From a virus, in the IMG/VR virus record IMGVR_UViG_3300010938_000636, positions 1-39,064 of that record: DNA of 39,064 nt; one strand, written 5' to 3'. The notes under the pieces are model-generated. The model was given only the letters and a program-made list of their open reading frames with translations. It made no database searches and was not told the origin of the DNA. The position numbers and the translations under genes are program-made. Positions 1-39,064 of this stretch are shown piece after piece (positions within the stretch are counted from its first letter, which is position 1; every line of letters starts with the position of its first letter).

Positions 1-1326
1 ATAATAAACTCCATAATAATTATTATTAGCATTTGAGAGAGTAGTTATGGTGTTGTTATTACTATAACTATACAAGACACCACAATTATAACGACAAAAA
101 TTAAGATAATTCAAGGTAGTATAACTTTTTGATGATAAGTAAAGTCCATTTCCATTCCCATTTAAACCATCAAAAAATGTTTCTCCATCTTGTTGACTTG
201 TAGATGTATTCCAACCACCTTGAAATTCTATATTACTTCCTGAAGTTCCACTATCTTGAATCTCTTGGACAATAGTGTAACTACTTGAAGCTAAAGCAGT
301 TTTTATCGTTTCCCTTTTATAAGTTGTTACAGTTTCAGTTGTTCCTGAATAGCCTCTGCCATCCAACAAAATAGTCGTTCCATTTATACTTTGTATCCCA
401 TACCAACCTTCTGTTCCCCCTTGTTCAGCGGAATTTTTGGAAATCAAGCTCTGAAGATTAAGACCGTCTGTCGTGCAAGCGATAAAATCGTCTAATAATA
501 GAGTTATCGGTCCTGGGTCAGAATTAGCGTAAACAGCAATTGATTGAATAGATGACCCCAAATTTCCCCCGCCATCTTTTGTAAGGGTTAATGGTAACCA
601 TCTTCCCGTTGAAGGAATTGCTGGTATCCAAAAAGTATCAACAATAGTGTCTCCTGTGGTATCTGAACAAAGAACCACCTTAAAAACGGTTGCCGAAGCG
701 ATTGCCGCACTGTTTTGTATCCAAAAACTTATTTTTTGGTAACTTGATAAATTTAAAGCAGAACCAAGAGACCTATAAGCAACTTTACCAGTAGTAAAGG
801 CATCAGCAATAGCAAGAGAGGCAGAATAATTGCCTTCCTTTCTTGTTGTTGAAGCAGTAGCTGTAACATTAGCTGAAGCAATCCAAGCCGATTCACACAT
901 TTCTATGTTTGCAGTTTGAGCTGTAGCTAAAGTTACAGTCTTAGAAAGATTAGTCCAAGTAGCATTTCCTATTGAGGTTGGGGATGGACTTTTAGCAATC
1001 CTAATAATATCACCAGGAGCAATCCTAGCGGCTGTTGCTCCATTAGTAATCGTTCTCCAAGCCAAAGTCCAGCTTGAACCATCATTGGCATCATTGCCAT
1101 TAACGTAATCCAAGTAAAAGATACTATTCCCTGTGGCATAATGAATTACTTTCGCCCAAAATCTTCGGTAATCAGAGCAAGGACGCCCTTTATTATTGAA
1201 CCAATCTTCTAAGGCAACTAGAATCTTCCTAATTCCGGGTAAATGACCGAGCCGATAACCACCGTGGTTGTGGATAAAAGTTAACCATTTTATTAACCAA
1301 GATGGAATTAAATTATCTTTTCCCAT
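1..1326 (-). CDS. Tail fibre/tailspike-like beta-helix protein, 3' truncated by window edge
   Basis: An open frame of 442 codons starts at ATG 1326 and is still open at base 1, so the C-terminus is missing. The N-terminal 35 residues are polar and Trp/His rich. They are followed by YLDYVNGNDANDGSSW, the signature that opens many right-handed parallel beta-helix proteins of the pectate-lyase fold. The middle (about residues 150-300) is a beta-rich, Ser/Thr-rich, carbohydrate-binding-like region, and the end holds Asn-rich strands typical of beta-helix coils. It is the last gene seen in the virion block, where host-recognition fibres usually lie. There is no SD before the ATG; an intrinsic terminator hairpin ends only a few bases upstream, which suggests control by attenuation. 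The tail-fibre role is inferred from fold and position. Confidence 0.72.
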   Translation of the reverse strand, partial: MGKDNLIPSWLIKWLTFIHNHGGYRLGHLPGIRKILVALEDWFNNKGRPCSDYRRFWAKVIHYATGNSIFYLDYVNGNDANDGSSWTLAWRTITNGATAARIAPGDIIRIAKSPSPTSIGNATWTNLSKTVTLATAQTANIEMCESAWIASANVTATASTTRKEGNYSASLAIADAFTTGKVAYRSLGSALNLSSYQKISFWIQNSAAIASATVFKVVLCSDTTGDTIVDTFWIPAIPSTGRWLPLTLTKDGGGNLGSSIQSIAVYANSDPGPITLLLDDFIACTTDGLNLQSLISKNSAEQGGTEGWYGIQSINGTTILLDGRGYSGTTETVTTYKRETIKTALASSSYTIVQEIQDSGTSGSNIEFQGGWNTSTSQQDGETFFDGLNGNGNGLYLSSKSYTTLNYLNFCRYNCGVLYSYSNNNTITTLSNANNNYYGVYY

Positions 1327-1331
1327 TTCAA

Positions 1332-1355
1332 TAAAAAAACAGCCTTTTCGGCTGT
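1332..1355 (-). terminator. Intrinsic terminator or attenuator before the tailspike-like gene
   Basis: The arms ACAGCC and GGCTGT (1339-1344 and 1350-1355) enclose a 5-nt loop. On the minus strand the stem is followed by a run of seven T. It lies downstream of the promoter at 1416-1444 and directly upstream of the tailspike-like ATG, so transcripts for that gene must read through it. Confidence 0.75.
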
Positions 1356-1415
1356 CTATTTAAAAACTCTCTGTCTTTTGGATAGACATAGTCTATGAAT
1401 AGACCTTTTTGCTAA

Positions 1416-1444
1416 ATAATACCAAAACGATAAAGGAAAGTCAA
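1416..1444 (-). promoter_or_regulatory. Sigma70-type promoter with leader
   Basis: On the minus strand, TTGACT (1444-1439), a 17-bp spacer and TATTAT (1421-1416) match the sigma70 consensus. The leader between it and the tailspike-like gene carries alternating GTCTAT and ATAGAC blocks. These can pair in more than one way, and the last block touches the foot of the terminator at 1339-1355. Confidence 0.55.
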
Positions 1445-1467
1445 GTAAAAAATAAAAGAAGCAAAGA

Positions 1468-1917
1468 TCAGGTAAATACAATTTGACCGCTTGGATAAAG
1501 ATAAACTACTTTCTGAATTGTTCTTTCGCCGTATTTGCGTTTCCAACCACAAAAACGAATTTCGGTATGACCCCAATCTCCTAAGATGTGAGTTTTCCCA
1601 AAGACCGGGTAATATGGCATATGATTTAAAATTTCTCTTTCTTTGGCCGATTCGAAATCTTGCAAATCGGTCAAGTGAGTAAGTGGGATCCCATCTCTAG
1701 TCGCTGGGTGGATAATTTGGCCGTTAATACAGAACACGCCAGTTTGGAAATCGACCCAGACAAATTGACCATCATCCGTTATCAATTCATACCTTTTCCA
1801 TTTTTTATTGGAAAAAGGTGGTAGGGCATGACAATGGTCTTTAACCTGATTCCAATTGGGATCGTGACTTTCTAAAAAAGTACCATCATCAAATACAATT
1901 TTAAATTTGGTTATCAT
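1468..1917 (-). CDS. Hypothetical phage protein, 149 aa
   Basis: Not recognised. This is a 149-residue soluble protein rich in Trp, His and aromatic residues, with short alternating strands (FKIVFDDGTF, YELITDDGQFVWVDF, VVYLYPSGQIVF) that suggest a small beta-sheet protein. No signal peptide or membrane segment is visible. Its ATG overlaps the stop codon of the upstream glycosyltransferase-methyltransferase gene, so the two are translationally coupled and probably act together on virion or host surface material. The stop is followed by a sigma70-like promoter for the next gene. A structural or tail-associated role is only inferred from position. Confidence 0.6.
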   Translation of the reverse strand: MITKFKIVFDDGTFLESHDPNWNQVKDHCHALPPFSNKKWKRYELITDDGQFVWVDFQTGVFCINGQIIHPATRDGIPLTHLTDLQDFESAKEREILNHMPYYPVFGKTHILGDWGHTEIRFCGWKRKYGERTIQKVVYLYPSGQIVFT

Positions 1918-3524
1918 TTTTTAACCTTTAACTTTCTTTCTTGGTTTCCTTTTTTAAGTATACTCTTACTTATTTTACTTTTTAGTTGTACTTGTGCCTT
2001 TTCTATGCTTTTTTCGCCGATATTATATTTAAGTTCTTCTTGTGCTTTTATTGGTAATTTTAAGCTTACAGCAACATCATGTTTTTGTTTAGTAGCAAAA
2101 GCAATTATATTGTAACCACTATCATCTTTCTTTAATAAATGCGGTTCATTCCAATTGCCAAAATTGCCGTCAGTAGTATAGATTTCAATGTCTTTTAATG
2201 TCCCTAATTTTGTAAGTAAATTTCTTAATGTTTCGGGTGTGAAACCAGACTTATGGACATCTTCATAGGCACGCTTCAAGTCGCCTTTCTGAGCAGAATA
2301 ATAAAAGAACATTGCTCTTTCAATTTCATCTGCATTTTTGGGCGGGTTTAATATTCTTTTAGCAGCCCATTTTAGGTTAGGGACAACTATAATTAAGCGA
2401 CCACCTATTTTAAGAACCCTTATCCATTCTCTCAAGACTGAAATTGTTTCTCTAAAACTAAAATGCTCAAGGATATGTGAAGCATTAACTTGGTCAGCAA
2501 AACAATCCTCAAAAGGAAGAAATCTTATGTCTGCTATTACATCGGGGTTTACTTGGGGATTAATATCCACTCTAATTGGTTTTCCTTCAGGGATCCAATA
2601 ATTAACATCTCCACAACCTAAATCAAGAACAATTTTGTCTCCTCTTTGAAATCTTCCTTCATATCTTGGGTGCGCTTGAGGCATACCTGGAGTTAAACCA
2701 AATGTTCTACCTGTTCTTTTATCCTGGTGCAGACCTTGTATGCTCGCATCAATCCATAAATCATATCCATATTCTTTTGCTTTCTTGAAGAAATAAAGAT
2801 CTTCTGTTGTTTGAGGATCAGCCTTTTTGTTTTTAAGGATATTTGGGTCAAGTTCGCCTGCCTCAACTCTTTTAATCTTTTCACCTAATTCTTCAAGTTG
2901 TTTTTCCAATTCCCCAACCCTGTTTTTATCTGCATTTTTTCCTTTTAATAATTCAGCACCTAATTGATCAGTTAAATTCCATTTCTGGAGATCATACTCA
3001 GTTCTTGGATCTTCAAAAAAATAGTTACAGGAAAACCAGGGTTTAGGAATTTTCTTGAAAACTTCTGTATCCACAAATAACATACCTGCACCTGCACCAT
3101 CTGCTATGAATAAATCTGTTGTCTTCCAATCCCAATAACTGCCCTCCAAATTTCCTTTAAAAACAAGCGGAACGGGAGGATCAGATTTTGACCAATAAAT
3201 ACCAGAAATAATTTTATATTTTGGGTCGGAACGCCAAAGACGAACCATCTTAATAAGCGTATCTGGCGGGGGGATTACATCGTCATCGGCGAAATAAACA
3301 AAGTCACAGTGGTTTGCCAAAGCCATTTCTGCTAACCGTTCCTTAGCAACATCACTTCGGTAATTGCGAATTTGCAATCTGAGAATTGTAACAGCTAGGC
3401 CGCCACCTAAAGCAGCCATAGCATTAGCCCAATCGTGAGTTACATTGGAGATAGTACCGTCTCCTTTATCGAGGATAGGAACAGCCACTGCTCCAAAATA
3501 TGAACGGAACGTGCCTTCAAGCAT
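1914..3524 (-). CDS. Fusion of GT2-like glycosyltransferase and SAM-dependent methyltransferase
   Basis: The first 270 residues resemble a family-2 (GT-A) glycosyltransferase. A DDD metal/nucleotide-sugar motif lies at 80-82 (YFADDDVIPP), with an ADGAGAGMLF acceptor-loop segment and a closing EDLYFFKKAKEYGYDLW region. A charged, coiled-coil-like insertion (about 190-235) splits its C-terminal part. Residues 296-450 form a class I methyltransferase: DLGCGD at 301-306 is the SAM glycine motif, VD at 319-320 follows, and HILEHF is typical of Methyltransf_11. The last 70 residues are a Lys-rich tail. The protein could both transfer and methylate a sugar. There is no SD before ATG 3524. The gene sits between virion genes, just downstream of the intron/HEG remnant. 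Both domains are clear; substrates are unknown. Confidence 0.85.
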   Translation of the reverse strand: MLEGTFRSYFGAVAVPILDKGDGTISNVTHDWANAMAALGGGLAVTILRLQIRNYRSDVAKERLAEMALANHCDFVYFADDDVIPPPDTLIKMVRLWRSDPKYKIISGIYWSKSDPPVPLVFKGNLEGSYWDWKTTDLFIADGAGAGMLFVDTEVFKKIPKPWFSCNYFFEDPRTEYDLQKWNLTDQLGAELLKGKNADKNRVGELEKQLEELGEKIKRVEAGELDPNILKNKKADPQTTEDLYFFKKAKEYGYDLWIDASIQGLHQDKRTGRTFGLTPGMPQAHPRYEGRFQRGDKIVLDLGCGDVNYWIPEGKPIRVDINPQVNPDVIADIRFLPFEDCFADQVNASHILEHFSFRETISVLREWIRVLKIGGRLIIVVPNLKWAAKRILNPPKNADEIERAMFFYYSAQKGDLKRAYEDVHKSGFTPETLRNLLTKLGTLKDIEIYTTDGNFGNWNEPHLLKKDDSGYNIIAFATKQKHDVAVSLKLPIKAQEELKYNIGEKSIEKAQVQLKSKISKSILKKGNQERKLKVKK

Positions 3525-3584
3525 GTGAGTATTACTTCTTATTTTCTTTCTTAATTTTTTGTTTGGTCATATAAATCTAACTAG

Positions 3585-3710
3585 TTATAATCCATTTCTC
3601 GGTGTAACATGAATACAGTTGTTTCGGCTTCTCTCTTTGGTGAGAGAAATACTGAAACAACCATCGCCATCTATCAAACCTGCAAGCCACGGCCAGAACC
3701 AATCTTTCAT
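3585..3710 (-). pseudogene. Truncated LAGLIDADG homing endonuclease gene
   Basis: A 41-codon frame runs from ATG 3710 to TAA 3585. Residues 6-21 read WPWLAGLIDGDGCFSI, the diagnostic first LAGLIDADG helix and following strand of intron homing endonucleases. Functional members have at least 100-150 residues, so this is a remnant that keeps only the N-terminus. It lies immediately downstream of the 3' splice site I infer for the group I intron. It may be a decayed intron-borne endonuclease or a captured fragment. Confidence 0.75.
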
Positions 3711-3729
3711 ACATGGTAATTATACCATG

Positions 3730-4465
3730 TTAGGATTCGTCATATCAAGTTTGTTACTTAGCAATATGCTAAGGCATATGCTAAGGCTAAGTTGTTTCCA
3801 CTTAGCTCTGCATGTCGCCATGCAGTTCGGACTATATCTTCAATCCTTCGGATTGCTTCGCGCATAGTCTCTACACCTTCCTTAATTAAAATTAAGGCTT
3901 GGCTCGGTGTTGACTCAAAGAGTTTTTCACCGAATTCACGAAGTTTATCGTGAGCAAATTCTACCCACGTAAAGCCTCCAAACGGCGTATCGCCTGCCGG
4001 TGCATTAGCATTAGTCGTCAATTGCACTCTCAAATAACTTGGACCATAACCAGATGCATTGCCAAGAGTTAATGAACCCAAAGCGATAGCTTGGTCTGTT
4101 GCAGACCCAGTTGGAACAGCGACACTGGAAGCACCACCATCTGCTATAGCTGTGCTGGAACTTGTTGATTGAGTATAACCCGTTGCGCTTGTTCCTACTG
4201 CACCATAAGTAGTCGATGTCCAAGTTGTTGATTGATAGAACCTGATGTTGCTAAAGGTATTTGTTGCTGTTGTTGAAAAATATGGCCTCAAATGAACAGC
4301 AAATGAATTCTGCCCAGCAGGTACATTAGAACCAGCAGTGTTATAATCGCTAGTTCCAGGCGTAGTCGCTTGTTTAAAATACCAAAGTGAACCAGTTGCT
4401 CCTAATAGAGAGGTAGAACCTGCTCCAGAGCCGTATTGTTGAGCAACGCTGAAAGTTGCAGCCAT
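3730..4465 (-). CDS. Beta-rich virion structural protein interrupted by a group I intron (exons 4465-3963 and 3745-3730)
   Basis: ATG 4465 follows a strong SD (AAAGGAGGTGA). Exon 1 encodes 167 codons plus two bases of a Ser/Thr/Gly/Ala-rich, beta-strand protein (LRPYFSTTATNTFSNIRFY and similar), like small phage head-decoration or tail proteins. Without splicing the frame runs on through intron sequence to 3758, giving an implausible helical tail (VEFAHDKLREFGEKL). Splicing at 3963/3745 gives Val168 and then YDES and stop, a 172-residue protein ending FTWVYDES. The 5' site is supported by P1 pairing. The 3' site is the best reading but less certain. The exact virion role is unknown. Confidence 0.7.
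3746..3962 (-). ncRNA. Compact group I self-splicing intron
   Basis: All four conserved core elements are present in order on the minus strand. They are P (AATTCGGTGAA, near 3936-3926), Q (ACCGAGCCAAGCC, about 3909-3896), R (GTGTAGAGACTAT, about 3877-3864) and S (GAAGATATAGTCC, 3841-3829). P3 pairs CUUCGUG (3943-3937) with CGCGAAG (3862-3856). P7 pairs the ACTAT of R with the ATAGT of S. P8 is CAATCC-GAA-GGATTG. P1 pairs exon GUGGGU with GCUCAC and places a U-G wobble exactly at the 5' splice site (after 3963). Three hairpins follow S, then a terminal G at 3746. The length is 217 nt, near the minimum for the class, with no ORF inside these limits. Confidence 0.88.
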
Positions 4466-4549
4466 GCTTTATCACCTCCTTTCGTCATTAAAATTAGAAT
4501 AAATTAGAATAAAATTGAATAAAATTAACCCATTTTTTAAACTTGCCTT

Positions 4550-4771
4550 TTATTTAGACGCTTTCGGTTTTGATTTAAGCGCTTCTTCTGCTTTAAGTTG
4601 AGCTTCAACGTTTTCTGGTGCTGCTTCTTCAAAAGTTGTGCCGTCTGGGCCAATACATCTTACGGCATTACCAGCATCTATTTCAGCCTGACCAATCTTA
4701 TCATCGTCAACCCAACAAATTGCGCCTTTTTTGTTTCCATTTGGAACATCCTTTACGTATTTAAGCCACAT
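4550..4771 (-). CDS. Small phage protein, 73 aa, in head/tail block
   Basis: Not recognised. It starts at ATG 4771 after a GGGGGTG SD. The N-terminal half (MWLKYVKDVPNGNKKGAICWVDDDKIGQAEIDAGNAV) looks like the small proteins found among phage head genes that monitor the length or edge of the capsid lattice. The C-terminal half is an acidic/Lys/Ala helix ending KSKPKASK. It has its own upstream promoter, structured leader and terminator, so expression is separate from the preceding gene. A decoration or joining role is inferred from position alone. Confidence 0.65.
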   Translation of the reverse strand: MWLKYVKDVPNGNKKGAICWVDDDKIGQAEIDAGNAVRCIGPDGTTFEEAAPENVEAQLKAEEALKSKPKASK

Positions 4772-4800
4772 TTTGCACCCCCTTTCTTTTAAATCAAATA

Positions 4801-4828
4801 AAAAAACCGCCTATAAAATAGCGGTTTT
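4801..4828 (-). terminator. Intrinsic terminator in the leader of the 73-aa gene
   Basis: The arms AAAACCGC (4803-4810) and GCGGTTTT (4821-4828) are separated by an AT-rich loop, and the minus strand continues into T-rich sequence. It could end transcripts of the gene at 4908-5258. It also lies between the promoter at 4883-4911 and the 73-aa gene, so it may act as an attenuator. Confidence 0.8.
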
Positions 4829-4882
4829 ACCAGATAGGATTCTTTTAAAGGTCTGGATACCTTGTTAAAACCCTTTAAGTTA

Positions 4883-4911
4883 ATTTTAAGCAAAGTACAT
4901 TTATCTGTCAA
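4883..4911 (-). promoter_or_regulatory. Sigma70 promoter overlapping the end of the 116-aa gene
   Basis: On the minus strand TTGACA (4911-4906), a 17-bp spacer and TAAAAT (4888-4883) match the consensus in 11 of 12 positions. The leader that follows contains a weak AAGGT/ACCTT hairpin and then the terminator at 4803-4828, before the SD of the 73-aa gene. Confidence 0.6.
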
Positions 4912-5258
4912 GACTTAATAAATCCAAGTGTTGTTGTCCCAGATAAAGTAGTTGCTATTACTTGATTATTAATAAAAAACTCTACTGTTTCGCCAGGGTC
5001 AAGTCTGTAACCACCTCCTCCGGTCGAAAGAAAACAAGAAATTGAACCTTGATTCTTAATTCTTACTTTTCCTTGTGTAAATCCATCAAAGAGTTTTACA
5101 GAACCTTTGATTGGCAACTCGCTAATACAAAGCTCATTAACCGTTTCTCTGGTATACTCAGCAAGGTAGTCTCTAAAATCCTTAAAGAAATCAAAGTAAA
5201 AGTTTTTTAGTTCCTTTTTAAAAGAAGGAACTTCTGGTTGTTCTATTGACCTATCCAT
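4908..5258 (-). CDS. Small beta-rich virion protein, 116 aa
   Basis: Not recognised by family. The first 50 residues are an amphipathic, Phe-rich helix (FKKELKNFYFDFFKDFRDYL). The rest is a compact beta domain with GKVRIKNQGSISCFLSTGGGGYRL and DPGETVEFFI, a pattern seen in phage decoration or receptor-type domains that present a sandwich fold. The ATG overlaps the 3' end of the Mu-F-like gene by 16 bases, indicating translational coupling within the portal/head operon. An accessory head or neck protein is the likely role, inferred from order (terminase, portal, Mu-F, this gene). Confidence 0.7.
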   Translation of the reverse strand: MDRSIEQPEVPSFKKELKNFYFDFFKDFRDYLAEYTRETVNELCISELPIKGSVKLFDGFTQGKVRIKNQGSISCFLSTGGGGYRLDPGETVEFFINNQVIATTLSGTTTLGFIKS

Positions 5259-6091
5259 GGCTCTTTAATTTGTTTTGGTATAATTGGTAACACAAAGCAA
5301 CGGCACCTGTAGTGAACAGGCGGAAATAAATTGCCACTTGGAAAAGGTTCGTCTATGGGAATTTCGCCCGCTTCTTCGTCTGCCATACAGGTCGGACAAA
5401 CCATTTCATCTCGAGAAGTTATCAATTTTTTATACTTAACATCATTCCTTTTATAAACTTTAAGTTCTAACTCGCCAAATAACAAAGCGGCTTCTTGTTC
5501 AGCAATCAATTCGGCCCTTTCCTCAGCATGTGCAGTTGAGGCATCTCGTAATAATTTTGCAATTTCAAAAGTTGAAGCCCTGTCTCTTATTCCTTGTTCT
5601 ATAGTTCTGGCAATCCAACTTTGTGTTGTTCCATCAACCAACCTTATCATCTCTTCTTTTCTTTTGTCAATCTCCTTTAAAATTGATTCATTAGTTAATT
5701 CAAATGTTTTATCAATTTTTAATTTATCTAATCCATTCTGTCCACCTTTATTTGCTGACCAAAACAAATAAGCGGATATTTCCGATTCCTTAATAAATTC
5801 TGTAAGCGGAACCCAAAGGCGCATTAAGTTTTTGAGTAAGTCTTTGTCACTCAATTCTTTTACGGCTTTTTTAGTTTCAGCCTTTTCGACGCCAATTATT
5901 GAGAGGACTTTCTCTACTTTGGCAAAATAAAGAATTTGTTTTTTGAGCGCATCTCGAACCGCAGTTTTAAAAATGATATAGTTTGCACTGTGTGTAAGAC
6001 TATACAAAGCGATATTAAAACGGATTTTATAAAAAAATTTTTCAAGCGCTCTCTGGATTTTTTTCAATTCCTGTAGATTCATAGGATTCAT
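5243..6091 (-). CDS. Phage Mu gpF-like minor head protein
   Basis: The 282-residue protein has a long helical N-terminal region and the C-terminal signature of the Mu gpF/SPP1 gp7 family: VCPTCMADEEAGEIPI at about 231 and PVHYRCRC at about 258-265. It has Cys232, Cys235, His260, Cys263 and Cys265 as probable zinc ligands. Members act in procapsid assembly and DNA ejection and are encoded directly after the portal, as here. The gene overlaps the portal 3' end by 50 bases; starts at M1 or M4 are both possible. No truncation is evident. Confidence 0.9.
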   Translation of the reverse strand: MNPMNLQELKKIQRALEKFFYKIRFNIALYSLTHSANYIIFKTAVRDALKKQILYFAKVEKVLSIIGVEKAETKKAVKELSDKDLLKNLMRLWVPLTEFIKESEISAYLFWSANKGGQNGLDKLKIDKTFELTNESILKEIDKRKEEMIRLVDGTTQSWIARTIEQGIRDRASTFEIAKLLRDASTAHAEERAELIAEQEAALLFGELELKVYKRNDVKYKKLITSRDEMVCPTCMADEEAGEIPIDEPFPSGNLFPPVHYRCRCFVLPIIPKQIKEPWIGQ

Positions 6092-8831
6092 AGGATCCGT
6101 AATTAGTTATTGCACTAACTTCATCATATAAATCCAGCATTGCTGAGATAATTTGATTTTCCTGACTAATAAATGGGTCAAATAGTTGGTCTAGGTCTTC
6201 CTTTGTCTTAACTGACTTTAAACCATCTTTAATCAGTTTTTGTGTTCGAAAATCTATTATATCAGTTTTAAAATCTCTAAAACTTTTTCCTTGTTTTAAA
6301 TCATTACTGATTACTTTTTTCCACCTTTTCAATTCTTGGATAATTTCATTTCTAGTAGCCTGTTTAATTTTTTGTTGAATGGTTTGAGGTGTCTGGGGTG
6401 TTGGTTTATAGGGAAGATACGGCTTTTGACCTTCCTCAGACTGCGAAACTAAATCTTTTACAAATATTGGTCCAACTGGAGTCATAATATAATGGGGGCA
6501 TCCTATTGGATTTAAACCTTCACCTAATCTCCATTCATCAACTGAGACTGCTCCAGTTCGTACTAGAGTATTAAAGACCTCTGCCTCTTCTTTCTTATTT
6601 GTTGGATTGATATTTGTCCAAACAAATTCTAAGTGTTTCTGACCCAAGTCTTCTTGAATAATTTGATCAAAAAGTTCTTTCAAGAAATTAGCCAACGGGA
6701 AAAGTCCTCTTTCTTTACCAATTTCCCATTCAGTTTCTGTCGCCCCTTTACCTCTTTCAAACTGGAATCCAATTGCTTGTGGCGGGACCTCCATAACGCT
6801 ACAGTTCCCGGTCCAAACACATTTACCATTCCTTCGAACAAAAATTGTCCCGTTAGGAACAGTCACATCATAAACTATTCCCGAATAATAAGAAATTTTA
6901 CCTTTCAATCTAGCAAAATTTGATCTTCTAACAGTTAAAATAAAGCCACCGTCGAATTTTACCTTCCTGCCCTCAATAACTGATTCACCGGGTGGTTTCT
7001 TTGTTATTGATGAGTTTTTTCCAAGCCTAAATAATATTTCTTGAAAGTCGTCTAGTAACCCCTTATTAACACTCACAGCCATCTCATAATTACCTTTTTT
7101 ATAACCATCTCCAAGAAGGTATCCTTCCCATAGAGCTTGTAAACACTCAGTATCGTAATTAAAATAATGTCTCGGAATTCTTTTTGTATAGACATTTCCT
7201 AAGCCTGAGAGATAATTCCATAGCTGAATATTATTTGTTATAAAAGACCCCCCATCCTTTCTCCAATTAAAAGGCAATTTTTCTAATATTTCTAGAACAA
7301 TCTTTTGTTTTGCTGGTGTTTTAGTCGAGATACCAACAGTATAACCAAGACTCTTATTATTTCCTTTGTATCCAGGTTTCTGTCCACCTTTGCTGCCTCT
7401 TGCCCATCCATCAGCTAGCCATAGCCCAAAAAATCTAAACCAATCTTTTGAATTTATTTTTACCTCTTTGCATCGTTTAATTTTTTCTGTCCCATTGATA
7501 TTACTTATTCTCAAATCAAGTCCAGGTAAAGAGAAAGATGTTTTGGACAGTCCAGCCCAAAGAGCTGTTAATGGAGCAAAATGCCCTTCTTTATTTACTA
7601 AATCCCTTGCCTTTTCAAACTTAAAGGGAGACAACCCTCTCTTTTTCCCATGATTATAAGTCGTTAACATCCGATGATCCGGGGTAACCAATAAATCAAT
7701 CATTTTTCCTTTAAAAGAAACCATCGGCCCATCATAAAAATAAGATTGATATCTTGTAGGCTTCTGAAATTCAATAAATCCATCTTTATTTCTAGTAGCA
7801 ACTTTTTCTCCCTGCAAGTCTTTAAAGAATTTCCATCCGTTTTCAGTTAGAATTTCTGTTTTATCATCAAAGCACGTTTGCAAAAGCAACCATTTTTCAA
7901 ACTTATCAAAGGCCATATCCTCTGGCTTTCTTATTGGATGCCACTTCATTCCTTCCGGTAGGAATTTAATTTTTCTTTGAAACCTTGGATCACCAGAAAA
8001 CATTGCGTCCCAAGCTTCCTGCCACGCTTTTAATTGGTCTGGGTTGCTTGCAATGTCTTTTGGAAGTTCGACTAAACCCTCAGGGATGTTACCTTCCGTC
8101 AGGTAAGCTAAATCATAAGCACTTAATTTTAGAGCAGTGGTTACAACAAGAATTAATGTTTCTACAGGACTTAATCCATATGGGCTATCAGTCCGAGGAT
8201 TCATTACTTTATAAATAAGTTCGTCTATTGTAAACCTTGCCGTCTCTACACCATCAATTTCTTGTAGATACGCTTCTTCTGGCGGAACGGGTGTTGTTCC
8301 ATCAGCATTTAATATTAACTTAATTGTTGAAGCATCTATTGGAAGGTAGCCATACAACCCGCCCTTTCTGTTCCTTCTACGATATATTGCGACTGCATCT
8401 AAAATCAACAAGTCTTCTAAGATCTTGTCTATAAAAGTTCTAAAAGTCATGGATTTATCGCCAGTGGGATATTTAAGAAATTCTTTGGTGCGAGCCGCAT
8501 CTTCCTGGTATTGTTCTTTGAGTTTTTTGTCAGTAATTACTTCTACCGGGGTAACATCCCACGCAAGTTGGGTAATTTGCCTTTTGCGATACGAAATGCA
8601 AGAGCGCAAGACAGGGTAAAGAACAGAAAATTCTCGCAGGGTTTTATAACTAATTCCTTTGGGAAAGCTTCTGCTGATTATTGCACCCGCACCAGGAATT
8701 ATTGGCAACCCAAAATTAATAGGTTGAGCCATTAGACCTTTTTCGGATGCTTCCTTCTTGCTTATTTCTGCAATTGATTCATTAACTATTGGATTAATGA
8801 TTTTTCGTAAAAGCCGATCCCAAATCGCCAT
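6042..8831 (-). CDS. Phage portal protein with an in-frame intein
   Basis: The flanking exteins (residues 1-319 and 677-929) form a 572-residue portal protein. Typical features are FSVLYPVLRSCISYRKRQI near the N-terminus, NPRTDSPYGLSPVETL at 211-225, and the VPPQAIGF segment just after the intein. The second extein ends in a helical, Gln-rich region. The 357-residue intein interrupts at LLLQT/CSVMEVPP, a conserved portal region, so splicing is needed for a working portal ring. The portal is the dodecameric head vertex through which DNA is packaged. It is preceded by TerL and followed by the Mu-F-like gene, the standard packaging/head order. Confidence 0.93.
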   Translation of the reverse strand: MAIWDRLLRKIINPIVNESIAEISKKEASEKGLMAQPINFGLPIIPGAGAIISRSFPKGISYKTLREFSVLYPVLRSCISYRKRQITQLAWDVTPVEVITDKKLKEQYQEDAARTKEFLKYPTGDKSMTFRTFIDKILEDLLILDAVAIYRRRNRKGGLYGYLPIDASTIKLILNADGTTPVPPEEAYLQEIDGVETARFTIDELIYKVMNPRTDSPYGLSPVETLILVVTTALKLSAYDLAYLTEGNIPEGLVELPKDIASNPDQLKAWQEAWDAMFSGDPRFQRKIKFLPEGMKWHPIRKPEDMAFDKFEKWLLLQTCFDDKTEILTENGWKFFKDLQGEKVATRNKDGFIEFQKPTRYQSYFYDGPMVSFKGKMIDLLVTPDHRMLTTYNHGKKRGLSPFKFEKARDLVNKEGHFAPLTALWAGLSKTSFSLPGLDLRISNINGTEKIKRCKEVKINSKDWFRFFGLWLADGWARGSKGGQKPGYKGNNKSLGYTVGISTKTPAKQKIVLEILEKLPFNWRKDGGSFITNNIQLWNYLSGLGNVYTKRIPRHYFNYDTECLQALWEGYLLGDGYKKGNYEMAVSVNKGLLDDFQEILFRLGKNSSITKKPPGESVIEGRKVKFDGGFILTVRRSNFARLKGKISYYSGIVYDVTVPNGTIFVRRNGKCVWTGNCSVMEVPPQAIGFQFERGKGATETEWEIGKERGLFPLANFLKELFDQIIQEDLGQKHLEFVWTNINPTNKKEEAEVFNTLVRTGAVSVDEWRLGEGLNPIGCPHYIMTPVGPIFVKDLVSQSEEGQKPYLPYKPTPQTPQTIQQKIKQATRNEIIQELKRWKKVISNDLKQGKSFRDFKTDIIDFRTQKLIKDGLKSVKTKEDLDQLFDPFISQENQIISAMLDLYDEVSAITNYGSYESYESTGIEKNPESA
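6804..7874 (-). mobile_element. Intein with LAGLIDADG endonuclease domain in the portal
   Basis: The 357-residue intein starts at Cys1 (CFDDKTEILTENGW, block A; codon 7874-7872). It contains TPDHRMLT (block B) and two LAGLIDADG-type motifs, FGLWLADGWA and WEGYLLGDGY. It closes with YDVTVPNGTIFV (block F) and the terminal WTGN, followed by extein Cys. The terminal Asn and +1 Cys are intact, while the usual penultimate His is Gly, a tolerated variant in some inteins. The homing endonuclease looks full length. Confidence 0.93.
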
Positions 8832-8851
8832 ATTGTTAAAATGTTAAAATG

Positions 8852-10567
8852 TTAGAATATGCGTTCTCCTTGTATTCTGATCCAGTCTAAAAAACTGGGC
8901 GTCAAGCCTTCTTGCGGCTTACGGTAATAATCAAGTAACGCTTGCCCAACTGAACCCCTTGATTGAGCCATTCTAGCATAATTTAAACTATGTAAATAGT
9001 GGTCAGGGCCTTTCTCAATCCACTTAGTCGATTCTACTCCAGTTCTTTTGTTTTTATCTGTTACCCTGGTTACCGACTTCAGTTGTTCGTAAAAGCCCTC
9101 AACCACCTCAATATTCTTAGGTAGCTCAATCCTCTGGTTCTGTATATCACTTATAAGATAATCCAAAGAAATCGTTCTGTCAAGTCTCAATTCGCAATTC
9201 ACATCATCCCATTGGTAATATTCTTGTACACTAAATTTGACATTAGGCGGATATTCAACAGCATATACTTTACCAGGAAATTTATCCATTAGTTCTTTTA
9301 CTTTGGTTACTTCTGGTTTTTTATCAATGACTAAAAGTTTAATATTATAGCGGTTGATTACAGCTTCTATACTATTGTAGGGTCCTAAAAAATTCTCAAC
9401 AATACCTGCCCAGACTAAACGCATTATCTGATCGGATTTTTTTTCAAGCACAACAACATGATTATATTTCACCCCAACATCCACACCCGCATAACACTCT
9501 TTAGCACTATAAAAAGGAATCATATAGTCTCTCTTACATGCATCAAGTTCGTCGGTTTGAATACTTTGCCCAGTTACTTCATACGGTAACCCAAGATCTT
9601 GATTGTAAAATTGTTTTAAAGCAGAAAAACCTTTAGACTGACTCTCCTCATACTTTGCTATTATTTCTTGGATAGAAACTGTAGGGTTATACAAACCGTT
9701 AACTTTATAACCGTGAATTTTGCTTTCTGGATTAGTAATAAACCATCTCCCGTCAGCAAATCTATCGAGAATACGTTTACATTTAATACATCTAAGGACT
9801 TTCTTTTTAAAGTCAACGTTTTTGAAAAAATCGAGTTCTTGCCATGTGCCGCAATTTTTACATGGAATTTGCCAAACCCTTTGGTCACTTTCTAAGTAAG
9901 ATTTATGAATACCTACATTGGGTTCGGTTGGTGTGGAAATTTCCCTTCTCCATTTTAGTTTTGAAGCAAGAAGCCTTTTTTCAATAAAAGGGATATTATC
10001 TTCATCAAATCGGTCTCTTTCATCAATGATGATACAGTCAGCATCGACGGTGATAATTTGTTTTGCATTCTGGCTCCCCCTAAAATAAATATAACCTTTA
10101 CCAATCCTTTTAAGCCCAAGTTTTTCAACTTTTTTGTCTGAATATTTATCATCGATAGATTCAATTCGTGTTCTAAGGTAGTCGGAATGCATTAATACGG
10201 GGTTTAATCTAGCCTGAACAAGGTCTTGCAAATGTCTTTCGGTTGGAAAAGTATATAAAACATTAAGTCCCAACCGGTCTGCTATCCATACCGCTTCAGA
10301 GAGAAGTCTTTCGGTTAAACCCATTTGTGAAGATTTCATTATAACGATATCGGGATGTTGATCCTTGTAAATGTCAATGAGGTATTTTCTGCGAGTAAAA
10401 TCAAGGGGCTCGCCCCTAGCAGTTACCCACACTGCTTTTACCCAGGTCGAAAAGTTATTCAACTTTTCCTTCTTCAACTTCTCCCGGGCTACTATTAGTA
10501 GTTTTTGATACAGAGCGTCCCGCTCCGAGTCGCTTAAGTTCTGCAATAACTGTAAGTACTTCTTCAT
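8852..10567 (-). CDS. terL: Terminase large subunit, GpA-like family
   Basis: This 571-residue protein is the packaging motor and nuclease. The ATPase has a Walker A variant KSSQMGLTE at 78-86 and Walker B with catalytic acid CIIIDERD at 178-185. A zinc ribbon (Cys236, Cys239, Cys260, Cys263) follows, and the RNase-H-like nuclease starts at GVDVG (Asp363). This order is that of lambda GpA-type terminases. Length is normal. The ATG at 10567 lies 113 bases inside the small-subunit gene with a weak GATGAG SD, so coupling is likely. It precedes the portal, as in most tailed phages. Confidence 0.93.
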   Translation of the reverse strand: MKKYLQLLQNLSDSERDALYQKLLIVAREKLKKEKLNNFSTWVKAVWVTARGEPLDFTRRKYLIDIYKDQHPDIVIMKSSQMGLTERLLSEAVWIADRLGLNVLYTFPTERHLQDLVQARLNPVLMHSDYLRTRIESIDDKYSDKKVEKLGLKRIGKGYIYFRGSQNAKQIITVDADCIIIDERDRFDEDNIPFIEKRLLASKLKWRREISTPTEPNVGIHKSYLESDQRVWQIPCKNCGTWQELDFFKNVDFKKKVLRCIKCKRILDRFADGRWFITNPESKIHGYKVNGLYNPTVSIQEIIAKYEESQSKGFSALKQFYNQDLGLPYEVTGQSIQTDELDACKRDYMIPFYSAKECYAGVDVGVKYNHVVVLEKKSDQIMRLVWAGIVENFLGPYNSIEAVINRYNIKLLVIDKKPEVTKVKELMDKFPGKVYAVEYPPNVKFSVQEYYQWDDVNCELRLDRTISLDYLISDIQNQRIELPKNIEVVEGFYEQLKSVTRVTDKNKRTGVESTKWIEKGPDHYLHSLNYARMAQSRGSVGQALLDYYRKPQEGLTPSFLDWIRIQGERIF

Positions 10568-11024
10568 AGCTCATCTTTTCAATCATTTTATCAAGATTTG
10601 TCTTAGGAAGTTTAATGTTGATTTGAGTTAAATTTTGTCCACCTTTTCCAGTGTATTCTATACCTAAGGCTCTTCTTTCTTCTTGTAAACCAGAAACAAC
10701 AAGTTTACGGGCATCGTCAACGGTTTCTGGTGACATTTCTTTTAATTTAGCAAGACCTTTCAACTGCAAAAATCTAGCTAATCTTGCCTGCCGCAACCTT
10801 ACGTTGGTTAAATTTGTGATATCTTCCTTTAGTATCTGTTGAGTAGAAGCCATCAGAGCTTCCTTTTGAAATTTTTTCTTTTCTTTTACCCAGCCAACAG
10901 TTTGTGGGTAATATACTATAGGCATTCCTTTATCTTTTAAAAAAGACCGAATAGTAAGCCATTCCCCAGACAAAAATTCAGCTTTTAGTTTTTCCCAATT
11001 ATATTTTCTTACGCCCTTCGACAT
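10455..11024 (-). CDS. terS: Terminase small subunit-like protein
   Basis: The 189-residue protein has an N-terminal helix-turn-helix-like part (WEKLKAEFLSGEWLTIRSFLKDKG, then YYPQTVGWVKEKKKFQKEA), a long central helical region and an acidic tail. This matches phage terminase small subunits that recognise the packaging site and form an oligomeric ring. Position directly before and overlapping terL supports the call. It also overlaps the ParB-like gene by 26 bases. Confidence 0.8.
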   Translation of the reverse strand: MSKGVRKYNWEKLKAEFLSGEWLTIRSFLKDKGMPIVYYPQTVGWVKEKKKFQKEALMASTQQILKEDITNLTNVRLRQARLARFLQLKGLAKLKEMSPETVDDARKLVVSGLQEERRALGIEYTGKGGQNLTQINIKLPKTNLDKMIEKMSYEEVLTVIAELKRLGAGRSVSKTTNSSPGEVEEGKVE

Positions 11025-11673
11025 AATTTTCTATTAACATTAAGAGTTTTTTGACATCGCCTTTGCGGCCAAAAAATTTTACAGCCTTATTATACTCTTT
11101 TTCATTATCAAAAACAAATTTTATAACTGGTTTGGTTTCTGGTGGTTTAAGTAAATTGACTATTTGTTCGGCTTTGTCTAAGTCTATGCCGCTTTGCATC
11201 AACTGCTCTTCAATTAAGCCTTGTTCAGCTTCAATATTTAATTCTTCTGATTCCATAACTTTAAGCATTGCTTCAATTGCACGATTAGTTTCGGGTAGCA
11301 AGTAAGTAAAGGAATCATTACCGAAATCCTTTGCTAACTCCGAAATAAGAATAGCTCTCTTACGAACATCATCAGTGCCATGGAGACGATTTAGGGTAGC
11401 CAAAAGTAATTTAGCCTCTCTTTCATTAACATTCCAAACGTCGCATCTTACTTCTTGAACGCCTAATTCCTTAAGAACAAGATAACGGTAATATCCATCT
11501 ATAATTTCATATCGTCCATCGGTTAACGGTCTAACTATCAAAGGTGGATATCTATTTGTCCTACCGATGTTCATTTTTAACTTCTCGAACATCGTCTCAT
11601 TCATTTCATTTGGATTCAAACGGTTCGGTACAAGTTTACTTATTGGAAGTATTTTTAGTTTTGGTGCGCTCAT
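10999..11673 (-). CDS. ParB/Srx-type nuclease-domain protein
   Basis: Residues 5-100 match the ParB N-terminal fold: ISKLVPNRLNPNEM (the box leading into the nucleotide pocket), PPLIVRPLTDGRYEIIDGYYRYLVLKELG (the equivalent of GxHRR, here GYYRY), and VRCDVWNVNEREAKLLLATLN. The rest is helical, without a clear HTH domain, so it is shorter than chromosomal ParB. Such proteins are common just upstream of phage terminase genes, where a role in packaging or DNA recognition is suspected. It overlaps the small terminase gene and the upstream glycosyltransferase gene, so it is part of one operon. Confidence 0.85.
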   Translation of the reverse strand: MSAPKLKILPISKLVPNRLNPNEMNETMFEKLKMNIGRTNRYPPLIVRPLTDGRYEIIDGYYRYLVLKELGVQEVRCDVWNVNEREAKLLLATLNRLHGTDDVRKRAILISELAKDFGNDSFTYLLPETNRAIEAMLKVMESEELNIEAEQGLIEEQLMQSGIDLDKAEQIVNLLKPPETKPVIKFVFDNEKEYNKAVKFFGRKGDVKKLLMLIENYVEGRKKI

Positions 11674-13078
11674 GCTCTAACTCATCAAACACCTCCATAA
11701 AGAGGTTATCCCACTGTTTTGCGATAATTGACCAATCATAATTCTTAACCCATCCAAAAGCTCTTTCTTCTATTTCTTTTACTTTATCAGGGTTGTCATA
11801 AACCCAAATAAGTTTCTTAACTGCATCATCTACATTAGTCAATGGCCTAACTCTTTCAAAATCTTGTGCCCCGTATGTTGCCCATTCAGAAGTAGTGCTT
11901 CCACATTTTATTGGAATCCCTCTTAGTTTTGTGTACATTTTGTCAAGGTCAGAAATATCTTCTTGAGAGTCATAATTAAAGAGTTCAGGGTGGACAGTAT
12001 TGTTTGGAGCGAGCACAATAGTTTTTGTGGCAAAAGACTCAAGATTATAAAATCCAAAACCCTCTCCGAGTGTAGTACTCAAGACACAATCTGCAGCATT
12101 ATAAAGTAAATTCATAAATTCAATTGGAAAGCCGATATTTGCAGAAAAACTAGCAGGAACTGCCCAGTCTTTGCCTAGTTCTAAATCCCAATTCCTTGCA
12201 TACTCTCTTAATGACCCCCAGGCGTCTGTTTCTTGACAATGTAGGTAAAGAAACGAATCTGGTCTTCTTTTTTGAAATTCCTTAAAAATATACATTGTTC
12301 TGGGTAAATCTTTTCTTAATTGATTCCTAGCAACAGCAACCACCAAAAATGTTTCATCTTTTAATTTACCTTCAAAATATCGCTCTCTGAATTGCTTAAT
12401 AGTCGAATTTGGAAGTGGATAAAACTTTTTCAAATCTACTCCATGGTAAATGACTCTTAATTTCTTATTAACTTCCGTAGGTTGGTCAAGAAGCTTATCC
12501 GTCCTTTCTATTTCTTTTCTACCGTATTCTGTATAAGCAATTGGATAATCCGCCAAAGCAATCGCATCTTCTATCCAATTCCCTTTAATAGGACTATCGA
12601 CTGGCCAATAAGAAATTATTTTAAACCACCAATGTGGCGGGAGCTTTTCCTTAAATTTTTTTTGGATTTCCTTAATGATTGTAAACGTGCCTTTATTAAA
12701 AACAGGGACTGGTTGTTCCAGAATAAAAGGGTCATTTAATGTAAAGACAATGTCCCACGGTGGTTTTAAGTCTGGGTCTTTCCCTAACAAAGCCGCAATA
12801 AGTCGTGGTCGTCCGTAATAGTCCCCTTCGGTATTTACTGCTATTCTTGCTGGATAAATTCTTAAAGGGTATTGTGTTGGATCCTTCCATCCGCCACGAT
12901 CATTAATGCCGATAACATCAATATCGAATTTCTTGGTTTTGGCTAAGCTTATTAAAATGCCCCTAGCCACAGTCCCGAAACCAGTAGCAGCTGCTGGACT
13001 ATCTATTAAAGCGAGAACTCTGATTTTTCTTATCTTATTTTTTAATTTATTTTTGTTTTTATGTTTATGTTTTGACAT
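11636..13078 (-). CDS. GT-B fold glycosyltransferase (GT4-like)
   Basis: The 480-residue protein has the two Rossmann-like halves of GT-B enzymes. After a Lys/His-rich start, the N-terminal half opens with VLALIDSPAAATGFGTVARG (21-40), the glycine-rich acceptor loop. The C-terminal half opens with VVAVARNQLRKDLPR (246-260). It also contains the donor-binding EX7E motif EGFGFYNLE (339-347). Family members move a sugar from a nucleotide sugar to a glycan or protein. It ends 38 bases inside the ParB-like gene. It is likely part of a surface-glycan module with the five genes upstream. Donor and acceptor are unknown. Confidence 0.88.
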   Translation of the reverse strand: MSKHKHKNKNKLKNKIRKIRVLALIDSPAAATGFGTVARGILISLAKTKKFDIDVIGINDRGGWKDPTQYPLRIYPARIAVNTEGDYYGRPRLIAALLGKDPDLKPPWDIVFTLNDPFILEQPVPVFNKGTFTIIKEIQKKFKEKLPPHWWFKIISYWPVDSPIKGNWIEDAIALADYPIAYTEYGRKEIERTDKLLDQPTEVNKKLRVIYHGVDLKKFYPLPNSTIKQFRERYFEGKLKDETFLVVAVARNQLRKDLPRTMYIFKEFQKRRPDSFLYLHCQETDAWGSLREYARNWDLELGKDWAVPASFSANIGFPIEFMNLLYNAADCVLSTTLGEGFGFYNLESFATKTIVLAPNNTVHPELFNYDSQEDISDLDKMYTKLRGIPIKCGSTTSEWATYGAQDFERVRPLTNVDDAVKKLIWVYDNPDKVKEIEERAFGWVKNYDWSIIAKQWDNLFMEVFDELEHERTKTKNTSNK

Positions 13079-13860
13079 TATGGTCTAAATGGCCCTTTAT
13101 ATTTGAATCTAACGGGATCATCATTATCTACAACACGACCATGTGGGTCAAAGCCCCATTTAGAAATAAAATATTGTCGATTCTTCTCATAAGTAATTTT
13201 ATTTTGGCGATTCAACTCATCGTCAACTTTAATTGTTCTTGAACCGAAATGATAAAAAAGTGCTGAAGCAGTCTTGGCAGCCTTATAACCTGCTCTTAAT
13301 ATTCTTTGGTGGTAATCGCCGTCTTCAAAATAGGCTACTTGAAATCCCTCATCAAACAATCCAGGATACGGTTCACCATTGTCGAGTTCTTTTTCTCTTA
13401 GCAACTCAATGCTTTTTGGTGTAACCATGAAACAAGAAAAATGTGGATGCTCATCATAATCGTCACTTAGTTTGACTGTTTTTAGTGATCTCATACTTGG
13501 ATATTCTGATGCAGTCCATAAAATAAACTCATCGTGTTGTGCAGCAAACTTTATCAAATTATCTACACATTTTGGGTGGAAAATCAAGTCATTATTCGGA
13601 ATAAGAATGTAGTCAAATTTTTTTTCGATTCCATATTTAATCCCCGTATTCCATGCAAGTGAAACGCTGTTTTTTGTACTATGAATTATATTGCCATTCA
13701 CTAATGCTTTCATACGAGGTAAATATTCAGGCTTACAAAAATTGTTAACTAATAAGATCTCGCATTTATGAGAGGTTTTAATTGAGTTAATTGTAACTTC
13801 AGTAAATTCAGCGTGAAGTTCGTTAGTAATATAAATCGGAATCGATATTAATAATTTCAT
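13078..13860 (-). CDS. GT2-family glycosyltransferase
   Basis: The 260-residue protein is one GT-A domain: ISIPIY at the start, EILLVNNFCKPE, SLAWNTGIKYG and the metal motif variant IPNNDLIF (usual DxD replaced by NND). A C-terminal GLFDEGFQVAYFEDGDYHQRILRAGY contains the catalytic base region (ED). This pattern is shared with rhamnosyltransferase-like GT2 enzymes. Its last base abuts the start of the GT4-like gene, and the methyltransferase upstream ends 4 bases before its ATG. It probably adds one sugar to a phage or host surface glycan. Confidence 0.87.
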   Translation of the reverse strand: MKLLISIPIYITNELHAEFTEVTINSIKTSHKCEILLVNNFCKPEYLPRMKALVNGNIIHSTKNSVSLAWNTGIKYGIEKKFDYILIPNNDLIFHPKCVDNLIKFAAQHDEFILWTASEYPSMRSLKTVKLSDDYDEHPHFSCFMVTPKSIELLREKELDNGEPYPGLFDEGFQVAYFEDGDYHQRILRAGYKAAKTASALFYHFGSRTIKVDDELNRQNKITYEKNRQYFISKWGFDPHGRVVDNDDPVRFKYKGPFRP

Positions 13861-13864
13861 CTTA

Positions 13865-14425
13865 TTACTTTATTTTCTTCTTTACTATTATACTATCTAT
13901 TAATTCAACAGTTGTCAAGTCCGTCAATTTATCAACAGCTTTAGCCACATCCGTCCAGGAGCTTTTATAATCATGAAAAAGAATAAATCCATTTATCTTT
14001 ACTTTTGGTACCCAGAGTTTGCAATCAAAGTCAATTCCTGGTGAAGAGTGGTCGCCATCGACAAATAATAAATCGATTTCATGTTTATAAAGAGGAGCGG
14101 CTTCTTCGGACTTCATTTCCCAAAGACTAAACTTAGCCCCACACCATTTCATATTTTTAAGAAATAATTCTTTGGTTTCTTTACCTGGTTTTGTCAATGG
14201 GGTCCCCGTAATAAAACAATCAATACAAACAAAATCAAAACCAATATCGGCCGCAAGCATACCAAAAATCGAAGTCGATTTCCCTGCATATGAACCGATT
14301 TCGACAACATGAGACTCTTCGGTTAATTTACTAGCATAATTATAGAGGGCTATCGCTTCATTGTCACTTAGTGCACCATAAATTTCGGCAGTATATTTTT
14401 TGATTTCTTCAAATGGTCTTGCCAT
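13865..14425 (-). CDS. Class I SAM-dependent methyltransferase (Methyltransf_24-like)
   Basis: The 186-residue protein has HVVEIGSYAGKSTSIF (39-54; SAM motif I with the GSYAGKS loop), VCIDC (motif II) and the family-specific DLLFVDGDHSSPGIDFDCKLW (118-138) with its metal/catalytic acids, followed by GFILFHDY. Relatives methylate small molecules or sugars. There is no SD before ATG 14425; the sequence there is a duplicated TAATTAGCAAT element. Located between two GT2 genes, it most likely O-methylates a glycan unit. It is shorter than some relatives but complete. Confidence 0.85.
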   Translation of the reverse strand: MARPFEEIKKYTAEIYGALSDNEAIALYNYASKLTEESHVVEIGSYAGKSTSIFGMLAADIGFDFVCIDCFITGTPLTKPGKETKELFLKNMKWCGAKFSLWEMKSEEAAPLYKHEIDLLFVDGDHSSPGIDFDCKLWVPKVKINGFILFHDYKSSWTDVAKAVDKLTDLTTVELIDSIIVKKKIK

Positions 14426-14450
14426 ATTGCTAATTATTGCTAATTAAATA

Positions 14451-15170
14451 TCATTTGGTTGGCGTATAAGTTGAAATAGGCGTGGCTCTATGCTCGCATA
14501 ATATTTCATGAATAGGGTAAAATTGGATTCCTAACTTTCCGATTTTGTTTAAAAAGACTCCATCTGAATGACTACAATTCTCAATATCTTCATCAAGCCA
14601 AGGATAATCAATTAAGTCTAAAACCCCCTTTCTTATCATTACTTGCATCCCGTCAACAGCACAGTCAAAAGTTTCACCTGACCTTATTCTATCAGCTTTA
14701 ATTACCCCAGTTTCAACAACTTGACCGTTTGGTCTAATTTCGATTCTTCTTTCACTACACCAAACTACTTTAACTTCGGGATGTTCATCTAAATAACCTG
14801 CCATCTTTTCCATAAATTGAGGATAATAACGGTCATCATCGTAAAAAGTACAAAAATATTTTCCCCTGATTAATCCAGCTTTAATTGCACAATTTGTCCA
14901 ATGAGCCACAGGACATACTGTTTTATGATGTGCTTCGGATTCGCCTGTAAAAACCCATTCAATAAGCGGGTGATTGTGAAAGTCATTATAAATCTTATAC
15001 ATCTTCAGCGAAGCTTCGTCTTTTTTATTAATCCATTGTCCGCTATCTATTATAAGAAGTTGGAAATCGGTTCTTGTTTGATTAAGCACACTCTCCAAAG
15101 CCTCAGGAAGGTAGTCGGGCTTCATATGCGATGTCAATAAACATGTAATTGTAGGTTCTAAAAATTTCAT
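14451..15170 (-). CDS. GT2-family glycosyltransferase
   Basis: The 239-residue GT-A protein starts TITCLLTSHMKPDYLPEALESVLNQT, has LLIIDSG and the DDD motif CTFYDDDRYYPQF, then a domain with GMQVMIRKGVLDLIDYPW and DIENCSHSDGVFL that supplies acceptor residues. It closely resembles phage- and capsule-associated GT2 enzymes. Its first four bases overlap the stop of the upstream C-methyltransferase gene, so the two are coupled. The sugar is unknown. Confidence 0.87.
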   Translation of the reverse strand: MKFLEPTITCLLTSHMKPDYLPEALESVLNQTRTDFQLLIIDSGQWINKKDEASLKMYKIYNDFHNHPLIEWVFTGESEAHHKTVCPVAHWTNCAIKAGLIRGKYFCTFYDDDRYYPQFMEKMAGYLDEHPEVKVVWCSERRIEIRPNGQVVETGVIKADRIRSGETFDCAVDGMQVMIRKGVLDLIDYPWLDEDIENCSHSDGVFLNKIGKLGIQFYPIHEILCEHRATPISTYTPTK

Positions 15171-16447
15171 ATAATATAAGGCATGGGTATAGGAACAATA
15201 AATTTACCGCCACTTTGTATATATTGTGTTTCCCTTCTTAATATCCCTGCTAAATAATTCCAGGCTAAAAGCAAATAGTAATCAGGCCTATTTAATTCTT
15301 GCTCAGGAGAAATTACGGGTATATGCGTTCCTGGTGTAAACTTCCCAATTTTATAGGGAGTAAGGTCTTGAATGTAAGAAAGATAATTAGTACCAATCCC
15401 GCAATAATTAAGTAATGTGCTACTTTTAGCAGTAGCACCCAAGCCAGCGACTTGTTTGCCCCTTCGCCTTAAATTATCCAAAATATCCAGCAATTCCTGT
15501 CTTATGAAATCAACTCTTTTTTGAAAAGAAGAATAAATATCGAAGTCGGTAATGCCAATTTTTTCCTCATAAGCAAGTGCCTCTGCAATTCTATCGGTTT
15601 TACTAATTGCTGGATTATCTTTATGCTTTGCATATACTCGTATTGATCCTCCCTGTGTCTCATACCTTTCTATATTAAATATCTCCATTCCTACTGCTTC
15701 CATTAGTCTTGCTAATGGGTGAATTGAAAGAAAAAATCTATGCTCATGATAAATGTTGTCGAATTGGTTTCTGAATATAATATTCGGGAAATAATGTACT
15801 TCAAAAACAAATACACCATCATGCCGTAGAAGATTCTTAACTCCCAACATAAAATCATAGAGATCCTCGACATGAGCCACAACATTATTGGCTATAATAA
15901 GCCCAGGTTTATCATAAGTCGCCACAATCCTTTCGCTGGTTGTTTTACTGAAAAAATCAATTATCGTTGGTACACCGGATTCCTCAGCCTTACGGGCTAT
16001 ATGTTCAACAGGTTCGACTCCTAATACGTATTTTCCTGCTTCTCGAAAATATTTAAGCAAAAGACCATCGTTACTTGCTATTTCGACAATAGAATCTGAT
16101 TGGTCAGGAAATTCTTTAAGAATATGTTCCGCATAATCTCTAAAATAAATAATTGATGAAGGGGAGCTAGAAGTAAAAAATGCATAGTCTTTGCCAAATA
16201 AAATATCGTTATTGACTACTTGATTAAGATGAACCAACCAACAATTTTGGCAGACAGAAACAGTAAGGGGGAACATTTTTTCGGGTTTATTTGGGTCTTC
16301 AACAAAAGAGTCCGCTAAAGGTGTTCTACCCAAATCTAAGAACTTTGTTAATTTTCCGTCGCATAAAACACACGATTTTCTTTCTTTAAATTCCTTAGAT
16401 TCCTCAAATTCTCTAGGTTTATTGAATTCAATAATCTCAACGCTCAT
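15167..16447 (-). CDS. Sugar C-methyltransferase-like protein with zinc-binding N-terminus
   Basis: The 426-residue protein shows the three-part layout of TylC3/NovU-type C-methyltransferases. The N-terminal zinc module has CVLC (26-29) and CQNC (66-69) around LGRTPLADSF. The central SAM domain has IVEIASNDGLLLKYF and GVEP. The C-terminal domain begins with KQVAGLGATAKSSTLLNYCGI and contains YIQDLTPYKIGKFTPGTHIPV. These enzymes methylate carbon in nucleotide-activated deoxysugars. Full length. This implies that the module makes or edits a branched sugar rather than only transferring one. Confidence 0.88.
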   Translation of the reverse strand: MSVEIIEFNKPREFEESKEFKERKSCVLCDGKLTKFLDLGRTPLADSFVEDPNKPEKMFPLTVSVCQNCWLVHLNQVVNNDILFGKDYAFFTSSSPSSIIYFRDYAEHILKEFPDQSDSIVEIASNDGLLLKYFREAGKYVLGVEPVEHIARKAEESGVPTIIDFFSKTTSERIVATYDKPGLIIANNVVAHVEDLYDFMLGVKNLLRHDGVFVFEVHYFPNIIFRNQFDNIYHEHRFFLSIHPLARLMEAVGMEIFNIERYETQGGSIRVYAKHKDNPAISKTDRIAEALAYEEKIGITDFDIYSSFQKRVDFIRQELLDILDNLRRRGKQVAGLGATAKSSTLLNYCGIGTNYLSYIQDLTPYKIGKFTPGTHIPVISPEQELNRPDYYLLLAWNYLAGILRRETQYIQSGGKFIVPIPMPYII

Positions 16448-16466
16448 ATTTGAAGAGAACTTATGT

Positions 16467-17375
16467 TTATTTAATATCTACATCTTTCCAATTAAAACCA
16501 ACAATTTTATTACCTTTAAAGTCCCAAATCCCTTGTTTCCCCTCTCTGAAAGAGAAATCATTTTCAACGTAAAGGGGTAATACCGAACCCCAAATTTGAT
16601 TAAACCTTCTAGTATTCTCATCATGCGTCCATTTATCGCCTGTAAAGTTCTGAGTTCCAACCTGTTTATCTATCCATGCCTGATATTCACTTCTATTTGC
16701 TGTTAAGCCAGAGAGATGATGACAGGGAACATTTACCACAATATTCTTATACCCCAAAGCTAAACTTTGCAGTGAGTAAGCACGATCATACAAATGGTGA
16801 TACAAATATCTTTGATCAAAACCATTCCCTTTCTTTAACATTTCCATCGAGAACGCCATGAAAAAACCATCGAAGATTGCTGCTGGATGCCACTCCTTTT
16901 CTAATCTGAAACCATGTATCTCTGCTTCAAGCATGTTGGACATACCAGCTTGAGTATTAGAAGGAAGCCCGAAAGGGATATCTTGGATTCTTTCGCCTAT
17001 TGGTCCACAACCTTGAGCACCAAAAAAGCCAACACCGCCGAGTTTAGGTATTTGTTCAAAATAAGAAACGATGCGTTTGTCCCAATTTTTTTCATAAATA
17101 AAAACATCATTATGTGTTAAAGCTAAAATTTCTGTTTCACAGTTTTCATACGCCTGCTGTAAAGTCCGAATCATACCAAGGTTTTGTTCGTTACGAATAT
17201 ATTTTAATCTTTTTGGACGAAGGAACTCTCTGATAAACTTTTCGACTGGATCCGTCGAACCGTTATCTATTATTAACCATTCAACATCATCAGAAGTATT
17301 ATAACGGAAAGTTCCTAATGCACCTTTGGCATCGTGTAGTTGATTCATAATTGGAATACAAAGAGTCATTCGCAT
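16467..17375 (-). CDS. GT2-family glycosyltransferase
   Basis: The 302-residue GT-A enzyme has MTLCIPIMNQLHDAKGAL, EWLIIDNGSTD (32-42), RNEQNLGMIRTLQQAYENC, and ALTHNDVFIYEKNWDKRI, in which HND replaces the usual DxD. ATG codons 1 and 3 are both possible starts, with only a weak GGGA upstream. It is the first gene of the glycan module in transcription order, just after a small membrane protein gene that ends 2 bases away. Acceptor and donor are unknown. Confidence 0.86.
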   Translation of the reverse strand: MRMTLCIPIMNQLHDAKGALGTFRYNTSDDVEWLIIDNGSTDPVEKFIREFLRPKRLKYIRNEQNLGMIRTLQQAYENCETEILALTHNDVFIYEKNWDKRIVSYFEQIPKLGGVGFFGAQGCGPIGERIQDIPFGLPSNTQAGMSNMLEAEIHGFRLEKEWHPAAIFDGFFMAFSMEMLKKGNGFDQRYLYHHLYDRAYSLQSLALGYKNIVVNVPCHHLSGLTANRSEYQAWIDKQVGTQNFTGDKWTHDENTRRFNQIWGSVLPLYVENDFSFREGKQGIWDFKGNKIVGFNWKDVDIK

Positions 17376-17376
17376 A

Positions 17377-17757
17377 TCAATATCCCAATTTTTCTAGAAC
17401 TCGCCACCTTTCATCCGCTATTGATTGTAATGCTTTTGCTTTTGCTTCTAACTGACTATTATACAACTTTATTTTATCAAAATCCAATTTACTTTGGGCA
17501 TCAAAAACTCGAGACATTAAGTCGAAACTTTCAGCCGCAACCATCAATGCTTTATCATCAATTGCTTTCAGCTCTTTCCAAGTTGCCTCATTTGAACAAA
17601 CTTCTTTAGGAACTTCTTTTATGACTTCTCTTATTGTTTCTTTTGGAACCTCTTTGATTATTTCTTTTTTCTGGTTAGTCTGCCTCGGAGCGATTAACGC
17701 CCCCAAAAATAGAGCTATTACAATAATAACCGCCAGTTTTAATTTGCTAAGTTTCAC
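17377..17757 (-). CDS. Small membrane-anchored coiled-coil protein
   Basis: I start at GTG 17757, which has SD AAGGAGGT seven bases upstream, rather than the in-frame GTG inside the SD at 17766. The 126-residue protein has an N-terminal membrane helix (LAVIIVIALFLGALIAP), a near-repeated linker (KEVPKETIREV then KEVPKEV), and a long helical Lys/Ala/Leu region ending RVLEKLGY. The layout resembles phage spanin, holin-associated or Rz-like small proteins, but no lipobox or defining motif is seen. It leads into the glycan module. Confidence 0.68.
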   Translation of the reverse strand: MKLSKLKLAVIIVIALFLGALIAPRQTNQKKEIIKEVPKETIREVIKEVPKEVCSNEATWKELKAIDDKALMVAAESFDLMSRVFDAQSKLDFDKIKLYNSQLEAKAKALQSIADERWRVLEKLGY

Positions 17758-17812
17758 ACTGATCACCTCCTTCTTTTTCTCACAAATTATTTTGACGATA
17801 AGATTTCTGGTG

Positions 17813-18148
17813 TCATCTCAATTTAAATAAATTTTTCCTTTTGGTTTTAATATTACTCCCAAAAGGTTTTTCCGCTATATAGTTTATCTTTGCTTTAATC
17901 AAAGCCGATTCCAATTCTTCACAATCTGTCTGATAAAAATAAATGCAAATATCAGCGTCGCTTCCCGGCCGTAAGTTGGAATACGAGTAACCATCTCCTG
18001 ACACTTCTTCTATTGGACGAAAACTTCCTCCTTTTTTCATTATCTTATTAATAAACTTTATGCCACCGGGAAGTTTACTAGTATCCACTTTCCTAAACCG
18101 GTAAACAGTTTCAGAACAGTTGGGATTTAAAGAAAATTCAAAAATCAT
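17813..18148 (-). CDS. Conserved small protein, paralogue of the gene at 31214
   Basis: Function unknown. The N-terminus FSLNPNCSETVYRFRKVD is nearly the same as NSLNPNCSEAVFRFYTLD in the 164-residue protein on the opposite arm, so the two share a domain. The rest has a polar middle (SGDGYSYSNLRPGSDADICIYF) and a basic end. The ATG lies 5 bases after the upstream zinc-ribbon gene's stop, with a weak SD. Soluble, 111 residues. The shared N-terminus may be a fold core or a recognition segment. Confidence 0.68.
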   Translation of the reverse strand: MIFEFSLNPNCSETVYRFRKVDTSKLPGGIKFINKIMKKGGSFRPIEEVSGDGYSYSNLRPGSDADICIYFYQTDCEELESALIKAKINYIAEKPFGSNIKTKRKNLFKLR

Positions 18149-18152
18149 TTTA

Positions 18153-18494
18153 TTATTCCCTAACTTTATAACCTACTGCTTTCCAGCCGTGAGGATCTTT
18201 TTTCAAATCATATCTTGTTTCACCTGGGTCAAATTTTTTCCCATGTTTGTCAACCGCATAAATGTTGCCCTTCTGATCTTTCATAAAAGCAACTGGTTCT
18301 TTATATTTTTTAATAAAAATATTTGAGATTACTTTGTCTAATCCATCCATTCTTGCTAATCCGCCGCATTTTATACAAGACCGTGTCGGGTACCAACCAG
18401 TATATTCGATTTCAAATTTATAGCCACAATCTTGACAGGTATATTTAACTTTGCTTTTTTTTGTTAAGGATGTTTTCATGGTACCAAGCGTCAA
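18153..18494 (-). CDS. Zinc-ribbon protein, 113 aa
   Basis: One zinc ribbon is visible: YTCQDCGYKFEIEY followed by RSCIKCGGLAR, with four Cys in two CxxC pairs. The rest is a basic segment with no recognised family. The start is either TTG 18494, which has GAGG a few bases upstream, or ATG 18479, which has no SD; I keep the TTG. The first 50 bases overlap the upstream membrane protein gene. It probably binds nucleic acid or a protein partner, but this is inferred only from the ribbon. Confidence 0.68.
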   Translation of the reverse strand: MTLGTMKTSLTKKSKVKYTCQDCGYKFEIEYTGWYPTRSCIKCGGLARMDGLDKVISNIFIKKYKEPVAFMKDQKGNIYAVDKHGKKFDPGETRYDLKKDPHGWKAVGYKVRE

Positions 18495-18825
18495 GGGCCT
18501 CTTTCATTTGTTCCCAATCGATTTTTTCTAATATATTTTCTTTAATCCTATTCTTTTCCTGTAATAGTCGCACTTTAGTATTTTCACTTATCCACCCTTT
18601 GATTATATTAGTCGACCAAGTAAGCAATTTAACAATCAACCAGCCAATAAAGACAAAAGCGGCAATTTTCCCTAAAAAGACTAAAAGTTCCTTACCAATC
18701 AAATATAATGCAATCCATTTAGCTGCTTGAGCGGCTGTTTCGCTATTGATATTGAGGTTTAGTGTCTGAATCGCTTCTTGAATTTGTTTAACTGTATTTG
18801 GATCAATTAAGTTGGTTACTAACAT
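18445..18825 (-). CDS. Small membrane protein, 126 aa
   Basis: ATG 18825 follows a clear AAGGAGGTGA SD. The protein has a polar N-terminus (NLIDPNTVKQIQEAIQTLNLNI), one or two hydrophobic helices (AAKWIALYLIGKEL and FLGKIAAFVFIGWLIVKLL), then a basic amphipathic C-terminal half. Size and topology fit a holin or a virion-associated membrane protein, but no holin family signature is seen. It overlaps both neighbours. Confidence 0.65.
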   Translation of the reverse strand: MLVTNLIDPNTVKQIQEAIQTLNLNINSETAAQAAKWIALYLIGKELLVFLGKIAAFVFIGWLIVKLLTWSTNIIKGWISENTKVRLLQEKNRIKENILEKIDWEQMKEALDAWYHENILNKKKQS

Positions 18826-19241
18826 AGTTCACCTCCTTCCGTTACCATACCACTACAATTTGAATAAATCAATGGTATGCATGTTGAAACACTGCTCCCA
18901 CTTGAAAAGCAAGATCCGCTATCTTGTGGTCGTGTTTCAACATATGGCAAGGGTTCTGGTTCTTTATAAAGCTGATGACAAGTATAACAGTAACTGTATT
19001 CATCATCATAAGCCGATGGCCGAGTTTTATGTCCTCTATGAGGGTTCTCCTCAATCGCTTTCCTTAGACGACGGATAATTCTTTTCCAACTCTTAGGTAC
19101 TTTAAGCCAAATAGTATAGCAATGTGGACAGTCGGGAAATTTACTACGACTTTTCGCTTTCTCCACTGCAAATATTTCAGTCGATTTCTGATAATAAGAT
19201 TGGCCACAAATCGGACAAATGTATTTTGATTGTTCAGTCAT
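18819..19241 (-). CDS. Cys-rich zinc-ribbon protein, 140 aa
   Basis: It has YICPICGQSYY and FPDCPHCYTIWLK as two CxxC pairs (a classic zinc ribbon), a basic RIIRRLRKAIEENPHRGHK linker, YCYTCH, and an unusual Ser/Gly/Cys-rich tail (SGSCFSSGSSVSTC). No SD precedes ATG 19241; the upstream bases are AT-rich. The tail end overlaps the SD and start of the next gene. DNA or RNA binding is inferred. It is not assigned to a family. Confidence 0.62.
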   Translation of the reverse strand: MTEQSKYICPICGQSYYQKSTEIFAVEKAKSRSKFPDCPHCYTIWLKVPKSWKRIIRRLRKAIEENPHRGHKTRPSAYDDEYSYCYTCHQLYKEPEPLPYVETRPQDSGSCFSSGSSVSTCIPLIYSNCSGMVTEGGELC

Positions 19242-19264
19242 ATTATGATACTATGAATCGATAC

Positions 19265-19387
19265 TTACTTAATAATCTGTCCCAAAATTTGTTTAATGAA
19301 CTTAACAATTTCCTCAGTGCTGACAAATATGGCAAAACCTGTATGATTTGCCAACCACTGAGTTATTTGGCTTATTAATTGATCCAT
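19265..19387 (-). CDS. Small amphipathic-helix protein, 40 aa
   Basis: A short frame starts at ATG 19387 after AAGGAAGGAG. The product begins MDQLISQITQWLANHTGFAI and ends with a Lys/Ile-rich helix (VKFIKQILGQIIK). It is uncharacterised; length and pattern fit a small phage effector or membrane-active peptide. The good SD and position in an otherwise tightly packed operon support a real gene. Confidence 0.55.
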   Translation of the reverse strand: MDQLISQITQWLANHTGFAIFVSTEEIVKFIKQILGQIIK

Positions 19388-19441
19388 ATTTGCTCCTTCC
19401 TTGTTCTCAATTTCGTCTATATAATTTAATAATTTATATAA

Positions 19442-20095
19442 TCACAGAAATAAAGTATTTTGCTTATTATATAATCTTTTAACGGTAATATAACTTTTTC
19501 TAACAATCGGTGGTAAATTTTTAAGATTTGCTTCAATAAAAGCCACTGTTTTTGGATTCCCAGGATTTAAGTTGCCAATATCACCATAAATTTTCTTTAA
19601 TTCCTTTTCATGTAAACTATGATGATATTTAGCAATAATTGAGGCCGCTGAACAGACTGCATAGTTTTTATCACAGTCATGTTGGATCACCCATTTATCC
19701 TCATCAATTTCTAGTTTTAAATTTTTAAAACGATTAATAAATTTCTCACGAGAATAATCAAAATTATCAGCATAAACAATCACTTTTTCTTTGTTGAGTC
19801 TAGCTAATTCAACCAAATTATTCCAGACCTCATAAAAGGCTTTGGCTTCTAAATCATTCATATTGTATTCGGAAATCTGTTGCGGAGTAATTTCTGCTAC
19901 AAAATATTTAAAATATTTCATTAGTTTTTTGGCCTTATCGGTAATTTGCTTTTTAGTACACAGTTTGGAATCCTTGACTTTTATTTTTTTGAGAAGTTCG
20001 ATTTTATCAAGGGGAATTAAAATGCCTGCAACAAACATGTTTCCGAGAACAGGCATTCTTGCGCAATCGTCTATTCCTATCAATGCAAATTTCAT
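19442..20095 (-). CDS. Divergent ribonuclease HII-like protein
   Basis: The fold signature is clear: GIDDCARMPVLGNMFVAG (7-24) corresponds to the usual GxDEAGRGPVxGP motif, VKDSKLCTKKQ to KDSKxLS, VYADNFD (108-113) to the third acidic site, and CSAASIIAKY (148-157) to the AASIIAK motif. However, Glu of DE is Asp10, AGRG is CARM, and the Asp expected after AAASIIAKxxR is replaced in IIAKYHHS (Ser160). The RNA:DNA hybrid cleavage site may therefore be altered or weakened. Length (217) and several residues are closer to archaeal-type enzymes. It has its own promoter with a 2-3-nt leader. Confidence 0.85.
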   Translation of the reverse strand: MKFALIGIDDCARMPVLGNMFVAGILIPLDKIELLKKIKVKDSKLCTKKQITDKAKKLMKYFKYFVAEITPQQISEYNMNDLEAKAFYEVWNNLVELARLNKEKVIVYADNFDYSREKFINRFKNLKLEIDEDKWVIQHDCDKNYAVCSAASIIAKYHHSLHEKELKKIYGDIGNLNPGNPKTVAFIEANLKNLPPIVRKSYITVKRLYNKQNTLFL

Positions 20096-20104
20096 ATTAT
20101 TTGT

Positions 20105-20133
20105 ATTATATCATATTTTTCAAAAAATAACAA
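20105..20133 (-). promoter_or_regulatory. Extended -10 promoter of the RNase HII gene; near-leaderless transcript
   Basis: On the minus strand TTGTTA (20133-20128), 17 bp and TATAAT (20110-20105), preceded by TGA, form an extended -10 promoter. The ATG (20095) is only nine bases after the -10, so the mRNA would have about 2-3 untranslated bases. No SD is present. Confidence 0.65.
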
Positions 20134-20171
20134 GTCTTGCCTTCTCTGATCATTTGCTATAAAATAACATT

Positions 20172-20255
20172 GTAACCGCTCGATTATTATCGATTTGCTT
20201 TCTTAAAAAAGAAATCGATAAGCAAATTGGCGTAAGACCATAATCTTGCGGTTAC
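20172..20255. other. Intergenic nested inverted repeats with alternative pairings
   Basis: Outer arms GTAACCGC (20172-20179) and GCGGTTAC (20248-20255) enclose two mutually exclusive inner stems: ATCGATTT/AAATCGAT (20190-20197, 20212-20219) and CGATTTGCTT/AAGCAAATTG (20191-20200, 20220-20229). A third stem, CGTAAGA/TCTTGCG, overlaps the outer 3' arm. It sits between the methyltransferase stop and the RNase HII promoter. It may be a regulatory or terminating RNA, or a protein-binding site. Confidence 0.55.
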
Positions 20256-20284
20256 TTCTCTGCAATAACGGACTTTAATTGCTT

Positions 20285-21364
20285 TCAACTAAACCTACTC
20301 TTAGCTACATTAAAGGTGTTCTTATCTATTTCTATCCCTATTGATTTTCGCCCGAGTTTAAATGCCACATACGAAAAAGTTCCTGCACCCATTAAAGGAT
20401 CGCAAACTACCTCACCTGGATTCGAAAACATTTTAATCAATTCTTCTGCATGCCATTCGCTTTGTTGCCAATCGTGTAGTCCTTTTTCTCTTTCTCCTCC
20501 TATCAATAAGTCTGTAGTAGTGTTTTCCAATCTTTTAAAAGGTGGTTTTTGATAAATTAAAATTGCTTTCCATCTTTGAATTATGTTAACTCTTGAAACT
20601 ATTGGACTGCTTGTAAATAACATGGCGAATGTCCAATAGTAATCCATATATTCATTGAGGCTTGTTATCACTTGTGGAAGGTAAAGCAATCCAGTATAAG
20701 CAATCAAAAATTTACTTGGTTTGAGTTTCAATCTGGCAAATTTTCCTAACTCTTTCCAAATAGATAAATCTTCTTTCTGGTAAGGGGGGTCAGTTATAAT
20801 TAAATCTAAAGAATTATCTTCAATTTTGGCCTTTAGAAAACTATCGCAAATCAAATTCACTTCTTGAGGAACAATAACATTTTCTCCTTCGGCTGCTTTT
20901 TCTTCTCTAACTTGTTCCTTATATAAATTAAGAATTGCCTTAGTAGTTGGTTCTATGAAGTTAGATTTTATTCTTTCAATTTCCTTTTCAAATAATTCTT
21001 CATCTATCTTGGCTAACATTTGATAACGATAGGATTGAGTTTTTGAAATGCCCAAATCGTCTAAACCGGTTTCATCATGCGACCGGTTTTTTCCTGGACG
21101 TCCTCCTCTATCAGTTATTAATTTCGGTAACAGCTCTCCCATCCGTCTTTCACTTCTAATTTTTGTTTCCCAACCTAATACCATTTGTTCAAAACCAAGT
21201 CCGGAAGAGCGATAGTAACCTCTCCAGGCTTCTTCATATCCAGCAGCCAAGTTTTTTATACCTCGAAGTTCTACAATATCATCAATTTCAGCAACAGACT
21301 TTTTGATGTTCTCAAATACCTGTAATAGTTTGGGGTCGATAGTAACTAAAGCAGTTTGTGCCAT
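20285..21364 (-). CDS. DNA adenine/cytosine-N methyltransferase (DPPY type) with N-terminal accessory region
   Basis: The last 190 residues form an amino-methyltransferase: LDLIITDPPYQKEDL (motif IV) precedes VCDPLMGAGTFSYVAFKLGRKSIGIEID (motif I), the beta-class order. The first 165 residues are helical, with WETKIRSERRMGELLPKL and GKNRSHDETGLDDLGISKTQSYRYQMLAKI. The latter is an HTH-like segment common at the N-terminus of phage methyltransferases and plasmid ParB-like proteins. The enzyme probably modifies phage DNA. It overlaps the possible nuclease gene by 19 bases. The segment encoding KNRSHDETG carries a strong inverted repeat (21064-21085). Confidence 0.88.
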   Translation of the reverse strand: MAQTALVTIDPKLLQVFENIKKSVAEIDDIVELRGIKNLAAGYEEAWRGYYRSSGLGFEQMVLGWETKIRSERRMGELLPKLITDRGGRPGKNRSHDETGLDDLGISKTQSYRYQMLAKIDEELFEKEIERIKSNFIEPTTKAILNLYKEQVREEKAAEGENVIVPQEVNLICDSFLKAKIEDNSLDLIITDPPYQKEDLSIWKELGKFARLKLKPSKFLIAYTGLLYLPQVITSLNEYMDYYWTFAMLFTSSPIVSRVNIIQRWKAILIYQKPPFKRLENTTTDLLIGGEREKGLHDWQQSEWHAEELIKMFSNPGEVVCDPLMGAGTFSYVAFKLGRKSIGIEIDKNTFNVAKSRFS

Positions 21365-21858
21365 TCTACTTGATTAGCGTAAATAACTATATCGAATTTT
21401 CCAGTTTTTGATCCTGGAGGTTTAAATAAATTACTGATTTGCTCACTGGGATGTGAACCATTTGCCAAAATCCAGGTTGGGTAAAGCAGGTCACCATTTA
21501 GCAACGCAAATTTTGGTCCATATAACCAGTTGTTGATAAAAAGGATTTTAGCACCTTGGCTGGCGTATTGCTTTAATTGATATGATTTAAAACCAATTTC
21601 TTCACACCATCTTCTGGTAAACTTAATTTCCACTAAACCAAATTTATCAAAATAAAAATCTGAAGATACACGCACCTCAGCGGCTTCAATTACATTTCTC
21701 GGAGTGGCTGGTTGAAAATTCACGCCTTGCATTCTTGCGAAACGCCAAGCAATTTCATCCTCAATTTCTTGGGCTTCCTTTATATCCATCAGATATGTTA
21801 ACCTGTCTCTATGATTCTGTAGATATTTGTCCTTGTCTATTTGATCCATTTGAGCCAT
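21346..21858 (-). CDS. Possible PD-(D/E)XK nuclease-like protein
   Basis: I start at ATG 21858 (MAQMDQIDKDKY) because the longer frame from 21942 adds a hydrophobic stretch inside the upstream gene; MDQIDK at 21849 is another option. The core SSDFYFDKFGLVEIKFTRRW contains an Asp followed by EIK, the spacing of a PD-(D/E)XK nuclease active site. QYASQGAKILFINNW then looks like the next strand. With the adjacent methyltransferase it may form a restriction-modification or DNA-processing pair. This is motif-level inference only. Confidence 0.55.
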   Translation of the reverse strand: MAQMDQIDKDKYLQNHRDRLTYLMDIKEAQEIEDEIAWRFARMQGVNFQPATPRNVIEAAEVRVSSDFYFDKFGLVEIKFTRRWCEEIGFKSYQLKQYASQGAKILFINNWLYGPKFALLNGDLLYPTWILANGSHPSEQISNLFKPPGSKTGKFDIVIYANQVEWHKLL

Positions 21859-22120
21859 TGACTTTATTCCAAAAAACTTTAAAAAAATATTTTTCTGAAT
21901 TGGAACCAGGCAAATCAACAATTGCTGTATAAGTGGAATCAAGGATGTTTTTCAATCCTCTTTTATAAGCGTCTCGAAATAATTTGAACCAATTTTTTGA
22001 CAGTTTAATCCCTAATTTTTTAGCAATTCTCACTGCGTGATCTTGCCATTGATACTTTGCCCCTCTGGATTTACGTATTAAGATAGTTCTATTATTTAAT
22101 AGGTCCTTTATTTGATCCAT
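21809..22120 (-). CDS. Small basic protein, 103 aa
   Basis: Not recognised. MDQIKDLLNNRTILIRKSRGAKYQ and a basic helical middle (VRIAKKLGIKLSKNWFKLFRDAYKRG) suggest nucleic-acid binding. The C-terminus is Ser/Asn/Gly rich. It overlaps the next gene by 50 bases (134 for that gene's longest frame). Upstream lies the DnaA-box region, so a replication role is possible but unproven. Confidence 0.6.
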   Translation of the reverse strand: MDQIKDLLNNRTILIRKSRGAKYQWQDHAVRIAKKLGIKLSKNWFKLFRDAYKRGLKNILDSTYTAIVDLPGSNSEKYFFKVFWNKVNGSNGSNRQGQISTES

Positions 22121-22168
22121 ATGATCTATATTAAATAATAAAAAATATATAACCTAGTAGTAGTATGT

Positions 22169-22186
22169 TTATCCACATGTGGATAA
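22169..22186. promoter_or_regulatory. Perfect palindromic pair of DnaA boxes (possible origin)
   Basis: TTATCCACA (22169-22177) is directly followed by its reverse complement TGTGGATAA (22178-22186). Both match the bacterial DnaA box exactly. A third site matching TTATNCACA lies at 22224-22232 (TGTGAATAA). They fall in a 128-bp gap between two minus-strand genes, in AT-rich DNA. An origin, or control by host DnaA, is inferred. Confidence 0.6.
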
Positions 22187-22248
22187 GTCTACAAATTTGA
22201 GTTCAATTTTAAATCCCGTCTTTTGTGAATAACTCTGTGGAAACTTGT

Positions 22249-22503
22249 TCATAACTCCGTCGCCCTCTTTGTTTCAAATACTAAATCCTTTAATGTGCGA
22301 TATTGCTGAAATAAGGCGAGCGGGTTTGCAAGACCTTTACCAGCATAAAATTCGTCGGCAAGTTTTTGGGCTTTCTCTTTTGGCTCAAAAACAAATATTA
22401 TATTTTCTGGGCTTTCTTTATTAACTCCAACAAAATTAATCTCTTTTCTGGTGCAAAGATAGGAGGCTAGCGACAATGATGTAGTTTTGTATTGTGTCTC
22501 CAT
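22249..22503 (-). CDS. DUF5659-like small protein
   Basis: The 84-residue protein has YKTTSLSLASYLCTRKEINFVGV, then NIIFVFEPKEKAQKLADEFYAGKGLANPLALFQQYRTLKDL. This is the layout of DUF5659 proteins: a short N-terminal TxDLxLAAxL segment, an FxF strand, and a helical end with an RxL motif. They are common in phages and mobile elements and have no known function. It lies between the DnaA boxes and the intein-bearing methyltransferase. Confidence 0.72.
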   Translation of the reverse strand: METQYKTTSLSLASYLCTRKEINFVGVNKESPENIIFVFEPKEKAQKLADEFYAGKGLANPLALFQQYRTLKDLVFETKRATEL

Positions 22504-22563
22504 ATGATTTAATCTAAATCCGAATTACATTATTATACTACAAACATCTTAAAAATTCAATAC

Positions 22564-24351
22564 TTAATAACTAAATACTTGTTGTGCTAGTCTCTTTTCT
22601 GCTAACTTTACATATTCGGAATTAATTTCGAAACCAATAAAGTTTCTCCCAAGTTGTCTGGCGACAACAGCAGTTGTACCAGAACCAATGAATGGATCCA
22701 TAACAATATCGCCTGGTTTACTCAAATAATTAATCCATTGGATTAAAGGTTTTTCTGCTTTTTGGGTAGGGTGGTATCGCGGGTGTTGTGGAATACTATC
22801 TACCACATAGTCCCTAGCTTGTCCTAAACGCCAATTAAAATAGTCTTGTTTAACTGCTGTTTTAGTAAACCAGAGAGCCATTTCCACCGCTTTCATAAAA
22901 TCTACTTTCCTTCCACGTGGCACTGGATTTGAATTATGAGAAATTATTCGGTTAGGTAATATAAATTGGTGTTCCTTTTCCAAAGAAAAATTATAATAAG
23001 CATTTGCTTCTTTAATGGATAAAATTCGCTTTATTTGTGTGGGGTAAGTTTTAAATCCTTTATGCTGAGATTTTCCAATCGAAATCCACATTGCCTTTTT
23101 TCTTCCATTTTGGTAATTTACAAACCTTTTTTTAAGCCTAAAATCGTATCCTAAAATAGATGATAAAACAAGTAAAGTTTCAGCTAACTGCTTATTATCT
23201 GATAAACCGAATCTCATTGTAACTCGTGTTTCTTCCTTCATCCCATCCCCATCAAAAAAACCTTTAAGTATTCCCTCAAGAAATTCATTATTGGTTTTTA
23301 GTAGTTCTCTAATATTAAGAAACTTCTTCTTTGCCCCTTTCCCTTGAATAAACTTTCTAATTATTCCAGAAAAAATAAAACAATCGATTATTACAATTAA
23401 TCCATTTCGATAAATATGTTTCCTGATAGGAGAATTAAATCCATCTACTATGCTTTTTAATTTATAATAAAATCTTACTTCCTTTTTATTGAGAGAGAAC
23501 CTAACCTCTGTTCCGTCTTTTCCTAAACTACCTTCTGCAAGAAATAATCCTATTGCCCATCCTAAATCAAAATTAAAAAACGCTTTATTTCTCCCTTCAG
23601 TAATATCAATTTTTTCTACCTTATCCAAAATGTCTCCAACTTTTAATTTATTAGCAGAAATAAATTCTCCATTAATTTTAAACTTATGCTCTGGGGTCAC
23701 TTTTAAAATAGAACCATCCTGTAGATAAAGAGCAATTCCTTGAGAATACTGCTTTTGGATTTCGACAACCTTGATCCATTCCCCCTTAGGAGATAACAGC
23801 CTTACTTCGGAGGCATGCTCGTTCTTTAGCCGATAAATTTCCCTAATAGGGAGGAATGTTGTTTCATTGTTTATTTTACAAAGTAGTTTCATGCTTCCGT
23901 TTAAACATTTTATCCAATAAAGAGGACTTCTTCCCTTCATCCCAAGATTTTCTAGATATTCCCAGACGGGGGTAATTTTCTTCTTATCAAAAAAGAAAAC
24001 TAAATGCCGATATGGTTTAAGAACTCTAACACATTCTTTAAGCCATCTTTTACACCAATCAAGATATTCTTCTTCTGTTCGCCATTGCTTATCCCAGCTT
24101 CCAAAGTCTAAATCAATATCCTTTCCCCTATACTTTACATTTGAAGAACGGGCTATCTTGATCTCTTGGCTAATCATAAACGGTGGGTCAGTAATTATAC
24201 AGTCGATGGAATTGTCAGGTATCATTGGTAACAATTCCAAACAATCGCCTTGTGTGATTTTATTAATGAAATTTTTAAGACCTTTAAAGCCCTTAAGATT
24301 TTTGGGACTGGAATTGGAACTGGAACTGGAATTGGAATTATTTACAACCAT
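22564..24351 (-). CDS. DNA N4/N6 methyltransferase with an in-frame intein
   Basis: After an Asn/Ser-rich repeat start (6-bp repeats near 24310-24345), the enzyme has DCIITDPPFMI (50-60; motif IV) and ECVRVLKPYRHLVFFF before the intein. After it come SNPVPRGRKVDFMKAVEMALWF and DPFIGSGTTAVVARQLGRNFIGFEIN (motif I). The mature protein is about 270 residues, a beta-class amino-methyltransferase. The 325-residue intein sits at YWIK/SNPVP, a conserved site next to the target-base pocket. The ATG overlaps the Phd-like gene by 14 bases, so both share one autoregulated promoter. Confidence 0.92.
   Translation of the reverse strand: MVVNNSNSSSSSNSSPKNLKGFKGLKNFINKITQGDCLELLPMIPDNSIDCIITDPPFMISQEIKIARSSNVKYRGKDIDLDFGSWDKQWRTEEEYLDWCKRWLKECVRVLKPYRHLVFFFDKKKITPVWEYLENLGMKGRSPLYWIKCLNGSMKLLCKINNETTFLPIREIYRLKNEHASEVRLLSPKGEWIKVVEIQKQYSQGIALYLQDGSILKVTPEHKFKINGEFISANKLKVGDILDKVEKIDITEGRNKAFFNFDLGWAIGLFLAEGSLGKDGTEVRFSLNKKEVRFYYKLKSIVDGFNSPIRKHIYRNGLIVIIDCFIFSGIIRKFIQGKGAKKKFLNIRELLKTNNEFLEGILKGFFDGDGMKEETRVTMRFGLSDNKQLAETLLVLSSILGYDFRLKKRFVNYQNGRKKAMWISIGKSQHKGFKTYPTQIKRILSIKEANAYYNFSLEKEHQFILPNRIISHNSNPVPRGRKVDFMKAVEMALWFTKTAVKQDYFNWRLGQARDYVVDSIPQHPRYHPTQKAEKPLIQWINYLSKPGDIVMDPFIGSGTTAVVARQLGRNFIGFEINSEYVKLAEKRLAQQVFSY
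22933..23907 (-). mobile_element. Intein with LAGLIDADG domain in the DNA methyltransferase
   Basis: This 325-residue intein begins with Cys (CLNGSMKLLCKI, codon 23907-23905). It contains VTPEHKFKI (block B) and the LAGLIDADG motifs WAIGLFLAEGSLG and LEGILKGFFDGDG, and ends ISHN with intact His-Asn before extein Ser. It appears functional. It is a different insertion from the portal intein and has low visible similarity to it. Confidence 0.92.
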
Positions 24352-24634
24352 ATTTGCAAAGACCTACCATGAAACCGTGTTTGCAAAGTCTAAAGCCCTC
24401 GGGCTTGGCTTGAACTTTTATTTTTTGAACTTCAGGTGGGCCATTTGTATCATTTGCATTCTTCAATCCTCGCACCTCTGAATTCGGGGTACCCACAAAA
24501 TCAGAATTTTTTTCATCCAGGGGGTCTATTCTGGCAATAGGTTTGCCATATTGTGTTAACACAATCGGCAGTTCCTTCAAATATTTTGAAGCATGAAGTT
24601 GAAACTCACGCACAGAAACCTTTTTCATAGGCAT
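24338..24634 (-). CDS. Phd/YefM-type antitoxin-like repressor
   Basis: MKKVSVREFQLHASKYLKELPIVLTQYGKPIARIDPL matches the Phd/YefM DNA-binding N-terminus (VREFQxxxSKYLxxL, then QYGKPIARI). The C-terminus is unusual: instead of a toxin-binding helix it ends RLCKHGFMVGLCKYGC, a possible CxH/CxxxC metal site. No toxin gene is adjacent; the next gene is the DNA methyltransferase, so it may be a repressor for this operon. Upstream are four or more TGTTAACA sites and a promoter with one such site between -35 and -10. Confidence 0.82.
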   Translation of the reverse strand: MPMKKVSVREFQLHASKYLKELPIVLTQYGKPIARIDPLDEKNSDFVGTPNSEVRGLKNANDTNGPPEVQKIKVQAKPEGFRLCKHGFMVGLCKYGCK

Positions 24635-24635
24635 A

Positions 24636-24742
24636 ATGTGTTAACAGATTAACAGAACTACAAAATGTGTTAACAGAATGTGTTAACAGATTAAAGGAAT
24701 GTGTTAACAGATTTTCCTAATTGTATCATAAGTGTTAACACA
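24636..24742 (-). promoter_or_regulatory. Cluster of TGTTAACA operators
   Basis: GTGTTAACAGA-type sites recur with GTTAAC centres near 24640, 24668, 24681, 24704 and 24735, with a bare TTAACAG copy near 24653. The copy between -35 and -10 is TGTTAACACA on the plus strand. A further TGTGTTAACACAAT lies within the Phd-like coding sequence near 24555. This is a typical autorepressor arrangement; binding by the Phd-like protein is inferred. Confidence 0.7.
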
Positions 24743-24748
24743 TTTCAA
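24720..24748 (-). promoter_or_regulatory. Promoter of the Phd-like/methyltransferase operon
   Basis: On the minus strand TTGAAA (24748-24743), a 17-bp spacer and TACAAT (24725-24720), preceded by TGA, form an extended -10 sigma70 promoter. The operator GTGTTAACAC fills the spacer. Confidence 0.7.
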
Positions 24749-24937
24749 GCCATTAACTGCCAATTACTGTTTTACTGTTTTACCGTTAGTGCATCAGTCA
24801 ATATAATCAGTAATCAGTATAATCAATATGATATAAGATAGTTTTCTAGAATTTTTTATATCGGAGAGCGAACTCCGATTAAATTTTTTTCAATCTAAAA
24901 AATAGATTTTTCGGATAGGGAGAGAGTAATCGCCACT

Positions 24938-25525
24938 ATCCTATAACAAAATACTATAAGATAAGCGAGCAAAAGTCAGTTTTTAGTCCTATAATAAAAC
25001 ATTATAAGTTATCCGCATAACTATCACTATAGGTTATCCGCATAGTTAATACTATGAGATATCCTTATAACTGATACTATAAGCCAACCTATAGCATAAC
25101 ACTATGAGATATAGCCTTATAGTTTATCTTATAGGACAGCGACAAGCCTATAACATTTTGTTATGAGATAAAGCCTATAACATTTTACTATGAGATAGCC
25201 GAGCGATGTCGCACAATGTAGTTGGGGAAATGACTTATAGCATTCTCTTATAAGATATTGTTAACACTTTTAGATAAACCTGATTATCACTATAACTCTT
25301 ACTATAGGATAAAAATCATAGTCTTTTCCGCCTTCTTTTTTACTTTTTTAGCCTCAATCATTAACTTAACTTAATTTTTTTAAAGACTTTTTAGCAGTTT
25401 TTTCTAAGTAAATTTCAATATCTCATAGCAGTTTATTATAAGACATTTTTAAGTTCAATTCTGAATTCAAAATATGTTATAGGATACAGAAGATACTATA
25501 ACCTATAGTTATACATTATAAGATA
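24938..25525. repeat. Array of dyad repeats (CCTATA...TATRAGATA) between the divergent gene blocks
   Basis: At least twelve imperfect inverted repeats of 20-25 bp occur, for example at 24938, 24988, 25016, 25041, 25063, 25088, 25115, 25147, 25174, 25233, 25290 and 25502. Two (25147-25170 and 25174-25197) are almost identical direct copies. The common form is CCTATAACATTT followed by TACTATGAGATA. The surrounding 24755-25800 region has no gene. It also holds a short ATCGGAG/CTCCGAT hairpin with a T-run at 24860-24890. The array could be iterons, a partition site or an operator array. Confidence 0.85.
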
Positions 25526-25622
25526 AAATTTAAAAGCAATCAATTTTTAGACTTTTATAACTAAAAAAAATAAAAATTGAAGCGAAATTGATATCATTTT
25601 TTCTAACACTATAGGACAGCAC

Positions 25623-25651
25623 TTGACAGACACTTCTTGATATGATAGTAT
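25623..25651 (+). promoter_or_regulatory. Promoter for the rightward block
   Basis: TTGACA (25623-25628), 17 bp and TAGTAT (25646-25651), preceded by TGA, lie at the right end of the dyad array, 159 bp before the first rightward gene. Flanking CTATA/TATGATA elements overlap it, so a regulator of the array may control it. The leader has a GCGGG/CCCGC hairpin (25699-25718). Confidence 0.6.
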
Positions 25652-25809
25652 AAAATTGACTATGATAAGATATTATAAAATGGGTATGAAGTAAACAAGC
25701 GGGACCTGTAAACCCCGCCCCACCTTGAAAACCTAACCAACAAGAAACCAGAAAACCTAAAGAGTTTAACTTTTGAGATTATAAGTTAACAAGGAAGGGG
25801 GTGAAAAAA

Positions 25810-26106
25810 ATGGACGCCATAACAGCGGAAAAGGTATCAATGATTGTCAAAAAGCTGGAGGCGTTAAGAGAGCAACGCGCCCGACTCCAAGCTGAGCGGA
25901 AAGCTTTGGTAAACAGCCCTGAATATAAGCAGGCGATCCGCGAAGCTAACAAGGCACGAAACAGCAAAACATGGCAAGTCTTAAGAGCAAAAGCCAGCTT
26001 CACCCAATCATTGATTGAAAAAGGGGTCATTCAAGCGATAGCTAAACAATACGGCATCAAGCTATCAGACTTGATCAACCCCAACAGCAAGAGCCTATAT
26101 AATTAA
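25810..26106 (+). CDS. Small basic coiled-coil protein, first gene of the rightward operon
   Basis: I start at ATG 25810, after AAGGAAGGGGG, not at the in-frame GTG within the SD. The 98-residue product (MDAITAEKVSMIVKKLEALR) is a helical, Arg/Lys/Glu/Gln-rich protein ending in an HTH-like AIAKQYGIKLSDLINPNSKSL. It may be a small DNA-binding or regulatory protein; the family is not recognised. A GC-rich terminator follows at once, so it can be made at higher levels than the rest of the operon. Confidence 0.7.
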   Translation: MDAITAEKVSMIVKKLEALREQRARLQAERKALVNSPEYKQAIREANKARNSKTWQVLRAKASFTQSLIEKGVIQAIAKQYGIKLSDLINPNSKSLYN

Positions 26107-26118
26107 ACTATAGGCTAC

Positions 26119-26154
26119 GGGGGCGACCTGAGGGCGGGTCGCCCCCAATTTTTT
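26119..26154 (+). terminator. Strong intrinsic terminator after the first rightward gene
   Basis: GGGGGCGACC (26119-26128) and GGTCGCCCCC (26137-26146) form a perfect 10-bp stem with an 8-nt loop, followed by AATTTTTT. Readthrough or a further promoter must feed the downstream genes. Confidence 0.9.
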
Positions 26155-26210
26155 AAATAAAAACCCGCATATAGTATTTATTATAGGATACAGGAAAGGA
26201 GGTGAGAAGG

Positions 26211-26429
26211 ATGCTCTATAGGATAACTGCTAAATTTGAGGGACAGGAGATGCTGATTGGAGAATATGCTACCAATCGAGCGACAGCTTTGGACATTGCT
26301 GATGAAGTGCTGGAAACAATTGCCTATGGGGAAGTGCTGATTGATAGGAAAGCGAGCCAGTTCCAAGACTGGGAATGGTGGATGACTTTAGCAAGGGACA
26401 AAAACTGGAAAGAAAAATATGGGTGCTGA
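26211..26429 (+). CDS. Hypothetical small protein, 72 aa
   Basis: ATG 26211 follows AAAGGAGGTGAGAAGG. The product (MLYRITAKFEGQEMLIGEYA) is a mixed alpha/beta acidic protein with a Trp-rich end (QDWEWWMTLARDKNWKEKYGC). Not recognised. A CTATAGGATA dyad half-site lies in its first codons and another just upstream, so the start may be under the same control as the repeat array. Confidence 0.68.
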   Translation: MLYRITAKFEGQEMLIGEYATNRATALDIADEVLETIAYGEVLIDRKASQFQDWEWWMTLARDKNWKEKYGC

Positions 26430-26443
26430 GCGAAAAGGTCTGA

Positions 26444-26475
26444 TGCTAACCATTTAGGAAACTAAATGGTTGGCA
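26444..26475 (+). other. 14-bp intergenic hairpin with GAAA tetraloop
   Basis: TGCTAACCATTTAG (26444-26457) pairs with CTAAATGGTTGGCA (26462-26475), one G-T wobble, around a GAAA loop. No T-run follows. It lies just before an SD. Confidence 0.75.
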
Positions 26476-26502
26476 TTAGCTCTTTGAAAGGGGGTGAGAA
26501 AG

Positions 26503-26793
26503 ATGAAACCCAAAAAGGTGATAAGGGTAAAAAAGTTTTACCTTATTGCTATTTTTGCTTTGGGTTTGCTATTGGGTTCAGTCTTGGGAACAACTACTCA
26601 AGACCGAAAAGTTAAACGCTTAATAAATAGCAACCTAAAGCTTGCTCGGGTAATTGATGAAAAGAATAGGATAATTGAAGAAAAGGATTTACATGCCGAA
26701 AGGGTAGTCAATACGCTTTTTGAGTGGGACAGGAGAAGATATATCCAACTTAATAAGCCTATGGTTGAGTTATTGCTCAGCCTAACCCAATAA
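26503..26793 (+). CDS. Membrane-anchored coiled-coil protein, 96 aa
   Basis: ATG 26503 follows AAAGGGGGTGAGAAAG. It has a basic start, one membrane helix (FYLIAIFALGLLLGSVLG), then a charged coiled coil (SNLKLARVIDEKNRIIEEKD) and an amphipathic end. The topology is N-in, with the coiled coil outside. It resembles phage membrane accessory proteins; the function is unknown. Confidence 0.7.
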   Translation: MKPKKVIRVKKFYLIAIFALGLLLGSVLGTTTQDRKVKRLINSNLKLARVIDEKNRIIEEKDLHAERVVNTLFEWDRRRYIQLNKPMVELLLSLTQ

Positions 26794-26797
26794 ATCG

Positions 26798-26858
26798 GCT
26801 TATAGGTTGGTGACTGGGGGTTATTGAAAGTATAGCCCCCAGAAACAAACCTATAAGC
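26798..26858 (+). other. Nested intergenic hairpin
   Basis: Outer 11-bp stem GCTTATAGGTT/AACCTATAAGC (26798-26808, 26848-26858) encloses CTGGGGGTT/AGCCCCCAG (26814-26822, 26834-26842) with an 11-nt loop. The 3' arm ends just before the SD of the next gene. Confidence 0.8.
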
Positions 26859-26877
26859 AGGAAAGGAGGTGAGAAAG

Positions 26878-27060
26878 ATGAGGATAAAAATTACTGGTAT
26901 TGTCAATGAAGGGTCGCTGATTCAAGTGCTTGGCACTGATGAAAAAGGGAATTTTTGCTCAATCCCTTTTGACTGGCGGATGTTTCAACAAATGTGGGAA
27001 TGCTTGGACGAGAAGCAAAAGAAAGGGAAAAAGTTTGTCCATATCAGCGAACCATATTGA
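26878..27060 (+). CDS. Hypothetical small protein, 60 aa
   Basis: ATG 26878 follows AAAGGAGGTGAGAAAG. The product (MRIKITGIVNEGSLIQVLGT) has an OB- or SH3-like strand pattern followed by a helix (MFQQMWECLDEKQKKG). Unknown function. Its stop lies inside the foot of the following hairpin. Confidence 0.65.
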   Translation: MRIKITGIVNEGSLIQVLGTDEKGNFCSIPFDWRMFQQMWECLDEKQKKGKKFVHISEPY

Positions 27061-27108
27061 GCATAATTGGGGAGACTTAAAGCAATTTAAGTCTCCATAA
27101 TTGTGCTT
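27059..27108 (+). other. Two-tier intergenic hairpin with GCAA tetraloop
   Basis: An inner perfect 11-bp stem GGAGACTTAAA/TTTAAGTCTCC (27071-27081, 27086-27096) with a GCAA loop is stacked on an outer 10-bp stem GAGCATAATT/AATTGTGCTT (27059-27068, 27099-27108). The SD follows immediately. Confidence 0.8.
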
Positions 27109-27126
27109 GATAAGGAGGTGAAAAGG

Positions 27127-27540
27127 ATGGAGATAAAACTATCGGAAAAAAAGGAAATCAAAAACCCAAAAGAAATGGCTGGAGTTTTCCAACAAGTTTT
27201 GAAGATGGAAAGTCAGATAGACCAAGATAAGGAACATTTTTGGGTTGCTGGATTGAATACTCGGAATGTTATTAAGTATTTGGAATTGGTTAGTCTTGGA
27301 ACGCTGGATGCTAACCTTGTCCACCCAAGGGAAGTTTTTAGGCTGACGATTAGCAAGGGGGTTGCTCAAATTGTGGTTGGACATAATCACCCGTCTGGAG
27401 ACCCAGAACCATCAGAAGACGATTTGGAAATAACCCAAAGACTAAAGAAAGCTGGAGAAATTATTGGGATAGAAGTTATTGACCATATCATTATTGCTGG
27501 AAATGATTACTTAAGTTTTAAAGAAAAGCGGTTGCTGTGA
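27127..27540 (+). CDS. RadC-like JAB/MPN (JAMM) domain protein
   Basis: ATG 27127 follows AAGGAGGTGAAAAGG. Residues 35-137 are the RadC C-terminal domain: EHFWVAGLNTRN (with the acidic residue), SLGTLDANLVHPREVF and GHNHPSGDPEPSEDD. The last supplies His86, His88 and Asp99 as zinc ligands. The N-terminal HhH part of chromosomal RadC is absent. Such proteins are common in phages and plasmids (an anti-restriction or DNA-repair association is suggested, activity unproven). A second paralogue is at 34584. Confidence 0.9.
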   Translation: MEIKLSEKKEIKNPKEMAGVFQQVLKMESQIDQDKEHFWVAGLNTRNVIKYLELVSLGTLDANLVHPREVFRLTISKGVAQIVVGHNHPSGDPEPSEDDLEITQRLKKAGEIIGIEVIDHIIIAGNDYLSFKEKRLL

Positions 27541-27573
27541 AAAGGAGAAAAAGGAAGAAAGGAGGTGAGAAAG

Positions 27574-28116
27574 ATGGCAACAGGAAACTTTTATAAGAAA
27601 AATGCTACCCATTATTACGCTTTTGAGGTAGAAGACGATTTTGAATATGAATTATTCTGGGACGAGTTGATGATGAAGTTAGAAAAATTGAACTATGAAG
27701 AATGGGATGGCGGAGTAGAAAACGGAAAAATCGTCGCAAGAAAAGTTAAGGAAATAAATGACTGGTTAACTCTTGTTTTAGAGGTAGTGGTGAGGAATGG
27801 CTATTACAGCGGGATAAATTTAGATTGGGAAGCAAGAGTAGAATTTGCTGATGGGAGCATAAATAAACTGGAAGACTTTAATGACGAAGCGATCATTGAA
27901 TTCGGAGGATGGCTCAAAAATGGGGCATGGGCAAGTAAAAGGGACAAGCAATTCGGAAGGTATTTAATCAGAAACGCTGGTAAGCTGTATGAAGGAGCGT
28001 ATAAGAAGATAGAAAAGGAAATAGATAAATTGGAAGCGGTATTTGCCAAATTGACTACTCCGCTGGAACGGGTAGCAACCTTTTCTAATGGGGAAACAAT
28101 ATACGCTCGGGTTTGA
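27574..28116 (+). CDS. Hypothetical phage protein, 180 aa
   Basis: ATG 27574 follows AAAGGAGGTGAGAAAG. The acidic, Trp/Tyr-rich product has a beta-rich first half (YYAFEVEDDFEYELFWDEL, INLDWEARVEF) and a helical C-terminal half with KKIEKEIDKLEAVFAKLTT. Family not recognised; no membrane segment. It is soluble, in the middle of the small-gene operon, and followed by hairpin H1. Confidence 0.65.
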   Translation: MATGNFYKKNATHYYAFEVEDDFEYELFWDELMMKLEKLNYEEWDGGVENGKIVARKVKEINDWLTLVLEVVVRNGYYSGINLDWEARVEFADGSINKLEDFNDEAIIEFGGWLKNGAWASKRDKQFGRYLIRNAGKLYEGAYKKIEKEIDKLEAVFAKLTTPLERVATFSNGETIYARV

Positions 28117-28120
28117 GGTA

Positions 28121-28153
28121 GGCTATCCCATCCTATATGGCTCTGGGATAGCC
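28121..28153 (+). ncRNA. Conserved-loop hairpin H1
   Basis: GGCTATCCCA (28121-28130) pairs perfectly with TGGGATAGCC (28144-28153). The 13-nt loop is TCCTATATGGCTC. It is one of six intergenic hairpins sharing this loop with different stems. Confidence 0.85.
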
Positions 28154-28174
28154 ACAAGAAAGGAGGTGAGAAAG

Positions 28175-28567
28175 ATGGACAAAGAAACGCTGGAAAAAAT
28201 CTATCGGGATGCTTTTGCTGAAGAATTAAAAGCAAGAGCAAATGAAGGTTATAAAGTGGTTGGAACCGAACCTGATGGTAGCGAAAAGGTTTATGAAGAC
28301 ACGGGTGCTGGTAAGTTTTACCTTTGTGGTTTTGCTAACCTTCATTATGATTGTAGAACGCCAGCGGGAAGAGCATTTCACCGTCTTGCCAAAAGGATTG
28401 GCTTGGATCCAGGCAAAGATTATTATGGTGGTTTCAACATCAGCCTGGATTCAGCTAAAGGGCACGGCAACGGGATGTTCGAAATTATGGTATCGGCTTA
28501 TGAAAAGGTAGCCGAATACCTACAAAGTTTAGGGTATCCCGTGTCAGTCCAAAGTAGATTGGACTGA
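28175..28567 (+). CDS. Hypothetical protein, 130 aa
   Basis: ATG 28175 follows AAAGGAGGTGAGAAAG. MDKETLEKIYRDAFAEELKA forms an N-terminal helix, followed by GFANLHYDCRTPAGRAFHRLAKRIGL and YYGGFNISLDSAKGHGNGMF. It is Gly/Tyr/His rich and soluble. It may bind a nucleotide or nucleic acid, but no family is recognised. It lies between hairpins H1 and H2. Confidence 0.65.
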   Translation: MDKETLEKIYRDAFAEELKARANEGYKVVGTEPDGSEKVYEDTGAGKFYLCGFANLHYDCRTPAGRAFHRLAKRIGLDPGKDYYGGFNISLDSAKGHGNGMFEIMVSAYEKVAEYLQSLGYPVSVQSRLD

Positions 28568-28574
28568 GGTAAAA

Positions 28575-28607
28575 GGCTTGCCAACCCTATATGGCTCTTG
28601 GCAAGCC
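28575..28607 (+). ncRNA. Conserved-loop hairpin H2
   Basis: GGCTTGCCAA (28575-28584) pairs with TTGGCAAGCC (28598-28607). The 13-nt loop is CCCTATATGGCTC. Confidence 0.85.
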
Positions 28608-28620
28608 ACCAAGGAGGAAA

Positions 28621-28782
28621 ATGACAGAAGAGGAAATTGACAAAATTTTAAGAAAATTCCAAAAGGAAAGAAAAACCAAAAAGGAAAGAAAGAAAAACCC
28701 GTTAGTTGATTTTGTTAGTGCTTTGGAAGAGCAGTTGGATGCTTATGAAAAAAGGAAAGGGGGTGAGAAGAATGACCGCTAA
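28621..28782 (+). CDS. Basic helical small protein, 53 aa
   Basis: I start at ATG 28621, preceded by AAGGAGGA. The product is mostly Lys/Arg/Glu helix (MTEEEIDKILRKFQKERKTK), then VSALEEQLDAYEKRKG. Its end overlaps the next gene's SD and start by 11 bases. RNA/DNA binding is possible; unknown. Confidence 0.58.
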   Translation: MTEEEIDKILRKFQKERKTKKERKKNPLVDFVSALEEQLDAYEKRKGGEKNDR

Positions 28783-28942
28783 AGAAAAAAATTATGTTGT
28801 GCTGGATACCTTCAATTCGGATTACCCGATTGTTGCTACTGACCAAAATGGAGAAACGCTTTTCTTTGAGACAGAGGAAGAAGCATACAAATATGGAGAA
28901 AAAAATTGTCAATCCTTCCAGGTTATCCGAATTGAACGCTGA
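28772..28942 (+). CDS. Hypothetical small protein, 56 aa
   Basis: ATG 28772 follows AAAGGGGGTGAGAAGA inside the end of the upstream gene. The alpha/beta protein (YVVLDTFNSDYPIVATD, then EEEAYKYGEKNCQSFQVIRI) resembles small phage proteins with a strand-strand-helix-strand fold. No family assigned. Confidence 0.6.
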   Translation: MTAKEKNYVVLDTFNSDYPIVATDQNGETLFFETEEEAYKYGEKNCQSFQVIRIER

Positions 28943-28948
28943 AGAATA

Positions 28949-28981
28949 GGCTTGCTCGCCCTAAATGGCTACGGGCAAGCC
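28949..28981 (+). ncRNA. Conserved-loop hairpin H3
   Basis: GGCTTGCTCG (28949-28958) pairs with CGGGCAAGCC (28972-28981), with one T-G wobble. The 13-nt loop is CCCTAAATGGCTA. Confidence 0.85.
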
Positions 28982-29008
28982 ACAGAAAAAGGAAGGAGGT
29001 GAGAAATT

Positions 29009-29221
29009 ATGAAATTAACTCTTTGGAAAAATAACAGATTAGACCAAAAATGGAGTATAACCTATCAAGAGTTTTTGAAAAAATTTAAACGTTCTTCTTT
29101 TTACAACCACCCGAAAGGAAGAGAAATGGCATTGAGATTGTTTATCATGTGTGATTTAAAAAGCGGTTATGAAGAGGACGACTTTCAAAAACTTGAGAAG
29201 TGGATTTGGAATAAGATTTAA
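29009..29221 (+). CDS. Hypothetical small protein, 70 aa
   Basis: ATG 29009 follows AAGGAGGTGAGAAATT. The product (MKLTLWKNNRLDQKWSITYQ) is Lys/Arg/Trp rich and helical toward the end (DFQKLEKWIWNKI). Unknown; probably cytoplasmic. Confidence 0.6.
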   Translation: MKLTLWKNNRLDQKWSITYQEFLKKFKRSSFYNHPKGREMALRLFIMCDLKSGYEEDDFQKLEKWIWNKI

Positions 29222-29257
29222 ATTTTGAAAACTCCTAAAGAAAGGAGGTGAGAAAAA

Positions 29258-29521
29258 ATGAAAAAATGTCGCTTTTGTGGACAACCAGCAACCTATGTTT
29301 TTAAGGCTCATAACTATACGCCGTTTAATGTTTATCTATGCTCAAAGTGTGCTGGAAAGCCCATTGTGGAAAATGGCGAAGTTATAAGGTATGTAGAAGT
29401 TAGGTTTTCGCCAAAACTCCCTGAAATGTTATGTGATGAGTGGGAAAAAGAATGGAAATTGGCAAAGCAATCGGAAGGTAAATTTTGGGTATATTATGAA
29501 CCAAAAGCAAGGGTTTATTAA
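29258..29521 (+). CDS. Zinc-finger small protein, 87 aa
   Basis: ATG 29258 follows AAAGGAGGTGAGAAAAA. CRFCGQPATYVFKAHNYTPF then YLCSKCAG form a four-Cys zinc ribbon in the first 35 residues. The rest is acidic and aromatic with KWVYYEPK-like strands. Function unknown; such mini-ribbons are frequent in phage early regions. Confidence 0.68.
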   Translation: MKKCRFCGQPATYVFKAHNYTPFNVYLCSKCAGKPIVENGEVIRYVEVRFSPKLPEMLCDEWEKEWKLAKQSEGKFWVYYEPKARVY

Positions 29522-29557
29522 GCTAACCAAAATCGCTAAAGAAAGGAGGTGAGAAAT

Positions 29558-29716
29558 ATGAAGTGTAAAATCTGTGGTAAGCCTATTAAGGAAAATACCG
29601 AGGGCAACAAAAAGTATTGCCAGGGTCATGACTTGCTTGAAATGATACAGGCAAAAAAATCGGGGGAGAAAATAGAGAGGGACGCAAATAAGCCAAACCG
29701 TGCTTATACATACTAA
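29558..29716 (+). CDS. Mini zinc-binding protein, 52 aa
   Basis: Starts at ATG 29558 after AAAGGAGGTGAGAAAT. The product begins MKCKICGKPIKENTEGNKKY, continuing CQGH, so CxxC plus CxxH likely bind zinc. The end is charged (KIERDANKPNRAYTY). The strong SD and conserved metal ligands support a real gene. Confidence 0.68.
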   Translation: MKCKICGKPIKENTEGNKKYCQGHDLLEMIQAKKSGEKIERDANKPNRAYTY

Positions 29717-29721
29717 ATTCT

Positions 29722-29755
29722 GGTTACCCCACTCCTATACGGCTCTGGGGTAACC
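29722..29755 (+). ncRNA. Conserved-loop hairpin H4
   Basis: GGTTACCCCA (29722-29731) pairs with TGGGGTAACC (29746-29755). The 14-nt loop ends with TCCTATACGGCTC. The stem sequence differs fully from H2/H3 while the loop is kept. Confidence 0.85.
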
Positions 29756-29761
29756 GCCAAA

Positions 29762-29840
29762 ACTGATTTGACTGATTGATTGACTGGCTGACTGACTGAC
29801 TGAAATGACTAAATTGACTTTTAAAATTGATTAAAATTGA
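29762..29840 (+). repeat. GACT/GATT short-repeat tract
   Basis: Tandem and interspersed ACTGATTG, GACTGACT and AAATTGACT units occupy the gap upstream of the promoter at 29844. No frame is open. It may be a spacer or upstream element; its role is unknown. Confidence 0.6.
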
Positions 29841-29843
29841 CTA

Positions 29844-29872
29844 TTGACAAGCATAATATATTATGATATAAT
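29844..29872 (+). promoter_or_regulatory. Consensus sigma70 promoter with extended -10
   Basis: TTGACA (29844-29849), exactly 17 bp, and TATAAT (29867-29872), preceded by TATGA, give a perfect 12/12 match. It would start a new transcript about 38 bp before the next gene. Confidence 0.85.
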
Positions 29873-29916
29873 ATCACTTGAAAATCAAAAAAAAGATAAA
29901 AGAAAAAAGGAGAAAG

Positions 29917-30171
29917 ATGGAACCCACCAAGGCAATGATTAAAGATTGGCAAAAAAGGTTAACTGAAAAATTAAAAGTCCCAATTAAGGTAACTGGAGGA
30001 GCATATAGGGGTTATGATGTCTCCCTTGATTTTGATAAAAAGACCCAGAAATTCATAGTTGATATTTATACTCCAATGAGAATAAATCCGTTAAGAGAAG
30101 CCAGAGCTTTTGCTTATATTGTTGAACTTATTAAGAAACAACCCGAATATAGAACCTTAAAAACTAAATAA
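29917..30171 (+). CDS. Hypothetical small protein, 84 aa
   Basis: I start at ATG 29917 after AAAAAGGAGAAAG, although an upstream TTG is in frame. The product (MEPTKAMIKDWQKRLTEKLK) has a basic helix, two strands (YDVSLDFDKKTQKFIVDIYT) and a helical end (ARAFAYIVELIKKQPEY). It is expressed from the strong promoter at 29844. Unknown family. Confidence 0.65.
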   Translation: MEPTKAMIKDWQKRLTEKLKVPIKVTGGAYRGYDVSLDFDKKTQKFIVDIYTPMRINPLREARAFAYIVELIKKQPEYRTLKTK

Positions 30172-30173
30172 TT

Positions 30174-30322
30174 GCTGGGTGCTTTACTGTAGATCCGAGC
30201 CATTTTAAGCCGATTGAGGTTAACCGATTGAGGCTGATAATGGAGCAACTCGGGTAGGTAAAGCGATAAAGTGGGCTTAACCGAAGTGGTTCTCAGGAGA
30301 TAGGTTAAAGTACCAGCCCAGC
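30174..30322 (+). ncRNA. Structured RNA element A (candidate)
   Basis: A 149-nt intergenic segment. GCTGGG/CCCAGC (30174-30179, 30317-30322) closes it. GCTTTAC/GTAAAGC (30181-30187, 30258-30264), CCGAG/CTCGG (30195-30199, 30249-30253) and CCATT/AATGG form one arm, with a TTAACC/GGTTAA arm beside it. CCGATTGAGG occurs twice in tandem inside. No open frame. Confidence 0.6.
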
Positions 30323-30325
30323 TTG

Positions 30326-30448
30326 TTTCTGTTCTGATAAGGTAGGATGGAGAAGCGACTTTTAAAGGTCAAATAGAACCTGCCTGAAAAGATAAAAGAT
30401 AGGAGGTTAGCACCAACGCTTCCCTGTCCTACTTTATTAGAACAGAAA
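30326..30448 (+). ncRNA. Structured RNA element B, long hairpin over the next SD
   Basis: TTTCTGTTCT/AGAACAGAAA (30326-30335, 30439-30448), AAGGTAGGA/TCCTACTTT (about 30339-30347, 30427-30435) and GAAGCG/CGCTTC (30352-30357, 30417-30422) stack into one long hairpin. The 3' arm ends in the first bases of the AAAGGAGG SD of the next gene, so it could control translation. Confidence 0.62.
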
Positions 30449-30461
30449 GGAGGTGATTACA

Positions 30462-30950
30462 TTGCCAAATTGGTGCTCTAACTCATTGGAGGTCAGGGGT
30501 AAAAAAGAGTTAGTGGATGAGTTTAAGAAAAGGGCAAGTAGTGTTTACCAATATGACACGGGAGAAGTAGAAACGGCTTTATCACTTGCTAAATTTTACC
30601 CTGAACCAGATTATACAAAAATAAAGGTTAAAAGCACTTTCCCAGAAATCACAAAAAGAAAATACGCCAAAAAAGGTCAAGAATGGTGGGACTGGAGAGT
30701 CCAAAACTGGGGAACTAAATGGGATGTAGAAGCTGAAATTGTGAAAGAGGAAGAATTTAAGAATGGGAATAAAGTTATTGTTTTTAACTTTGATAGTGCT
30801 TGGTCACCGCCAGTGGAATGGTTAAAAAAGGTTGCTAAAGATTATCCTGGACTTTCCTTCAAACTAAAATATGAGGAACCAGGCGTAGGGTTTAGAGGCG
30901 TAGCCCAAGCAATCAATGGTGAGACAAGCGACCAGTGCTTTGAATATTAA
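30462..30950 (+). CDS. YubB/DUF1281-like (Api92-type) protein
   Basis: Starts at TTG 30462, with AAAGGAGGTG 7 bases upstream. The residues PNWCSNSLEVRG at the N-terminus, VQNWGTKWD in the middle, FDSAWSPPVEWLKKVAKDYP and YEEPGVGFRG near the end match plasmid/phage YubB and Api92 proteins with a ferredoxin-like domain. Length 162. Relatives are widespread on mobile DNA and have no established activity. The TTG start plus the structured leader suggest tight translational control. Confidence 0.85.
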   Translation: MPNWCSNSLEVRGKKELVDEFKKRASSVYQYDTGEVETALSLAKFYPEPDYTKIKVKSTFPEITKRKYAKKGQEWWDWRVQNWGTKWDVEAEIVKEEEFKNGNKVIVFNFDSAWSPPVEWLKKVAKDYPGLSFKLKYEEPGVGFRGVAQAINGETSDQCFEY

Positions 30951-30957
30951 GGTATCA

Positions 30958-30990
30958 GCCTTTGTTATCCTACAAGGCTCCAACAAAGGC
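30958..30990 (+). ncRNA. Conserved-loop hairpin H6
   Basis: GCCTTTGTT (30958-30966) pairs with AACAAAGGC (30982-30990). The loop contains TCCTACAAGGCTC, the most divergent member of the family, flanked by an A-C mismatch. Confidence 0.75.
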
Positions 30991-31030
30991 ACTTATCAAA
31001 ATCAGGAATAATAAAAAAGGGGTGGGAAAA

Positions 31031-31180
31031 ATGACAGCCAAAAAACCAGTTAAGACAGAAAAACGGTTAATCAAAATAAAATTGTTTAAGACCTGGGCTG
31101 ATATTAAAGACTTTGAAAAGGAAATTGAGTTATTTAATGAGGCTAATAAAGGAATAATTGAGGTAGAAATACTTAATTAA
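31031..31180 (+). CDS. Hypothetical small protein, 49 aa
   Basis: ATG 31031 follows AAAGGGGTGGGAAAA. The product has a Lys-rich start (MTAKKPVKTEKRLIKIKLFK) and an acidic helix (WADIKDFEKEIELFNEANKG). Unknown. A clear SD supports it. Confidence 0.58.
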   Translation: MTAKKPVKTEKRLIKIKLFKTWADIKDFEKEIELFNEANKGIIEVEILN

Positions 31181-31213
31181 AAAAACAAACTTTAAGAAAG
31201 GGGGTGAGAAAGA

Positions 31214-31708
31214 ATGAGGGTCGAAAATAGCCTTAACCCAAATTGTTCCGAAGCAGTATTCCGTTTCTACACGCTTGACCCAAAGAAAATCCAGGCAATT
31301 TTACAGGCAATCGCAGACGAAGTTGGGGCTTTTAATGCTGATGGTGGAGTTAAAGAGTTTGTGGGTCAAAAAATTCCTTTGTTTAAGACGGCTCAGGAAT
31401 ACGATAGCGGATGGAGTGAAAAAGGAAGACCAAGTTATAGTGGTGGCACATATAAGAAAACTCTGTTAACGGCTTGTGCTGGTTTGGGTGACAATGAGGC
31501 AGTTATCACAATTGAGGAAGATAAAGGGGCTTTTGTCTTAAACATTGGGAATAATGACATAGTAGAAGATAAAACTGGCTGGGTTGAGAAGATTAAAAAA
31601 ATGGGAATTAAGGTTGTTGAGGCAGAAGGTGGGACGAAAGAGAGTGAGGAATTGAAAGAAGAATACGCAAGAGATTGTACTTGTGGAATTACCTTTGGGT
31701 TTCAATAA
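31214..31708 (+). CDS. Conserved protein, paralogue of the gene at 17813
   Basis: ATG 31214 follows AAAGGGGGTGAGAAAGA. Its N-terminus NSLNPNCSEAVFRFYTLDPK matches FSLNPNCSETVYRFRKVDTS of the minus-strand protein at 17813. The rest is 164 residues with a Gly/Lys-rich middle and an acidic end (IKVVEAEGGTKESEELKEEYARD), then CTCGITFGFQ. Function unknown. The same domain on both arms suggests it matters to the element. Confidence 0.68.
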   Translation: MRVENSLNPNCSEAVFRFYTLDPKKIQAILQAIADEVGAFNADGGVKEFVGQKIPLFKTAQEYDSGWSEKGRPSYSGGTYKKTLLTACAGLGDNEAVITIEEDKGAFVLNIGNNDIVEDKTGWVEKIKKMGIKVVEAEGGTKESEELKEEYARDCTCGITFGFQ

Positions 31709-31710
31709 TT

Positions 31711-31771
31711 TGACTGCTTCCGCCATGCTTCCCAAATTCAACTTCTGTTGGGAAGCATGCGAAAGGAGTCA
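31711..31771 (+). promoter_or_regulatory. Hairpin that can mask the SD of the next gene
   Basis: CATGCTTCCCAA/TTGGGAAGCATG (31724-31735, 31748-31759) is a perfect 12-bp stem. TGACT (31711-31715) pairs with AGTCA (31767-31771), and the bases between include AAAGGAG, which would be partly paired. Confidence 0.65.
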
Positions 31772-31774
31772 AAT

Positions 31775-32002
31775 ATGAAATACAAAATACCAAAATGCCC
31801 AAATTGTGGGAAAGAGTTAAAAGCCGTTTGGGAAAATGATTATAGGACTTATATCTTTAATCCGAAAACGGGTAGATATGACGAAAGTGAATACCGAGGA
31901 GAAATTGAAACCAGATGTCCAGAATGCGAAATTGATGTAGGAGAAATTTTTGAAGAAGGGGCTTGTAATTATCAAGCAGAAGAGGAAAAGGAGGAAAAGT
32001 GA
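31775..32002 (+). CDS. Zinc-ribbon protein, 75 aa
   Basis: I start at ATG 31775 (MKYKIPKCPNCGKELKA), after AAAGGAG, and not at the upstream in-frame ATG within the hairpin. CPNC and CPEC form a zinc ribbon around residues 8-50, followed by an acidic Glu/Lys end. Partner unknown. Its stop overlaps the start of the 28-residue membrane peptide. Confidence 0.7.
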   Translation: MKYKIPKCPNCGKELKAVWENDYRTYIFNPKTGRYDESEYRGEIETRCPECEIDVGEIFEEGACNYQAEEEKEEK

Positions 32003-32085
32003 TATCAAAGTATTATCTTGTATTCGCTATTGGTTTTATTTTAGGTTCCTTATTACAAATTTTAAGGCGACACTATGAAAACTAA
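31999..32085 (+). CDS. Single-span membrane micropeptide, 28 aa
   Basis: GTG 31999 lies just after AAAAGGAGGAAAA, overlapping the previous stop (GTGA). The product is MISKYYLVFAIGFILGSLLQ plus a basic LRRHYEN-type end, a membrane helix with C-terminal positive charge. It overlaps the radical SAM start by 11 bases. Small phage membrane peptides of this type are often regulatory or toxic; unknown here. Confidence 0.55.
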   Translation: MISKYYLVFAIGFILGSLLQILRRHYEN

Positions 32086-32944
32086 AAATACGCCAGAAGG
32101 ATTAGTATTTTATGATCCAAAAACTTATACCACCGTTAGGCTTAATAGGGAAGAAAGCCGAAAGTTAGGAATTAAGAAATTTCCAAAAGATACCCCGCCA
32201 GAGGTTGTCCATTTAGAAATTTCTGACAGGTGTAATCTAAATTGTCCTTATTGTTATGTCAGGGGTAAAAGAGGAAGAGAGTTATCAACCGCTGAGTGGG
32301 TGAGAATAATTAAAGACTTAGCTGATACTGGAGTTTTCCAAGTAACCTTTGGCGGTGGTGAGCCGACAATGAGAGAAGATTTGGAGGAGCTTGCTTTATA
32401 TGCTAAAGCTTGTAAGTTGACCTTATGTATGACTTCCAATGGGCTTAGGATCCCAGAAATAAAACCTTCTGTCCTGAAACTATTTGATCAGATCAATGTG
32501 AGTTGGCATAGACAAGCGGGTTTTGTCCGAGCGTTAGCGTATTTGAAAGATTGTCATGTACGAAGGGGCATTAACTTTGTTTTAAGCAAACAATATGAGA
32601 AAGACCTTGGTTTTATTAAACAGGTATCTAAACAATATGGGGCTGAAATTTTGTTTTTAACTTATAAAGCAGTTAATCAAGATATAAATAATCAGATATC
32701 AGCAAAACAAGTCTTTAAAGAGGCTTTAAAGGCTTTTAAAGAGCATTTAAAAGTCGCAGTTGACGGAATGACCTGTGGTACTTGTTTAGCTGGCAAAAGA
32801 TTTTGTGATATTGATAGTTTAGGGAATGTGATGGTTTGCTCCTTTATCAGGAAACCAATAGGTAATCTTTTGGAAGAACCATTTAAGAAAATATGGGCGA
32901 GAAGAAATAAAAATATAAGTTGCCCATATGTAAGGAGGTGGTAA
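32075..32944 (+). CDS. Radical SAM protein with SPASM-like C-terminus
   Basis: The 289-residue protein carries CNLNCPYC (53-60; the CxxxCxxC iron-sulfur site) and GGGEP (93-97; SAM binding). Its Cys-rich C-terminus has CGTCLAGKRFCDID, VMVCSFIRKPIGNL and ISCPY, typical of SPASM/twitch-type auxiliary cluster domains. Such enzymes modify peptides or cofactors. ATG 32075 has only a weak AAGGCG SD and overlaps the preceding peptide gene. No obvious precursor peptide is adjacent. Its substrate may be a small operon-encoded protein, a nucleotide or host tRNA; unknown. Confidence 0.88.
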   Translation: MKTKNTPEGLVFYDPKTYTTVRLNREESRKLGIKKFPKDTPPEVVHLEISDRCNLNCPYCYVRGKRGRELSTAEWVRIIKDLADTGVFQVTFGGGEPTMREDLEELALYAKACKLTLCMTSNGLRIPEIKPSVLKLFDQINVSWHRQAGFVRALAYLKDCHVRRGINFVLSKQYEKDLGFIKQVSKQYGAEILFLTYKAVNQDINNQISAKQVFKEALKAFKEHLKVAVDGMTCGTCLAGKRFCDIDSLGNVMVCSFIRKPIGNLLEEPFKKIWARRNKNISCPYVRRW

Positions 32945-32946
32945 AA

Positions 32947-33108
32947 ATGAAAAAATTTAGTGTTAGATGGAGTGAGATTCACTCCGTAATTGTTGAAGCA
33001 AAAGATGAAATTGAAGCCAAAGAAAAAGCAATGGATGGTGATATTATTAGTGATGAAAGTGCTGAATTGGAGAGTGGCAGTTTGGATGCTATTGAAATAA
33101 AAGAATAA
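32947..33108 (+). CDS. DpnD/PcfM-like small protein
   Basis: I start at ATG 32947 after AAGGAGGTGGTAAAA. MKKFSVRWSEIHSVIVEAKD and the Glu/Ala helix (EIEAKEKAMDGD) match the small DpnD/PcfM family found on conjugative elements and phages. Function is unknown. It follows the radical SAM gene by 2 bases. Confidence 0.72.
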   Translation: MKKFSVRWSEIHSVIVEAKDEIEAKEKAMDGDIISDESAELESGSLDAIEIKE

Positions 33109-33129
33109 AAAAAGAAAGAGAGGGAAAAG

Positions 33130-33243
33130 GTGGTAAAAACAGTAATAATCTACAATGTCAAAAAAAGTGAAAAGGATATTTGTCTCCATAGAACTTATGA
33201 AGGGGCTAAAAAATGCCAAAAGGTTGGGGTGGAAAAATACTGA
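33130..33243 (+). CDS. Possible micropeptide, 37 aa
   Basis: GTG 33130 follows AGGGAAAAG. The sequence starts MVKTVIIYNVKKSEKDICLH and ends GVEKY. It could be a real gene because it fills a gap in a packed operon and has an alternating strand pattern. Weak SD. Low confidence. Confidence 0.35.
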   Translation: MVKTVIIYNVKKSEKDICLHRTYEGAKKCQKVGVEKY

Positions 33244-33287
33244 AGGAACTGGCGACAGAGGATTTATTAGAGGATATTGAGGAATAA
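33213..33287 (+). CDS. Possible micropeptide, 24 aa
   Basis: ATG 33213 follows GAAGGGG. The product MPKGWGGKILKELATEDLLE ends DIEE and is a short amphipathic acidic helix. It overlaps the previous candidate in another frame; at most one may be used. Confidence 0.3.
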   Translation: MPKGWGGKILKELATEDLLEDIEE

Positions 33288-33333
33288 AAAACTGAAGAAA
33301 AGAAAAAAGTTAAATAGAAAGGAGGTGGGAAAA

Positions 33334-33528
33334 ATGGAACTTCAAACAAGAGTAATAAACAAAGAGAAAAAGAGACTATACGAGTATAAAACAATTGAAG
33401 TTAAAGGGAAAACATTAAAGGGATGGAAAATAGCAACTTATTGGAATGGTTTTACTGGGGCGCCCGATGTTTTTCTCTATCCTGAAACTGGAGAACTCCA
33501 AATTAGAGTGAGGAGACCAATTGAGTAA
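33334..33528 (+). CDS. Hypothetical small protein, 64 aa
   Basis: ATG 33334 follows AAAGGAGGTGGGAAAA. MELQTRVINKEKKRLYEYKT begins a beta-rich protein (KGWKIATYWNGFTGAPDVFL). Unknown. It is followed by hairpin H5. Confidence 0.62.
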   Translation: MELQTRVINKEKKRLYEYKTIEVKGKTLKGWKIATYWNGFTGAPDVFLYPETGELQIRVRRPIE

Positions 33529-33534
33529 AATCTT

Positions 33535-33565
33535 GGCTTGCTATCCTATACGGCTCTGGCAAGCC
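33535..33565 (+). ncRNA. Conserved-loop hairpin H5
   Basis: GGCTTGC (33535-33541) pairs with GCAAGCC (33559-33565), extended by T-G and A-T pairs. The 13-nt loop is TCCTATACGGCTC. Confidence 0.85.
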
Positions 33566-33586
33566 ACAAGAAGGGGGGTGATAAAA

Positions 33587-33820
33587 ATGAAAAGCCAAAA
33601 ATTGATTTGTCCTCATTGCGGGGCAGATTTAGAAAAGGAGGGAGGAGTAATCAATGTCCAGAGTGGGTATCATACTTACAATGTAAGGATAAAGAATAAG
33701 GTAGCAATGGACTACGAAAGTGAAGAATTTGAGGCGGATGGAAACGTAAATGATTTTGTTTGTGGGCGGTGTGAGGAGGACATTCGAGATTATTTAGAAA
33801 GTCAAGGAGTAATGTTATAA
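33587..33820 (+). CDS. Zinc-ribbon protein, 77 aa
   Basis: I start at ATG 33587 after AAGGGGGGTGATAAA. CPHC (about 8-11) and CGRC (about 60-63) form the zinc site around a strand-rich centre (INVQSGYHTYNVRIKNKVAM). The acidic end is DIRDYLESQGVML. Unknown function. Confidence 0.68.
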   Translation: MKSQKLICPHCGADLEKEGGVINVQSGYHTYNVRIKNKVAMDYESEEFEADGNVNDFVCGRCEEDIRDYLESQGVML

Positions 33821-33851
33821 GTCTTCCTGACTTAGAAAGGGGGTGAGAAGA

Positions 33852-34349
33852 ATGTTAGAGCAAATAGTGCCTCAAAACGCACAAGCCTATCGGGCTTTGG
33901 AAATTGCTATAGCGGGACATTTGTCAATTAAATTTATTGGTGGAAGTGAAGCGGAAATGCTTAAGAATTATGCTGTTAAAAACGGGTTAATAGCCTTTGC
34001 TTTTAAGCCTTGCCCTTGTGGAAATTTTGGAGATGTAGGACGAGAATGTGTTTGCTTACCAAAAGAAATCACAGCATATCAAAAGGAAATCAATTCGGTA
34101 AAGACTGACATGACGGTAAAAGTAATAAGACCTACGGCAGAAGCAATTGTTAATTTTCTAAAAACAGACAAAGAATTGACAAAAGAGGCTTTGGACTTGT
34201 TAAAAACAATGTGTGAGAAGAGATATCTAAACACAGAAGAAGCCGAGAGCATAATCAAAGTAGCAAAGACTATAGCAAAGATGGATGGTTGGGCGAAGGT
34301 AAAAGCAGAGCATATAGCAGAAGCATATCAGTATGCTTGTAGAGAGTAA
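33852..34349 (+). CDS. Miniature Mg-chelatase/ComM-like protein lacking the ATPase core
   Basis: ATG 33852 follows AAAGGGGGTGAGAAGA. The 165 residues align in pieces with YifB/ComM. PQNAQAYRALEIAIAGHLSIKFIGG corresponds to the segment leading into Walker A, but GPPGSGKT is replaced by GGSEAEML. KPCPCGNFGDVGRECVC (52-68) is the ComM Cys motif. AESIIKVAKTIAKMDGWAKVKAEHIAEAYQY (131-161) is the C-terminal helical lid domain. Walker B and most of the AAA+ core are absent. It may bind nucleic acid or host ComM rather than act as a helicase. Confidence 0.78.
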   Translation: MLEQIVPQNAQAYRALEIAIAGHLSIKFIGGSEAEMLKNYAVKNGLIAFAFKPCPCGNFGDVGRECVCLPKEITAYQKEINSVKTDMTVKVIRPTAEAIVNFLKTDKELTKEALDLLKTMCEKRYLNTEEAESIIKVAKTIAKMDGWAKVKAEHIAEAYQYACRE

Positions 34350-34382
34350 AAATAGATTGAGATAAAGAAAAGGGTGATAAAA

Positions 34383-34550
34383 ATGAAAAAAGAAAATTGG
34401 GGAAAAATCATCCCCCATTTTTATAAAAGAAATGTGGAGAGTGCGGGAATTCAAAAAAATTGTCCGCATAAAAGAATTAAAAAAGGGAAATATCCCGATG
34501 GTTCGCCCAGGAATGTATGTTTAGATTGTGGGCAAATGAGGAAATCTTGA
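34383..34550 (+). CDS. Small zinc-binding protein, 55 aa
   Basis: ATG 34383 follows AAAAGGGTGATAAA. CPHKRIKKGKYPDG and VCLDCG (Cys/His ligands) form a compact zinc site after an amphipathic N-terminal helix. The product ends RKS. Unknown. Confidence 0.6.
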   Translation: MKKENWGKIIPHFYKRNVESAGIQKNCPHKRIKKGKYPDGSPRNVCLDCGQMRKS

Positions 34551-34583
34551 AGTTAAGCTATAAGTTAATAGATACAAAATGCT

Positions 34584-34991
34584 ATGAAAATAGAAAACGC
34601 AAAAAAAGCGGTTGAAATTGCTAAAAAATTAGTTTTAGACTGGGATAAGGAACATGTAATTGCTTTAATTTTGGATAATGCCTACAACTTGAAAAAGGCA
34701 GAAATAATAAGCATAGGGACAGTAAATGCCAGTCTTATTCACCCACGAGAGGTTTACAGACCTGCGGTAAAATACAATGCAGTTGGGCTGATGCTATTAC
34801 ACAATCATCCGACGAATAATATCAAACCTTCCCAGGAAGATTTGCTTATCACCAAAAAATTAATAAGGGTAGGAAAAATTTTGGGTATTGTATTGCTTGA
34901 TCACATTGTTTTTTGTCAAAAGTCTAAATTTTATTCAATGAAGCAACACCAAGATTCAAACTTGCTTAAATTTCAAACTACAGCAGATTGA
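34584..34991 (+). CDS. Second RadC-like JAB/MPN protein
   Basis: Like the protein at 27127, this 135-residue protein has the JAMM core: DKEHVIALILDN, SIGTVNASLIHPREVY and LLHNHPTNNIKPSQED, with His73, His75 and Asp86 as ligands. PSGDPxPS is changed to PTNNIKPS. It lacks the standard strong SD. The terminator at 35072-35104 follows, so it ends an operon. The two copies share about one third of residues by eye and are ancient paralogues. Confidence 0.88.
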   Translation: MKIENAKKAVEIAKKLVLDWDKEHVIALILDNAYNLKKAEIISIGTVNASLIHPREVYRPAVKYNAVGLMLLHNHPTNNIKPSQEDLLITKKLIRVGKILGIVLLDHIVFCQKSKFYSMKQHQDSNLLKFQTTAD

Positions 34992-35071
34992 AAAAGTTAA
35001 AAAAGATTAATTGAAGATAAATGAAAACATTTAAGGTTTTCTAAAGGCTTTAAGAGGCTTAAAATCAATAA

Positions 35072-35104
35072 AAAAAGTCAAGCCGTTTTGAGACTTGACT
35101 TTTT
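35072..35104 (+). terminator. Strong, probably bidirectional, intrinsic terminator
   Basis: AAAAAGTCAAG (35072-35082) and CTTGACTTTTT (35094-35104) form an 11-bp stem with an 11-nt loop and T-run on both strands. It closes the operon that ends with the RadC-like gene. Confidence 0.9.
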
Positions 35105-35570
35105 GACAGAGGCATAGTAGAATATGCCAAGGGCAACAATGTTAATATACCATATCTTTCGCATGAAAGTCAAGTTTTTATTAAACAAATATGTCCAATA
35201 TCCCAACAGCCAAGGGCAACGTAAGTCCAGCATGAGGCTTTAAACAAGGGCTGGCGGCTCACGAGGCACGACCGACCGACGGGAATGTCACAGAGCTGAA
35301 AGGCAATAATGCGTAATGGCATTTGCTAGGAGACATGCACCTTCGGTGTTTTGGAGGGAGTCTCCCCCGAAGTAAAAAAACTTCGGCTGAAGTAAAACAC
35401 TGTTTTATAAAACCTTTTTGGGGGGTAGGGGGGCAACGGCTTCTCCACACTCTCTCCCTCTGGGAATGTAGCATTTAGGTGGTTGATGATTTAGAGAATA
35501 AGGAAGAACCTGAAACAAATGTATGTTGGACAACCAGAACGTAATACATAAAGAATAAAATATAAAAATA
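35105..35570 (+). other. Non-coding region with GC-rich, structured core
   Basis: No gene with an SD is seen. GCCAAGGGCAAC occurs twice (35126-35137, 35209-35220). The section from about 35215 to 35480 is far more GC-rich than its surroundings and holds hairpins: CCGAAG/CTTCGG near 35370, CACC-TTC-GGTG near 35339, and a GCAATAATGC/GCATTTGC stem near 35304-35325. It may be a non-coding RNA or an inserted segment. Confidence 0.5.
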
Positions 35571-35578
35571 ATTGAGAA

Positions 35579-35607
35579 TTGCTTTTATTCAAATAGTATG
35601 ATATAAT
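35579..35607 (+). promoter_or_regulatory. Promoter of the RadA-like gene
   Basis: TTGCTT (35579-35584), 17 bp and TATAAT (35602-35607), preceded by TATGA (extended -10), lie 14 bases before the TTG start. Confidence 0.72.
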
Positions 35608-35620
35608 ATAAAGGAAGAGA

Positions 35621-36514
35621 TTGAAATTTAAATCAAATATGGAAGCAATTCGTATTGATAAAATCCATTCAACAGATGTCATTCGGTATAAAACACAAAT
35701 TCCAGGTTTTGATAATCTTTTGGGTGGAGGTTTTGTACCAGGTTCAGCAATGCTCTTTGCTGGAGAGCCAGGGGTTGGAAAAAGCACTTTCTTGCTCCAG
35801 GTTGCTAATGCTTTAGCTCAAACAGGACAAAAAGTGCTTTATGCTTCTGGAGAAGAAAATCTTACTCAAATAAAATTAAGGGCAGATAGGCTTAATACTT
35901 TGAATTCAAAGATTTGGTGTTCGGAAGCGATTGAATTGGAAAAACTTTATCAAATTATCAAAGAGCTAAACCCTCAATTCATTATTGTTGATAGTCTTCA
36001 AATGCTTTATTCTAAATCCTTAGGACATGCACCAGGTACACCCTCACAGATGAGGTACGGACTTGCTTCACTTATTGAATTTGTTAAAAGCAAAAATAAG
36101 GTTTTAATTACCATTGGTCATTCAACTAAATCAGGCTTAATCGCTGGGCTTATGACTTTACAACATATGGTAGACATTGTTTTCTTCATGACAATTGTAG
36201 AAGGAAGCGTAAGAAGAGTTTATAGCAAAAAGAACCGTTTCGGTCAATCCCAAATAGAATGGAGAGTGGAAATGACACCAGAAGGGATAAAAGATCTTGA
36301 CGATAACGTCAACAATTTAACTACTTATATGAGCTCTCATAAAACTTGTAAAACTCTAAAACTGAGTTATGAGAGAATTCAAGAGATTTTAAGAAAAAGT
36401 CTTATAAACAAATTAGTAGTTGAGAGTGATATGAAATGGTTATTCTCAAAGTCTTTTAGTAACGCCTTGACAAAAAATTTGAAGTATGATATAATATTTA
36501 AAATTGAGAAGTAA
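35621..36514 (+). CDS. RadA/Sms-like recombination ATPase core
   Basis: I take TTG 35621, with AAGGAAGAGA just upstream, as the start; ATG 35639 is the alternative and has no SD. The 297-residue protein has GEPGVGKS (48-55, Walker A), YASGEEN, FIIVDS (120-125, Walker B), HAPGTPSQMR and the RadA hallmark KNRFG (204-208). The zinc finger before the core and the Lon-like domain after it are missing, so it is a core-only version about 60% of normal length. RadA drives branch migration in recombination. It could serve phage replication or recombination. Confidence 0.88.
   Translation: MKFKSNMEAIRIDKIHSTDVIRYKTQIPGFDNLLGGGFVPGSAMLFAGEPGVGKSTFLLQVANALAQTGQKVLYASGEENLTQIKLRADRLNTLNSKIWCSEAIELEKLYQIIKELNPQFIIVDSLQMLYSKSLGHAPGTPSQMRYGLASLIEFVKSKNKVLITIGHSTKSGLIAGLMTLQHMVDIVFFMTIVEGSVRRVYSKKNRFGQSQIEWRVEMTPEGIKDLDDNVNNLTTYMSSHKTCKTLKLSYERIQEILRKSLINKLVVESDMKWLFSKSFSNALTKNLKYDIIFKIEK
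36467..36495 (+). promoter_or_regulatory. Perfect sigma70 promoter inside the RadA-like 3' end
   Basis: TTGACA (36467-36472), 17 bp and TATAAT (36490-36495), preceded by TATGA, are a 12/12 match. It would drive the next gene and the lysis module; the next ATG is 20 bases downstream. Confidence 0.8.
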
Positions 36515-36515
36515 A

Positions 36516-36773
36516 ATGAAACAAGTATTTAATGATTTATTAGAAAAACAGAAAAAATATAGAAATAGAGAAGTTCCCCTGATGGAGGTATTATTGGATG
36601 CTAACCTCAAAGAAAAACCTCATCTTGTTGACGGCAAATATTGTTCCAAATGTCATCAAGAAGCTGAAATTTATTTTGATGAAGACTGGGATATTAACCC
36701 TGAAGAAAAAACCTGTAATTTTGTAGTGTTTCCTTATTATTATTGTGATAAATGTAAAATTAGATTATCGTAG
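36516..36773 (+). CDS. Zinc-binding small protein, 85 aa
   Basis: ATG 36516 follows the RadA-like stop by one base; there is no strong SD, and the promoter gives a short leader. The product starts MKQVFNDLLEKQKKYRNREV and has CSKCHQEAEIYFDEDW and YYCDKCKIRLS, a zinc ribbon at the C-terminus. Family unknown. A hairpin and then the small lysis-region genes follow. Confidence 0.66.
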   Translation: MKQVFNDLLEKQKKYRNREVPLMEVLLDANLKEKPHLVDGKYCSKCHQEAEIYFDEDWDINPEEKTCNFVVFPYYYCDKCKIRLS

Positions 36774-36777
36774 TCAA

Positions 36778-36837
36778 GGGAGGGACAGGTTCGCTGAAGA
36801 CACTTTCTCAATCTTTCTCACCTCGCCTGTCCCTTCC
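36778..36837 (+). terminator. 12-bp hairpin (GGGAGGGACAGG/CCTGTCCCTTCC)
   Basis: Arms at 36778-36789 and 36826-36837, one G-T wobble, loop about 36 nt. No T-run follows, so termination is uncertain; the hairpin may protect mRNA or bind a factor. It ends 9 bases before an SD. Confidence 0.6.
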
Positions 36838-36853
36838 GCAAAAGAAAGGAAAT

Positions 36854-37036
36854 ATGGCTGAATTAAAAAAATGGTATTTATATACAAAAGATAATCCAGA
36901 GATAGATTGTTCCGAAGAAGTAGAAGCCGAAACAAGAAAAGAGGCGGTACAGAAATTTATTGAATTGCTGAAGCAAAAAACTAATAAAGATTACCCTGTT
37001 GAGTTAATTGAAAAATCAGTTTTATTAGTTCTTTAA
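36854..37036 (+). CDS. Hypothetical small protein, 60 aa
   Basis: ATG 36854 follows AAAGGAAAT. The product (MAELKKWYLYTKDNPEIDCS) is alpha/beta with an acidic helix (ETRKEAVQKFIELLKQKT). Similar short acidic proteins occur in phage operons. Unknown. Confidence 0.6.
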   Translation: MAELKKWYLYTKDNPEIDCSEEVEAETRKEAVQKFIELLKQKTNKDYPVELIEKSVLLVL

Positions 37037-37056
37037 TTTAAAAGAAAGGAGGCAAA

Positions 37057-37281
37057 ATGACAGAATTGGTTATTTGGATAGCTTGTGCTTTAATTTGTTA
37101 TACTATTGCCAAAAACAAAGGTCGTGACCCCATTTTAGCGTTTGCTCTTGGGTTATTATTTGGGGTTATAGCAGTTGTAATCTATTTGCTGATTAAGGGT
37201 TCGCCTGAATATGAATTGGAAAAAGCCCAAAAAAAAGTTGAAGCGATTGAGAAAAGAATCAGAAAAGGAGGTGAAAAATAA
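37057..37281 (+). CDS. Two-span small membrane protein (holin-like)
   Basis: ATG 37057 follows AAAGGAGG. The 74 residues contain two membrane helices (LVIWIACALICYTIA and ILAFALGLLFGVIAVVIYLLI) joined by a short basic loop (KNKGRDP), then a charged coil (LEKAQKKVEAIEKRIRKGGEK). Topology and its place before the endolysin fit a class II holin. The same two-helix pattern also occurs in small bacterial membrane proteins, so holin is inferred. Confidence 0.68.
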   Translation: MTELVIWIACALICYTIAKNKGRDPILAFALGLLFGVIAVVIYLLIKGSPEYELEKAQKKVEAIEKRIRKGGEK

Positions 37282-37310
37282 AGCGCCCTGTCAGGGTCCA
37301 GGATCAGTAA

Positions 37311-37601
37311 ATGACAGTAATAGAAACTGATGATCTCAAAAAAAAGACAGATTGGCAGTTGGTTAAAAAAAGAGTTTTGATAGTGGTTACTATAATAGTT
37401 TTGTTTGGCTTGCTTGCTTTGTTTTTAAAAGACCGTTGGCGAGAAGTTAAATTTGCCATTGAGCATCCAATCTTTGTCCGTGAACTACGGGAAGTATATA
37501 CCGAAGAACATAGACAGGCTGACCAGAATGTTCTCATGAGACAGAGGATGGAATTGAAACCTACTATGGCTGTAGAGGATTGGGGGAATCGGGGAAAATA
37601 G
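37311..37601 (+). CDS. Membrane-anchor protein; zero-frame partner of a predicted frameshift product
   Basis: Zero-frame product of 96 residues. A basic N-terminus (DLKKKTDWQLVKKR) is followed by one membrane helix (VLIVVTIIVLFGLLALFL), then a charged, Glu-rich periplasmic-like segment ending GNRGK and TAG. Alone it would be a single-span membrane protein. The heptamer G GGA AAA comes directly before the TAG and shifts into the endolysin frame, which would yield a fused product of about 249 residues. The SD at AGGATCAG is weak. Confidence 0.72.
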   Translation: MTVIETDDLKKKTDWQLVKKRVLIVVTIIVLFGLLALFLKDRWREVKFAIEHPIFVRELREVYTEEHRQADQNVLMRQRMELKPTMAVEDWGNRGK

Positions 37602-38059
37602 TCCCGCCTGTATCTCTCGTGCAGGCAGATGAGGGGAAAATCCGAGAGAAGGATAAAAGAACGGCGTTAAATTTTATCCTTAAAAAACATTTGGAAAATT
37701 CGCCAATGAGAGGGCTGGAAAATAGAATTGAAGCATGCGAAATTGACCCTTTATTAATACTAGCGATAGGTTATCAGGAATCTAGGTTAGGAAACGCTTA
37801 TGCGAAATGGTTTAATGACAAATATCATAATCCTTTTGGGCTTATGGCTGGCAATAGTCTTATACAATTTGGCACGTGGGAGGAAGCTATAGACGCTGAA
37901 TGTAGGTTACTTACAAGACTTATCAAGGAAAGAAGAGCAAGCACAATTAGTTTGCTGGGTGCCAGTTACGCAGCGGATAACCAGTGGCCTACCAAAGTGG
38001 AAAGTTTTTATAATCAATTATGGAAGGAACTTGAAGGGTTTCAAACTTGTGCCTTCTAA
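37580..38059 (+). CDS. Glucosaminidase-like endolysin domain (probably reached by -1 frameshift)
   Basis: The frame begins at TTG 37580 without a usable SD, inside the anchor gene. The domain (about residues 30-155) has RIEACEIDPLLILAIGYQES (catalytic Glu in YQES), YHNPFGLMAG, FGTWEEAIDAECRLL and YAADNQWPTKVESFY. This is the layout of glucosaminidase/lysozyme-like peptidoglycan hydrolases of phages and Gram-positive-type bacteria. No signal peptide of its own is seen, which fits expression as a fusion to the upstream membrane anchor, giving a membrane-exported lysin. It overlaps the anchor by 22 bases. Confidence 0.85.
   Translation: MGESGKIVPPVSLVQADEGKIREKDKRTALNFILKKHLENSPMRGLENRIEACEIDPLLILAIGYQESRLGNAYAKWFNDKYHNPFGLMAGNSLIQFGTWEEAIDAECRLLTRLIKERRASTISLLGASYAADNQWPTKVESFYNQLWKELEGFQTCAF
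37592..37649 (+). promoter_or_regulatory. Programmed -1 frameshift element (slippery site plus H-type pseudoknot)
   Basis: Slippery heptamer G GGA AAA (37592-37598) is in the zero frame, next to TAG (37599-37601). After a 7-nt spacer, stem 1 pairs GCCTG (37606-37610) with CAGGC (37622-37626). Stem 2 pairs TCTCTCG (37613-37619, in loop 1) with CGAGAGA (37643-37649), forming a pseudoknot. After slipping, reading continues AAA ATA GTC in the lysin frame. Confidence 0.78.
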
Positions 38060-38061
38060 CC

Positions 38062-38094
38062 CCTGCTTGGTTGGACGGGCAGCAACCAAGCAGG
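38062..38094 (+). other. 11-bp intergenic hairpin
   Basis: CCTGCTTGGTT (38062-38072) pairs with AACCAAGCAGG (38084-38094), loop GGACGGGCAGC. It follows the endolysin stop. Confidence 0.7.
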
Positions 38095-38110
38095 TATTAG
38101 AGGACATAAG

Positions 38111-38140
38111 AAAACTGGTTTCATCATGCAACCGGTTTTT
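38111..38140 (+). terminator. Intrinsic terminator after the lysis genes
   Basis: AAAACTGGTT (38111-38120) and AACCGGTTTT (38130-38139) form a stem with a short loop and T-run. 26 of 28 aligned bases also occur inside the methyltransferase gene at about 21063-21090. Confidence 0.75.
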
Positions 38141-38160
38141 AAATACAAGGAGTACTATAA

Positions 38161-38436
38161 ATGAAAAACAAAAAATATAGGGCAATTGACGATTGGCAGT
38201 ATGAAGAATTACCTGTAAGTAAAGAGGAGCTGGAAGAAGCAAGAAAAAAGGCAACGGCATTGATTATAGAAAGTCCGAATCACATTATGTGGCGGTCTTG
38301 TTGGATTTGTAATCACGCTCATGTCCATTTTTTAAAAGGCAAATGGGGTAATTGGGTTTTGAATTGTTTTGAATGTGGAAGATTTTTCTACGACAAGATA
38401 GATATCACAGATTACAAAGAAAAAAGTAAAAAGTAA
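38161..38436 (+). CDS. Zinc-binding protein, 91 aa
   Basis: ATG 38161 follows AAGGAGTACTATAA. After an acidic/Lys start, SCWICNHAHVHF and LNCFECGRFFYD provide two CxxC pairs and His, a zinc ribbon. The end is basic (DYKEKSKK). Unknown. First gene after the terminator at 38111, so a promoter or readthrough is needed. Confidence 0.66.
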   Translation: MKNKKYRAIDDWQYEELPVSKEELEEARKKATALIIESPNHIMWRSCWICNHAHVHFLKGKWGNWVLNCFECGRFFYDKIDITDYKEKSKK

Positions 38437-38475
38437 AAGGAAAAGTAAAATAAAAAAAGAAAAAAGGGGTAAATA

Positions 38476-38721
38476 ATGAGTGCCGATAACTACCTTTTCA
38501 TCGATAGAAAAAAGAAACCCATTGAGGTTTGGGCTTGTGTGGCTTCTCTTACAACTGAAAGTTACGAAAAGAAAAATCTTGAAGGACAAAAGGTATCTCT
38601 TATTGGAAAGGCAGAAACTTTGGAAGAGGCACTCAAAATAGCGGAAGATTATGAAAAAGAACTCGAGAGCAATGGTAGCTATATTGAATATGGGATATCA
38701 TTCAGATTATGGGCAAAATGA
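38476..38721 (+). CDS. Hypothetical phage protein, 81 aa
   Basis: ATG 38476 follows AAAAGGGGTAAAT. MSADNYLFIDRKKKPIEVWA is an N-terminal pattern seen in small phage proteins of unknown function. The middle has an acidic helix (ETLEEALKIAEDYEKELESN) and the end is a strand (YGISFRLWAK). It overlaps the next gene by 32 bases. Confidence 0.65.
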   Translation: MSADNYLFIDRKKKPIEVWACVASLTTESYEKKNLEGQKVSLIGKAETLEEALKIAEDYEKELESNGSYIEYGISFRLWAK

Positions 38722-39064
38722 AAAACAAAGTAAACTCATTAGTAAATGTTGTATGGCAGAAGTAAAAATAAGTTCTGGAACTGAGGATTTTGTTGGAGAG
38801 AAAGACAGGGGTCAAACTAATTATTATGTTTGTTTAAGATGCGGAAGGGCTTGTGAGGTTATTGGGAAGGAGGTGAAAATAATGAAAAATTATAAGAGAA
38901 ATAATAAGGAAGAAAAATTAAATTTGCCAATAATGCCGTATGGTAACTGGTATGGCGAGGAAGAACTGAAGCAAGTAATTGAAGATATCAAAAAAACTGC
39001 TTACACTGATGGTTGGAATGATGCTGTGAAGAAGTTTAATGAGAAGATTGAAAAATATTTGAAG
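38690..39064 (+). CDS. Zinc-ribbon ORF open to the window end, with internal start
   Basis: Starting at ATG 38690 (MGYHSDYGQNEKQSKLISKC), it contains SKCCMAEV and YYVCLRCGRACE, a CC...CxxC zinc site seen in small phage proteins. The frame runs without a stop to base 39064, so the 3' end is missing. At ATG 38882 an excellent SD (GGAAGGAGGTGAAAATA) marks a second in-frame start, producing MKNYKRNNKEEKLNLPIMPY. The downstream part may be translated both as part of the fusion and on its own. Confidence 0.58.
   Translation, partial: MGYHSDYGQNEKQSKLISKCCMAEVKISSGTEDFVGEKDRGQTNYYVCLRCGRACEVIGKEVKIMKNYKRNNKEEKLNLPIMPYGNWYGEEELKQVIEDIKKTAYTDGWNDAVKKFNEKIEKYLK

Follow-up and report, generated by a model that had tools for sequence, protein, structure and literature searches.

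Among phage genes, those for tail chaperones and capsid proteins are familiar cases of programmed -1 ribosomal frameshifting (PMC6316719, PMC5506516, PMC7881722). In the tail assembly chaperones (lambda G/GT type; SPP1 17.5/17.5*), slippage at a heptamer close to the 3' end of the first ORF adds a minor, C-terminally extended fusion to the N-terminal protein, and the site proposed for corynephage phi16 is also accompanied by an H-type pseudoknot (PMC5506516, PMC6316719). The T7-like capsid genes 10A/10B and dnaX-type genes have a stop-proximal slippery site and form two products in a set ratio; the capsid frameshift site of phage Privateer is GGGAAAG (PMC7881722). For the MS2 lysis gene L, a historic frameshift model was later replaced by termination-reinitiation (references cited in PMC5009743); L overlaps an upstream ORF in another frame and encodes a small lysis peptide started by reinitiation. 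This old MS2 model was the only connection between lysis and frameshifting found in the open-licence papers searched. For frameshifting in endolysins, holins or hydrolases, these papers yielded examples from tail and capsid genes, and their titles and abstracts named no endolysin made in this way, which is weak evidence of absence.

Enzymes joined to a hydrophobic N-terminus are known from ordinary genes. The GH73 endolysin gp588 of Bacillus phage G (256 aa) carries a hydrophobic segment at its N-terminus and a GH73 domain after it, all within a single continuous ORF. Signal-anchor (SAR) endolysins, such as P1 Lyz and phage 21 R, combine an N-terminal TM segment with a glycan-cleaving domain and are secreted without a holin pore. 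The known means by which phages control lysis are holins, antiholins and signal-anchor release.

We examined a locus near the end of a 39,064-nucleotide stretch of viral DNA (IMG/VR record IMGVR_UViG_3300010938_000636, positions 1 to 39,064; here called the window), whose features are collected in the table. A preliminary description of this DNA had placed a canonical slippery heptamer immediately 5' of the stop codon of a small membrane-anchor ORF, and the heptamer is there: the 3' end of the anchor ORF reads ...AAT CGG GGA AAA TAG, where G GGA AAA fits the canonical X XXY YYZ pattern. The slip product is 96 + 153 = 249 aa, with the junction ...NRGK-IVPPVSLVQADEGK... (NRGK-IVPP), in agreement with the fusion of about 249 residues, membrane helix plus catalytic domain, that had been put forward; its two parts are the one-TM ORF and a GH73-type domain.

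Features of the anchor-enzyme locus in the window, with the counterparts of the heptamer in two related loci (L088 and L113)
Feature	Coordinates	Strand	Remarks
74-aa ORF	37057..37281	+	two predicted membrane segments, charged C-terminus; neighbour of anchor ORF
AGGA, probable Shine-Dalgarno (SD) of anchor ORF	37300..37303	+	7 nt before ATG 37311; duplex -4.9 kcal/mol
Anchor ORF (zero frame)	37311..37601	+	96 aa; one N-terminal TM helix (~residues 22-40), charged tail, C-terminus ...DWGNRGK-stop
AGAGGA, SD-like element	37574..37579	+	12 nt upstream of heptamer; from the sequence
Slippery heptamer G GGA AAA, anchor frame	37592..37598	+	counterparts L088:1375-1381 GGGAAAC, L113:1426-1432 AAAAAAA
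-1 frame product, GH73-type N-acetylglucosaminidase domain	37598..38059	+	153 aa; without convincing own start
Zero-frame stop TAG	37599..37601	+	abuts heptamer
Pseudoknot stem 1, 5' arm GCCUGU	37606..37611	+	knot scan
Pseudoknot stem 2, 5' arm UCUCUCG	37613..37619	+	knot scan
Pseudoknot stem 1, 3' arm GCAGGC	37621..37626	+	knot scan
Pseudoknot loop 3	37627-37642	+	16 nt
Pseudoknot stem 2, 3' arm CGAGAGA	37643..37649	+	knot scan

The arrangement resembles that of the tail chaperones in having the heptamer near the end of the first ORF, with an N-terminal protein and a C-terminally extended fusion as its predicted products; it differs in that the pair is a membrane protein and a wall hydrolase rather than chaperones before a tape measure, and in that the two genes are found on the + strand, surrounded by small non-structural genes, while the recognised structural genes (terminase, portal and Mu-F) are on the - strand. 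It shares the stop-proximal slippery site with 10A/10B and dnaX, whereas what the slip would add in the window is an entire enzyme domain, carried on a membrane anchor. The likeness to the SAR endolysins consists in a predicted TM segment and a glycan-cleaving domain, which in the window are in different frames; to gp588 the window fusion has very weak sequence similarity; and the resemblance to MS2 L is the overlap with an upstream ORF in another frame, the window product being a fused enzyme. The mechanism would be ordinary -1 programmed frameshifting as in tail and capsid genes, and no account of its use for a lysis-type enzyme was found in the open-licence papers searched.

From 37523 onwards the -1 frame has no stop codon until 38057-38059. 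The glucosaminidase profile PF01832 (GH73) matched the window product at E=2.2e-6 (28.8 bits, against a curated cut-off of 30.2) and matched its homologs in L088 at 31.3 bits (3.5e-7), above that cut-off, and in L113 at 25.0 bits (3.2e-5). An AlphaFold2 model built from the three-sequence alignment had a pLDDT of 70; Foldseek returned LytB as the sole high-probability match, and re-alignment of the model ranked the glucosaminidase of the C. difficile endolysin Ecd09610 (Z 10.7) and LytB (Z 10.4) ahead of other GH73 and lysozyme-fold enzymes, although a Z near 10 is by itself moderate evidence because the model is mostly helical. Glu61, within a QES/EES/AES motif, is invariant across the three proteins. 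Taken from profile matches, predicted fold and the conserved glutamate, the assignment as a GH73 glucosaminidase is sound, and the full endolysin domain that had been read in the -1 frame is thus supported as a domain of GH73 glucosaminidase fold.

Direct searches of viral and genome collections gave no close relatives of the enzyme or anchor beyond one locus (L113/L114/L158) of record G026, and relatives were therefore reached via the terminase, by alignment with known phage terminases and then with the nearest metagenomic relatives. About 30 records with terminases 36-72% identical to that of the window were obtained and searched with PF01832, then with the enzyme profiles. The gene pair was present in two of them: G002 (103 kb, terminase 59% identical, locus L088) and G026 (77 kb, 60%, locus L113). 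The one-TM ORF of L088, preceded by a strong SD (AAGGAGGTGAT), closes with AG GGA AAC TAA, with a glucosaminidase in the -1 frame extending to 1836; in L113 a one-TM ORF, also with a strong SD (AAAGGAGG), ends GTA AAA AAA GAG TAG, with the -1 frame glucosaminidase extending to 1878. The distance from heptamer to stop is 0 in the window, 0 in L088 and 3 nt in L113; the fusions would be 249, 248 and 252 aa long, respectively, with predicted junctions just ahead of LNTGEAAK in L088 and RVELADAP in L113, and each of the three anchors has one TM segment (KD 1.8-2.9). The enzymes of L113 and L088 are 45-48% and 28% identical to that of the window; the L113 anchor is 37% identical to the window anchor, and the L088 anchor has the same layout and no detectable similarity. 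The heptamer and the -1 layout are thus conserved in three of three gene-holding records, window included, from diverged phages. The pair was not matched in the terminase relatives G024, G041, G006 and G007 or in smaller records (mostly fragments), and a candidate for it in the 40.7-kb record G039 proved to be a chance match.

Downstream of each heptamer, a scan for H-type knots, in which the energy is the sum of stems S1 and S2 with no loop penalties, predicted a pseudoknot at a spacer of 5-7 nt. The window knot begins 7 nt after the heptamer and ends at 37649. The geometry proposed earlier held for the 7-nt spacer, the 7-bp stem 2 and the 16-nt long loop; stem 1 can be drawn either as 5 bp with a 2-nt loop 1, as proposed, or as 6 bp (by a U-G extension) with a 1-nt loop 1. 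The L088 knot is predicted to form from S1 ACUGGU/ACCAGU and S2 AGCUGCUA/UAGCAGUU after a 5-nt spacer, and the L113 knot from S1 ACUUGCCG/CGGUAAGU and S2 CCCCU/AGGGG after 7 nt. Predicted S1+S2 energies are -26.05 (window), -24.21 (L088) and -25.34 kcal/mol (L113); dinucleotide shuffles did at least as well in 3, 0 and 5 of 10,000 trials, respectively, and of 40,000 random genomic positions 5 reached -26 and 18 reached -24 kcal/mol. Because the three knots are alike in architecture and unrelated in sequence, their likeness does not come from inherited sequence similarity. Counting against the window knot, a nested hairpin of -18.5 kcal/mol competes with it. No Rfam family was found at the frameshift site. 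Both pair-bearing relatives retain a stop-proximal heptamer, an enzyme in the -1 frame and a predicted H-type pseudoknot; the case that the preliminary description had named as refuting, related phages with both ORFs but no heptamer or stems, was found in neither.

How often a heptamer falls at a stop codon by chance was assessed in DNA from related phages totalling about 700 kb. A heptamer that ends 0 or 3 nt short of the stop occurs in 34 of its 1166 mechanical ORFs (minimum length 80 aa). At distances of 0-9 nt there are 52 heptamers in this DNA, and by knot energy the three anchor-enzyme sites rank 1-3, the fourth being at -13.3. The other heptamer-at-stop sites, in L125, L129, L131, L132, L133 and L153, were rejected: most are ordinary gene overlaps in which an ATG lies at the junction or close to it, and none has a strong knot. 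A control is provided by L131 (~7389-7398), where GGGAAAATAG closes a Mu-F-like gene and the overlapped next gene has an ordinary ATG just upstream. Since that heptamer lies within an ordinary ATG overlap, a heptamer alone can arise by chance; by itself it is weak evidence for frameshifting, which is not so of the combination of heptamer, knot and layout. The SD-like AGAGGA upstream of the window heptamer is a possible stimulator of frameshifting; as a conserved element it was rejected, its placement being inconsistent in L088 and L113.

From sequence and comparison together, programmed -1 frameshifting at the window site is very likely, and a frameshift-made, membrane-anchored glucosaminidase is the explanation that we regard as highly probable; the support rests on three instances. 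Most ribosomes translating the one-TM gene would stop at its TAG and release the 96-aa membrane protein; the downstream pseudoknot would stall ribosomes at G GGA AAA, where a fraction would slip back one base and go on to make the 249-aa fusion, an N-terminal signal anchor followed by the GH73 glucosaminidase. This would place the enzyme on the outer side of the cytoplasmic membrane, held close to the wall by its anchor. In all three uncultured phages, which are distant relatives of one another, the enzyme gene is apparently readable only via a ribosome slip at the end of the anchor gene. A AAA AAA, the heptamer of L113, is not the one on which E. coli ribosomes shift most readily (PMC5009743).

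An improbable alternative is that these are two overlapping genes, with translation of the enzyme starting within the -1 frame through coupling or reinitiation (at TTG 37580, GTG 37619 or the conserved ATG 37706) to give a soluble cytoplasmic endolysin awaiting a holin. TTG 37580 is directly abutted by AGAGGA, and the L131 control shows GGGAAAATAG in an ordinary overlap; SD duplex energies at the three window starts are nevertheless -1.6, +0.9 and -3.3 kcal/mol, in the order given, against -12 to -13.5 kcal/mol in strongly initiated window genes. The earlier claim that the endolysin lacks its own SD is borne out to this extent, none of the three having a usable one, although about two-thirds of the window's long mechanical ORFs are also weak in SD, so that a poor SD in the -1 frame is by itself only suggestive. 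ATG 37706 corresponds to ATG 1543 of L113 (SPM/TPM motif), both having weak SD-like matches (-3.9 kcal/mol in L113), as own-frame initiation might predict; a start there would drop the first helix of the modelled fold together with a conserved stretch, and L088 has no Met at this position. The -1 frame of L113, which begins at 1420 behind a TGA, has no ATG, GTG or TTG until ATG 1543, inside the conserved domain; the stretch before that ATG (KDSRLAIELIIRNQLKGTP) shows protein-level conservation with its window counterpart (KDKRTALNFILKKHLENSP) and corresponds to the first helix of the modelled domain. In L088 there is no start before ATG 1414, itself without an SD, and neither relative has any start codon before its heptamer. 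None of the window, L088 and L113 has an SD and start codon immediately preceding the endolysin; the -1 frame appears to be coding without a plausible start of its own, most clearly in L113, and own-frame initiation would leave three strong pseudoknots unexplained.

Slippage of RNA polymerase, rather than of the ribosome, on the A/G runs of the site (GGGGAAAA, AAAAAAA) is very improbable: homopolymer runs are present in the window and L113, but L088 has only GGGGAAAC, the runs are short for slippage by RNA polymerase, and the downstream pseudoknots indicate the ribosome. That an assembly or sequencing error, or gene decay, split a normal fused ORF is barely credible; one missing base would give the layout in a single record, and an in-frame TM-lysozyme does exist in G039, but three independent assemblies show this break, each with its heptamer at the corresponding position.

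The frameshift-made, anchored glucosaminidase would most likely act in lysis, because the PHROG matches of its homologs are endolysins and the window's scanned ORFs hold no other hydrolase family. Alternatively, the frameshift could be real and the enzyme serve wall remodelling during infection or as an accessory hydrolase, a role compatible with the same mechanism, which we consider rather unlikely. In its favour, the gene lies among small non-structural genes with no recognised holin adjoining, and G026 encodes a second enzyme (L145:13678-14166), in which an SLT-like lysozyme domain continues in frame from a TM helix, so that lysis by that phage may depend mainly on an enzyme other than the glucosaminidase; with the window perhaps a fragment, an accessory role is possible. 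Against it, no other hydrolase was found in the window's scanned ORFs (PF18896 gave none) or in G002 (searched with PF01464, PF01510 and PF18896). A further TM helix joined to a lysozyme-like domain (PF18896/PF01464-like) in one ORF is present on the - strand of G039 (L159:1426-2019; terminase 58% identical), and an anchored hydrolase is thus a natural product in this phage group.

If lysis is the role of the anchored glucosaminidase, the excess anchor-only protein may be its dosage partner, either holin-like or an inactive subunit; it may also be a brake or a by-product. We tentatively suggest, as a possibility somewhat short of even, a lysis module timed by recoding, in which a fixed frameshift ratio would set the tethered active enzyme against an excess of enzyme-less anchor (holin-like or inhibitory), one mRNA thereby supplying both enzyme and brake. 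Recoding would then add a ribosome-level control of lysis, and the enzyme could not be made without its membrane anchor. Gene callers would break such an enzyme up into a short "hypothetical membrane protein" and an endolysin that seems to lack a start, so that similar genes in uncultured phages may be widely missed.

The 74-aa ORF that precedes the anchor ORF may be holin-like, judging by shape only. By eye, the stretch after the TM helix of the G039 lysozyme (AWWEVNHF) resembles RWREVKF of the window anchor. Elsewhere in the window, a Group I catalytic intron (RF00028, 84 bits) lies at 3808-3981 (- strand) near structural genes; LAGLIDADG/intein-like insertions are found within the portal protein (6042-8831, - strand) and within a DNA methyltransferase (22564-24351, - strand); and two separate RadC/JAB-domain genes (27103-27540 and 34584-34991, + strand) occur in this one phage fragment.
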